From positions 1 to 40,474 of IMG/VR virus record IMGVR_UViG_3300044591_000743: a DNA stretch of 40,474 bases; one strand, given 5' to 3'. The position numbers and the translations under genes are program-made. Origin of the DNA: a virus. Below, in pieces: positions 1 through 40,474 of this stretch. Numbering within the stretch: position 1 is the stretch's first letter; each line of letters starts with the position of its first letter. The notes under the pieces were generated by a model that was not told the origin of the DNA, did not search any database, and saw nothing but the letters and a program-made list of their open reading frames with translations.

Positions 1-75
1 TCTACGGCGCGGTCGAGGTCGGCTGGGGCTGATCGGGCTCATGGCTCTCAAGACAAACACCACGCTCCTGGCGCA
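1..75. repeat. Left copy of the 75-bp terminal overlap
   Basis: Bases 1-75 are repeated at 40400-40474 with one difference (C at 68, T at 40467). The repeat covers the end of the structural gene at 39553 and the start of the next gene. This is the pattern of a circular or terminally redundant phage genome assembled once around. The mismatch falls on the first base of a leucine codon (CTG/TTG) and is silent, which fits strain variation in the source population better than damage. It could also be a sequencing error. Confidence 0.93.
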
Positions 76-814
76 GCTACCCCTGCGCCAGATCGGCGGC
101 TCGCCTGGAACTTTCCGTTCCATGTGGGGGCGTGGCGACCGGATGAACCAGTCCGTGGGCGAGGGCATCACGTCCAAGCTGGCGGGCATCCCCTCCGGGC
201 ACTTGGCCCCATCGTCGTGGGTGCTGCCGTACAAGCCGGGGGCGATGTCGTCGTTCACCAATCTGGTGGTGACGGTCACGCCGGGGCTGCTGAACCTCGC
301 GGCGGGCGTCAACATCAGCGGCGACTCGACGGTCACGATTACTGTCAATCCCGCTGATGGGCAACTCATTGTCTCGGCGTCAGGTTCAACGTCCATCACG
401 TTCAACCTTGCGGGCAACTTGGCCGGTGCCCTGTCCGCATCTGGCAGTACGTCCTTCTCGTTTACGGTTGACAACGCCACGCTGGGGGCCATCGTTGACG
501 CCATCGGCGCTGCGCTGGTCCAGTTCTCAAACAGCGCCACGATCAGGGCCACGGGCAACCTGTCGGGCGACATCACACCATTCACAGAACTCAGTCCGCA
601 GAACTTGGCTGCTGCGGTCTGGGCGCAAGTCATCGACGGAACATACGCGGCCAACGACTTGCTGAAGTTGATCGCGGCCTCTGCCGCGGGCGAACTGGCC
701 GGTTCGCCTAGCGGGCCGATTTTGATCAAGAGCGTGAACGGCAGTACAGTACGGATCACGGCCACAGTAGACGCCAACGGCAACCGCACGGGCGTGACCT
801 ACGATGTTTCCTAA
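41..814 (+). CDS. Phage structural protein, 257 aa, function unknown
   Basis: The ATG at 41 follows the preceding structural gene (ending at 40431) by 8 bases when the circle is closed. The protein has an N-terminal part of about 75 residues, then a long Ser/Thr/Gly/Ala-rich beta-type stretch (about 75-190) with repeated GNLxG and SGSTS phrases, then a short C-terminal beta unit. Such low-complexity beta-rich proteins are common in phage tails and fibres. It lies in a run of same-strand structural genes between portal and scaffold, so a virion role is inferred. I recognise no named domain. Confidence 0.8.
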   Translation: MALKTNTTLLAQLPLRQIGGSPGTFRSMWGRGDRMNQSVGEGITSKLAGIPSGHLAPSSWVLPYKPGAMSSFTNLVVTVTPGLLNLAAGVNISGDSTVTITVNPADGQLIVSASGSTSITFNLAGNLAGALSASGSTSFSFTVDNATLGAIVDAIGAALVQFSNSATIRATGNLSGDITPFTELSPQNLAAAVWAQVIDGTYAANDLLKLIAASAAGELAGSPSGPILIKSVNGSTVRITATVDANGNRTGVTYDVS

Positions 815-944
815 GACGTACTTCGCAGCAGCGTTCTTCTCGGGGTACTTCTTTCCCCCGGTTGATGGTGGGCCTACGCCTCCAGAAACTGCGGTCCAAC
901 TAGATATAAAATTGCGGTCGTTTACCGAGCGCGGGAGATTCTAA
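804..944 (+). CDS. Small aromatic-rich phage protein, 46 aa
   Basis: The ATG at 804 lies inside the last codons of the preceding gene (11-base overlap) and the frame stops at 942-944, directly before the GTG of the next gene. The product begins MFPKTYFAAAFFSGYFFPP, very rich in Phe, Tyr and Pro, and ends in a basic Arg-rich tail. Short proteins with this kind of start recur in environmental phage genomes among head and tail genes. Its function is unknown. The tight packing on both sides is the main evidence that it is real. Confidence 0.68.
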   Translation: MFPKTYFAAAFFSGYFFPPVDGGPTPPETAVQLDIKLRSFTERGRF

Positions 945-1250
945 GTGGCCATCAATCTCAAAGCCATCACGTCTTGTATCGGCTATGAGCAGATCACGTC
1001 ACTATCAACGGCAACAGCACTGAACGCGCCGTCTACGGATGCCAACGGGCTGAATTGCCGCCCGTCGTTTGCGCTGATCAGTTGTGAAGCTGCCGCGGTG
1101 CGGTGGCGTGATGACGGAGTGGCCCCCACAACCTCGGTGGGCATGCCGCTGGCTGCGGGGGTGACCTTGCAGTACGACGGTGACATCTCTCGCGTTCGGT
1201 TCATCCAGCAAACGCCTGGCGCCAAGCTGAACATCTCGTACTACGCCTGA
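945..1250 (+). CDS. Small virion-type protein, 101 aa
   Basis: It starts at a GTG immediately after the stop of the 46-residue gene, with a GGGAG ribosome site upstream. The 101-residue product is beta-rich with no charged clusters. Its C-terminal half (a TTSVGMPL phrase, then an RVRFIQ strand) resembles the same part of the 101-residue protein at 1387-1692 (TTSNGTPI, then RVSAIQ). I infer that the two are diverged paralogues, perhaps decoration or tail subunits. No named family is recognised. Confidence 0.75.
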   Translation: MAINLKAITSCIGYEQITSLSTATALNAPSTDANGLNCRPSFALISCEAAAVRWRDDGVAPTTSVGMPLAAGVTLQYDGDISRVRFIQQTPGAKLNISYYA

Positions 1251-1254
1251 CACC

Positions 1255-1377
1255 ATGTACATCTACAACGATCTGCCGGACAACCTGTCTTGGCCGCTGC
1301 ACAAGAAGCTCGCGCACAAAATCGCTGGGTGGTACAGGCGTTTTGTGGTACAAGTCAAACTGAAATTCCTCGCGTAA
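1255..1377 (+). CDS. Small basic protein, 40 aa
   Basis: An ATG at 1255, four bases after the preceding stop, opens a 40-residue frame that ends 9 bases before the next gene. The product is basic and aromatic (several Lys, His, Arg and Trp) with an amphipathic C-terminal helix. It fills an otherwise empty gap in a tightly packed run. There is no recognised family and the function is unknown. Confidence 0.55.
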   Translation: MYIYNDLPDNLSWPLHKKLAHKIAGWYRRFVVQVKLKFLA

Positions 1378-1386
1378 GGACGCATC

Positions 1387-1692
1387 ATGGAACTGCTCAA
1401 TCCTCTGGCCGGCGCCGATTTCCCGGCTCGCACGGCTGCTTACACCGGAACGGCTGGCAGCACTTCTACCTGGCCTACCGGCCCGCAGGGCGTGGTGGTG
1501 TGGTCAGACCAGGCTTGCTACATCATCGTTGGTGAGGGCGTGACCGCTACGACCTCCAACGGCACGCCTATCCCAGCCAACACGCCGATCCCGTTCAAAG
1601 TGCCTGCGGGCACGGGGGCACCGTGGCGTGTGAGCGCCATCCAAGTGTCCGCTGGCGGTACGGTGTACTGCAAGCCCATCAACATTCAGTGA
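1387..1692 (+). CDS. Small virion-type protein, 101 aa, probable paralogue of the gene at 945
   Basis: The ATG at 1387 follows AAGGA at 1376-1380. The product is Gly/Thr/Pro-rich and probably all-beta. The TTSNGTPIPANTPIPF stretch followed by an RVSAIQVSAGGTV strand lines up with the second half of the protein at 945-1250. Both are 101 residues long and separated by one tiny gene, which suggests an old tandem duplication. The role is inferred from context as structural. Confidence 0.75.
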   Translation: MELLNPLAGADFPARTAAYTGTAGSTSTWPTGPQGVVVWSDQACYIIVGEGVTATTSNGTPIPANTPIPFKVPAGTGAPWRVSAIQVSAGGTVYCKPINIQ

Positions 1693-1698
1693 CCTGTC

Positions 1699-1929
1699 AT
1701 GCCGTACTTTGGCGTACCTGTCCGTAATGGCATAGCCATTGGGCTAGGCACAGTCATCAGTTTGGCTGGCAAGCCTGCCGCGGCTTCGCCGCCTGCCCCG
1801 ACAATCAGTGTTCTGGACAGCGCAGGCACTTCGTATACTGTGCCCCTGACAGTTTTTGACAGTTCCGGCACCAGCTACACCGTCTCCAACACTGTGCTGT
1901 CCAGCGGCGGCACGGCGTACAACGTCTGA
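1699..1929 (+). CDS. Small repeat-containing phage protein, 76 aa
   Basis: The ATG at 1699 lies 6 bases after the preceding stop. The N-terminal 25 residues are hydrophobic (GIAIGLGTVISLAG) and the rest is three tandem units of about 13-15 residues built on the pattern V-[LF]-D/S-S-x-G-T-x-Y-x-V. Such short repeats suggest a small beta-structured fibre or adaptor element. The protein sits just upstream of the tail-fibre-like genes. No named family is recognised. Confidence 0.7.
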   Translation: MPYFGVPVRNGIAIGLGTVISLAGKPAAASPPAPTISVLDSAGTSYTVPLTVFDSSGTSYTVSNTVLSSGGTAYNV

Positions 1930-1937
1930 GGTAAAAC

Positions 1938-2507
1938 ATGGCAGCGTTTGAAGTCATTGCTCTGGACACTGCAACACCTCAGTTGCGTGCGCCTGGGGCA
2001 GCGGATACCTACACGTTCCCGCGTGCTGCGGCGTTTAGCGGGGCTATCACCTACGGTGGTGTGACGCTCAGCAACTCTGTGACCGGCACCGGAAGCATGG
2101 TGCTGTCGGCAAGCCCGACGTTTACCGGCACCACAACGCTGGCTACGGTGTCCCCCGAGACGCTGAACGCAAGTTCGGTTGGCTACACCGGGATGCCTCA
2201 GAACGCGCAGAGCGCCAATTACACGCTGGTGGCAGGCGACGCAGGAGATTCCATCGTCCACCCAATCACGGACAACAACGCTCGGACCTTCACGATCCCC
2301 GCAAACGGCAGCGTGGCGTTCCCAGTAGGCACCACGATCACGTTCATCAACATGATCAACACCGTGACGATTGCCATCACCACGGACACTATGTACCTCG
2401 CCGGGGCGGGAACCACGGGCAGCAGAACGCTGGCGGCTTACGGTGTGGCTACGGCAATCAAGGTCACCAGCACAAGCTGGATCATCTCTGGCAACGGGCT
2501 CACTTAA
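1938..2507 (+). CDS. Putative tail/fibre-associated protein, 189 aa
   Basis: The ATG at 1938 follows a GAGGTAAAAC ribosome site. The N-terminal half carries Thr/Gly/Ser strands of the kind that link phage fibre segments (TGTGSMVLSASPTFTGTT). The C-terminal half, from about residue 90, is a compact beta unit (AGDAGDSIVHPITDNNARTF) typical of small jelly-roll-like modules in phage fibres. The stop abuts the ATG of the LamG-like gene, so the two are probably co-translated. The fibre role is inferred. Confidence 0.75.
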   Translation: MAAFEVIALDTATPQLRAPGAADTYTFPRAAAFSGAITYGGVTLSNSVTGTGSMVLSASPTFTGTTTLATVSPETLNASSVGYTGMPQNAQSANYTLVAGDAGDSIVHPITDNNARTFTIPANGSVAFPVGTTITFINMINTVTIAITTDTMYLAGAGTTGSRTLAAYGVATAIKVTSTSWIISGNGLT

Positions 2508-4457
2508 ATGAGCGGCGTACTGCACGGCGTTGTTGCGTCCCTGAAGGCGGCTGCTGCTGCGGCTACGGATGCGTTCTTTGAGTACGTTACTCTGCTGTTG
2601 AACACCAGCGCAACCAACGGCGCTCAGAACAACACGTTCCTCGACAGCAGCACCAACAACTTCAGCATCACCCGCAACGGCGACACCACGCAGGGGTCGT
2701 TTAACCCGTACATGCCCAGCGGCTACTGGAGCGGGTATTTTGATGGGACTGATGACCGCCTGACGGTTGCAGACAACGCGGCGCTTCGACCTGGGACTGG
2801 AAACTTCACCATTGAGGCATGGGTGTTCCGCACTGCCAGTGGGGCCGCGCACACCATCTACGCCAAGGGCGGGGCCTCTACGGGCTTTGTTTTCCAGATT
2901 ACGTCTGGGAACTTGCTGCGCTTCACGGACACCACGACAAACATTGACTCCACCGGCACTGTCGCGGCAAACACTTGGGTTCATGTGGCTGTCGTGCGCG
3001 AAGGCACCGGCACGAACCAACTCAAGATCTACATCAACGGCACCAACGACGGTCAGGGTACTGTCAGCACAAACTTTAACCAAACGGAAGAACTGCGCAT
3101 TGGAGAAAACCGTGGCGCAACGGAAGATTTTGCTGGCTACATCTCCAACGTCCGGTTTGCAACGACTGCCGTCTATACCGGAAACTTTACACCTTCCACC
3201 ACCCCGCTGACAGCCATCACGAACACCTCCCTGCTGTGCTTGCAGGACAACCGCTTCAAAGACAACAGCACCAACGCCTTTGCCATCACGCGCAACGGTG
3301 ACACGCGCATCAGCAAGTTCGCGCCGTTCAACCCGCCAGCGTCTTACAGCACGGCCTCGTATGGAGGCAGTGGGTATTTTGATGGGACGGGGGATTACCT
3401 GAGCATTGCGGACTCGGCCACCATCCGCTTTGGCACGGGCACCTTCACCATTCAGGGGTGGGTCTACCGAGGCGCAGCAGGGACCGCGCACACCATAGCA
3501 GCCAAGGGCGGGGCGTCTACAGGATGGGCGTTGCAGATCACTTCAACGAACGTGCTGCGATTTACAGACACGACAACCAACATCGACACCACTACAACCA
3601 TCCCGGCGTCAACGTGGGCGCATGTGGCCGTCGTCAGAACCGGCACCGGGGCCAACGGGCTAAAGCTGTATATCAACGCGGTGGACAGCGCCACAGGCAC
3701 CAGCAGCACAGATTTTAGCCAAACAGACGCGCTGAACATCGGCGCGGATCGGTCCAACGCAAACGCGTTCAACGGCTACATCTCCAATCTGAAGTACACG
3801 GTAGGCACGGCAGAAAGCATTTCTGTCCCCGCGTCTCCGATTACGGGCGGCACGGTGTTGCTGAACTTCACCAACGCAGGCATCTTTGACGCGGCCACGA
3901 TCAACGATGGCCAGACCGTGGGCAATGCTCAGGTCAGCACCACGCAGGCGAAGTGGGGCACGACGAGCATGGGGTTTGACGGGACGGGCGACTGGTTAGC
4001 GTTACCCGGCAGGCCCGAAATGGCGCTAGGGACTGGCGATTTTACTGTTGAGTTTTGGTTTTACAGCAACAGCATTTCTACCACGCAGACTGTTATAAGT
4101 TGCAGAGACCCAGATACGGCAAATTTGGGTTTTGACTGCACATTGTTTGCTTCAAAAACCAACGTGGGGACCGCACTTTCTAATTACATTGTTGGCACAA
4201 CAACGTGGTCTAGCAATACTTGGTATCACAGTGCAATAGTTAGGTCTGGGTCGTCGTTAAAACTATATATTAACGGTACGCAAGAAGGCAGTACGTTTAC
4301 TTTAACTACGCAAAATTTCACAAACAGAATATGGCAAATTGGTAACGGGCCTAATGGCGTATTTAACGGCTACATTCAAGACGTACGCATCACCAACGGT
4401 TACGCCCGATACACGGCTAACTTCACCGCACCCACCGCAGCTTTCCCGACGCTATGA
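2508..4457 (+). CDS. Triple LamG/concanavalin-like tail protein, 649 aa
   Basis: Three copies of a LamG-like jelly-roll domain are visible. They start near residues 78, 285 and 490 with YFDGTDDRLTV, YFDGTGDYLSI and FDGTGDWLAL, each followed by a TGxFTxExW/QGW strand and ending in a YISNV/YIQDVR strand. This fold is known to bind carbohydrate, and phages use it in adhesins, so recognition of the host surface is the likely job. The N-terminal 25 residues may anchor it to the virion. The third domain is encoded by markedly AT-richer DNA (4040-4380), suggesting separate acquisition. The stop overlaps the next start as ATGA. Confidence 0.88.
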   Translation: MSGVLHGVVASLKAAAAAATDAFFEYVTLLLNTSATNGAQNNTFLDSSTNNFSITRNGDTTQGSFNPYMPSGYWSGYFDGTDDRLTVADNAALRPGTGNFTIEAWVFRTASGAAHTIYAKGGASTGFVFQITSGNLLRFTDTTTNIDSTGTVAANTWVHVAVVREGTGTNQLKIYINGTNDGQGTVSTNFNQTEELRIGENRGATEDFAGYISNVRFATTAVYTGNFTPSTTPLTAITNTSLLCLQDNRFKDNSTNAFAITRNGDTRISKFAPFNPPASYSTASYGGSGYFDGTGDYLSIADSATIRFGTGTFTIQGWVYRGAAGTAHTIAAKGGASTGWALQITSTNVLRFTDTTTNIDTTTTIPASTWAHVAVVRTGTGANGLKLYINAVDSATGTSSTDFSQTDALNIGADRSNANAFNGYISNLKYTVGTAESISVPASPITGGTVLLNFTNAGIFDAATINDGQTVGNAQVSTTQAKWGTTSMGFDGTGDWLALPGRPEMALGTGDFTVEFWFYSNSISTTQTVISCRDPDTANLGFDCTLFASKTNVGTALSNYIVGTTTWSSNTWYHSAIVRSGSSLKLYINGTQEGSTFTLTTQNFTNRIWQIGNGPNGVFNGYIQDVRITNGYARYTANFTAPTAAFPTL

Positions 4458-4768
4458 CGCTCTACAGCAAAAACGGATCTATTCCGAAGCCGCAGACGGA
4501 CGGCACTCCCGGCTGGGTGGAGGTGCCTGAGCCTCCTGTGCCTGGACCCGGTGAGGAAACGGTCTGGTGGAGCCCGCCTGGGTGGGTGGTGCGGCCTGTG
4601 GAGCCTGCTCCGGTCGAGGGCTATGTGTGGAAGTGGAGCCAGAGCGAGGAGAAGTGGGTTGACTACCCCATCCCTACTGATCCGCCTGCACCAACACCAC
4701 CCCCGCCGCCGTCACCAAACGGTACGATACCGGGCAACGTGACCATCACGGGCAACGTGACGATCTGA
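4454..4768 (+). CDS. Small Pro/Trp-rich protein, 104 aa
   Basis: It starts at 4454 within an ATGA overlap with the LamG-like gene. Residues 20-70 are rich in Pro, Glu and Trp (WWSPPGWVV). Residues 75-92 are a polyproline linker, and the end is two copies of G-NVTITGNVTI. The translational coupling suggests a companion of the LamG protein, perhaps an assembly factor or connector. I do not recognise the family. Confidence 0.7.
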   Translation: MTLYSKNGSIPKPQTDGTPGWVEVPEPPVPGPGEETVWWSPPGWVVRPVEPAPVEGYVWKWSQSEEKWVDYPIPTDPPAPTPPPPPSPNGTIPGNVTITGNVTI

Positions 4769-4775
4769 GGACATC

Positions 4776-6137
4776 ATGGCCGACCAAAAAGTTTCCGACC
4801 TCCCGTCACTGAACGGCGCTGACGTTGACGCAGCCGACCTGCTGTATATCGTTGACTCGTCTGCTGGGTTGGCCGGGTCAAAAAAGATCACCGTTGCTCA
4901 GTACCAGCTAGCGCCGTACTCCGGCGCAGTGATCAACGGCGTGCCGTACTTTGACAGCAACCGCGTGATAGCTTCATCCGCCGCGCTGACTTTTGACGGC
5001 ACCACGCTGTCGCTGGGATCGCTGTCGCTAGGCTCGGCGTTGCCTGTGGCTTCGGGGGGAACGGGAAGTACGTCTACAACTTACTGCTCACTGACTACTA
5101 ACGTCACCGGGACGCTCCCAGCGACAAACGGTGGCACAGGAAGTTCATCGGCTTTCACCGCCAACGGAATCGTCTACGCATCTTCAACGTCTGCTCTGGC
5201 TACGGGGAGTGCGCTGACGTTTGACGGCACGAACTTCGCCACCACCGGCACTTCATCGGCCACCAAGCTGATACCCACGGGGGGCGCGGCCACGGGCAAT
5301 GGGATGTACCTGCCAGCAGCCAACACGCTGGCGTGGAGCAACAACGGCGCTGAAACGATGCGCCTCGACTCCTCCGGCAACCTTGGCCTGGGGGGGGAGC
5401 CGAGCGCGTCTTGGAGCAGTTCTTGGTCAGCGCTACAGATCGGCGTATCTGCTGCAATGTGGGCCTTCAAGAGTGCAAACGGCTTGTCTGGATCGTATTT
5501 TTCCAATAACAGCGCATTTAACGGAACCAGTCGCGTTTACATAAACACAGCCGCTGCTACTGAATACTCTCAGTTAACGGGTCAGCACATTTGGTACACC
5601 GCCCCCTCCGGCACCGCAGGCAACGCGATCAGCTTCACGCAGGCGATGACGTTGACGAGCGGGGGTGATTTGCTGGTGGGGACGACGACAGGTGCTGGAA
5701 TAGGTGTGACAGTACAGCCAATATCCACCACTATACAAAACAACAATGCCCAAGCGACTGGTTTTGTCTTTACGTCGTACAGGCGCAGCAGCGTAGAGAT
5801 TGGGTCAATCACACAAAACGGCACCACCGCTGTTCTCTACAACACCACCTCAGACCGCAGGCTGAAGGACAACATCGCCCCAGCCCCAAGTGCCAGCGAT
5901 GACATTGACGCAATTCAGATCGTCAGCCACAACTGGAAGTCGGCACCGGACGAGCATGTCACCTACGGCGTCATTGCCCAAGACCTTGCGCTGGTGGCCC
6001 CGCAGGCTGTGCTGCAAGGCGACGACGGCGAAGAGGTCGAAAAGACCTGGGGCGTGGACTACTCCAAGCTGGTCCCGATGATCATCAAGGAAATCCAAAC
6101 GCTGCGCGCCCGCGTGGCCGCACTGGAGCAAGCGTGA
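4776..6137 (+). CDS. Tail fibre/spike with C-terminal S74 intramolecular chaperone, 453 aa
   Basis: The middle (residues 90-350) is Gly/Ser/Thr-rich fibre sequence with repeated ASGGTGS and NGGTGSSS turns. From Ser359 the hallmark SDRRLKDNI of the peptidase S74 chaperone appears, followed by GVIAQDL, the VDYSKLVPMIIK segment and a terminal heptad coiled coil. In this family the chaperone trimerises the fibre and cuts itself off using the Ser and Lys of SDxRLK, here Ser359 and Lys364. The mature fibre should therefore end near residue 358. Parts of the gene (about 5490-5560 and 5700-5800) are AT-richer than the surroundings. Confidence 0.92.
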   Translation: MADQKVSDLPSLNGADVDAADLLYIVDSSAGLAGSKKITVAQYQLAPYSGAVINGVPYFDSNRVIASSAALTFDGTTLSLGSLSLGSALPVASGGTGSTSTTYCSLTTNVTGTLPATNGGTGSSSAFTANGIVYASSTSALATGSALTFDGTNFATTGTSSATKLIPTGGAATGNGMYLPAANTLAWSNNGAETMRLDSSGNLGLGGEPSASWSSSWSALQIGVSAAMWAFKSANGLSGSYFSNNSAFNGTSRVYINTAAATEYSQLTGQHIWYTAPSGTAGNAISFTQAMTLTSGGDLLVGTTTGAGIGVTVQPISTTIQNNNAQATGFVFTSYRRSSVEIGSITQNGTTAVLYNTTSDRRLKDNIAPAPSASDDIDAIQIVSHNWKSAPDEHVTYGVIAQDLALVAPQAVLQGDDGEEVEKTWGVDYSKLVPMIIKEIQTLRARVAALEQA

Positions 6138-6185
6138 TACCATCAAGCGTACTGGCCCGTTGACCAGGTTTATCAAGGCCCGCAC

Positions 6186-6962
6186 ATGAGCCAAGAAGTC
6201 GCAGCGGAGATCGACGCCGCACAAGCCGCACCGGAACCCACGGCAGTTACGGAAGCGAGTCCTGTTGAACAACAGGCAACTGAGCCGGAAGTCGAACAAC
6301 AGGCAAAGACGTTTACTCAAGAGGAGTTGGACGCCATTGTCAAGAAACGGCTTGATAGAGAGCAGCGTAAGTGGGAGCGTCAACGGGCACAGCCGCCCGT
6401 GGCCGAGCAGCCTAAGCAGTTACCGTCTGCCGAGCAGTTTGAATCAACTGAAGCCTACGCGGAAGCGTTGGCCGATCAGAAGGTTGAGCAGCGACTGGCA
6501 CAACGGGAGGCGCAGAAGCAGCAAGCCGAACTGCTGGAGGCTTATCACGACCGCGAGGAGCAAGCCAGGGAGAAGTACGACGACTTTGAACAAGTCGCCT
6601 ACAACCCCAAGCTGCCCATCACGGCTGTCATGGCTGACACCATCCGCGCATCTGACGTTGGCCCCGACGTAGCGTACTACCTCGGCACCAACGTCAAGGA
6701 AACGGAACGTATCGCTCGCTTACCGCCCATCCTGCAAGCCAAGGAAATTGGGAAGATCGAAGCCAAACTGGCCGACAATCCACCCATCAAACGCTCAACA
6801 TCTGCACCCGCACCGATCACACCCGTCACCGCGCGCAGCGGCAACAACCCGTCGTATGACACGACTGACCCGCGTTCTATCAAGAACATGAGTACGTCGG
6901 AGTGGATTGAAGCCGAACGAGCAAGACAGATGCGAAAGATGCAGGCTCAGGCAAATCGCTAA
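6186..6962 (+). CDS. Putative capsid scaffolding protein, 258 aa
   Basis: The protein is highly charged and mostly helical, with Glu/Gln/Ala-rich N-terminal disorder, a basic KKRLDREQRKWERQR helix near residue 52, a long coiled coil (about 90-135), and a basic C-terminal helix (ERARQMRKMQAQ). Scaffolding proteins of P22-like phages have this composition and use a basic C-terminal helix to bind coat protein. It lies directly upstream of the coat gene, as scaffold does in P22. A 48-base gap before it separates it from the fibre genes. The function is inferred from composition and position. Confidence 0.82.
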   Translation: MSQEVAAEIDAAQAAPEPTAVTEASPVEQQATEPEVEQQAKTFTQEELDAIVKKRLDREQRKWERQRAQPPVAEQPKQLPSAEQFESTEAYAEALADQKVEQRLAQREAQKQQAELLEAYHDREEQAREKYDDFEQVAYNPKLPITAVMADTIRASDVGPDVAYYLGTNVKETERIARLPPILQAKEIGKIEAKLADNPPIKRSTSAPAPITPVTARSGNNPSYDTTDPRSIKNMSTSEWIEAERARQMRKMQAQANR

Positions 6963-6980
6963 ATCTGAAAGGAGCCCGCT

Positions 6981-8180
6981 GTGGCCAATAGCATTCTGAC
7001 CATTGACATGATCACCAGGAAGGCCCTGGAGATCCTGGAAAACAACTTGGTGCTCACGCGCAACGTGAACCGCCAATACGACGACAGCTTCGCTGTCGAA
7101 GGGGCCAAGATCGGCTCCACGCTGCGCATCCGCCTGCCGGACCGCGCTTTGGTGACTGACGGCGCCGCTCTGCAAGTGCAGGACGACAACGAGCAGTTCA
7201 CGACCCTGACCGTCTCCTCGCAGAAGCACATCGGCGTGAACTTCACGTCCGCCGAACTGACGATGCAGTTGGACGATTTCGCGGATCGTGTGCTGAAGCC
7301 TCGTATCAGCCAGCTTGCCGCCAGCATCGACGCTGACGTGGCCAACGCGTTCAACAAGATCGGCAACTCTGTCGGCACGCCCGGCACCACGCCGGCCACC
7401 TCGCTGGTTCTGCTGCAAGCCCAGCAGAAGCTCAACGAGAACGCCGCTGTGATGTCGCCGCGGTACGCAACGGTCAACCCTGCGGCCAACGCCGGGCTGG
7501 TGGAGGGGATGAAGGGCCTCTTCAACCCCACGGACACCATCAGCAAGCAGTTCAAGAACGGCATGATGGGCACGGGCGTGCTGGGCTTCGAAGAAGTCAA
7601 CATGAGCCAGTCCATCAAGCAGTTCACGACTGGCTCGCGCACCAACGGCACGACGGCGGCTGCAGTGACGACCGAAGGCGCGACTTCGATCTCGCTCACC
7701 GGCTTGGGCAGCACCAACACCGTTCTTGCTGGCGATGTGTTCACCGTGGCGGGCTGCTTTGCGGTGAACCCGCTGACCCGTGAGTCCACTGGCTCGCTGT
7801 TCCAGTTTGTTGCGCTCGCAAGCGTGACTGCATCGGGCGGCGCGGCAACGGTCACGGTTGCTCCGATGTACTCGGCCAGCCACGCGCTGGCCACCGTCAG
7901 TTCTCTGCCGGCCAACAGCCAAACGGTCACGTTCATCGGCGCTGCGTCCACGCAGTACCCGCAGAACCTGGTCTACCACAAGGACGCCATCACGTTTGCC
8001 ACCGCCGACCTGCTTCTGCCGCAAGGCGTGGACATGGCCAGCCGTGCCAACCACAACGGCATCAGCCTGCGTGTCGTGCGTCAGTACGACATCAACAACG
8101 ACCGGATGCCCTGCCGGATCGACGTGCTGTACGGCTACGGCGTGATCCGCCCGCAGATGGCTTGCCGTCTCTGGGGCTAA
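6981..8180 (+). CDS. Major capsid protein, P22 coat-like, 399 aa
   Basis: It starts at a GTG with a strong AAAGGAG site 9 bases upstream. The N-terminal part (MITRKALEILENNLV, then RIRLPDRALV and SSQKHIGVNFTSAEL) matches the pattern of P22-gp5-type coat proteins, which have an HK97 fold with an inserted domain. The region from about 225 to 310, rich in Thr/Ala/Val strands, would correspond to an inserted beta domain. The C-terminus (RVVRQYDINNDRMPCRIDVLYGY) is also typical. Length and the scaffold-coat-gp4-gp10 order support the assignment. Confidence 0.93.
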   Translation: MANSILTIDMITRKALEILENNLVLTRNVNRQYDDSFAVEGAKIGSTLRIRLPDRALVTDGAALQVQDDNEQFTTLTVSSQKHIGVNFTSAELTMQLDDFADRVLKPRISQLAASIDADVANAFNKIGNSVGTPGTTPATSLVLLQAQQKLNENAAVMSPRYATVNPAANAGLVEGMKGLFNPTDTISKQFKNGMMGTGVLGFEEVNMSQSIKQFTTGSRTNGTTAAAVTTEGATSISLTGLGSTNTVLAGDVFTVAGCFAVNPLTRESTGSLFQFVALASVTASGGAATVTVAPMYSASHALATVSSLPANSQTVTFIGAASTQYPQNLVYHKDAITFATADLLLPQGVDMASRANHNGISLRVVRQYDINNDRMPCRIDVLYGYGVIRPQMACRLWG

Positions 8181-8185
8181 ACCGA

Positions 8186-8207
8186 AACGGGGGCTAAGGC
8201 CCCCGTT
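8186..8207 (+). terminator. Hairpin downstream of the coat gene
   Basis: A perfect 9-bp stem (AACGGGGGC / GCCCCCGTT) with loop TAAG begins 5 bases after the coat stop. No T-run follows, so it looks more like an mRNA-stabilising or attenuating structure than a full terminator. Its stem is almost the same as that at 9083-9102. Confidence 0.6.
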
Positions 8208-8234
8208 CTGAACTTCATCTGAAAGGAACTCATC

Positions 8235-8651
8235 ATGGCTCTCCCTAATGGCGCTGGCGGCTACCAGCTTGGCGACGGCAACGTCAACGACCCGTTCATT
8301 GACCTGACCGCAGACCCGGTGGCGGTTACCGCTACTGCAACCCTGACCCCGGCGCAAGTGCTGAACGGTCTGATCTTGGCCAACAGCGGCGTCACCGCCG
8401 CGGCCCAGACCTACACGCTGCCCACGGTCACGGATCTGGAAAACGTGCTGATCAATTCTGACCGAATTGGCACCACGTTCACGTTCCGCGTGGTCAACCT
8501 CGGCACGTCTTCCGCCACCGCGATCATCGCGGCGGGCACCGGCTGGACTGTCTCGGGTTCGCTGACCATGACGATCCCCGTCACGACCGGCGCAAGCATG
8601 GTGGCTCGCAAGAGCGCCGCGGGTGCTTGGACGCTGTACCGCGTGGCCTGA
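8235..8651 (+). CDS. Probable head decoration or small structural protein, 138 aa
   Basis: The ATG follows GAAAGGA at 8220-8226. The product is Thr/Val/Ala-rich and predicted all-beta, with TATLTPAQVLNGLIL and TYTLPTVTDL strands, ending in GAWTLYRVA. It shares its overall build with the 137-residue protein that follows: a strand-rich core and a C-terminal short W-containing hairpin. It is placed between coat and tail accessory genes, the usual slot for decoration proteins. The assignment rests on position and composition. Confidence 0.75.
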   Translation: MALPNGAGGYQLGDGNVNDPFIDLTADPVAVTATATLTPAQVLNGLILANSGVTAAAQTYTLPTVTDLENVLINSDRIGTTFTFRVVNLGTSSATAIIAAGTGWTVSGSLTMTIPVTTGASMVARKSAAGAWTLYRVA

Positions 8652-8663
8652 TAAGGAGGCATC

Positions 8664-9077
8664 ATGCCTGATACCAAAGCAATCGGCGTTGCCTACGCCG
8701 ACCCGCTGTTCGAGAGCGTGACCGTCACGGGCGCCATCACTGGCGCTTCGGTCGCGGTCACGGGTGCTCTGAACGGCACGCAACTGGATCTGAACGCGCC
8801 CGTCACCAAGACGGCTTCGTTCTCTCTGGCTGACACGGAAAACTTCGTCGTCTGCAACGGCGCGGGCAGCATCACCGTCACGTTCCCCACTGCTTCGGCC
8901 AGCACTGGCCGCGTGGTGTGGATCAAGACGATTGCCGCCCAGACCGTCGTGTCTGCGTCGTCCAACGTGCTGCCAATTGGCTCGGCTACTGCTGGCACCG
9001 CGATCCTCGCGGGGACGGCGGGAGCCAATGCCATGCTGGTGTGCGACGGCACCAACTGGGTCATCATGACCTCGTAA
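8664..9077 (+). CDS. Small beta-rich structural protein, 137 aa
   Basis: The ATG at 8664 is preceded by AAGGAGG. After an N-terminal segment with Val/Thr/Gly repeats (SVTVTGAITGASVAVTGAL) it has strands typical of a phage beta-sandwich (FVVCNGAGSITVTFP, then DGTNWVIM at the end). The C-terminal DGTNW phrase also ends the fibre at 12501. It could be a decoration, spike-base or fibre-tip protein. With the gene at 8235 it forms a two-gene cassette between matching hairpins. Confidence 0.72.
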   Translation: MPDTKAIGVAYADPLFESVTVTGAITGASVAVTGALNGTQLDLNAPVTKTASFSLADTENFVVCNGAGSITVTFPTASASTGRVVWIKTIAAQTVVSASSNVLPIGSATAGTAILAGTAGANAMLVCDGTNWVIMTS

Positions 9078-9082
9078 GCAAA

Positions 9083-9102
9083 ACGGGGGCTTCGGCCCCC
9101 GT
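9083..9102 (+). terminator. UUCG-loop hairpin, probable partial terminator
   Basis: A perfect 8-bp stem (ACGGGGGC / GCCCCCGT) is closed by a TTCG tetraloop and followed by CTTCTCT, only moderately T-rich. It lies 6 bases after the stop of the preceding gene. It is likely to be a weak terminator or an RNA 3'-end stabiliser that lowers expression of the tail genes relative to coat. Confidence 0.65.
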
Positions 9103-9109
9103 CTTCTCT

Positions 9110-9307
9110 ATGCCCAACATCTATCTGCGTCACCCCATTCATGGCGCCAAGATCGCCACGCTGGAAATGGAAGCGGCTTACGATGAGCGTAGCGGATGGG
9201 AGCGGTATACTCCCGGCACCGAGGATGAACCCGACACCGCGCCGCCCGTGAACACGCTGGGCCGCCGCCGTCGCAAGGAGCCCGAGCATGTCCACCACCG
9301 CGGGTGA
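9110..9307 (+). CDS. Small conserved-type phage protein, 65 aa
   Basis: The ATG at 9110 comes right after the hairpin and the frame overlaps the start of the gp4-like gene by 20 bases. The product begins with PNIYLRHPIHGAKIATLEME, continues with an acidic, Pro-rich middle, and ends in a basic RRRRK tail. Short proteins with this opening are common next to the neck genes of environmental P22-like phages. The function is unknown. The ribosome site is weak, so expression may be low or coupled. Confidence 0.65.
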   Translation: MPNIYLRHPIHGAKIATLEMEAAYDERSGWERYTPGTEDEPDTAPPVNTLGRRRRKEPEHVHHRG

Positions 9308-10001
9308 CCAGATCAATCGCGCCCTGCGTCTGCTGGGCGTCTTGGCAGAGGGCGAAACGTCTTCTGCTGCCGTCATGCAGGACTCGCTGACGGCGCTTAA
9401 CCAGATGATCGAATCGTGGAACACCGAACGGTTGTCGGTGTTCTCGACGCAGGATCAAGTCTTCAGTTGGCCCACCAGCACGATCAGCCGCACGCTGGGG
9501 CCTACGGGCGACTTTGTGGGCAACAGGCCCATTCTGCTGGACGACGCGACGTACTTCCGCGACCCCAGCACGAACGTCAGCTTCGGCATCAAGCTGATCA
9601 ACCAGCAGCAATACAACGGGATTGCGGTCAAGACCGTGACGTCAACGTACCCGCAGGTGCTGTGGGTCAACATGACCTACCCCAACATTGAGATGTACAT
9701 CTACCCGGTGCCCACGCGGCTGCTGGAGTGGCACTTCATCTCGGTTGATGAGTTGACGCAGCCGGCCACGCTGTCCACGGCGCTGTCGTTTCCGCCAGGC
9801 TACCTGCGGGCGTTCGTCTACAACTTGGCGATGGAGATCGCGCCCGAGTTTGGCGTTGAGCCCAGCCCGCAAGTGCAACGCATTGCCATGACGTCCAAGC
9901 GCAATTTGAAGCGCATCAACAACCCCGACGACATCATGAGCCTGCCGTACTCGCTGGTGGCTACTCGCCAGCGGTTTAACGTGTACGCCGGACAATACTG
10001 A
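9288..10001 (+). CDS. Tail accessory factor, P22 gp4-like head-completion protein, 237 aa
   Basis: The opening (DQINRALRLLGVLAEGETSSA, then DSLTALNQMIESWN) is the signature of the P22 gp4/head-tail adaptor family: a helical N-terminus that binds under the portal and seals the head after packaging. The C-terminal half has the typical YPNIEMYIYPVP strand and the LRAFVYNLAMEIAPEFG helix. It is followed 2 bases later by the gp10-like gene, as in P22, which strengthens the call. Confidence 0.88.
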   Translation: MSTTAGDQINRALRLLGVLAEGETSSAAVMQDSLTALNQMIESWNTERLSVFSTQDQVFSWPTSTISRTLGPTGDFVGNRPILLDDATYFRDPSTNVSFGIKLINQQQYNGIAVKTVTSTYPQVLWVNMTYPNIEMYIYPVPTRLLEWHFISVDELTQPATLSTALSFPPGYLRAFVYNLAMEIAPEFGVEPSPQVQRIAMTSKRNLKRINNPDDIMSLPYSLVATRQRFNVYAGQY

Positions 10002-10003
10002 TC

Positions 10004-11527
10004 GTGAAAACGCCGATTCTCGGCTCCAGCTATGTGGCCCGCAGCGTCAATGCTGCGGACAGCCGCATGGTGAACCTGTTTCCGGAAGTTGTGCCAGAAG
10101 CAGGCAAGGAGCCCGCGTTCTTGCAGCGAGCACCAGGCTTGCGCCTGCTGCAGACGGTAGGTGACGGCCCCATCAGAGGGCTGTGGAAGCTAGGCGACTT
10201 TCTGTATGTGGCTTCTGGCGGCGGGCTGTACCGCGTAAACGCGAACTACGACCGCACGTTTCTAGGGTTCATCAACGGCAGCGGCCCGGTCAGCATGGTG
10301 GACAACGGCACGCAGTTGTTCGTCGCGTGCAACCCCGATGCGTTCATCTACAACACCAGCACGGGTATCTTTGCCCAGATCACAGACCCAGACTTCCCCG
10401 GCGCGGTGACGGTCGGCTATCTGGACGGCTACTTCGTCTTCAACCAGCCCAACAGCCAACGATTCTGGGTGACGTCGCTGAACGACGGCACGCAGGTTGA
10501 CCCGCTGGACTTCGCCAGCGCCGAGGGCAATCCGGACAACGTACTGTCGCTCAACGTCAACCACCGCGAGGTGTGGCTGTTCGGCACCAGCACCATTGAG
10601 GTCTGGTACAACGCCGGGGCCGCAGACTTCCCATTGGCGCGGATCGCAGGCGCGTTCATGGAGGTCGGTTGTCTGGCCCCGTACAGCGTGGCCAAATTGG
10701 ACAACTCGGTGTTCTGGCTGGGGGCCGACACCCGCGGCAACGGCATCGTCTACCGCAACAACGGCTACAACGCCCAGCGCATCAGCACGCACGCCGTTGA
10801 GTGGCAGATCCAGCAGTACGGCGTACTGAACGACGCGATTGGCTACTCGTACCAGCAGGACGGCCATTCGTTCTTTGTGCTGGTCTTCCCAACCGCAAAC
10901 ACAACGTGGGTCTATGACGTCGCCACAGGCGCGTGGCATGAGCGGGCGGGCTGGGACGGCACGCGGTTTGTGCGGCACCGCAGCAACTGCCAAGCCAACT
11001 TCAGCGGCGAGATCGTTGTGGGCGACTGGCTCAACGGCGACCTGTATGCGTTTGACCTTGACGTTTACGCTGACAACGGGCAGACGCAGCGGTGGCTGCG
11101 GTCTTGGCGCGCGCTTCCAACTGGGCAAAACAACCTGAAGCGAACCGCGCACCACCTGCTTCAACTGGACTGCGAGGCGGGCGTCGGCACGCCGGAAGTC
11201 AATACCGGCCCGTCGTTTTTGTTGACGGAAGGCGCAAGTTTCCTGCTGACAGAAAACAGCGAGTTCATCTCTCTTGGCGCAACTCAATCGGGGTCAAGCG
11301 ACAACCCTCAAGTAATGCTGCGGTGGAGTGATGACGGCGGGCACACTTGGGGCAACGAGCACTGGGCCGAGATGGGGCGCATCGGTCAATACTACCGCCG
11401 CGTCGTGTGGCGCCGGCTGGGCATGACGCTCAAGTTGCGCGACCGCGTGTACGAGATCAGCGGCACCGACCCGGTGAAGATCGCCATCATGGGCGCGGAA
11501 CTGGCGGTTTCCGCTACGCGAGCGTAA
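10004..11527 (+). CDS. Tail accessory factor, P22 gp10-like packaged-DNA stabilisation protein, 507 aa
   Basis: It starts at a GTG two bases after the gp4-like stop. The N-terminal phrase GSSYVARSVNAADSRMVNLFPE, followed by KEPAFLQRAPGLRLL and repeated beta-blade units (LGDFLYVASGGGLYRV, MVDNGTQLFVAC), fits the gp10 family, which forms a hexameric beta-propeller-like tube below gp4. The length is close to that of P22 gp10 (about 470 residues). The protein plugs the neck and provides the platform for tailspikes and needle. Confidence 0.9.
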   Translation: MKTPILGSSYVARSVNAADSRMVNLFPEVVPEAGKEPAFLQRAPGLRLLQTVGDGPIRGLWKLGDFLYVASGGGLYRVNANYDRTFLGFINGSGPVSMVDNGTQLFVACNPDAFIYNTSTGIFAQITDPDFPGAVTVGYLDGYFVFNQPNSQRFWVTSLNDGTQVDPLDFASAEGNPDNVLSLNVNHREVWLFGTSTIEVWYNAGAADFPLARIAGAFMEVGCLAPYSVAKLDNSVFWLGADTRGNGIVYRNNGYNAQRISTHAVEWQIQQYGVLNDAIGYSYQQDGHSFFVLVFPTANTTWVYDVATGAWHERAGWDGTRFVRHRSNCQANFSGEIVVGDWLNGDLYAFDLDVYADNGQTQRWLRSWRALPTGQNNLKRTAHHLLQLDCEAGVGTPEVNTGPSFLLTEGASFLLTENSEFISLGATQSGSSDNPQVMLRWSDDGGHTWGNEHWAEMGRIGQYYRRVVWRRLGMTLKLRDRVYEISGTDPVKIAIMGAELAVSATRA

Positions 11528-11528
11528 C

Positions 11529-12491
11529 GTGCAACTGGCCCCCCGCATACCGGCCTCACGCGACCCGCTGGTAGACGCAGGCGCGCTGACAACCCGCGCC
11601 TGGTTCCGCTTCTTTGAATTGCTGCAGTCGTCCATTGAGGCCGCGGCCTTGCAGCAATACACCATTGTGCAGAACAGCACTGGCGTCACACTGCCCAAAG
11701 GTACTGTGGTGGGGTTTGCGGGCGTGGGGGCCAACAACGTGCTGTCTGTCACGCCATACTTGGCTGACGGCAGTACGCCCACGCTGTTCATTCTCGGCGT
11801 GCTGGCCGAGCAGATACCTGACAGCGGATCGACGGGGTTGTGCTGCGTGTGGGGCGAGGTCAGCGGCATCAACACCAGCGCATTCAATGTTGGCGACATT
11901 CTGTACGCCAGCCCGACAGTGGCCGGGGCGTTCACCAACGTCAAGCCTACCGCGCCGAACAACGTCATTCCGTTGGCTTCGGTGTTGATCAAGAGCGCCA
12001 CGGCAGGCGTCATCTTTGTGCGGCCAACGATTGAGCAGCAGAAGTACTACGGCGAGTTCAGCAAAACCAGCGACCAATCGCCCGCGCTCATCAACACGGC
12101 CTACGCGCTGACGTTCGACAACGCCGACATTTCCGAGGGCATCAGCATTGGCTCGCCGGCCTCGCGCATCGTACTGTCGCAGTCAGGCTTGTACCAGTTT
12201 AATGCCACCGTCCAGATCGGCAGCACCAGCAGCAGCGCCAAAACGGTTTGGCTGTGGTTCCGCAAGAACGGCACGAACATCGCCAACACGGCTCGATTGG
12301 TGACGATCAACATCAACAACGGGTACACCGCCGTGGCCATGGCCGAGTTTTTCTCGTTGGCGGCAAACGACTACATTGAGATCATGTTCGCTGCGGACGA
12401 TACGGCCGTCCTTGTGGATAATGTCGCTGCGACGGCGTTTGCCCCGGCAGCGCCCGCAATTGTGCTGGCGGTAAGCCAGATTCAACAGTAA
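11529..12491 (+). CDS. Putative tail needle/fibre with C1q-like C-terminal domain, 320 aa
   Basis: It starts at a GTG one base after the gp10-like stop. Residues 1-35 form a helix with ALTTRAWFRFFELLQ, a phrase common at the start of small phage neck and fibre proteins. Residues 40-170 are beta-rich. From about 175 the sequence looks like a trimeric C1q/TNF-type jelly roll (FDNADISEGISI, SGLYQFNATVQIG, LAANDYIEIMFAADD). In P22-like phages the gene after gp10 encodes the tail needle, and in some relatives its tip has a TNF-like knob. The long coiled-coil shaft of classical needles is missing here. Confidence 0.72.
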   Translation: MQLAPRIPASRDPLVDAGALTTRAWFRFFELLQSSIEAAALQQYTIVQNSTGVTLPKGTVVGFAGVGANNVLSVTPYLADGSTPTLFILGVLAEQIPDSGSTGLCCVWGEVSGINTSAFNVGDILYASPTVAGAFTNVKPTAPNNVIPLASVLIKSATAGVIFVRPTIEQQKYYGEFSKTSDQSPALINTAYALTFDNADISEGISIGSPASRIVLSQSGLYQFNATVQIGSTSSSAKTVWLWFRKNGTNIANTARLVTININNGYTAVAMAEFFSLAANDYIEIMFAADDTAVLVDNVAATAFAPAAPAIVLAVSQIQQ

Positions 12492-12500
12492 GAGGACACT

Positions 12501-13502
12501 ATGGCGATCAGCCTCTCACAGTACGCGGGCGCAGGCGCTCAGTTCTTCGACAACAACGGCGTGCCGCTCAACGGTGGGTTGATCTACGTTTACGCTGCGG
12601 GCACCACGACGCCTGTGACAACGTTCACCAGCTACACCGGGGCGACAAACAACACGAATCCCATTGAGCTTGACAGCGCAGGCCGCACACCCGCGCAGAT
12701 CTGGCTGACGGCAGGATCGTCGTACAAGTTTTTGCTGAAGACCTCGACCGGCGTCACCATCAAGACCGACGACAACATCTTTGCGTCGTACGAACTCGAC
12801 AAGGTGGTCGGGGTCACGGTGGGCTTGGGCGCCAGTGCAATCGCCACCAACATCGCCGTGGGCGACACGGCGTTGGACTCCAACTCCAGCGGCACCAACA
12901 ACACGGCGGTGGGTTATGACGCGCTGACGGCCAATACGGACGGGGTGCAGAACACCGCCGTGGGTTCGGGTTCGTTGGACGCCAACACGGGCGGCGACTA
13001 CAACACCGCGCTGGGCTACAACGCCCTGACGACCGCCACCACTGCCAACTACAACACGGGCGTGGGCTACCGGGCGCTGAACGCGGTGGCTACAGGCAAC
13101 AACAACACGGCGGTCGGCAGCGACGCGCTGCTGCAGGCCACTGGCGGCAACAACACGGCTGTGGGCTACCAGGCCGGCAACAGCATCACGACCGGCGCGA
13201 ACAACACAGTGATCGGGTTCGACGCTGACACGTCGTCGGCCACGGTCAGCAACGAAATCACCATCGGAAACGGCAGCGTCACGTCGTTTCGCGTGCCTGG
13301 CCTGTCGCTCACGTTCAGCGTCAAGTATTTCAACCAAGGTACGTTCACCGTGGCTACACTGCCCACTGCGGCCACAGCGGGGGCTGGGGCGCGGGCGTTT
13401 GTGACCGACGCCAACGCCACGACGTTCGCGTCGATTGTGGCTGCTGGCGGGGCGAACGGCGTTCCCGTGTACAGCGACGGCACCAACTGGCGCATTGGGT
13501 AA
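12501..13502 (+). CDS. Tail fibre: P22-tailspike-like head-binding domain plus YadA-like repeats, 333 aa
   Basis: Residues 1-95 (GAQFFDNNGVPLNGGLIYVY, AAGTTTPVTTFTS, LDSAGRTPAQIWL, SYKFLL) resemble the head-binding domain of P22-type tailspikes, which docks on the gp10/gp4 collar. Residues 115-240 are about seven tandem NTAVGYxAL-type units of 14-16 residues, the left-handed beta-roll repeat of YadA-like trimeric adhesins. The last 70 residues form a small end domain finishing with DGTNWRIG. The combination indicates a short trimeric receptor-binding fibre. Its ATG follows AAGAGGACACT. Confidence 0.87.
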   Translation: MAISLSQYAGAGAQFFDNNGVPLNGGLIYVYAAGTTTPVTTFTSYTGATNNTNPIELDSAGRTPAQIWLTAGSSYKFLLKTSTGVTIKTDDNIFASYELDKVVGVTVGLGASAIATNIAVGDTALDSNSSGTNNTAVGYDALTANTDGVQNTAVGSGSLDANTGGDYNTALGYNALTTATTANYNTGVGYRALNAVATGNNNTAVGSDALLQATGGNNTAVGYQAGNSITTGANNTVIGFDADTSSATVSNEITIGNGSVTSFRVPGLSLTFSVKYFNQGTFTVATLPTAATAGAGARAFVTDANATTFASIVAAGGANGVPVYSDGTNWRIG

Positions 13503-13508
13503 AACGAC

Positions 13509-13880
13509 GTGACTACTCGGCTAACACCAAACCGTAGCGAAGCGCTGCAAATAGGCTATGCGGCTACGGACTGGTCACGCCCGATAGATTTTGACGCCTA
13601 CGCTGCAGCCGTAGCCGATTGGGATGTCAAAGCTATTGAGCGCGATGGTCAGTGCATTGGCGCGGCGTTTTTCAAAGACGATGAGGTACATGCTTCCGTG
13701 GTGCCCGAGTGGCGTAAGCGCTGGGCGACCAAAGGTGTGCTGAAAGAACTATTTGCCAAGGATCGCGTAACCACCCGCGTGACGCCGGGGCATGAGTACA
13801 TGAACGACATCCTCAAGCGATTGGGGTTCACTGAACAGCCTGACGGGATGTTCGTAAAGGAGGCTCATCATGGGCATTGA
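13509..13880 (+). CDS. GNAT-like small protein, 123 aa
   Basis: It starts at a GTG 6 bases after the fibre stop. The pattern of strand pairs and helices (DVKAIERDGQCIGAAFF, DDEVHASVVPEWRKRW, then VTTRVTPGHEYMNDILKRLGF) matches the core of GNAT acyltransferase folds, including the closing 'LxRLGF' segment. The usual acetyl-CoA loop Q/RxxGxG/A is not clear, so catalytic activity is uncertain. Small GNAT-like proteins are often found just before the ejection genes of P22-like environmental phages. Its end overlaps the next gene by 11 bases. Confidence 0.6.
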   Translation: MTTRLTPNRSEALQIGYAATDWSRPIDFDAYAAAVADWDVKAIERDGQCIGAAFFKDDEVHASVVPEWRKRWATKGVLKELFAKDRVTTRVTPGHEYMNDILKRLGFTEQPDGMFVKEAHHGH

Positions 13881-14844
13881 AACCGCCATCATCGGCTCGG
13901 CAGTTTTGGGCGCTGCGTCGTCTAGAAAGGCCGCCAAGACGCAGGCTCGCGCGGCGGAATCCGCTGCCGACACGCAACTGCAGGCAAGCCGCGAGGCCAA
14001 CGCGCTGCAGCAGCGCATGTACGAGGAAGGTGTTGCACGGCAGCAGCCCTACTATCAGGCAGGCGTCAATGCGTTGGCGCAGCTAGAGGGCCGCACGAAC
14101 GCCATGCCTGCGGCGTTTCAGTACGAGGGCCAGCAGCCCGCAGCGTTCCAGTACGAGGGCCAACAGCCCGCAGCGTTCCAGTTCCGCGCGGAAGATCTGC
14201 AGACCGACCCCGGCTACGGGTTCCGTTTGAGCGAGGGCCTGAAGGCGCTGGAGCGCAGTGCGGCGGCTCGCGGCGGGCTGCTCAGCGGCGGCACGGGCAA
14301 GGCGCTGACTCGTTACGGCCAAGAGGCGGCGTCGCAGGAGTTTGGCAACGCTTTCGCTCGCGCCTTGACGGGCTACGGGCTAGAGCGCGAGCGTGAGGCC
14401 GACCAGTATGGCCGCGCTTTGACGGGCTACGGGCTAGAGCGCGAGCGTGAGGCCGAGGAGTATGGCCGCGCTTTGACGGGGTATAACGTGCTGCGTGCCC
14501 GCGAGAGCGAGGAGTACAACCGACTGGCCGGGATGGCGGGCGTTGGCGGCACGACGGCGCAACAAATGAACGCTGCGGGCCAGAACTTCGCGGGTCAGTC
14601 TAGCCAAAACTTGCTGGCTGGCGGACAGGCTGCGGCGCAAGGCATATTGGGCGCCGCAGGCGCGCGAGCGTCGGGCTATTTGGGCGCGACCAGCACGCTA
14701 AACAACGCGCTGCAAACGTATCTGAACTACAACCAAAATCAGAACTTGATGAACCTGCTGCGTCCTGGCGCAGGGATGTCCATGTACAGCGCGCCCGGCT
14801 TCTCAAATACGCCGTCATACTTGGTCACGCCGGGCGGGCCATAA
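13870..14844 (+). CDS. DNA ejection protein, gp7-like position, 324 aa
   Basis: A very strong ribosome site (AAAGGAGG) precedes the ATG, suggesting high expression. The N-terminus is a hydrophobic Ala/Gly segment (IIGSAVLGAASS) followed by a long amphipathic helix. Two tandem repeats are visible: AAFQYEGQQP twice plus a partial copy (about residues 82-104) and an 18-residue RALTGYGLEREREADQYG unit, 2.5 copies (about 164-210). Gly/Ala/Gln-rich sequence follows. This matches internal virion proteins ejected with DNA. Synteny with P22 gene 7 supports it. Confidence 0.82.
   Translation: MGIETAIIGSAVLGAASSRKAAKTQARAAESAADTQLQASREANALQQRMYEEGVARQQPYYQAGVNALAQLEGRTNAMPAAFQYEGQQPAAFQYEGQQPAAFQFRAEDLQTDPGYGFRLSEGLKALERSAAARGGLLSGGTGKALTRYGQEAASQEFGNAFARALTGYGLEREREADQYGRALTGYGLEREREAEEYGRALTGYNVLRARESEEYNRLAGMAGVGGTTAQQMNAAGQNFAGQSSQNLLAGGQAAAQGILGAAGARASGYLGATSTLNNALQTYLNYNQNQNLMNLLRPGAGMSMYSAPGFSNTPSYLVTPGGP
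14113..14182 (+). repeat. 30-bp in-frame tandem repeat
   Basis: Two full units start at 14113 and 14143, and a partial third at 14173. The units differ at one or two bases and encode AFQYEGQQPA. The repeat lies within the ejection-protein gene and keeps the frame. Confidence 0.85.
14359..14480 (+). repeat. 54-bp in-frame tandem repeat
   Basis: Units begin at 14359, 14413 and 14467, the last being partial. They encode an 18-residue charged helical unit (RALTGYGLEREREA...). The first two copies are nearly identical at the DNA level, so the duplication is recent. Confidence 0.88.
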
Positions 14845-14853
14845 GGAGTCAAC

Positions 14854-16158
14854 ATGCCACTTGATCCTGTCATCGCCGGGGGGTTCCGGGGGCTACAACT
14901 GCAGGACCCGTTGGAGCAGTATGGCCGCATCAGCCAGATTCAGCAGGCCCAGCAGCAGAACCAGTTGGCCGCGCTGAAGATGCAAGAGTACCAGCGCGGG
15001 GTGGAAACGCAGAACCGCTTGCGCAGCCTTGACCCAAGCGCGGCAAACTACATGACGGAAGTCATGCGGCTAGACCCCGAGCTGGGCTCGCAGCTCATGC
15101 TGCGGTCCAAACAACAGACCGCCGCCGAGCGCGCAGCCGCTGCGTCGGAAGCCGAAGGCCGCGCCAAGAATCTGTCCTACTGGCAAGGGCTGGCCCGCGA
15201 TTCCGCTCGCACGCCGACCGACGAAGTACTGGCCGGCCTTGCACGCCGCGCTGTTGAACTCGGAGTTACGGACGAAGGCACGGCGTCGTCGCAGTTGCAG
15301 CAGCTTTTGGTTATGCCCCCCGAGCAACGCACGCAAGTGTTGGCTCAGTACGGCGCTTCTGCTGCAGCGCCACCAACGCCTGAAAAGCCGATGGTTGTTG
15401 CCCCCGGCGCGTCGGTGTTTCAGCCCGGCTCAACTACGGCGATGTTCACCGCGCCCGCAGCGCCAGAAACCAAAACGCCGACACAGAAAGATTACGAACG
15501 AGCCGTGGAGCAAGGCTTCAAAGGCACGATCCTAGAGTACAAGCAGGCGATTCAGCCAAAGCCTGCGCAAGTCAATGTTAGGTTACCCGAGCAAGAGAAA
15601 GCGTTTGAGAGTAAGTTGGGCGAGGGTCAGGCTAAGAAGGTCATTGACGACAAAGCGGCGGCGGAAGATGCCAAGGGCATCATCACTACCGTACAAGAAG
15701 GCCGGCGCCTGCTGCAAAGCGGTGTCATCACCGGCTTCGGCGCGGACTTCCTCACGTCTGTGGGCGCGGCGCTCAACCAAGCCGGCGTCAACTTTGCCGA
15801 AGACGCCGTGGCCAACACGCAAGCGTTTTCGGCCAACATGGCGGCCAACGTCGGGCGCATCATCAAGCAGTTCGGCGCTGGCACGGGCCTGTCGAACGCT
15901 GACCGTGAGTACGCGGAAAAGATGGCTGGCGGCAAGGTAACGCTTGACCGCAAGGCCATTGAGCGCATCCTTGACATCAACGAGCGCATGGCCCGCAACG
16001 TCATTTCGCTGCACAACAAGAACGTTTCCGGCATCAAGACTAACGTGCCGCTTACGGTCGATATGCCTGCCCCGGCGGCTGCGCCAGCGCCCGCGGCAGC
16101 GGACGCGCGCCAGCAACGGCTGAAGCAAATTTTTGCTCCGACACCCGCTCCGAGGTAA
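14854..16158 (+). CDS. DNA ejection/internal virion protein, gp20-like position, 434 aa
   Basis: The ATG follows AAGGAG. The first 110 residues are Gln/Ala-rich helix (QIQQAQQQNQLAALKMQEYQ). A Pro/Ala-rich linker follows (about 165-215), and the C-terminal half is a helical domain with GRRLLQSGVITGFGADFL and IIKQFGAGTGLSNADREYA. The ending LSNADREYAEKMAGG...ISLHN is typical of internal virion proteins in podoviruses of this kind. The protein is presumably packaged and injected to build the conduit across the cell envelope. Synteny supports the second ejection-protein slot. Confidence 0.8.
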   Translation: MPLDPVIAGGFRGLQLQDPLEQYGRISQIQQAQQQNQLAALKMQEYQRGVETQNRLRSLDPSAANYMTEVMRLDPELGSQLMLRSKQQTAAERAAAASEAEGRAKNLSYWQGLARDSARTPTDEVLAGLARRAVELGVTDEGTASSQLQQLLVMPPEQRTQVLAQYGASAAAPPTPEKPMVVAPGASVFQPGSTTAMFTAPAAPETKTPTQKDYERAVEQGFKGTILEYKQAIQPKPAQVNVRLPEQEKAFESKLGEGQAKKVIDDKAAAEDAKGIITTVQEGRRLLQSGVITGFGADFLTSVGAALNQAGVNFAEDAVANTQAFSANMAANVGRIIKQFGAGTGLSNADREYAEKMAGGKVTLDRKAIERILDINERMARNVISLHNKNVSGIKTNVPLTVDMPAPAAAPAPAAADARQQRLKQIFAPTPAPR

Positions 16159-16160
16159 AC

Positions 16161-17705
16161 ATGGCCGACGACTTTCGAGAGCAAGTCAACCGCGCTCGCC
16201 GTGCAGGCTACAGCGATGACGAAATCATTGGCTACCTTAAACAGTCTGACACGCGGGTAAGCACGGCGGTAAAAGAAGGCTTCACGCCCCAAGAGATTCT
16301 TGGGCAGATGGCGCCGCCAGCCACAAAGACAGAGACGGCGCTGCGCCAAGTAGGTATCGCCGCCAAGGGCGCCGGGCCTGTCGCTTTGGGCACGGCTGTG
16401 GGAGGGATGCTAGGTGGGCCGCCAGGCGCGTTGGTGGGATCGCTTGCGGTGCCGGCTGCGGACGCGCTTGTCAGCGCGTATCGGGGTTTGACCGGCCAGC
16501 AAGGGCAACTCCCGTCTGAAGCCATTCGCGATCTCATACCTGGCCCCCGCGCCGAGACGCGGGCGGAGCGCATGGTTCAGGCGGGCGGCGAAGCGTTAGG
16601 CGGGGCCGCAGGTCAAGTGCAGGCAGGCCGCGCGGCAGCTCAAGTGCCCGGCTTTGTAGGCGCGGCAGGCAAGGAAATTTCCCGCGCGCCTATTGCGCAA
16701 CTTATCGCCGCTCCGGTGGCAGGCGCCACATCGACTGGCGTGGCGGAAGCTACAGGCAGTCCGTTGGCTGGATTGGCTGCGGGCGTAGCCACAACGACGC
16801 CGTTTGGGCTGAGCAAAGTAAAGCGGGAGCAAGCGCCTACGGCCCAACAGCTTTTGCAGCAGTCTAGGCAGAACTACCAAACCCTAGAGCAGTCAGGCTT
16901 GCAGTTTGACACCGGCAAGTTCACCGGCAAGATGTCGCAAGTCGGCGCGGATTTGCGCAAGGAAGGCTACACGCCAACCGGGTACCCAAAAATTACGGGC
17001 GCGCTGTCTGAATTGACTTCAACGACTCAACCTAAAGACGTCACCGAAATTCAGGCGCTGCGGTCCATTGTGAAGAACGCGCAGAACAGTTCGGATCGGG
17101 CAGAAGCTCGGTTGGCCAGCCTGTTGTTGGACGATTTTGACGACTATGTTTTGAACGCGCCTCCGTCAGATCTTGTAGGTGGTAACCGTCAAGCTGTAGA
17201 GGCGTGGAAAAATGCTCGGGCCGATTACACCAAGATGAAGAAAGGCGAGATCTTTGACGAGATCGTTCGCAAAGCTGAGTTGTCTACGACCGACAAACAG
17301 CAGGCCATCGCGTCAAGTTTGTCCACGCTGGCTAAGAATGACAAGAAGATGCGCTTCTTCACGCCGGAGGAGCGCAAGTCGATTGAGGCTGCGGCTAAGG
17401 GCGACAACGCGCAAGCCATGCTGCGGGTCGTTTCCAAGTTCACCCCTATGACTCCCGCTGCGGCCATCTTTACCGCCGTGGCCGGCCCCGCTGGTGCAGG
17501 GCTTGCGGCGGCAGGTTTGACTGCTAAGTCTGCGGGCGCCGCGCGCAGCGAAGCGATGGCGAACAGGCTTGCCGAGCAGATGCGGTTGGGTCGTTTGCCT
17601 ATGGTCATTGAACCGTTTAGCGCAGATGTGCCGATAATGTTTTCTCGCGGCGTGATGTCCGGACAAAGCGCCCTTACTCAACCTGTCAACGCCTTAGCAC
17701 CATGA
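16161..17705 (+). CDS. DNA ejection protein, gp16-like position, 514 aa
   Basis: It begins two bases after the previous stop. The N-terminal 50 residues (YSDDEIIGYLKQ) form a small helical domain seen at the start of many phage internal proteins. Then comes a Gly/Ala-rich hydrophobic region (about 75-110, PVALGTAVGGMLGGPPGAL) that could insert in a membrane, a long helical middle (210-400), and a second hydrophobic Ala/Gly stretch (about 425-460). This layout suits the largest ejected protein. The stop overlaps the next start as ATGA. Confidence 0.78.
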   Translation: MADDFREQVNRARRAGYSDDEIIGYLKQSDTRVSTAVKEGFTPQEILGQMAPPATKTETALRQVGIAAKGAGPVALGTAVGGMLGGPPGALVGSLAVPAADALVSAYRGLTGQQGQLPSEAIRDLIPGPRAETRAERMVQAGGEALGGAAGQVQAGRAAAQVPGFVGAAGKEISRAPIAQLIAAPVAGATSTGVAEATGSPLAGLAAGVATTTPFGLSKVKREQAPTAQQLLQQSRQNYQTLEQSGLQFDTGKFTGKMSQVGADLRKEGYTPTGYPKITGALSELTSTTQPKDVTEIQALRSIVKNAQNSSDRAEARLASLLLDDFDDYVLNAPPSDLVGGNRQAVEAWKNARADYTKMKKGEIFDEIVRKAELSTTDKQQAIASSLSTLAKNDKKMRFFTPEERKSIEAAAKGDNAQAMLRVVSKFTPMTPAAAIFTAVAGPAGAGLAAAGLTAKSAGAARSEAMANRLAEQMRLGRLPMVIEPFSADVPIMFSRGVMSGQSALTQPVNALAP

Positions 17706-17908
17706 GCGACATCGACCCCGTGAAATTCGGTCTGCTGATCGGCCAGGTCAAGACACTGGAAGACCAAGTGGCAGCGATGCAGAGTGACATCAAGGAGTTG
17801 CTGGCCTTGGCCAACAAGGGCAAGGGCGGCTTCTGGATGGGGATGACCATCGCGTCGATGGCCGGCGCCTTGGTGTCGTGGCTCACTACCCACTGGCCTA
17901 CCAAATGA
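17702..17908 (+). CDS. Small coiled-coil/membrane protein, holin-like, 68 aa
   Basis: It starts in an ATGA overlap with the ejection gene and its own stop overlaps the endolysin start as ATGA. Residues 12-40 form an amphipathic coiled coil (LIGQVKTLEDQVAAMQSDI). One membrane segment follows (about 47-62, GMTIASMAGALVSWL). This build resembles XhlA/hemolysin-type lysis proteins. Direct coupling to the endolysin supports a role in lysis, as holin or accessory factor. Confidence 0.7.
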   Translation: MSDIDPVKFGLLIGQVKTLEDQVAAMQSDIKELLALANKGKGGFWMGMTIASMAGALVSWLTTHWPTK

Positions 17909-18381
17909 ACTTTGACACTGCGTTCGCGTTGCTGTTGGGGCATGAGGGAGACTTCTCAGACCACAGCGCTGACTTAGGCGGCAAGACTCGGTTCGGCGTC
18001 ACCGAGGCGGTGGCCCGCGAGGTCGGCTACATGGGCGACATGCGCGAGTTGCCGCTGGATCTGGCCAAGCGGATCTACCTTGAGCGATACTGGAAGCCGA
18101 TCCGCGCTGACGATCTGCCGCCAGGCATCCGGTACGCCACGTTTGACGGCGCCGTCAACAGCGGCCCTGCGCAGGCTACCCGCTGGCTGCAGCGAGCGCT
18201 GGGCGTTGAGGCTGACGGGCTGATCGGCCCCAAGACTTTGACTGCAGCCTACGCGCAGGACGTGAACGCGCTGCGGTTGCGCATCTTGGCGCAGAGGTTG
18301 CGCTTCATGACCGGCCTGACCAACTGGCCGGCCTTCTCACGCGGCTGGGCTCGCCGCATTGCTGACTTGATGGAGACTTGA
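17905..18381 (+). CDS. Endolysin, GH108 family with C-terminal peptidoglycan-binding part, 158 aa
   Basis: The start at 17905 is chosen because it overlaps the previous stop (ATGA) and gives the family N-terminus. The motif LLGHEGDFSDHSADLGGKTRFGVTE contains the GH108 HEG(G) segment; Glu17 is the expected catalytic residue. YLERYWKP and the FDGAVNSGPAQATRWLQRAL, GVEADGLIGPKTL segments complete the family pattern. GH108 enzymes are lysozyme-like muramidases. There is no signal peptide, so export should depend on a holin. Confidence 0.93.
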   Translation: MNFDTAFALLLGHEGDFSDHSADLGGKTRFGVTEAVAREVGYMGDMRELPLDLAKRIYLERYWKPIRADDLPPGIRYATFDGAVNSGPAQATRWLQRALGVEADGLIGPKTLTAAYAQDVNALRLRILAQRLRFMTGLTNWPAFSRGWARRIADLMET

Positions 18382-18382
18382 C

Positions 18383-18550
18383 ATGAACGCTACGATCATC
18401 CAGGCGCTGGTGCGCCACATCCTCACCGCTCTTGCTGGCGGCTTTGCCGTGAAGTACGGCGTGGACGGCGGCACGATGGACGCCGTCATCGGCGGGGCAT
18501 CTGCAGCGGCTGGTCTGGGCTGGTCGCTGTGGGACAAGCGCCAGAAGTGA
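18383..18550 (+). CDS. Small holin-like membrane protein, 55 aa
   Basis: The ATG at 18383 follows the endolysin stop by one base. The product has two short hydrophobic stretches, IIQALVRHILTALAGGFAV and AVIGGASAAAGLGWSLW, and a basic DKRQK tail. It resembles short class II-type phage holins seen next to endolysins (Pam3-gp28-like). The lysis cassette thus has two candidate membrane proteins around the endolysin. No Rz/Rz1 spanin pair is seen after it. Confidence 0.78.
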   Translation: MNATIIQALVRHILTALAGGFAVKYGVDGGTMDAVIGGASAAAGLGWSLWDKRQK

Positions 18551-18555
18551 CCGCC

Positions 18556-18577
18556 TCGCGCTCACCGCGCGATTTCT
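18556..18577. terminator. Weak hairpin at the convergent junction
   Basis: TCGCG (18556-18560) and CGCGA (18568-18572) can pair around a 7-base loop and are followed on the + strand by TTTCTT. The stem is only 5 bp. It lies where the rightward lysis genes meet the leftward operon and overlaps the end of the latter's last gene. Confidence 0.3.
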
Positions 18578-18798
18578 TGTAGCAGGCGCGGGCCTGCTGA
18601 GTAGAAGCGCAGCTTCTTGGTCGCCGCATTGGGGTTGGGCTTAAGTTCGATCTTGACCCAGCCCTTCGTTTCGGCGTATTTGAACGTGCTGTTCACGCTG
18701 TTCCTGTTCACGCCCCAGAGCATTGCGATCTGGTCGCCGGTCAGTTCCGCGCCGGGGTGCGTGGCGAGGTAAACGGCCACGGGAGTGACGAGGCTCAT
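18562..18798 (-). CDS. Small winged-helix-like DNA-binding protein, 78 aa
   Basis: The start at 18798 is chosen because it makes an ATGA overlap with the upstream gene and has AAGGGGG in front. The sequence has a helix-turn-helix look (LTGDQIAMLWGVNRNSVNSTFKYAETKGWV) followed by a basic beta wing (KIELKPNPNAATKKLRFY). A short regulator or DNA-binding accessory protein is likely. It is the last gene of the leftward operon, so it is made together with the helicase and nuclease. Confidence 0.68.
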   Translation of the reverse strand: MSLVTPVAVYLATHPGAELTGDQIAMLWGVNRNSVNSTFKYAETKGWVKIELKPNPNAATKKLRFYSAGPRLLQEIAR

Positions 18799-19016
18799 TC
18801 CTGCCCCCTTGCTCTGATCTTGGCCGCACAAATGCCGGGTATCAACGATAGGCGACTCATGCCCAACTCAATCACTTCGGCATCGCATAACTTCGCACAC
18901 GCTTCGCGCTCGGCAGCGGCGACAAGGTTGGCGAAGAAAATCAGGCGCTCATCTAACGAGCCAAACTCATCAATGCCCGCCTCCCGCGCCATGCGGATGA
19001 TGTCGTCGCGGGTCAT
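18795..19016 (-). CDS. Small phage protein of the 'MTRDDIIRMAREAG' type, 73 aa
   Basis: The start at 19016 overlaps the previous stop (ATGA). The product opens with MTRDDIIRMAREAGIDEF and contains FANLVAAAEREACAKLCD. Short proteins with exactly this layout are widespread in accessory clusters of Burkholderiales phages, and none has a known function that I can name. The Ala/Glu/Arg-rich helix with two Cys residues is the only structural hint. Confidence 0.75.
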   Translation of the reverse strand: MTRDDIIRMAREAGIDEFGSLDERLIFFANLVAAAEREACAKLCDAEVIELGMSRLSLIPGICAAKIRARGQE

Positions 19017-19276
19017 GCTTGTCCCTCCGCTTTCTTGATGACGGAGCGAGCGTTGTCCCACGACCCGCCAAAGAATCGTTTGTGCGACTCGCACAGCGCC
19101 TTCAACGCCTCCAGCAGTTCCCCGTTCAGGGCATGCAACCGGCGCAGTTCGGCATCAAGCGCATCACGGAAGACGAGCATGTCATGGCGCGTCTCACGCG
19201 AGGCATGGAGTTGGTGATCATGGAACGCTTCGGCGTACTTGTCAGCCAGCCGCAGGGCTTCGGGTTGTGTTCTCAC
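19013..19276 (-). CDS. Small helical phage protein, 87 aa, paralogue of the C-terminal part of its upstream neighbour
   Basis: It begins at a GTG in a GTGA overlap. The opening RTQPEALRLADKY matches TTQPTALRLADQL at residues 145-157 of the upstream 210-residue protein, and both continue with an AELRRLH helix. The end (ALCESHKRFFGGSWDNARSVI) differs. I infer a tandem duplication. The function is unknown. Confidence 0.78.
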   Translation of the reverse strand: MRTQPEALRLADKYAEAFHDHQLHASRETRHDMLVFRDALDAELRRLHALNGELLEALKALCESHKRFFGGSWDNARSVIKKAEGQA

Positions 19277-19905
19277 TTCAGTTCTCCTTCACAAGCAATG
19301 GTTGCGTTGACTGCTTCCTCATCGTCGCCGCAGGCTCTCCACAAGGCGTCCTTCAGCACTTGGTTGTTGTGGTGCAGGCGGCGCAGTTCGGCGGCGGCTT
19401 GCGCTGCCGTATTCCCGCCCAGATACGCTATCAGTTGATCAGCCAGCCGCAGGGCGGTAGGTTGTGTGGTCATGTGTTCTTGCCGAATGGCTACGTTCCG
19501 GGCGAGGTGCGCGGCCTGCCACGTTTGCCACATCAAGTGCGTGTGGCTGCTCCAGTAGCCGCCCTCGCGCCCCGCACGGGTGTCCGGGTCCACGCTGTAG
19601 CCCAGGCTTTCGGCGTGGCGCTCAAACGCGGCGCGGTCTGCCACCGGCTCCTGCTCCGGCTGCTCCAGCGCGGCGTAATCGCGCAACGCGGCAGCAAACC
19701 TGTTGTAGTCCAGCCCGCGCTCGTTGGCGATTCGTTGCACCGCAAAGTAGTCAATAGGCTGCTCCAGCGCGGCGCGGAGGGCGGTGATGACTCGGCCCCC
19801 TTCGTCCACCTCACTGTCGCAGCGGTTGCACCTGTGCCCGTGTTCGCTGGTGCAATTCTCCAACGCCTCCGGCGCCTGCTGGGCGGCGGTTCGTAGGTCA
19901 CTCAT
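19273..19905 (-). CDS. Two-part accessory protein, apparent fusion, 210 aa
   Basis: AAGGAG precedes the ATG. Residues 1-50 (SDLRTAAQQAPEALENC, with CNRC later) resemble the start of the upstream 132-residue protein. Residues 85-135 are of the EPVADRAAFERHAESLGY / WQTWQAAHLAR type found in many Burkholderiales phages. Residues 145-210 repeat the TQPxALRLAD module of the downstream gene. An in-frame ATG at 19473 marks the junction and could start a separate 66-residue product, though its ribosome site is weak. The function is unknown. Confidence 0.75.
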   Translation of the reverse strand: MSDLRTAAQQAPEALENCTSEHGHRCNRCDSEVDEGGRVITALRAALEQPIDYFAVQRIANERGLDYNRFAAALRDYAALEQPEQEPVADRAAFERHAESLGYSVDPDTRAGREGGYWSSHTHLMWQTWQAAHLARNVAIRQEHMTTQPTALRLADQLIAYLGGNTAAQAAAELRRLHHNNQVLKDALWRACGDDEEAVNATIACEGELK

Positions 19906-20296
19906 GGTTCTTGCTCCTTAAAGCGGCCTCGATAGCATGAGAGAGTTCCGTCATCGACAGCGGCAGCGGTGGCCTCCGCTGAAAACGCTTCTCTCTTTCC
20001 AGTTGGATCACGCTCTGTATTTCCTCCTCGCTCAGACTCTGCCACTTGCGGCGGGGTGGGTCGGTATATAACAGTTGGCCGTCACGCAACATCGGCGCAC
20101 TTGCCAGCAAGACTGGTCCACCGTATCGCTCGTCAAACCGAGCCACCGGCTCCTGCACCGGCTGCTCCAGCGCGGCCTTGAGGGCCTGTGCTGCTTCCTG
20201 CTGCCAGCAAGGGTTGTATTCAGCGTTACAGCGTCCTCCACAGGCGTCTTCCAACGCCTCCAGTGCCTGATGCGCAGCGTCTCTCAGGTCAGTCAT
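19898..20296 (-). CDS. Accessory phage protein, 132 aa, function unknown
   Basis: The start at 20296 overlaps the preceding stop as ATGA. The N-terminus (MTDLRDAAHQALEALEDAC) is paralogous to that of the next gene. Two Cys (CGGRC...NPC) may form a small metal site. Residues 50-95 are an EQPVQEPVARFDERYGGPV / LLYTDPPRRKW stretch and the C-terminus is helical and charged. Proteins with this layout are common but uncharacterised in phages of this group. It overlaps the next gene by 8 bases. Confidence 0.75.
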   Translation of the reverse strand: MTDLRDAAHQALEALEDACGGRCNAEYNPCWQQEAAQALKAALEQPVQEPVARFDERYGGPVLLASAPMLRDGQLLYTDPPRRKWQSLSEEEIQSVIQLEREKRFQRRPPLPLSMTELSHAIEAALRSKNHE

Positions 20297-20418
20297 GTCA
20301 GTACCCTCCACAGCACATACAGACTCCACCCCAGCACCGACACCGCGCCGATGATGGCGAAGGTGAGCAGGGTGTGCCAGAACCTCTCCAAGCCCTGGCC
20401 TTCGTAGTCTTGTTTCAT
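20293..20418 (-). CDS. Single-pass membrane protein, 41 aa
   Basis: This short gene is joined by ATGA overlaps at both ends. It has a charged start (MKQDYEGQGLERFW), then one clear membrane segment (TLLTFAIIGAVSVLGWSLYV) and a two-residue tail after WR. The double overlap and the membrane segment argue strongly that it is real. It may insert early in the host inner membrane; its role is unknown. Confidence 0.72.
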   Translation of the reverse strand: MKQDYEGQGLERFWHTLLTFAIIGAVSVLGWSLYVLWRVLT

Positions 20419-20660
20419 GCCGCACCCCCACCAAACACCAGCACCACAGCGCCAGCGCACGCCACCAAGCCGATGGCGAAGATCAGAGCGTCAATGACCT
20501 CCGACTTCCAGAACTCCCGCCCGTAGAAGTCAGGCTCCTGACCCACCTCTGTTGCCGCCTCAGCGGCTTCGGGGAAGCGGCCTTGGTAATCAAGCCCCTT
20601 GGGCATGCGACGAACGGTCGGCTCGGTGCCGTCGTCGAAAATGTAGGTTTCTTCTTTCAT
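20415..20660 (-). CDS. Small tail-anchored membrane protein, 81 aa
   Basis: A strong AAGGAGG site lies at the end of the upstream gene. The first 58 residues are acidic and soluble (EETYIFDDGTEPTVRRMPKG). Residues 60-78 form one membrane segment (ALIFAIGLVACAGAVVLVF). It sits next to another small membrane protein, with which it may form a pair. No family is recognised. Confidence 0.75.
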   Translation of the reverse strand: MKEETYIFDDGTEPTVRRMPKGLDYQGRFPEAAEAATEVGQEPDFYGREFWKSEVIDALIFAIGLVACAGAVVLVFGGGAA

Positions 20661-20917
20661 ACTTCCTCCTTAAACACACGGTCGTACAACGCCCTCGTAG
20701 GAGCGTGCTCCTGCTTCAGCATATGCAAAGGCTTCCACCCGTTCTTGTTGGTACGGAACATCATCAATGGATGTGCTGCCCTGCCAGATGTGACGTAGTA
20801 AACAAACGATTCACACGCCAGCTTCTCGCTCGCGCAATCACTCTGCTTGGGGCATGAGTACCCGGCGCACGGCGACGCTGCAGCCGCTGCGAGGGCTTCG
20901 GTAAGGGCTCTGCTCAT
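20657..20917 (-). CDS. Small Cys-rich phage protein, 86 aa
   Basis: The start at 20917 is in an ATGA overlap. Four Cys occur in the pattern C-x4-C-x5-C-x6-C (residues about 17-35: CAGYSCPKQSDCASEKLAC), followed by ESFVYYV, likely a small zinc-binding unit. The basic C-terminus contains MMFRTNKNGWKPLHML and ends with a Lys/Glu cluster. Proteins with this C-rich core plus F-x-Y are frequent in phage accessory regions. The function is unknown. Confidence 0.75.
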   Translation of the reverse strand: MSRALTEALAAAAASPCAGYSCPKQSDCASEKLACESFVYYVTSGRAAHPLMMFRTNKNGWKPLHMLKQEHAPTRALYDRVFKEEV

Positions 20918-21108
20918 GCGTCCTCCCCAGCCAACGTGGCCTTCAGACGTTCGATGCGGTTCTGGTGGTACGTCACCATAGCCTCGGCGTATTCGCGGGC
21001 GCTGTGAGCCTCCAGCAGGGCTCGGCGGGCCTGGTCGTACTCCTGCGCGGCCAGCACTTCCGCAGACGGCGGCTGGTACAGCGACTTGATGGTCTGCCAC
21101 ATGCTCAC
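20914..21108 (-). CDS. Small coiled-coil phage protein, 64 aa
   Basis: The GTG start at 21108 sits in a GTGA overlap, 7 bases after AAGGAGG; an ATG at 21102 is an alternative. The product (WQTIKSLYQPPSAEVLAAQE, then SAREYAEAMVTYHQNRIERL) is of a type seen repeatedly in Burkholderiales phages, short and wholly helical. It is probably a dimeric coiled coil. The function is unknown. Confidence 0.78.
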   Translation of the reverse strand: MSMWQTIKSLYQPPSAEVLAAQEYDQARRALLEAHSAREYAEAMVTYHQNRIERLKATLAGEDA

Positions 21109-21287
21109 TTGATTGCCTCCTTCAAGATCTCCATGCGTTCCCGCGCAGCGCGCAGGACGGTGTAGCGTTGATGCAGCCGCTCCAAGATGGTGACGCGGCG
21201 CAGCGTCTTTCGCTCCTGCTCCAGCAAAGTCAGCACCTCCTGCTCAGTCTTGCTTGACAGGTGCTCGTTGAGCCATCGCCAGTTCAT
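21105..21287 (-). CDS. Small helical protein, 60 aa
   Basis: The ATG is preceded by GGAGAAGAAGC. The start lies 44 bases inside the upstream gene, the largest overlap of the operon. The product is almost all charged helix with Leu/Glu/Arg heptads (EVLTLLEQERKTLRRVTILERL). It has the same build as its two neighbours and could be a coiled-coil partner of them. No family is recognised. Confidence 0.7.
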   Translation of the reverse strand: MNWRWLNEHLSSKTEQEVLTLLEQERKTLRRVTILERLHQRYTVLRAARERMEILKEAIK

Positions 21288-21414
21288 GCTTCTTCTCCAG
21301 TGTGTTGATGGTGACCAGCACCCTATGCAGCCTGCGCTGCGCCATGTTGAACGCCTTGAGCGCGATCTTGTGCTCGGCCCGCGCTACCTTCAGCCGCTCC
21401 GCGATCTTCTTCAC
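21244..21414 (-). CDS. Small basic helical protein, 56 aa
   Basis: The GTG start at 21414 overlaps the helicase stop (GTGA), so translation is coupled to the helicase. The product is basic and helical (KKIAERLKVARAEHKIALK, then RRLHRVLVTINTLEKKHE). It may be a small helicase or nucleic-acid-binding partner, but that is only inferred from charge and coupling. Confidence 0.68.
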   Translation of the reverse strand: MKKIAERLKVARAEHKIALKAFNMAQRRLHRVLVTINTLEKKHELAMAQRAPVKQD

Positions 21415-22706
21415 TTCAATGCCTCCAAGGCCAGTTGGGAAAGGGATTGCTTGTCGTGCAGCGCCGCCCAGATCTTCTGGTCCACGGTGTCTGCGGTCAG
21501 CAGGACGTAGTTCCACACGTCACGCGCCTGGCCGCTGCGGTGCAGCCGCCCGATGGTCTGCTCGTACAACTCCAGCGACCACGGCAGCGACAGCCAGATC
21601 ATGTGGTGCCCGCCGTGCTGCAGGTTCAACCCGTGGCCGGCGCTCTTGGGGTGGATGGCCAGCAGCCGCACCTGGCCAGCGTTCCAGCCCCCGATCACGT
21701 CCCACTTCTCATCCATCGCCGCCAGCGTGGGGTAACGCCTGCGCAACTCGTTCAACTCCTCGACGTAGTTGTAGACGACGATGGTGTTGGCGTGCTGGTT
21801 CTCTGACAGGATGTCGTCCAGCGCGTCGAACTTGTGCGGCGACAACCAGCGCGGGCCAAAGTCGGTGTACAAGAACCCGCTGGACATCTGCTGCAGCTTC
21901 TGCGTGACGACCGCAGCGTTCTGCGCGATGGTCGTCTCGTCGCCAAACTGCAGCACGAAGTCCTTCTTCATCTTGGCGTAGTCGTCCATCGCCATGCTGC
22001 AGGGCATCTCCACCGTGTGCAGCGGGGGCAGCTTGTCCTTGTACTCGCCAGGCTCCAGCACATAGGTGGCTGGCTTGATGCGCTGCATGACGGCGGGCAG
22101 CGAGCCGGGCCGGGGCTCCCACTCGGTGTGCGTGCCGCGGTTGTTCTGGTAGAAGTACTGCTGCATGAACGCGCCCTTGCTGCGGCCCAGCAGCCTCTGG
22201 TCGATCACCTTGCACTGCCCGAACACATCCTCCAGCCCGTTGCTGGTGAACGAGCCGGTCAGGCCCCAACGGATCTCGACGGACTTGATGACCTTCTCAA
22301 AAGCCTTGAAGCGTTTGCCGCTGGGGTTCTTCAGCCGCGTGAGTTCGTCGAACACTACGCCCGTGAAGTCGGACAGGTCAAGGTCGCCTAGCCACTGCAG
22401 GTTGTCGTAGTTGATGACCACCACATCAGCGTCGGAGTACAGCGCAGCGAAACGCTGGTTTGGTGTGCCGACCGCCACCCGCACCTTGAGGTTTGGCGCC
22501 CACTTGGTGGCCTCCACAGGCCAGACCGAAGTGACCACCCGCAGCGGCGCGACGACAAGGAAGCGGATGTTTTCTGCAGCCACCAACTCGCGCATGGCCG
22601 TCAGCGTGATCGCCGTCTTGCCCGCGCCCACTGGCGCGAGGATCATCGCTCGGTCGTGCTCGTAGAGGAAGTCGGCGGCTTCCTCTTGGTAGGGGCGCAG
22701 CTTCAT
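21411..22706 (-). CDS. SNF2-type DEAD/DEAH helicase, 431 aa
   Basis: The start at 22706 is fixed by an ATGA overlap with the nuclease gene. Residues 1-10 give the Q-like opening MKLRPYQEEA. Walker A is PVGAGKT (25-31), and the DEAH-box equivalent is FDEL (119-122). The C-terminal lobe has KSAGHGLNLQHG and the SNF2 motif VI QTIGRLHRSGQ with its arginine fingers. Compact SNF2-like helicases of about 430-480 residues are common in podoviruses. It should translocate on dsDNA or remodel replication or recombination intermediates. Coupling to the VRR-NUC gene suggests joint action. Confidence 0.92.
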   Translation of the reverse strand: MKLRPYQEEAADFLYEHDRAMILAPVGAGKTAITLTAMRELVAAENIRFLVVAPLRVVTSVWPVEATKWAPNLKVRVAVGTPNQRFAALYSDADVVVINYDNLQWLGDLDLSDFTGVVFDELTRLKNPSGKRFKAFEKVIKSVEIRWGLTGSFTSNGLEDVFGQCKVIDQRLLGRSKGAFMQQYFYQNNRGTHTEWEPRPGSLPAVMQRIKPATYVLEPGEYKDKLPPLHTVEMPCSMAMDDYAKMKKDFVLQFGDETTIAQNAAVVTQKLQQMSSGFLYTDFGPRWLSPHKFDALDDILSENQHANTIVVYNYVEELNELRRRYPTLAAMDEKWDVIGGWNAGQVRLLAIHPKSAGHGLNLQHGGHHMIWLSLPWSLELYEQTIGRLHRSGQARDVWNYVLLTADTVDQKIWAALHDKQSLSQLALEALK

Positions 22707-22984
22707 ATTGTCACCACATAGCGAAGGAAGTTGTCCACATCGCCGGCGCCGTAAACGCAGCAGTAGTCGCAGCCCATATTTTTGATTTCGTAGCGGAACA
22801 CCTCCTGCAGCGGCGACAGTTTGCCGTTGTCGGTCTTGACCTCGACAAACCACACACGCCCACCAGGCAGCACGACCAGACGGTCGGCCACACCGCGGTG
22901 GGCGGGCGATACGAACTTGTACGCCTTGCCGCCGAGGGCTTCTACACCCTTGACCAGCCTGCGTTCGGCATCTTTCTCAAGCAT
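22703..22984 (-). CDS. VRR-NUC domain nuclease, 93 aa
   Basis: The family pattern is clear: E-x4-RLVKGVEALGGKAYKF, HRGVADRLVVLP, then WFVEVKTDNGKLSPLQ, in which Asp, Glu and Lys form the PD-(D/E)XK-type metal site. I prefer the ATG at 22984 because GGAG lies 6 bases upstream; the ATG at 23014 would add ten residues but has no ribosome site. Standalone VRR-NUC proteins of phages act on Holliday-junction-like or flap DNA. It is the first gene of the leftward operon. Confidence 0.9.
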   Translation of the reverse strand: MLEKDAERRLVKGVEALGGKAYKFVSPAHRGVADRLVVLPGGRVWFVEVKTDNGKLSPLQEVFRYEIKNMGCDYCCVYGAGDVDNFLRYVVTI

Positions 22985-23022
22985 CGGCTTCTCCGAAATT
23001 TTGTGTTTGTCCATGTCCGTAA

Positions 23023-23048
23023 CTTTATAGCGGAAAAAAGTCTTGTGC
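23023..23048 (-). promoter_or_regulatory. Possible leftward promoter for the helicase/nuclease operon
   Basis: On the minus strand TTGCAC (23050-23045) is followed, 15 bases on, by TATAAA (23029-23024 region). Spacing is short for a sigma70 promoter, and ACTTGC as the -35 would give about 17. The predicted RNA start lies close to 23014. The element overlaps the 26-bp palindrome. Confidence 0.45.
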
Positions 23049-23059
23049 AAGTCTTTTTT
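23034..23059. promoter_or_regulatory. 26-bp imperfect palindrome, candidate operator
   Basis: AAAAAAG ... CTTG-TG-CAAG ... CTTTTTT reads almost the same on both strands: 22 of 26 positions are symmetrical, centred between 23046 and 23047. It overlaps both divergent promoter candidates, where a dimeric regulator could control both operons. A role as an intrinsic hairpin is possible, since A-tract/T-tract ends can pair, but the position between divergent genes favours an operator. Confidence 0.5.
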
Positions 23060-23071
23060 GTGCGATACACT
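23043..23071 (+). promoter_or_regulatory. Possible rightward promoter of the replication operon
   Basis: TTGTGC (23043-23048), 17 bases, TACACT (23066-23071). The match to sigma70 consensus is moderate, but spacing and position, 30 bases before the first replication gene, are right. Confidence 0.45.
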
Positions 23072-23100
23072 GCAGTCCTCATCAGTTCACTGGAGTCCAC

Positions 23101-24216
23101 ATGCAACACAGTAAAGTAGTCGGCGGGTCCACCGCCAAGCGCGTCATCAACTGCCCAGGCAGTGTGGCGCTGGTCGCCAAGATGCCGCCGCAGGCGTCGT
23201 CCAAGTACGCCGATGAAGGCACCATGCTGCACGGCTGCATGGAAGACCTGCTGGCTGACGGCGAAATGGGCGACGTGATTGCCAAGCACAACCTGTCGCC
23301 CGAGCAGGCCGAGAAGCTGCAGTTCTGCATCGACGCGCTTGACCAGATCGACCCCAACCAAGAAATGACCTTTGTCCAAGAGGTCGAGGTGGAATTTGAA
23401 GGCGTCAAGGCGCTAGAAGGCGTGTTCGGCAACGCCGACCTGATCGGCCGCATCGGCGATCGCGCTGTCGTGCTGGACTGGAAGTTCGGCGACGGCGTGA
23501 TGGTTGAGGCCGAGGAAAGCGAGCAGGGGCTGTTCTACGCGGCTGCGGCGCTCAAGACCAGCAAGGTGCAGTGGGCCTTTGACGGTGCGACTGAGGTCGA
23601 GATCGTGATCGTGCAGCCGCCCCATGTGCGCCGCTGGGTGACGACGTTCAAGCGCGTGCATGAGTTTGAGCGTGAACTGGTCGTGGCCGTGCAAGCCGCC
23701 AAGCGCCCCGACGCTCCCGTCGTGATCGGTGACCACTGCCGGTGGTGTACCGCCAAGCCGATCTGCCCGCAAGTCAGCGGTGCAGTGGACCGCGTGACCC
23801 ACACGGCGCTGGCCACGGTGGATCCCGAGGCGCTGGGCCAGGCGCTGGCGCTGGCCGAGCGGCTAGAGGACTTCATCGCTGACGCTCGCAAGCTGGCGCA
23901 GGCGCGGCTGGAGAAGGGCATGCCCGTGCCGGGTTATAAACTGGTGCCCAAGCGGGCGACCCATCAGTGGGCGGATGAGAATTGGATGCACGTCCTGTGG
24001 CTGAACGCCGGCATCTGCCCTACCAAGTACCAAGAGACCAAATTGCGCAGTCCTGCTCAGATGGAGAAGGTCTGCAAGGAGCACGGCGTGGAGTTCCCGG
24101 CCAATCAGGTCGTGAGCGTCTCGTCCGGCAACACCCTCGCACCGGAGAGCGATCCCCGGCCCGCGGCGGTGCTTATCGGGCAGCAGTTGGTTGCTGCCCT
24201 TTCTAAACTGAAGTGA
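23101..24216 (+). CDS. DUF2800-type RecB-like (PD-(D/E)XK) nuclease, 371 aa
   Basis: GGAG lies 6 bases before the ATG. Family features are GGSTAKRVINCPGSVAL at the N-terminus (with the first conserved Cys), ADEGTMLHGCMEDLL, the catalytic strand GNADLIGRIGDRAVVLDWKFGDG (Asp and Glu/Lys equivalents DWKFG), EQGLFYAAAAL, and a C-terminal HCRWCTAKPICP cluster. The four Cys suggest an AddB/RecB-like iron-sulfur site. Such proteins open the replication gene blocks of many podoviruses, next to an ssDNA-binding protein, and are thought to act in recombination or end processing. Confidence 0.88.
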   Translation: MQHSKVVGGSTAKRVINCPGSVALVAKMPPQASSKYADEGTMLHGCMEDLLADGEMGDVIAKHNLSPEQAEKLQFCIDALDQIDPNQEMTFVQEVEVEFEGVKALEGVFGNADLIGRIGDRAVVLDWKFGDGVMVEAEESEQGLFYAAAALKTSKVQWAFDGATEVEIVIVQPPHVRRWVTTFKRVHEFERELVVAVQAAKRPDAPVVIGDHCRWCTAKPICPQVSGAVDRVTHTALATVDPEALGQALALAERLEDFIADARKLAQARLEKGMPVPGYKLVPKRATHQWADENWMHVLWLNAGICPTKYQETKLRSPAQMEKVCKEHGVEFPANQVVSVSSGNTLAPESDPRPAAVLIGQQLVAALSKLK

Positions 24217-24227
24217 AAGGTTCAATC

Positions 24228-24875
24228 GTGTCCAATATCGTTGCGTTCTCTCAAGCCGGTCTGCCGGCAGTTTCTTCCCTGTCCACGGCCCTTCGCGCCA
24301 TCGCACCTGACGTGGGCTCTGCCACCGTCATCGTGAAGATGGACAAGACGGGCCACTGGGTGTTTGGCGCGGACCAGACCGAAGTGGAAGACGGTTCCCT
24401 GTGGGCCGTCAATCCCTTCAGTTTTGTCCACGGCTTCATCGCGTGGGGGGAAGGGGAGGTGCTGGGTGAGAAGATGGTCGGCATCACCCAGCCGCTGCCC
24501 GAACTCGACGTGGCGCCCCCCGGCGCCAAGCGGGGTTGGGAGGCACAGGTGGGGTTCAGCCTGAAGTGCGTCAGCGGCGAAGATGCCGGCATGGAGGCGC
24601 GGTATACCGTGACTTCTGTCGGCGGCAAGCGCGCAGTGCAGACGCTGGCGGTCGAGATCGCCACTCAGGTGGAGAAGGACCAGACCAAGCCGGTGCCGGT
24701 GATCGCTCTTCACAAGGATCACTACCAGCACAAGTCCTACGGGCGCGTTTACACGCCCGAGTTCAAGGTGCAGCACTGGGTCGGCATGGACGGCGCGGCT
24801 GACGAAGCCGAGACGTCTGCCGAGGAGCCCGCCGCCGAGCCGGCACCGACTGGCCGTCGTCGTCGCGCGGCCTAA
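24228..24875 (+). CDS. Probable ssDNA-binding protein (DUF2815-like position), 215 aa
   Basis: Two GTG codons compete: 24213 overlaps the previous stop, but 24228 has AAAGG 7 bases upstream and gives the natural start MSNIVAF. The protein has a strand-rich core (SATVIVKMDKTGHWVFG, GFIAWGEGEVLGEKM, AVQTLAVEIATQVEKD, GRVYTPEFKVQHWVG). An acidic and then basic tail follows (DEAETSAEEPAAEPAP, RRRRAA), like the flexible tails of phage SSBs. Its place between the DUF2800 nuclease and the polymerase is where SSB-like genes usually lie. The function is inferred from context. Confidence 0.68.
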   Translation: MSNIVAFSQAGLPAVSSLSTALRAIAPDVGSATVIVKMDKTGHWVFGADQTEVEDGSLWAVNPFSFVHGFIAWGEGEVLGEKMVGITQPLPELDVAPPGAKRGWEAQVGFSLKCVSGEDAGMEARYTVTSVGGKRAVQTLAVEIATQVEKDQTKPVPVIALHKDHYQHKSYGRVYTPEFKVQHWVGMDGAADEAETSAEEPAAEPAPTGRRRRAA

Positions 24876-24887
24876 CCAAGAGAGGGG

Positions 24888-24914
24888 GCCGGGGCCGAAA
24901 GGCTCCGGCTTTTT
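24888..24914 (+). terminator. Rho-independent terminator inside the replication operon
   Basis: A 9-bp stem GCCGGGGCC (24888-24896) / GGCTCCGGC (24901-24909), with one G-T pair and a GAAA tetraloop, is followed by TTTTT. This is a classic intrinsic terminator. It should let only part of transcription reach the polymerase genes downstream, giving more SSB-like protein than polymerase. Confidence 0.85.
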
Positions 24915-24918
24915 GCTT

Positions 24919-25101
24919 ATGCAAAGCAACGAATCGTTTTGGACCTCGTTCAGCGTTCAAAAGCCGATTGAGCGAGGCTGGTATATCGTAGCCATGCGAT
25001 GGAAAAACGCTGAGGTGCAAGTACGACTGCGATTTTGGCCTGGGGACCAATGGGACAACGTAATGTTTTGGGCGCCCGTCCCTAACTTGCCGACGCAATG
25101 A
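24919..25101 (+). CDS. Small Trp-rich protein, 60 aa
   Basis: The ATG at 24919 comes 4 bases after the terminator's T-run and has no ribosome site. The stop overlaps the polymerase start (ATGA), which supports the frame. The product has six Trp in 60 residues (WTSFSVQKPIERGWYIVAM, RFWPGDQWDNVMFWAP) and looks like a compact beta domain. It may be a polymerase accessory protein. The family is not recognised. Confidence 0.62.
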   Translation: MQSNESFWTSFSVQKPIERGWYIVAMRWKNAEVQVRLRFWPGDQWDNVMFWAPVPNLPTQ

Positions 25102-27092
25102 TCTGGCTTGATTTCGAGACCCGCAGCGCCTGCGACCTCACAGTCGCGGGCGTTTACAACTACGCGCAGGACGCCAGCACAGAAGTGCTGTGCATGGCGT
25201 ATGCGCATGACGACGAGGAGGTGCAGGTCTGGACACCAGACCAGCCGTTTCCGCTGTCGGTCAGGCAGGCCGTGCTGGCTGGCGAGCGCGTGTACGCTCA
25301 CAACGCCGCCTTTGAGCGGCTGATCTGGACGTATGTCCTGTGGTCAGACCACAACGCGCCCGTGCCTAAGCTGGAGCAGTTCTACTGCACCGCTGCGCAG
25401 GCCCGCTCCAACTGCGCGCCGGGCTCGCTGGAGGACGTGGGGCGGTTTGCCGGCGCCAGTATGCGCAAGGATCACAAGGGCGCTGCGCTGGTGCGCAAGT
25501 GCTGCATCCCGCCGTTCAAGCACACCGAGCAGGACCTGGCCGACCTGTTCGACTACTGCGCTCAGGACGTCCGCGCGATGCGGGCCATCAGCAAGGCCCT
25601 GCGCCCGCTGTCTGCCGAGGAACTGGCCGACTACTGGGCAAACGAGCGCATCAACGACCGTGGCGTGCTGGTGGACGTAGACCTCGCCAAGGCCGCGCAG
25701 ACCTACGCTGTGGAGGAACTCGACGCCATCCAGCAGGAGGTGCGCGAGGTGACGGACGGCGAGATCACGTCGGTGCGCTCGCCCCGGATGCGTGAGTGGG
25801 TGTGGGCGCGGGTCGGCCCCGAGGCGCGCCGTTTGATGACGGTCCACAAAGACAACGAAGAAAAGCAGTCCATCGACAAAACCGTCCGTGCCGCGCTGCT
25901 GATCCTAGCAGAGGAGAACCCTGATGAAGTACCCCACGCCGCGGCGACCGTCATCCAGTGCGCAGACGACCTCTGGGCGTCGTCGGTCGCCAAGTTCGTC
26001 CGTATGGCCAACCTTGCGGATGTCGAAGATCACCGTGTGCGTGGCGCGTTCGTGTTCGCTGGCGGCGCTGCCACAGGCCGGGCGTCCAGCTACGGCCTGC
26101 AAGTCCACAATTTCGCGCGCAAGGTCGCCAAAGATCCGCAGGCCGTCCGTCATGCGATGTGCCGTGGACATCAGATCGTTCCTGCGTTCGGCAAGCGGGT
26201 GACGGACGTCCTGAAGGGGATGCTGCGCCCGGCGCTGATCCCGGCAGCGGGTAAGCAGTTCGTCGTCGCGGACTGGTCGGCCATTGAGGGCCGGGTGAAC
26301 CCGTGGCTGGCCGCAACGCCTGCGGGCGACGCCAAGCTGGAGGCGTTCCGTCGCGGGCTGGACGCCTACATCGTCAACGCCGCCGCGACGTTCAGCACCA
26401 CCTATGACGCCATCCTGGCCGGCTACGAGGCCGAGGACGCTGTGTCCACCGGGCAGAGGCAGATCGGCAAGGTGCAAGAGCTCGCCTGCGGGTTCGGGGG
26501 CGGCGTGGGCGCGTTCGCCGCGATGGGGCGCGTGTATGGCGTGAACCTGCCCGAACACGAGGCCAAGCGCATGGTGGGCGCCTGGCGCAAGGCGAACCCG
26601 TGGGCGCCGCTGTTCTGGTCGGACCTTGAGCGGGCCTACATGGGTGCCATGCGGCGCAAGGGTCAGGCGGTGCCGGCAGGGCGAGTGTCCTACTTGTTCG
26701 ATGGGGCTCACCTCTGGTACGCGCTGCCGTCTGGGCGTATCCTCTGCTACCCCCACGCACGACTCGACTCGGATGGCATCAGCTACGCCAAAGCCTCTTG
26801 GAAACCCGCCGCTGACGCCAAGGAGTGGCCTCGCGCTCGCCTGTGGCCGGGTCTGGCGTGCGAGAACGTCACGCAAGCCGCGGCGCATGACATCCTGCGC
26901 CATGCGCTGCGTGAACTTGAGCGCGAGGGCGAGGATGTGGTCTTGCACGTCCACGACGAAATCGTCTGCGAGACGAGCGACCCTGCGCGAACAACCGAAC
27001 TGATGAAGCGGGTGATGACCAACCCGCCAGCATGGGCGGCGAGTCTGCCGCTGGGCATCGGCATCAAAACAATGGAGAGATACGGCAAATGA
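25098..27092 (+). CDS. DNA polymerase I-like, family A, 664 aa
   Basis: The 3'-5' exonuclease motifs are visible: WLDFETRS (Asp5/Glu7), HNAAFERLIW (about 75) and DYCAQD (about 155). The polymerase part has motif A VVADWSAIEGR (Asp392), motif B RQIGKVQELACGFGGG (about 455) and motif C HVHDEIVCE (Asp620). Motif B has Phe where T7-type enzymes have Tyr. No 5'-nuclease domain is present, as usual for phage enzymes. This is the replicative polymerase. It is coupled to neighbours on both sides by ATGA overlaps. Confidence 0.96.
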   Translation: MIWLDFETRSACDLTVAGVYNYAQDASTEVLCMAYAHDDEEVQVWTPDQPFPLSVRQAVLAGERVYAHNAAFERLIWTYVLWSDHNAPVPKLEQFYCTAAQARSNCAPGSLEDVGRFAGASMRKDHKGAALVRKCCIPPFKHTEQDLADLFDYCAQDVRAMRAISKALRPLSAEELADYWANERINDRGVLVDVDLAKAAQTYAVEELDAIQQEVREVTDGEITSVRSPRMREWVWARVGPEARRLMTVHKDNEEKQSIDKTVRAALLILAEENPDEVPHAAATVIQCADDLWASSVAKFVRMANLADVEDHRVRGAFVFAGGAATGRASSYGLQVHNFARKVAKDPQAVRHAMCRGHQIVPAFGKRVTDVLKGMLRPALIPAAGKQFVVADWSAIEGRVNPWLAATPAGDAKLEAFRRGLDAYIVNAAATFSTTYDAILAGYEAEDAVSTGQRQIGKVQELACGFGGGVGAFAAMGRVYGVNLPEHEAKRMVGAWRKANPWAPLFWSDLERAYMGAMRRKGQAVPAGRVSYLFDGAHLWYALPSGRILCYPHARLDSDGISYAKASWKPAADAKEWPRARLWPGLACENVTQAAAHDILRHALRELEREGEDVVLHVHDEIVCETSDPARTTELMKRVMTNPPAWAASLPLGIGIKTMERYGK

Positions 27093-27790
27093 AACACATC
27101 GTAGGGTTATCTGGCGGGAAAGATTCAACCGCGCTGGCGTTACGGCTGGCCGAGATTGAACCCCGCGAGTACGAATACATCTGCAACGAGACGGGCAACG
27201 AACTGCCCGAGATGCAGGCGCACTGGGACCGGCTGGAGCAGATGCTGGGCAAACCTATTGTGCGCGTGCGGTACAGCAAGGATTTGGAGGGCTCCATTCG
27301 CCAGATGCGCATGCTGCCCAGCGTGTTTGGGCGCTGGTGTACGCGGGTGCTGAAGATCGAGCCGACCATTGATTACATGGCCTCGCTGCCGGCAGGCTCC
27401 ACGTTGTACGTCGGCCTGCGAGCGGACGAGGAGGAGCGCAAGGGGCTGTTTGGCGAAGACATCGTCGTGCGGTTCCCCATGCGTGAGTGGGGCTGGAAAG
27501 AGGCCGACGTGTGGGCGTATCTTGACCAGCGAGGCGTGTGCATCCCCAAGCGCACCGACTGCGCGTGGTGCCCGTATCAGCGCCTCGGAGAGTGGCGCGA
27601 TCTGTACAACAACTACCCCGTCATCTGGGCGCAGGGCGTGGCGATGGAGAAGGAGATCGACGCCACCTTCCGCAGCCCTGGCCGCGACACATGGCCTGCC
27701 GACTTGGAATCGCTGGGTAAGGAGTTCGCCAGTGGGCGCAAGTTGCGCGAGTACAAAAAGGGCAGCGCGTGCCGCGTTTGCTCGCTGTGA
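27089..27790 (+). CDS. PAPS-reductase/ATP-pyrophosphatase family protein, 233 aa
   Basis: The PP-loop SGGKDST (residues 8-14) binds ATP pyrophosphate in this family. Other marks are ICNETGNELPEM, GRWCTRVLKIEP (a conserved Cys-Thr), GLRADEEER, the CAWCPYQ Cys pair and a terminal CRVC. The family includes PAPS reductase, DndC of DNA phosphorothioation and tRNA thiolation enzymes. Phage members lack a settled function. Its ATGA overlap with the polymerase and position before the primase-helicase suggest a link to DNA replication or DNA modification rather than sulfate assimilation. Confidence 0.85.
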   Translation: MKHIVGLSGGKDSTALALRLAEIEPREYEYICNETGNELPEMQAHWDRLEQMLGKPIVRVRYSKDLEGSIRQMRMLPSVFGRWCTRVLKIEPTIDYMASLPAGSTLYVGLRADEEERKGLFGEDIVVRFPMREWGWKEADVWAYLDQRGVCIPKRTDCAWCPYQRLGEWRDLYNNYPVIWAQGVAMEKEIDATFRSPGRDTWPADLESLGKEFASGRKLREYKKGSACRVCSL

Positions 27791-27809
27791 TTGACTGGAG
27801 AACTGGCAA

Positions 27810-30131
27810 ATGACATCACAAGAATTCATCGAGTACCTTGCCGCGCTTGCGCCTGCTGGCGAGACGGCGCTCATCGTGCGGCAGACGCCGCGCCTGGTGA
27901 ACGGGGAGATGCAGTTCCACGCCAACGGCGCGATCAAAGCAAGCTGGCCGGCGTACCTGCCCACGCGGCGTATCAAGGAGGGCGAAGCGTGGTTCGGCAA
28001 CACCGCCTCGTTCATCATCGACCGATTCATTGATGGCAAACCGTCAGCCGGTGCGGCCAACTGCGAGTACGTGCTGGTGATGATGCTGGATGACGTTGGC
28101 ACCAAGAGCAAGACGCCGCCGTTACCCCCGACCTGGATCATGGAGACGTCAGCCGGGAACTTCCAGTGGGGCTACGTCTTCAGCGACCAGCCGACCAAGT
28201 TGGAGTTCGCTGGCGCCATCAACGCCATCGCTGCGGCAGGCTACACCGACGCGGGGGCCTGCAACCCGGTAAGAAATTTCCGACTGCCCGGCTCGGTCAA
28301 CTTCAAGCCCGGCAAGGACTCGTTCGCCTCGCGCCTGGTGGAGTGGAACCGCTCGCGCGAATACACGCTCGCCGAGATCTGCGCCGGCCTGGGCGTCACG
28401 CCCGAGGTGGTGGAGTCGTTGGGGCCGCGCCCGGTGCGCCTGTCCGACGACGGGGCCGACGATGTAGCCACCTGGTTGTCCGAGCAGGGCTTGGTGCTGT
28501 CGCGGCCTAACGCCGAGGGCTGGATGGGGGTCGTCTGCCCCAACGCCGAGGCGCATACGGACGGCAACCCCGAGGGCCGCTACCTGCCCAGCGGGCGGGC
28601 GTTCTGCTGCCTGCACTCGCACTGCATTGATCTGGACAGCGCTTGGTTCTTGGAGTGGGTGGCCGAGCGTGGCGGCCCGAAGCATACGCCTGGCCTGCGG
28701 GACGAACTCCTCCAGCAGGCGATGCTGCAGACCATCGGACGGCTGACCCCCACGCCCGAGTTGGCCGGTGCGGTGGCCGAGGTGATGGCCGAGGTGGACC
28801 GGGCCGAGGCCGCGCGGACCGACAAGGCCGACTGGTGGTCCCGGTTCGCGTACGTTGTCTCGGACGATGCGTACTTCGACATGCGCGAGCGGCGGCAGTT
28901 CACGCGGACGAACTTTAACGCCCTGTTCAGGCACGTTAGTTGCCGGTCGATCCACGGCAAGAACCCTAAAATCGAAGCGTCGATCTGCTTCGACGAGCAC
29001 CGCCAGACCAAGGGCGGGCGGGTGCTGGACGGTATCGCTTACAGCGCCGGGGACGATGTGCTGGTGGCCCGTGCCGGTGGCGTTTTCGGCAACAAGTGGC
29101 GCGACGGGCGCCCGGCGGCTACTGGCGGGGCATCGGACGCCGGCGTGCGCCCGTGGCTTGAGCATGCCGAACGGATGATCCCTGACGCGGCCGAGCGTGA
29201 GCATGTCCTGAACATCATGGCGTTCAAGGTGCAGCACCCGTCGATCAAGATCAATCACGGCGTGTTGCATGCTGGCCGGCCTGGCAGTGGCAAGGATTCG
29301 CTTTGGGCACCGTTCCTGTGGGCGGTGGGCGGCGAGGGGAAAACGAACGTTGCGACCGTTAGAAACGAGGAGATCAACAGTCAATGGGGCTATGCGTTCG
29401 AGTCTGAAGTGCTGGTGCTGAACGAACTGCGCCAGCCCGAGGCCAGCGACCGCCGCGCGCTGGAGAACCGGCTCAAGCCCCTGCTTGCCGCGCCGCCTGA
29501 GTTGATATCGATCCAGCGTAAGGGCCTGCACCCCTACGATGCGGCCAACCGGCTCTTGGTGCTGGCGTTTTCGAACGAGCGTGCCGCCATCTCACTGCCG
29601 TCAGATGACCGCCGGTGGTTCGTCCTGTGGTCCGAGGCCGAGATCATGCCCCCGGACGCTGGCGCCCGCCTGTGGGCCTGGTACGCGGGCGGTGGCCTGG
29701 CTTCGGTGGCGGCTTGGCTTCACGCCCGTGACGTCAGCACGTTCCAGCCTGGCGCCGCGCCGCCCATGACGGAAGCGAAGGCCATCATGCTGCAGGCCGG
29801 GCTCTCGGGTTCTGAGGCGTGGTTGGTTGAGCAAATGACGCACCGTATCGGCATGTTCGCCCGTGGCGTGGTGGGCGGGCCGTGGCAGGGGTTCTTGGAG
29901 GGCCTGCAGGCCCGTGCGCCAGCGCACATCAAGCTGGTGGTCCCGGCCCTGCTGCACGCCTTCCGTGAGGCCGGCTGGGAAGACATGGGCCGGGTCTATT
30001 CGGTCGAACACCCGACCAAGAAGCACGTTTTCCGCGCGCCTGATTGGACCGGCAGCAAGAGCGAGGCCCGCCGCCTGGTGGACCTGCCCGAGCCCAGCGC
30101 GGCCGATATCATCGCTCGCGTGAAGGGGTGA
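27810..30131 (+). CDS. PrimPol-D5-type (DUF5906-like) primase-helicase, 773 aa
   Basis: The N-terminal 200 residues look like an archaeo-eukaryotic primase: the acidic pair in YVLVMMLDDVGTK, the QWGYVFSD strand, and NFRLPGSVNFKPG. A zinc segment follows (CPNAEAHTDGN, then CCLHSHC near 270). The C-terminal SF3/D5-like ATPase has Walker A HAGRPGSGKDS (about 487-497), a Walker B-like strand VLVLNEL where Asn replaces the usual Asp, and the DDRRWFVLW segment near 600. It should synthesise primers and unwind DNA at the fork. No separate primase is seen in the genome. Confidence 0.88.
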   Translation: MTSQEFIEYLAALAPAGETALIVRQTPRLVNGEMQFHANGAIKASWPAYLPTRRIKEGEAWFGNTASFIIDRFIDGKPSAGAANCEYVLVMMLDDVGTKSKTPPLPPTWIMETSAGNFQWGYVFSDQPTKLEFAGAINAIAAAGYTDAGACNPVRNFRLPGSVNFKPGKDSFASRLVEWNRSREYTLAEICAGLGVTPEVVESLGPRPVRLSDDGADDVATWLSEQGLVLSRPNAEGWMGVVCPNAEAHTDGNPEGRYLPSGRAFCCLHSHCIDLDSAWFLEWVAERGGPKHTPGLRDELLQQAMLQTIGRLTPTPELAGAVAEVMAEVDRAEAARTDKADWWSRFAYVVSDDAYFDMRERRQFTRTNFNALFRHVSCRSIHGKNPKIEASICFDEHRQTKGGRVLDGIAYSAGDDVLVARAGGVFGNKWRDGRPAATGGASDAGVRPWLEHAERMIPDAAEREHVLNIMAFKVQHPSIKINHGVLHAGRPGSGKDSLWAPFLWAVGGEGKTNVATVRNEEINSQWGYAFESEVLVLNELRQPEASDRRALENRLKPLLAAPPELISIQRKGLHPYDAANRLLVLAFSNERAAISLPSDDRRWFVLWSEAEIMPPDAGARLWAWYAGGGLASVAAWLHARDVSTFQPGAAPPMTEAKAIMLQAGLSGSEAWLVEQMTHRIGMFARGVVGGPWQGFLEGLQARAPAHIKLVVPALLHAFREAGWEDMGRVYSVEHPTKKHVFRAPDWTGSKSEARRLVDLPEPSAADIIARVKG

Positions 30132-30136
30132 AAGAA

Positions 30137-30167
30137 AAGCCCGCCGGGCTTGTGGCCTGGCGGGCTT
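30137..30167. terminator. Bidirectional hairpin between converging operons
   Basis: AAGCCCGCC (30137-30145) pairs with GGCGGGCTT (30159-30167), and the inner GGC/GCC extends the stem to about 13 bp. On the minus strand it is followed by TTTTCTTTC, a proper intrinsic terminator for the leftward genes. On the plus strand the T-run is missing, so it is weaker in that direction. Confidence 0.78.
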
Positions 30168-30210
30168 AAAGGCCCCGTGGGGGCTTCAGAGGGAGACTTG
30201 GCAGGCCCGA

Positions 30211-30273
30211 CTATAAATCAAGGATGATGATCAGTCCAGCGGCCAACAGCAGGGCCAGGCCGGCCCAGATCAT
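30211..30273 (-). CDS. Membrane micropeptide, 20 aa
   Basis: The ATG overlaps the upstream stop (ATGA) and the frame ends in TAG. Nearly all of the 20 residues form one membrane helix (WAGLALLLAAGLIII), with Asp near the C-terminus. It is the last gene of the leftward operon, directly before the terminator. Its size means it rests on the overlap and the clean hydrophobic segment only. Confidence 0.5.
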   Translation of the reverse strand: MIWAGLALLLAAGLIIILDL

Positions 30274-30488
30274 TCGTCCTCCAACAGTTCCCAAGCGTCA
30301 GCTAGTGCAGCTTGGTGGTCCGGGCAAAGGTCATCCTCGATCTGCTCCAGTGCCCAGCGTAGTGCTGTCTCCAGGCTTTCGACGTGGGCACGGGTGCGAA
30401 CGCGGGCACGGCGGCGCTCCCAGCGTTCATCAGCCAGTTCCTCGGCGTTCAGGGGCCGGTCAGGATCAAGGCAGGGGATGTAAGGCAT
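30270..30488 (-). CDS. Small charged phage protein, 72 aa
   Basis: The ATG at 30488 lies 2 bases after the upstream stop, with GGGGA in front; a TTG at 30494 is possible. The product is strongly charged and helical (ADERWERRRARVRTRAHVESL, then ALEQIEDDLCPDHQAALADAW). No named family. It belongs to the leftward early-type operon. Confidence 0.72.
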   Translation of the reverse strand: MPYIPCLDPDRPLNAEELADERWERRRARVRTRAHVESLETALRWALEQIEDDLCPDHQAALADAWELLEDE

Positions 30489-30490
30489 GG

Positions 30491-30829
30491 TCAATCCCCA
30501 AACACGGCGTAATGCTCACCCATAGCGCGGGCCATGAGTGTCAGGATGCGGGCGTTTTCTTCCCCGTAAATTTCCGGCCGGTCCCAAAATCCGGTCCCGT
30601 GGCTGTTACGGGTAAACCATAGGTCATGCCCTACTTTCACCGGGTCATATTGACCGAGGTCTAGCCCGTCATGCCCTGAACAGGCAAGCCGCAGCCGGTG
30701 GCATGCTGACCACGCCTCGCGCTTGCAGTCAACGTGCAATTCAGCATCGCGGTCAGGCTGGCCTTCGTCGCCGGTTTCCGTGAAATAGATCGCCTCAATA
30801 TAGGCGGCGGTCATTCTGTCGTCAGTCAT
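30491..30829 (-). CDS. Conserved phage protein of the 'GHDLWFTRNSHGTGFWDR' type, 112 aa
   Basis: AAGGAT precedes the ATG. The C-terminal half contains VGHDLWFTRNSHGTGFWDR, a phrase that I recognise in many small phage proteins of otherwise variable sequence, followed by a helix with ALMARAMGE-like residues. The N-terminal half is acidic with an early Glu-rich segment (EAIYFTETGDEG). These proteins are widespread in phage early regions, but the role is not established. Confidence 0.82.
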   Translation of the reverse strand: MTDDRMTAAYIEAIYFTETGDEGQPDRDAELHVDCKREAWSACHRLRLACSGHDGLDLGQYDPVKVGHDLWFTRNSHGTGFWDRPEIYGEENARILTLMARAMGEHYAVFGD

Positions 30830-30841
30830 GATGCGATCCTT

Positions 30842-31003
30842 TCAGAAGGGCGCCGGAGTGTCCGGCAGGGGTTGACGGGGGGCCACTGGCGCGCGCAGGG
30901 GCTTAGGGTCCGGGGCGTGGCCGGGGGCCGGTAGCGTGACGGGGAACGGCCACGGGTGAGGGCGTGGTGGCGTGGCGTGGTGCATAGGGTTGCTGCGGGA
31001 CAT
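30842..31003 (-). CDS. Small proline-rich protein, 53 aa
   Basis: The start at 31003 has GAGG upstream, and the stop lies just before the ribosome site of the next gene. The product is very Pro-rich (RPHPWPFPVTLPAPG, APDPKPLRAPVAP) and probably unstructured. Other frames are open here too because of the base composition, so the reading is less certain than for its neighbours. Confidence 0.45.
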   Translation of the reverse strand: MSRSNPMHHATPPRPHPWPFPVTLPAPGHAPDPKPLRAPVAPRQPLPDTPAPF

Positions 31004-31013
31004 GGTGCGCGCC

Positions 31014-31193
31014 TCAATAGGCTTTGGTTTTGACAGTGGCGCCGTCAATCCGCAGAGTGATCCGGCGGATATCGTTTCCGGGTTGATGGCATGCTGCGTA
31101 ATCGGCGTCGTCGTACGCGGCTAAGGTTTCTTCAAGCGTAGGGAATTCCTCAACAATGCTCTGTCGCTTGTAGTCCGTGGTGAGTGTGATCAT
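31014..31193 (-). CDS. Small phage protein, 59 aa
   Basis: GAGAGG lies before the ATG at 31193. The product starts MITLTTDYKRQSIVEEFPTL and ends in an IRRITLRIDGATVKTKAY strand pair, probably a small alpha-beta domain. It has no recognised family. It starts 10 bases downstream of the 251-residue gene's stop, as expected in an operon. Confidence 0.68.
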   Translation of the reverse strand: MITLTTDYKRQSIVEEFPTLEETLAAYDDADYAACHQPGNDIRRITLRIDGATVKTKAY

Positions 31194-31203
31194 GGTGTAC
31201 CTC

Positions 31204-31959
31204 TCAGATAGAACGAATTGAAATCACGCGCTTTTCATGCCCGGCAGCATGGTCAGCGATGACGATGCTGCGCGCGGCTTTGCTGGTGCCGGCACACAGC
31301 ATGCAGTCGCTGCACTGGGCCTTGCGGCCGCCCTCAATGCTGGCGGGGCACGTTACCTCAAGGGGTTGACGATCGACCCCGATGCTCACCCTGAAATAGC
31401 GCATCCCCATAGACTGAGCTTGACGGGCTTCGTCGGCGGTATCGGCGGATGCCATCACCAGTGGCGACCATGCGCGCGCGTCAAACCCGTGGGCTTGCCA
31501 TTGGTGGGTGTACCCGACATGCCCGGCACTCAGGGACACCAGTAGCGACCAGAGCTCCACCGGAGCGGCCGCGGGATCACCGTACGTGCCTAAGCGAAGC
31601 TTGCGACCACGCAACACTGCGCGCACTTGGTCGACCGATGATGCGCGCGGATATGACCCGCGACGGTATGCCCGATAGACTGCCAGAACAGACTCCCCGA
31701 CACGGACATAGCACGGCGCATCACCAGTAGCGCGCGCGAGCATTGGACGATGCGGACACAGGCCGCAGACACTTGCGTCATCCCCTGTCTTTACTGCAGT
31801 GTGAGGCTCGACATCGGACCGGATGATGAAGCTTTGCACCAGATCGCCGGTCTTACCATTGGCACTAGACTGGTCAAGCCCCGTGAGGATGACAACAATC
31901 GGCTTGCCATCGATAACGCTGGGGCCATCGTAGACGATAAGGCTGTTAGTGTTTGGCAT
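31204..31959 (-). CDS. Conserved phage protein of unknown function (DUF7227-like), 251 aa
   Basis: The sequence carries features of a protein found in many unrelated phages: GKTGDLVQSFIIRSDVEPHTAVKTGDD, a CGLCPHR Cys pair, CYVRVGESVLAVYRAYRRGSYP, GDPAAAPVELW, GYTHQW and a C-terminal C-x2-C-x2-C cluster (CSDCMLCAG). The Cys pattern suggests a bound metal. I recall the family as DUF7227, from memory only. Conservation among phages and early-type placement suggest a role in takeover of the host, which is not proven. Confidence 0.8.
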   Translation of the reverse strand: MPNTNSLIVYDGPSVIDGKPIVVILTGLDQSSANGKTGDLVQSFIIRSDVEPHTAVKTGDDASVCGLCPHRPMLARATGDAPCYVRVGESVLAVYRAYRRGSYPRASSVDQVRAVLRGRKLRLGTYGDPAAAPVELWSLLVSLSAGHVGYTHQWQAHGFDARAWSPLVMASADTADEARQAQSMGMRYFRVSIGVDRQPLEVTCPASIEGGRKAQCSDCMLCAGTSKAARSIVIADHAAGHEKRVISIRSI

Positions 31960-31973
31960 GGTGAGTGCTCCGT

Positions 31974-32048
31974 TCAGATGAATGCGGCCAGAAGCACGCC
32001 GAGGGCTACGCCGAAGGCGCAGGCAAAGAGGATGTCGCGGGTGCGCAT
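31974..32048 (-). CDS. Membrane micropeptide, 24 aa
   Basis: The frame runs from an ATG at 32048 to a TGA at 31974, just before the ribosome site of the 251-residue gene. After RTRD, it is one membrane helix (ILFACAFGVALGVLLAAFI). A second tiny membrane peptide occurs at the end of the same operon. The evidence is position, clean hydrophobicity and lack of any other gene in the gap. Confidence 0.45.
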   Translation of the reverse strand: MRTRDILFACAFGVALGVLLAAFI

Positions 32049-32063
32049 GGTGTCAGGCCCCTA

Positions 32064-32294
32064 TCAACGCATGTTGATATAGCCGGGCATGCCCACGGCG
32101 CGCGCAAACAAAACCGCATCGTGGCGATTGGCGAGATGCTGTATCAGATACTTGGCACGCTGGACGGCCATGTCACTGTCGGCCAGCGCGCGCTGATAAA
32201 CGTCGGAATCGACTTGCCGGCCAATCATCGGCACATGCGCGCCGATGACGGACTTGAAGGGCTTGGCCATGCGGAGGATTGTTTTAGGGCTCAT
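32064..32294 (-). CDS. Small basic phage protein, 76 aa, first gene of the leftward operon
   Basis: The start at 32294 opens the operon facing away from the terminase genes. The product is basic and helical (SPKTILRMAKPFKSVIGAHV, then RALADSDMAVQRAKYLIQHLANR). A TAGGCTA motif copy (32297-32303) lies immediately upstream of its ATG, where a bound protein would block initiation. No strong ribosome site is visible. The family is not recognised. Confidence 0.68.
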   Translation of the reverse strand: MSPKTILRMAKPFKSVIGAHVPMIGRQVDSDVYQRALADSDMAVQRAKYLIQHLANRHDAVLFARAVGMPGYINMR

Positions 32295-32296
32295 GA

Positions 32297-32665
32297 TAGG
32301 CTACCTATGCGGTTGGTTGGACACAGCACTAATGTAAAACAATGTCGTTCACCCAGTAAAGTGTAGGGTCAAATTGTTAGGCTATGGGGGTGTCTAGAAC
32401 TGCTTAAATCGATAGCCTAACTCTCAAAACGGCCTTACGGGATTGTCGTTAGTTGACTAGAACACTTGGTTTTAGGCGGTTTGAGGCCTCCGATCTAGCC
32501 TTGACGCTAGCCCATCGGATAGGCGGTGTCTGCGCCCGTGCTCACCGAGGGAGATATGCTAGTTAGGCTATCAGATGATCTACCCTTAGGAAAAAGAAAA
32601 AAATACTGTATATATATACAGTACACATACAGTGGCGGCTGGCATGCGCGGTTAGGCGTAGCCTA
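32297..32665. repeat. Five dispersed copies of TAGSCTA
   Basis: Exact copies lie at 32297-32303, 32378-32384 and 32564-32570 (TAGGCTA), and at 32413-32419 and 32659-32665 (TAGCCTA, the other orientation). Copies at 32413 and 32564 share a longer core, AGTTAGGCTATC when read in the same direction. The fifth forms an inverted pair with the TTAGGC at 32652. A 7-base word is expected about 0.1 times by chance here. Confidence 0.75.
32604..32623. promoter_or_regulatory. Perfect LexA (SOS) box
   Basis: TACTG-(TA)5-CAGTA is an uninterrupted 20-bp palindrome, identical to the consensus LexA operator of gamma- and betaproteobacteria (CTGT-N8-ACAG core). An extra ATACAGT half-site follows at 32627-32633. 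It is preceded by an A-rich tract (32591-32603). Binding of host LexA should silence nearby promoters until DNA damage. Confidence 0.85.
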
Positions 32666-32845
32666 GATCGCCTATCGGCCTCATCAACCCGCGTCACCAC
32701 GCAAACCATATGCAATCTAGGCGCATGGCATGGCATAACCTAGATTACCTATGGTCTGGATGCCATGCTGCCCAGGGCAGTGACCCGGATAAGCATGACC
32801 TAATGACCTAGCCGGTAGCCGGGGGCTTGCGGCCAGGCGCCAGAT

Positions 32846-32861
32846 GGGGGGGAGGGGAGGG
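32846..32861 (+). other. G-quadruplex candidate
   Basis: Seven G, A, four G, A, three G in a row can supply four G-runs of at least three with one-base loops. A further five-G run lies at 32821-32825. It is positioned about 120 bases before the terminase gene. Confidence 0.5.
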
Positions 32862-32901
32862 CCGGCGACCTGAGCGGTCAAAAACGAAGGGCTCGCAGAC
32901 A

Positions 32902-32939
32902 ATTTTTATTTTTTAAGGCCACAAACCATTTTTATTTTT
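32902..32939. repeat. Direct repeat of a 12-bp T-rich tract
   Basis: ATTTTTATTTTT occurs at 32902-32913 and again at 32928-32939, 26 bases apart, about two and a half helical turns. Such tracts bend DNA and can serve as UP elements or as sites for host architectural proteins. Confidence 0.7.
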
Positions 32940-32966
32940 GCAAACACAAACGGAAAAAGCTTACGC

Positions 32967-32972
32967 TATACT
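32967..32972 (+). promoter_or_regulatory. Candidate -10 element before the small terminase gene
   Basis: TATACT lies 9 bases before the ATG at 32982, so a transcript started from it would be nearly leaderless. No ribosome site is seen upstream of that ATG, which agrees. A matching -35 at normal spacing is not evident. Confidence 0.35.
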
Positions 32973-32981
32973 CAGATCGCC

Positions 32982-33461
32982 ATGTTCAAGTCGCTCCCGC
33001 TGACCATCCGCGAAGTCAAGGCCACGGAGGCCGTGCTGAACCGCGTGTATGACGCGGCGAAACTGGGTTTGAAGGGCGACAACCTGGCGCTGGCGGCAGG
33101 GTTGTTGCCGAGCGAGTACAGGCGCTTGCGCGAACTGGACCCGATTGCGGAGTTGGCTGAGCAGAAAGGCCGCGCGGATGGCGAGATCGCCATGTCCACG
33201 GTGTTGCATGAGGCGGCAATGAACGGCGACTCCAAGGCGGCGCTTGAGATACTGAAGCACGCTCACGGTTGGGTGGCCAAGCAGCAGGTACAGATTGACG
33301 TGGCGCAGCAGATCAGCATCACGGCGGCGCTTGAGCAGGCGCAGTCGCGGGTGCTGGAACTCGTACATGAGGTGACGGATGCAAGAGCCCCGGTTCTCGG
33401 CGGAACAAGAGCAAAGCTTGATGGCCAGGCTCTGGAGTCCGGCGATAGCGAACGACCCTGA
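32982..33461 (+). CDS. terS: Terminase small subunit, 159 aa
   Basis: Position directly before and overlapping the large subunit is the main evidence. The N-terminal half has a helix-turn-helix look (RVYDAAKLGLKGDNLALAAGLLPSEYRRLREL), as expected for recognising the packaging site. The middle is a helical oligomerisation region (MSTVLHEAAMNGDSKAALEILKHAHGWV), a phrase common to phage small terminases. The C-terminal 40 residues are likely disordered. No ribosome site is visible before the ATG. Confidence 0.82.
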   Translation: MFKSLPLTIREVKATEAVLNRVYDAAKLGLKGDNLALAAGLLPSEYRRLRELDPIAELAEQKGRADGEIAMSTVLHEAAMNGDSKAALEILKHAHGWVAKQQVQIDVAQQISITAALEQAQSRVLELVHEVTDARAPVLGGTRAKLDGQALESGDSERP

Positions 33462-34905
33462 GAAGTTCGTCCTTTTTGCGTTCCCGTGGGGCGAGAACGG
33501 CACGCCGCTGGCCAAGCACAAGGGGCCGCGCGCGTGGCAGCGGCAGGTGCTGCGCGACATCCGCGACCACATCGCCAAGAACGGGTCGATAGATGCGTAC
33601 CAGGTGCTGCGCATGGCCACGGCGTCAGGTCGCGGCATCGGCAAGTCGGCGCTGGTCAGTTGGCTGGTAGTGTGGATGCTGACCACGCGCATCGGCGCCA
33701 GCGTCATCGTGTCGGCCAACAGCGAGGCGCAGTTGCGCTCAATCACATGGGCCGAGATCACGAAGTGGCTGGCGATGCTGATCAACAGCCACTGGTGGGA
33801 GATCAGCGCGACGCGGATCACGCCGGCCAAGTGGTTGAGTGAGATCGTGGAGCGCGACCTGCGCAAGGGCACGCGGTACTGGGGCGCGGAGGGGCGGCTG
33901 TGGTCGGAGGAGAACCCTGACGCCTACGCCGGCCTGCACAACTCAGACGGCGTGCTGCTGATCTTTGACGAAGCCAGCGGCATACCAGACACGATCTGGG
34001 ACGTGGCGCAGGGCTTCTTCACAGAGAACACGCCGCACAGGTTCTGGCTGGCGTTCAGCAACCCGCGGCGCAACCAAGGGTACTTCTACGAGTGCTTCAA
34101 CGCCAAGCGGGCGTTCTGGAACACGCGGCAGATTGACGCGCGCACGGTCGAAGACACGGACAAGAGCGTCTACGAGCAGATCATTGAGGAGTACGGCGAG
34201 GACAGCCCGCAGGCCCGCATTGAGGTCTACGGCGAGTTCCCATCAACAGGCGACGAGCAGTTCATTGCGCCGCGGCTGGTCGATGAGGCGTTCAAGCGCG
34301 CCAAGTACAAAGACCCCGGAGCGCCTATCGTGATCGGCGTGGACCCGGCGCGCAGCGGGGCGGACTCCACCGTCATCGTGGTGCGGCAAGGGCGCGACCT
34401 GGTGGAGATCCGGCGCTACCGCGGCGACGACACCATGACGGTGGTAGGGCACGTCATCGAGGCAATTGAGGACTTCAAGCCCACGCTGACGGTGCTGGAC
34501 GAGGGCGGGCTGGGGTACGGCATCCTTGACAGGCTGAACGAGCAGCGGTATAAGGTGCGCGGCGTCAACTTTGGCTGGAAAGCCAAGAACCAGGTCATGT
34601 GGGGCAACAAACGGGCCGAAATGTGGGGCGCGATGCGCGACTGGTTGCGCACTGCGGCCATCAAAGAGGACCGGCAGCTCAAAACGGACCTGACGGGGCC
34701 GAAAACCAAGCCCGACAGCAGCGGAACGATCTATCTGGAGTCGAAAAAGGACATGAAAGCCCGCGGATTGGCCTCTCCAGACGCTGCTGACGCGCTGGCG
34801 GTCACGTTCGCCTTTCCTGTGGCCTCCCGAGAGCGCGTGGACCGCCCCAGAACGCTTACAATGCGCGACAGAAGCCAAATGTCGGCGAGTTGGATGGGGG
34901 CGTAA
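33379..34905 (+). CDS. terL: Terminase large subunit, ATPase and nuclease, 508 aa
   Basis: The gene starts 83 bases inside the small-subunit gene with GAGGTG upstream. Walker A is ASGRGIGKS (82-90), Walker B LLIFDE (193-198), and the coupling segment WLAFSNPRR follows. The RNase H-like nuclease has GVDPARSGAD (Asp322), VLDEGG (Asp374) and SPDAADAL (Asp468/Asp471). The enzyme drives DNA into the prohead and cuts it. Its type suggests a P22-like podovirus, which fits headful packaging. The stop overlaps the next ATG (TAATG). Confidence 0.97.
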   Translation: MQEPRFSAEQEQSLMARLWSPAIANDPEKFVLFAFPWGENGTPLAKHKGPRAWQRQVLRDIRDHIAKNGSIDAYQVLRMATASGRGIGKSALVSWLVVWMLTTRIGASVIVSANSEAQLRSITWAEITKWLAMLINSHWWEISATRITPAKWLSEIVERDLRKGTRYWGAEGRLWSEENPDAYAGLHNSDGVLLIFDEASGIPDTIWDVAQGFFTENTPHRFWLAFSNPRRNQGYFYECFNAKRAFWNTRQIDARTVEDTDKSVYEQIIEEYGEDSPQARIEVYGEFPSTGDEQFIAPRLVDEAFKRAKYKDPGAPIVIGVDPARSGADSTVIVVRQGRDLVEIRRYRGDDTMTVVGHVIEAIEDFKPTLTVLDEGGLGYGILDRLNEQRYKVRGVNFGWKAKNQVMWGNKRAEMWGAMRDWLRTAAIKEDRQLKTDLTGPKTKPDSSGTIYLESKKDMKARGLASPDAADALAVTFAFPVASRERVDRPRTLTMRDRSQMSASWMGA

Positions 34906-35558
34906 TGGCTAACAACGCGTTGGCGCCGAGACCGAAAAACGCAATGGTCCGTCAATCGGATCCGCTGCAGTCGCTTCTACGCGAATCTGCCGAGTACCCG
35001 CAATACGGCGAGTTGGTGGACTATTTGTCCGCACGGCGCATGATGCCACCCATTTCCAGAGGCGGCACAGGGGGCGCAAGCGGGGTTTTTGAAAGCAACT
35101 CAATTTTTGGTAGCGAATTGCCAAAAACAGGTGTGGTTAAGGTTGGCTACAACTCAGGGCCAAGCACCGTCGTGCATGAACTGACGCACGCGGCCGACAC
35201 CCAAATCAGCTCGCAATATTACGAGTTGAAGAACAAACGCGGCGATTTGACTTCTGCGGAACGTCAATTTATGCAGGCGTTTGAGAAGTTGGCGTACAAC
35301 CCGTTTGGTCGCGGCGATAAGGCGCTTCCTCGGCGCGCGCTGGCCGAGAAATTAGACCCCGCATGGGCTAAAAAACACTCCGATTACCGCGCCACCAATA
35401 GGGAACTGCCGGCTTGGGGTATGGGCGCTACGGTAACGCCAGATGACGCTTATGATCGACCGTTGCACCTTGACCCTACAATGGCCACCGAGTTCTCCGT
35501 CTTGCTTGACATGGCGCGCAAGCTGCAAAAGTCAAAACCTGTGACCGATAAAAGGTAA
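34905..35558 (+). CDS. Putative zinc metallopeptidase (HExxH), 217 aa
   Basis: The motif VVHELTHAAD (His91, Glu92, His95) is the zincin signature; Glu198 in MATEFSVLL is a possible third ligand. The rest of the protein has no recognised family. It lies between terminase and portal with overlapping or near-abutting ends. Its DNA is AT-richer than its neighbours (roughly 45-50 % GC over several 60-base lines against about 60 % around it). Possible jobs are a virion protease, a cell wall or protein-degrading factor carried in the particle, or a maturation enzyme. Confidence 0.7.
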   Translation: MANNALAPRPKNAMVRQSDPLQSLLRESAEYPQYGELVDYLSARRMMPPISRGGTGGASGVFESNSIFGSELPKTGVVKVGYNSGPSTVVHELTHAADTQISSQYYELKNKRGDLTSAERQFMQAFEKLAYNPFGRGDKALPRRALAEKLDPAWAKKHSDYRATNRELPAWGMGATVTPDDAYDRPLHLDPTMATEFSVLLDMARKLQKSKPVTDKR

Positions 35559-35561
35559 GAA

Positions 35562-37733
35562 GTGAGCGACTACACAGGCATCACCGCCGCAGCCGCTGTC
35601 GCTAACAGCGGGTCATCTAAAGACCAGCGCAATTCAGATGTGCTGTCTACGGCTCGCACTCGATTGCAGCAAGCCATTGCCGCATACGGGGAAAGTCGAG
35701 AAGACGAGCTTGACGATTTGAAGTTTTACGCTGGTAGTCCTGATAATCACTATCAGTGGCCAGCAGACGTTCTGGCCACCCGCGGCGCGGTGCAAGGGCA
35801 GACGATCAACGCCAGGCCGTGCCTGACGATCAACAAGCTGCCGCAGCACGTCAGGCAGGTCACCAACGACCAGCGGCAGAACCGCCCCAGCGGCAAGGTG
35901 ATCCCGGCTGACGACAAGGCCGACATTGAGGTCGCGGAGATCTTTGACGGCGTGGTGCGGCACATTGAGTACATCTCTGACGCCGACGTGGCCTACGACA
36001 CGGCCTGCGAGAACCAGGTGTCGTTCGGTGAGGGCTACATCCGCATCCTGACCGAGTACTGCGACGACAACACTTTTGATCAGGACATCAAGATCGGGCG
36101 GGTGCGCAACTCGTTCTCGGTCTACATGGACCCGATGATCCAAGACCCCTGCGGGGCTGACGCCAAGTGGTGCTTCATCACTGAGGACATTACCCGCGAG
36201 GAGTACCACCGGCTGTACCCCAAGGCGTCACCGGCCAACACGTTGATGAGTCTGGGCGTGGGCGACCAGTCCCTGAGCCAGTGGATCAATGACGACACGA
36301 TCCGCATCGCTGAGTACTTCTACGTCGATTACGACACCGCCACGCTGAACCTGTACCCCGGCAACCAGACGGCGTTTGCCGGGTCGTTTGAGGACAAGGA
36401 ACTCAAGGCGATGTTCGGCAAGCCGATCCGCTCGCGCCAGGCCGACCGCAAAAAGATCAAGTGGTGCAAGATCAACGGCTACGAGATCCTTGAGGAGCAG
36501 GAGTGGGCCGGCAAGTACATTCCCGTGGTGCGGGTGGTCGGCAACGAGTACGAGGTTGATGGCCGGGTGTACGTCTCCGGGCTGGTGCGCAACGCCAAGG
36601 ACGCCCAGCGGATGTACAACTACTGGACAAGCCAAGAGGCCGAGATGCTGGCGCTGGCCCCGAAGGCACCGTTCATCGGCTACGGCGGGCAGTTTGAAGG
36701 GTACGAGACGCAGTGGAAGACTGCAAACACCCAGAACTGGCCGTATTTGGAGGTCAACCCTGACGTGACGGACGGCGCGGGCAACACGCTGCCGCTGCCG
36801 CAGCGCGCCATGCCGCCAATGGCCCAGACGGGCCTGATTCAGGCCAAGATGGGGGCCGCAGAGGACATCAAGGGCACCACGGGGCAGTACAACGCCTCGC
36901 TGGGCCTGGAAAGCAACGAGCGGTCTGGCAAGGCTATCTTGGCCCGCCAGCGTGAAGGCGACACGGGGACGTACCACTATGTTGATAATCTGGCTCGGGC
37001 TGTGCGTCATGTTACTCGTCAACTGGTGGATCTGATCCCCAAGATTTACGACACGGAACGCATCGCTCGCATCATTGGTGAGGATGGCGAGTCCAGCATG
37101 GTCAAGATGAGCCCGACGCAGCCTGAGCCGGTGCGCAAGATCGTCAACCAGCAGGGCATCGTGATCGACAAGATCTACAACCCCAGCGTCGGCAAATACG
37201 ACGTGGTGGTGGTGACTGGCCCGGGCTACGCGACCAAGCGTCAGGAGGCGCTGGAGGCGATGGCTCAACTGCTGCAGACCAACCCGCAACTGTGGGCGGT
37301 GGCGGGCGACCTGTTCGTCAAGAACATGGACTGGCCTGGCGCGCAGGAGCTTGCCAAGCGGTTTGAGAAGACCATTGACCCGCAGATCATGAGCGACGCG
37401 GACGAGAATCCGGCGCTGCAAGCCGCCAACCAGCAGATGCAGGCGATGTCCGCTCAGATGGAGCAGATGGCTGGCATGCTGCAGCGCGTCAATCAGTCGA
37501 TGGAAGCCCAGAAGCTGGAAATCGACAAGTTCAAGGCTGAAACGGACGCCGAGGTCAAGGCGTACGAGGCCGAGACACGGCGACTGCAGGCAATGGCCGC
37601 GGGCATGCAGCCTGAACAGGTGCAGGAGGTCGTCATGCAAACGCTGCGCGACGTCATGACGGTCGGCGACATGGTGGTCAATCAGCGCGCGGCTGAGATG
37701 CCGATGGGCGAGCCGATGGGAGCGCCGGTATGA
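35562..37733 (+). CDS. Portal protein, P22 gp1-like, 723 aa
   Basis: It starts at a GTG. The length matches P22 portal (725 residues). Typical segments are RPCLTINKLPQHVRQVTNDQRQNRP (about 85-110), VAYDTACENQVSFGEGYIRI (about 145-165), RMYNYWTSQEAEMLALAPKAPFI (about 350), and SNERSGKAILARQREGD (about 452). The C-terminal 130 residues are Gln/Met/Ala-rich coiled coil, the barrel region in P22. The portal is the dodecameric channel for DNA entry and exit and the platform for gp4. Confidence 0.95.
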   Translation: MSDYTGITAAAAVANSGSSKDQRNSDVLSTARTRLQQAIAAYGESREDELDDLKFYAGSPDNHYQWPADVLATRGAVQGQTINARPCLTINKLPQHVRQVTNDQRQNRPSGKVIPADDKADIEVAEIFDGVVRHIEYISDADVAYDTACENQVSFGEGYIRILTEYCDDNTFDQDIKIGRVRNSFSVYMDPMIQDPCGADAKWCFITEDITREEYHRLYPKASPANTLMSLGVGDQSLSQWINDDTIRIAEYFYVDYDTATLNLYPGNQTAFAGSFEDKELKAMFGKPIRSRQADRKKIKWCKINGYEILEEQEWAGKYIPVVRVVGNEYEVDGRVYVSGLVRNAKDAQRMYNYWTSQEAEMLALAPKAPFIGYGGQFEGYETQWKTANTQNWPYLEVNPDVTDGAGNTLPLPQRAMPPMAQTGLIQAKMGAAEDIKGTTGQYNASLGLESNERSGKAILARQREGDTGTYHYVDNLARAVRHVTRQLVDLIPKIYDTERIARIIGEDGESSMVKMSPTQPEPVRKIVNQQGIVIDKIYNPSVGKYDVVVVTGPGYATKRQEALEAMAQLLQTNPQLWAVAGDLFVKNMDWPGAQELAKRFEKTIDPQIMSDADENPALQAANQQMQAMSAQMEQMAGMLQRVNQSMEAQKLEIDKFKAETDAEVKAYEAETRRLQAMAAGMQPEQVQEVVMQTLRDVMTVGDMVVNQRAAEMPMGEPMGAPV

Positions 37734-38092
37734 GTTGCGCCGACTTCGTCGGCACGCTGTTTCTGGCCCGCGACGTGGCCCACAGCGTGCATCTGAACAC
37801 CAGGTCGTTTTCCAAGCATTCGGCGCTCAACGAGTTCTACGACAACATCTTGGACTTGACGGACAAGTTTGCTGAGGCGTACCAAGGCAGACATGGGCTG
37901 ATCGGCCCGATCACCTTGATGAGCGCCAAGAAAACGGGCAACATCTTGGAGTTCTTGGAGGACTCACTGTCCGAGGTCGAGAAGATGCGCTACGACGTGT
38001 GCAAGAAGGAAGACACGCCGCTGCAGAACATCATTGACGAGATTGTCGGACAGTACCTGTCCTCAATCTACAAACTCAAGTTTTTGGCGTAA
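37730..38092 (+). CDS. Ferritin/Dps-like helical protein (DUF5856-like), 120 aa
   Basis: It starts in an ATGA overlap with the portal gene. The stretch HSVHLNTRSFSKHSALNEFYDNILDLTDKFAEAYQG resembles the ferroxidase-helix pattern of Dps proteins (H-x-N...H-x(6)-FxD-x3-D-x2-DxxAE), with His, Asp and Glu at matching spacings. The length is shorter than true Dps (about 150-170 residues). The type occurs beside portal genes in other phages. Iron-binding, DNA protection or a purely structural use are all possible. Confidence 0.7.
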   Translation: MSCADFVGTLFLARDVAHSVHLNTRSFSKHSALNEFYDNILDLTDKFAEAYQGRHGLIGPITLMSAKKTGNILEFLEDSLSEVEKMRYDVCKKEDTPLQNIIDEIVGQYLSSIYKLKFLA

Positions 38093-38101
38093 GGAAACAC
38101 C

Positions 38102-38542
38102 ATGTCCATGACCAACGCCGCCGAAGCGGCACTCCTTGATCTCTTGTTTCTCAACGTCGATTGGGCGAACATCGGGGACGCTGCTGGCCTGCAGAACAGC
38201 GCCACGGCGGGTTCGTTTTACATCTCGCTGCACAGCGCAGACCCCGGCGAGGCGGGCGACCAGAGCACCAACGAAATCAGCTACACCGGCTACGCCCGCG
38301 TGGCTGTGAACCGCACCGCAGGCGGCTGGACGCGAACGGTCAGCACCATCGCCAACACCGCGCTGGTGCAGTTCGGTCAATGTACGGCGGGCACCGCCAC
38401 GGCCACGCACTTCGGCATCGGCACGGACAGCACAGGCGCGGGCAACCTGCTGCTCAAGGGCGCACTGAACGCCAGCCTGTCGATCAGCAACGGCATTCAG
38501 CCGCAGTTCGCTGCTGGTGCCATGACCGCCACGGTGGACTGA
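38102..38542 (+). CDS. Phage tail-fibre-like structural protein, 146 aa
   Basis: AAGGAAACACC precedes the ATG. After a helical start (NAAEAALLDLLFLNVDWANIG) the sequence has a pattern known from small phage proteins: FYISLHSADPGEAGDQSTNEISYTGYARVAV, then GWTRTVSTIANTALVQF. This phrase is common in phage genomes, usually near fibre genes. Its function is not established. The stop overlaps a small downstream frame. Confidence 0.82.
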   Translation: MSMTNAAEAALLDLLFLNVDWANIGDAAGLQNSATAGSFYISLHSADPGEAGDQSTNEISYTGYARVAVNRTAGGWTRTVSTIANTALVQFGQCTAGTATATHFGIGTDSTGAGNLLLKGALNASLSISNGIQPQFAAGAMTATVD

Positions 38543-38543
38543 T

Positions 38544-38690
38544 GTGGTGTACCGCTGCGCCCACTGCCGGGAACTGCTGACGCTGACAGACAACGAGTTG
38601 TCTCAATGCTCAGAGCACCCTGCCGGGGGCGTGGAATGGTCGCCCGACGAGGTGGAGTGGATACCGCTGGAGAACCCTGATGCCGTTTAG
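38544..38690 (+). CDS. Small zinc-ribbon-like protein, 48 aa
   Basis: The frame opens with two GTG codons at 38544 and 38547, right behind the stop of the preceding gene, and overlaps the next gene by 11 bases. The Cys/His set C-x2-C ... C-x2-H (YRCAHCRELL, SQCSEH) looks like a zinc ribbon. The rest is acidic and Trp-rich (VEWSPDEVEWIP). The ATG at 38542 is out of frame and stops quickly. Only the motif and the packing support it. Confidence 0.6.
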   Translation: MVYRCAHCRELLTLTDNELSQCSEHPAGGVEWSPDEVEWIPLENPDAV

Positions 38691-39543
38691 GTCCGTTGCC
38701 GAGGTGGCTGCTGCCGTTGAGCAAGGGCGGCATCACATCCAGCATTTCATCCGCACATCGGTTTACGGTAGTTTCGGGACCAACGCGTTTGGTGATTTCA
38801 GCGTCGGCAGCGGCATCCCGTCCTACAACCCATACCTCGGCTTGGCGCTGGAGGCCACGCAACTCATCGGCTCCCGCAACAACAGCATCTATGTCGGCCC
38901 TGGCATCAGCACGGAGCGGTATCTGCTCAATATGTCGTTGACGCATGGCGGCGCCACGGGCTTTCTGCCTTCGGTCTACTTTCTCGACTATTTGATGTTT
39001 TACCCGTACATCGACCTGGACAACACCGACCAGCAAGACTTGACCAACGATGTGACCTTGCCGCGATACACAGACGGCGAGGGTGTGCGGATGCTGATGA
39101 TGATGCAAACGCCTGGAACAAGCACTGCCACGGACATCACCATCAACTACACCAACCAAGACGGCGTTGCCAAGACCATTACGACAGCGTACAGAGCCTC
39201 GGGCGGCATTGGTGTCATTGGACCCAACATGATCAGCACTTCCGGGGGCTCTGCAGGGCCGTTCTTCCCGCTGGCCGGTGGTGACAGGGGCGTGCGGTCT
39301 GTGCAGTCTGTGCAGCTTGCGGCAGGCGTGGGCGGGTTCGGCGTGATGCTGTTGGCCAAGCCGCTGTTCACGATGTCGGCAGCAGAACTGTCGTCAACGG
39401 TCGAGAAGAACTTCTTACGCGAACAGGCGGCGTTGCCGCGCATTTTGGACGGCGCGTTTCTCAACTACATCTGCAACCTGTCCACCAGTACAAGCGCCTT
39501 GTTGCCGATGGTGGGGCAGGCGCAATTCATCTGGACACCGTAA
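38680..39543 (+). CDS. Structural protein, 287 aa, paralogue of the next gene
   Basis: The N-terminus (PFRSVAEVAAAVEQGRHH) is helical. The middle is beta-rich, and residues 185-215 contain GPFFPLAGGDRGVRSVQSVQLA, a phrase shared with the next gene's YGPFLPLASGDTGVSTVATV. Both end with an ALPRILDGA / SLPRVMDGA segment followed by a hydrophobic strand. They appear to be tandem duplicates. Proteins with these marks recur in environmental phage genomes next to fibre genes. I infer a tail or capsid surface role. Confidence 0.8.
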   Translation: MPFRSVAEVAAAVEQGRHHIQHFIRTSVYGSFGTNAFGDFSVGSGIPSYNPYLGLALEATQLIGSRNNSIYVGPGISTERYLLNMSLTHGGATGFLPSVYFLDYLMFYPYIDLDNTDQQDLTNDVTLPRYTDGEGVRMLMMMQTPGTSTATDITINYTNQDGVAKTITTAYRASGGIGVIGPNMISTSGGSAGPFFPLAGGDRGVRSVQSVQLAAGVGGFGVMLLAKPLFTMSAAELSSTVEKNFLREQAALPRILDGAFLNYICNLSTSTSALLPMVGQAQFIWTP

Positions 39544-39552
39544 GGAATCACC

Positions 39553-40431
39553 ATGCCATTCAGTTCAATGGACGATCTCGTCAACGAGATCACAAGCGGC
39601 AAGTTCAACCGCACCGACTGGAACAAACTCACGGGCGCTGCAGCCTACACGGCGGGACGGTGGTATGACTTCAGCGGTTTGGCCGGCACGCCTGTCGCCA
39701 ACGCCTTTGCGGGCACTGCGCTGGCGTGGAGAACCTGCGACGAAACCACCGGCAACGGCACGCAGATCTTCGGCCTGCGGCACGGCGGGAATGTCAGTCC
39801 AGACACCAAGCACGTTCTGAACGTCGCGGCGCTCACTTCTGTGGCGACAGGCGTTCCGGCACAGTTGATGCTGGTGGACTTGCAGGGCTACTGGCCCGGT
39901 ATCACGAACAACTCGGCCACGGCACAAACCCTGACGGGCACGCCCAGCCTGCGCTACACCAACGGGGCCGGGTGCAGGTTGTTCTGGGTGCAGACGGCTG
40001 CAGCGGGTGCCACGGCGCAGAACATCGCGCTGAGCTACAGCAACACAGTGCCGACTTCGGGCAGGACGCTTCCGGTCACGGTCGCCATGACGGCCTCGGC
40101 CATCGTGCCGCACATCTCTCACTCAGGCACCGCAGCGAACAACTACGGTCCCTTCCTGCCCCTGGCATCGGGCGACACGGGCGTGTCCACGGTGGCGACG
40201 GTTACGTTTTCTGCTGCCAACACCGGCACCGGCGCGCTGTGCCTTGCCCGCCCGCTGCTCACGCTGCCGCTCACGACTGTCGGTGTCGCAGCCGAGCGGG
40301 ATCTGCTCAACCAACTGCCGAGCCTTCCTCGCGTCATGGACGGTGCCTGCCTCACGTGGCTCTACTTCGCGGGTGCGGCTACGGCGGCGTCCACCAACTT
40401 CTACGGCGCGGTCGAGGTCGGCTGGGGCTGA
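39553..40431 (+). CDS. Structural protein, 292 aa, paralogue of the preceding gene
   Basis: AAGGAATCACC precedes the ATG. It shares with the gene at 38680 the GPFLPLASGDTGV and LPRVMDGA segments and a similar length. The N-terminal half carries a WYDFSGLAGTPVANAF strand. It is beta-rich, with a Tyr/Gly end (FYGAVEVGWG). Its last 32 bases are repeated at the other end of the contig, where the downstream gene begins at 41. Confidence 0.8.
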   Translation: MPFSSMDDLVNEITSGKFNRTDWNKLTGAAAYTAGRWYDFSGLAGTPVANAFAGTALAWRTCDETTGNGTQIFGLRHGGNVSPDTKHVLNVAALTSVATGVPAQLMLVDLQGYWPGITNNSATAQTLTGTPSLRYTNGAGCRLFWVQTAAAGATAQNIALSYSNTVPTSGRTLPVTVAMTASAIVPHISHSGTAANNYGPFLPLASGDTGVSTVATVTFSAANTGTGALCLARPLLTLPLTTVGVAAERDLLNQLPSLPRVMDGACLTWLYFAGAATAASTNFYGAVEVGWG

Positions 40432-40474
40432 TCGGGCTCATGGCTCTCAAGACAAACACCACGCTCTTGGCGCA
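40400..40474. repeat. Right copy of the 75-bp terminal overlap
   Basis: Same sequence as 1-75 except T at 40467 against C at 68. It shows that the contig closes on itself. Confidence 0.93.
40440..40474 (+). CDS. Start of the gene at 41-814, cut by the contig end
   Basis: The ATG at 40440 and the first 11 codons repeat the start of the 257-residue structural gene. The copy exists only because of the terminal overlap and is not a second gene. Confidence 0.9.
   Translation, partial: MALKTNTTLLA

Follow-up and report, generated by a model that had tools for sequence, protein, structure and literature searches.

A predicted host LexA operator in the control region of a family of uncultured podophages without detectable lysogeny genes

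We analyzed a window of 40,474 nucleotides, comprising the whole of an IMG/VR virus record (IMGVR_UViG_3300044591_000743; an uncultured, freshwater-type phage of 40.5 kb), and found a 20-bp perfect palindrome, TACTGTATATATATACAGTA, that is very probably a LexA operator, as predicted from its bases. The site lies in the early/late control region of the phage, which belongs to a large uncultured family of P22-headed podophages in which neither an integrase nor a CI-type repressor was detected. We consider it probable that the box is a true operator for the LexA of the host, kept by selection, through which transcription of the phage and its lytic program would be gated. Because the box keeps its position across a family in which no lysogeny genes were detected, these phages probably read the health of the host through the host's own repressor.

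All 20 bases of the palindrome match the ideal LexA consensus (CTGT-N8-ACAG with an AT-rich center), as the original prediction had stated for positions 32604-32623. The window has a single copy of the pattern TACTG-N10-CAGTA, whereas dinucleotide shuffles predict 0.01, in agreement with the earlier view that a chance origin is negligible, and the box is also the sole copy of CTGT-N8-ACAG. Its placement in a control region between a leftward operon and the terminase was confirmed as well (Table 1). The LexA-like half-site beyond the right arm is present in the relative L009 and gone from L005 and L008, and is therefore not conserved.

Table 1. Features of the control region and related genes in the window
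Feature	Position	Strand	Remark
Winged-helix (MarR-like) protein	18562..18831	-	End of the leftward early operon; candidate iteron reader
Leftward-operon gene, phrog_2554 (unknown function)	31204..31959	-	In close relatives with and without the box
First ORF of the leftward operon	32064..32294	-	76 aa, no family
Non-coding control region	32295..32981	.	687 bp without a convincing gene; iteron-like repeats to the left and right of the box
TAGGCTA, five copies	32297..32665	32297 +, 32378 +, 32413 -, 32564 +, 32659 -	Flank the box
Predicted LexA/SOS box TACTGTATATATATACAGTA	32604..32623	.	20-bp perfect palindrome, place conserved in relatives
LexA-like half-site ACAGT	32629..32633	+	11 bp (~1 helix turn) past the right arm of the box; read from the sequence
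TGACCTA iterons, direct pair	32796..32810	+	
TATACT, candidate -10 of a terminase/late promoter	32967..32972	+	Read from the sequence
Terminase small subunit (TerS) candidate	32982..33461	+	Position and homology to MW202483
Terminase large subunit (TerL)	33379..34905	+	First large gene of the rightward late operon

The leftward operon continues beyond its first ORF with more genes, down to ~30270, and the window further encodes a P22-type portal, a DUF2800 nuclease, a family A DNA polymerase, an SNF2 helicase, and a primase/helicase-like protein with a DUF5906 domain; this gene order is common to the near-complete relatives of 37-39 kb. The heptamer TAGGCTA has one further copy in the window outside the control region. 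Other subgroups carry ACCCCAC/CTACCCC, ATGGGTC, or ATGTGTC in its place, and iteron-like repeats occur in relatives without the box too. These subgroup-specific heptamers (TAGGCTA, ACCCCAC, ATGGGTC, and ATGTGTC) surround the box position both in the window (32295-32981) and in the homologous regions of L034, L023, L032, L044, and L159. The repeats resemble sites for a regulator of the phage, or for a replication initiator, whose specificity has diverged, and the winged-helix protein, which the original prediction had overlooked, is a candidate reader of them. Its positional counterparts (L184:5126-5470, L185:13208-13534, L191:16865-17407, and L249:10718-11107) show that the place at the end of the early operon, beside lysis genes, is conserved while the sequence is strongly diverged; the protein is also a candidate late-gene regulator. 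No match to a known RNA family was found in the control region. L005 carries a tandem repeat of GTGCTGATCGTCA type (~7 copies, ~4360-4450) between the box and TerS that is absent from the window. The start of L183 and the end of L184 (the record behind L040) hold two different versions of one control region at contig ends, which is strain variation at the assembly join of a circular genome.

We then turned to the conservation of the box across the family. Relatives were fetched by TerL similarity alone, blind to the box, which gave 148 distinct upstream regions. A LexA-type box was found upstream of TerL in 38 of these 148 loci, a share that may be somewhat high because box-bearing phages supplied three of the four TerL queries; this bias leaves the position and sequence of the box unaffected. 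Dinucleotide shuffles of the same regions gave a mean of 1.2 loci (range 0-3), and TerL gene bodies contained no such box. Most box matches (34 of 41) lie at about -1000 to -600 relative to TerL, and larger distances are partly due to insertions, e.g., an HNH-like gene ahead of the terminase in L013. This gene, of HNH-homing type, sits between the control region and the terminase, upstream of TerS, and some relatives have it likewise. In IMG/VR, 79 stretches contain the exact 20-mer. About 54 of them come from this phage family, six being recognizable only by TerS or replication genes, and there the box lies in the control region seen in the window, on its terminase side. When nine subgroup representatives were aligned on the box, the 100-bp flanks were 31% and 27% identical, which is chance level between subgroups, and the box was 92% identical. 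The 22 distinct box sequences vary mainly in the center (e.g., TACTGTGTTTATATACAGTA, TACTGTATATCCGTACAGTA, and TACTGTATATATGTACAGTA), and C3, T4, T6, C16, and A17 are invariant among them under an acceptance rule that favors intact arms; constant CTGT/ACAG arms around a variable center are the pattern known for LexA. Nearly all box-bearing members have one box per genome. This conservation at a fixed place indicates selection, as judged from the sequences. The search of related phages that the original prediction had proposed thus found the same box at the same place, and the box is not absent from all close relatives, although several with a TerL 98% identical do lack it.

Within the cluster of the window (TerL 98-99%), the box is present in L005, L008, L009, and others, whereas L010, L011, L012, L013, L014, and L049 carry a different segment in place of window positions ~32368-32718. 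Members with and without the box share the genes of the leftward operon and the terminase side. Since about half of the closest relatives have a different, box-less control segment beside the same genes, the box behaves as a swappable module. No decayed box was found in the box-less members of this cluster; L006 has a distant AACTGTCAGTAAAAACAGTA. Within 5 kb upstream of TerL, no gene tracked the presence of the box beyond lineage. Mapped on the TerL tree, the box must have changed 10 times or more on branches with good support; it has been gained and lost often or has been moved by recombination. It is not essential, because most relatives lack it, including several with a TerL 98% identical. 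Upstream of TerL, the control regions of the box-less L035, L044, and L048 carry other palindromes, GACCCATCGCGCGATGGGTC and GGGTCATGACCC, which are possibly operators for other regulators.

The absence of visible lysogeny genes, noted originally from the open reading frames, held under profile searches for an integrase, an S24 protein, a serine recombinase, and ParA. Neither the window nor any of the IMG/VR relatives searched gave a tyrosine integrase, and the only viral match was in the distant MW202898 (TerL 49%). An S24 protein was missing from all 34 family records scanned, and neither a serine recombinase nor a ParA-type ATPase was found in 36 records. The box-bearing genomes include near-complete ones, namely the window (40.5 kb) and the records behind L040 (38.6 kb), L032 (36.5 kb), L033 (37.3 kb), L264 (41.1 kb), L267 (38.0 kb), and L373 (37.1 kb). 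HTH_3 matches were few and mostly in phages without the box. We therefore rejected an S24/CI repressor of the phage as the reader of the box, since there was no S24 match in these records and the few HTH_3 matches were mostly in box-less phages. A classical integrating temperate phage was discarded on account of the missing tyrosine or serine integrase and CI-type repressor, and a phage-plasmid on account of the missing ParA-type partition gene. Given that these searches of the family gave neither an integrase nor an S24 peptidase, and no serine recombinase or ParA, we see no CI-type repressor as a competitor for this role; a repressor of some unrecognized type may nevertheless be encoded.

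The likely host order is Burkholderiales, an assignment that rests on contigs of metagenome-assembled genomes: cellular contigs with a close TerL belong to a Rhodoferax MAG and a Burkholderiales MAG, with one exception in an Acidimicrobium MAG. In this order, about one third of the sampled lexA loci have CTGT-N8-ACAG (strict motif) just upstream of the gene. Sites with at most one mismatch to the phage box occur in 7 of 121 Burkholderiales genomes (reversed control, 0) and, where examined, precede genes for UmuD (S24 domain) and for an SPL-like radical SAM protein. The earlier claim that the box is stronger than most natural host sites fits this rarity, the affinity itself being presumed. In unrelated phages and prophages, the identical 20-mer stands 16-19 bp ahead of UmuD-type S24 proteins and DinI. 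Ordinary SOS genes have the box at 16-20 bp, next to the start codon, unlike the window, where the gaps to the nearest genes are ~310 bp on the left and ~360 bp on the right. In unrelated phages (L089:10204-10443, L120:321-560, L125, and L130), an ideal LexA box lies 16-21 bp ahead of the start of similar proteins of 79-81 aa; the two proteins that were scanned had no Pfam match, and these proteins are candidate SOS-induced antirepressors. Tandem or overlapping LexA boxes or half-boxes with a common arm were also observed (L107 box 497, L128 box 2422, L088 box 530, and L159 box 4155), and they resemble some colicin promoters.

We further searched for the promoter that LexA might control. No sigma-70 promoter pair was scored in the control region of the window, including over the box and at 32967-32972, the equivalent of which has a -10-like hexamer in relatives as well (TATACT in L005 and TATAAT in L183). 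Among 14 representatives, rightward promoters overlapping the box gave a weak signal (per-locus p 0.02-0.74), with good scores in some subgroups, such as TTGATT-17-TATACT in L126 (p 0.02) and an extended -10 in L047 (p 0.03), and with p 0.74 for the window; leftward promoters at the box were overall no better in the same set. A LexA-gated late promoter is the guess we favor, because the rightward transcript leads to the terminase and the late operon. That LexA regulates phage transcription through the box in one way or another appears reasonably probable from the sequence evidence.

Under this model, LexA on the box would hold down transcription starting in the control region of a phage in an undamaged cell, most likely transcription running rightward, toward the terminase and late genes. 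RecA on single-stranded DNA, arising either from outside damage or from phage replication and nucleases, would trigger cleavage of LexA and lift the block; alternatively, replicating phage copies might dilute LexA. The sequences show the site, how it is conserved, its use at SOS genes in the likely host order, and the lack of the usual lysogeny genes, whereas binding in this host, the promoter, and the physiological result are what we infer. The outcome would be that the SOS state of the host gates or times the lytic program (lytic deferment). The model allows for a longer quiescent period in a carrier state, as the original prediction had suggested, and does not imply it; a lasting state of this kind seems rather doubtful.

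Other roles for the palindrome were weighed against gating by host LexA. The box could act as a sponge that binds LexA and controls no phage promoter, with replicating genomes titrating LexA and inducing helpful SOS functions of the host. Such a role would suit an ideal site, presumably a very strong one, that in the window has neither a clear promoter over it nor a gene closer than 300 bp. But nearly all members have a single box per genome, which amounts to few copies against the LexA pool, and titration does not need a fixed place in the one control region, so we regard a sponge as unlikely. It is also improbable that the phage itself encodes the regulator that reads the box, with a specificity like that of LexA; the winged-helix protein would be an example, and such a reader is less likely than host LexA. 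Although the family has this protein where the early operon ends and the control region is modular, as expected for an immunity region, the protein is found at the same place in the box-less G007 and DSL-LC05, is strongly diverged among phages with an identical box, and the genes beside the box do not track its presence; moreover, the sequence is the LexA consensus, serving real SOS genes elsewhere.

As an AT-rich palindrome among iterons, the box might be a duplex-opening or initiator site of a replication origin, perhaps with LexA limiting replication, and iteron-like repeats on either side that differ by subgroup, together with T-rich repeats ahead of the terminase gene, are compatible with this. 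However, box-less relatives also have iterons, most relatives have no box at all, and an origin element would not need the match to LexA, which makes this explanation quite improbable. Read on the minus strand, the palindrome could form the hairpin of an intrinsic terminator, where the RNA folds at -11.8 kcal/mol (z -4.0) and is followed by UUUUUUU. The stem is AU-rich and fails a terminator scan, the T-tract occurs only in the subgroup of the window while the palindrome is kept in others, and upstream there is no leftward gene whose transcript it could end. A G+C-rich stem and a conserved T-run were thus not found, and a terminator was rejected as highly improbable. Gating by host LexA remains our preferred explanation.

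Several known systems bear on this explanation. The temperate phages 186 and CTXphi carry a LexA box at a defined promoter, whereas in the window no integrase or repressor was detected and the box lies in a gene-free region. Podophages of the Epsilon15/phiV10 type, whose TerL is ~40% identical to that of the window, are temperate, in contrast to the window's family with no detectable integrase or S24 repressor. The closest annotated genomes are DSL-LC05 and Podoviridae ctNMl277 (MW202483), both with a TerL 67% identical; DSL-LC05 shares the winged-helix protein at the same place, and unlike the window, neither has a LexA box before TerL. Host LexA as a phage switch is already established by the tectivirus GIL01 of Bacillus thuringiensis, a non-integrating phage with no repressor of its own, for which host LexA is the lysogeny repressor (PMC4551915). 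There, too, LexA replaces a CI-type repressor, with LexA boxes and an adjacent single half-site in the phage promoter region (PMC4551915), and the window's family likewise has no CI/S24 repressor or integrase that we could detect. The ACAGT half-site was rejected as a counterpart of GIL01 dinBox1b, being lost in relatives with a TerL 98% identical. GIL01 differs as a tailless phage with a 15-kb linear genome, a Gram-positive host, and another LexA motif, as opposed to a tailed 40-kb podophage, and its lysogeny and induction have been demonstrated, with LexA assisted by the phage protein gp7, whereas the present case is known from sequence alone. LexA boxes in phage DNA that tie lytic growth to SOS have been reviewed (PMC9437464), and lytic deferment has been proposed for phages with sites of the host regulators CtrA (alphaproteobacterial phages) and Spo0A (phi29) (PMC9437464). 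These examples are similar in placing sites of a host master regulator at promoters of non-classical or virulent phages (PMC9437464); they respond to a cell-cycle or sporulation signal with binding shown by experiment, whereas in the window the signal would be DNA damage and binding is predicted. By analogy, the present case would work like GIL01 and the CtrA and Spo0A examples. The open papers searched contained nothing specific about this group of phages, nor about LexA boxes of podophages without an integrase.

Phages with neither integrase nor repressor are routinely labeled virulent. If gating by host LexA is true for about one quarter of a large uncultured lineage, this label misses a damage-responsive and possibly deferred lifestyle. 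One could tentatively go further and picture a widespread, purely extrachromosomal podophage lineage, with no integrase or repressor of its own, that has given the lytic decision to host LexA via a single swappable cassette, such that close relatives differ mainly in whether lysis is SOS-gated; the sequences make this conceivable, and we hold it with some doubt. Sister phages with and without the box provide a natural paired comparison for the role of a LexA box in the absence of lysogeny genes. If the model is true, DNA-damaging conditions such as UV in surface water or antibiotics would set the timing of phage lysis with no prophage involved.
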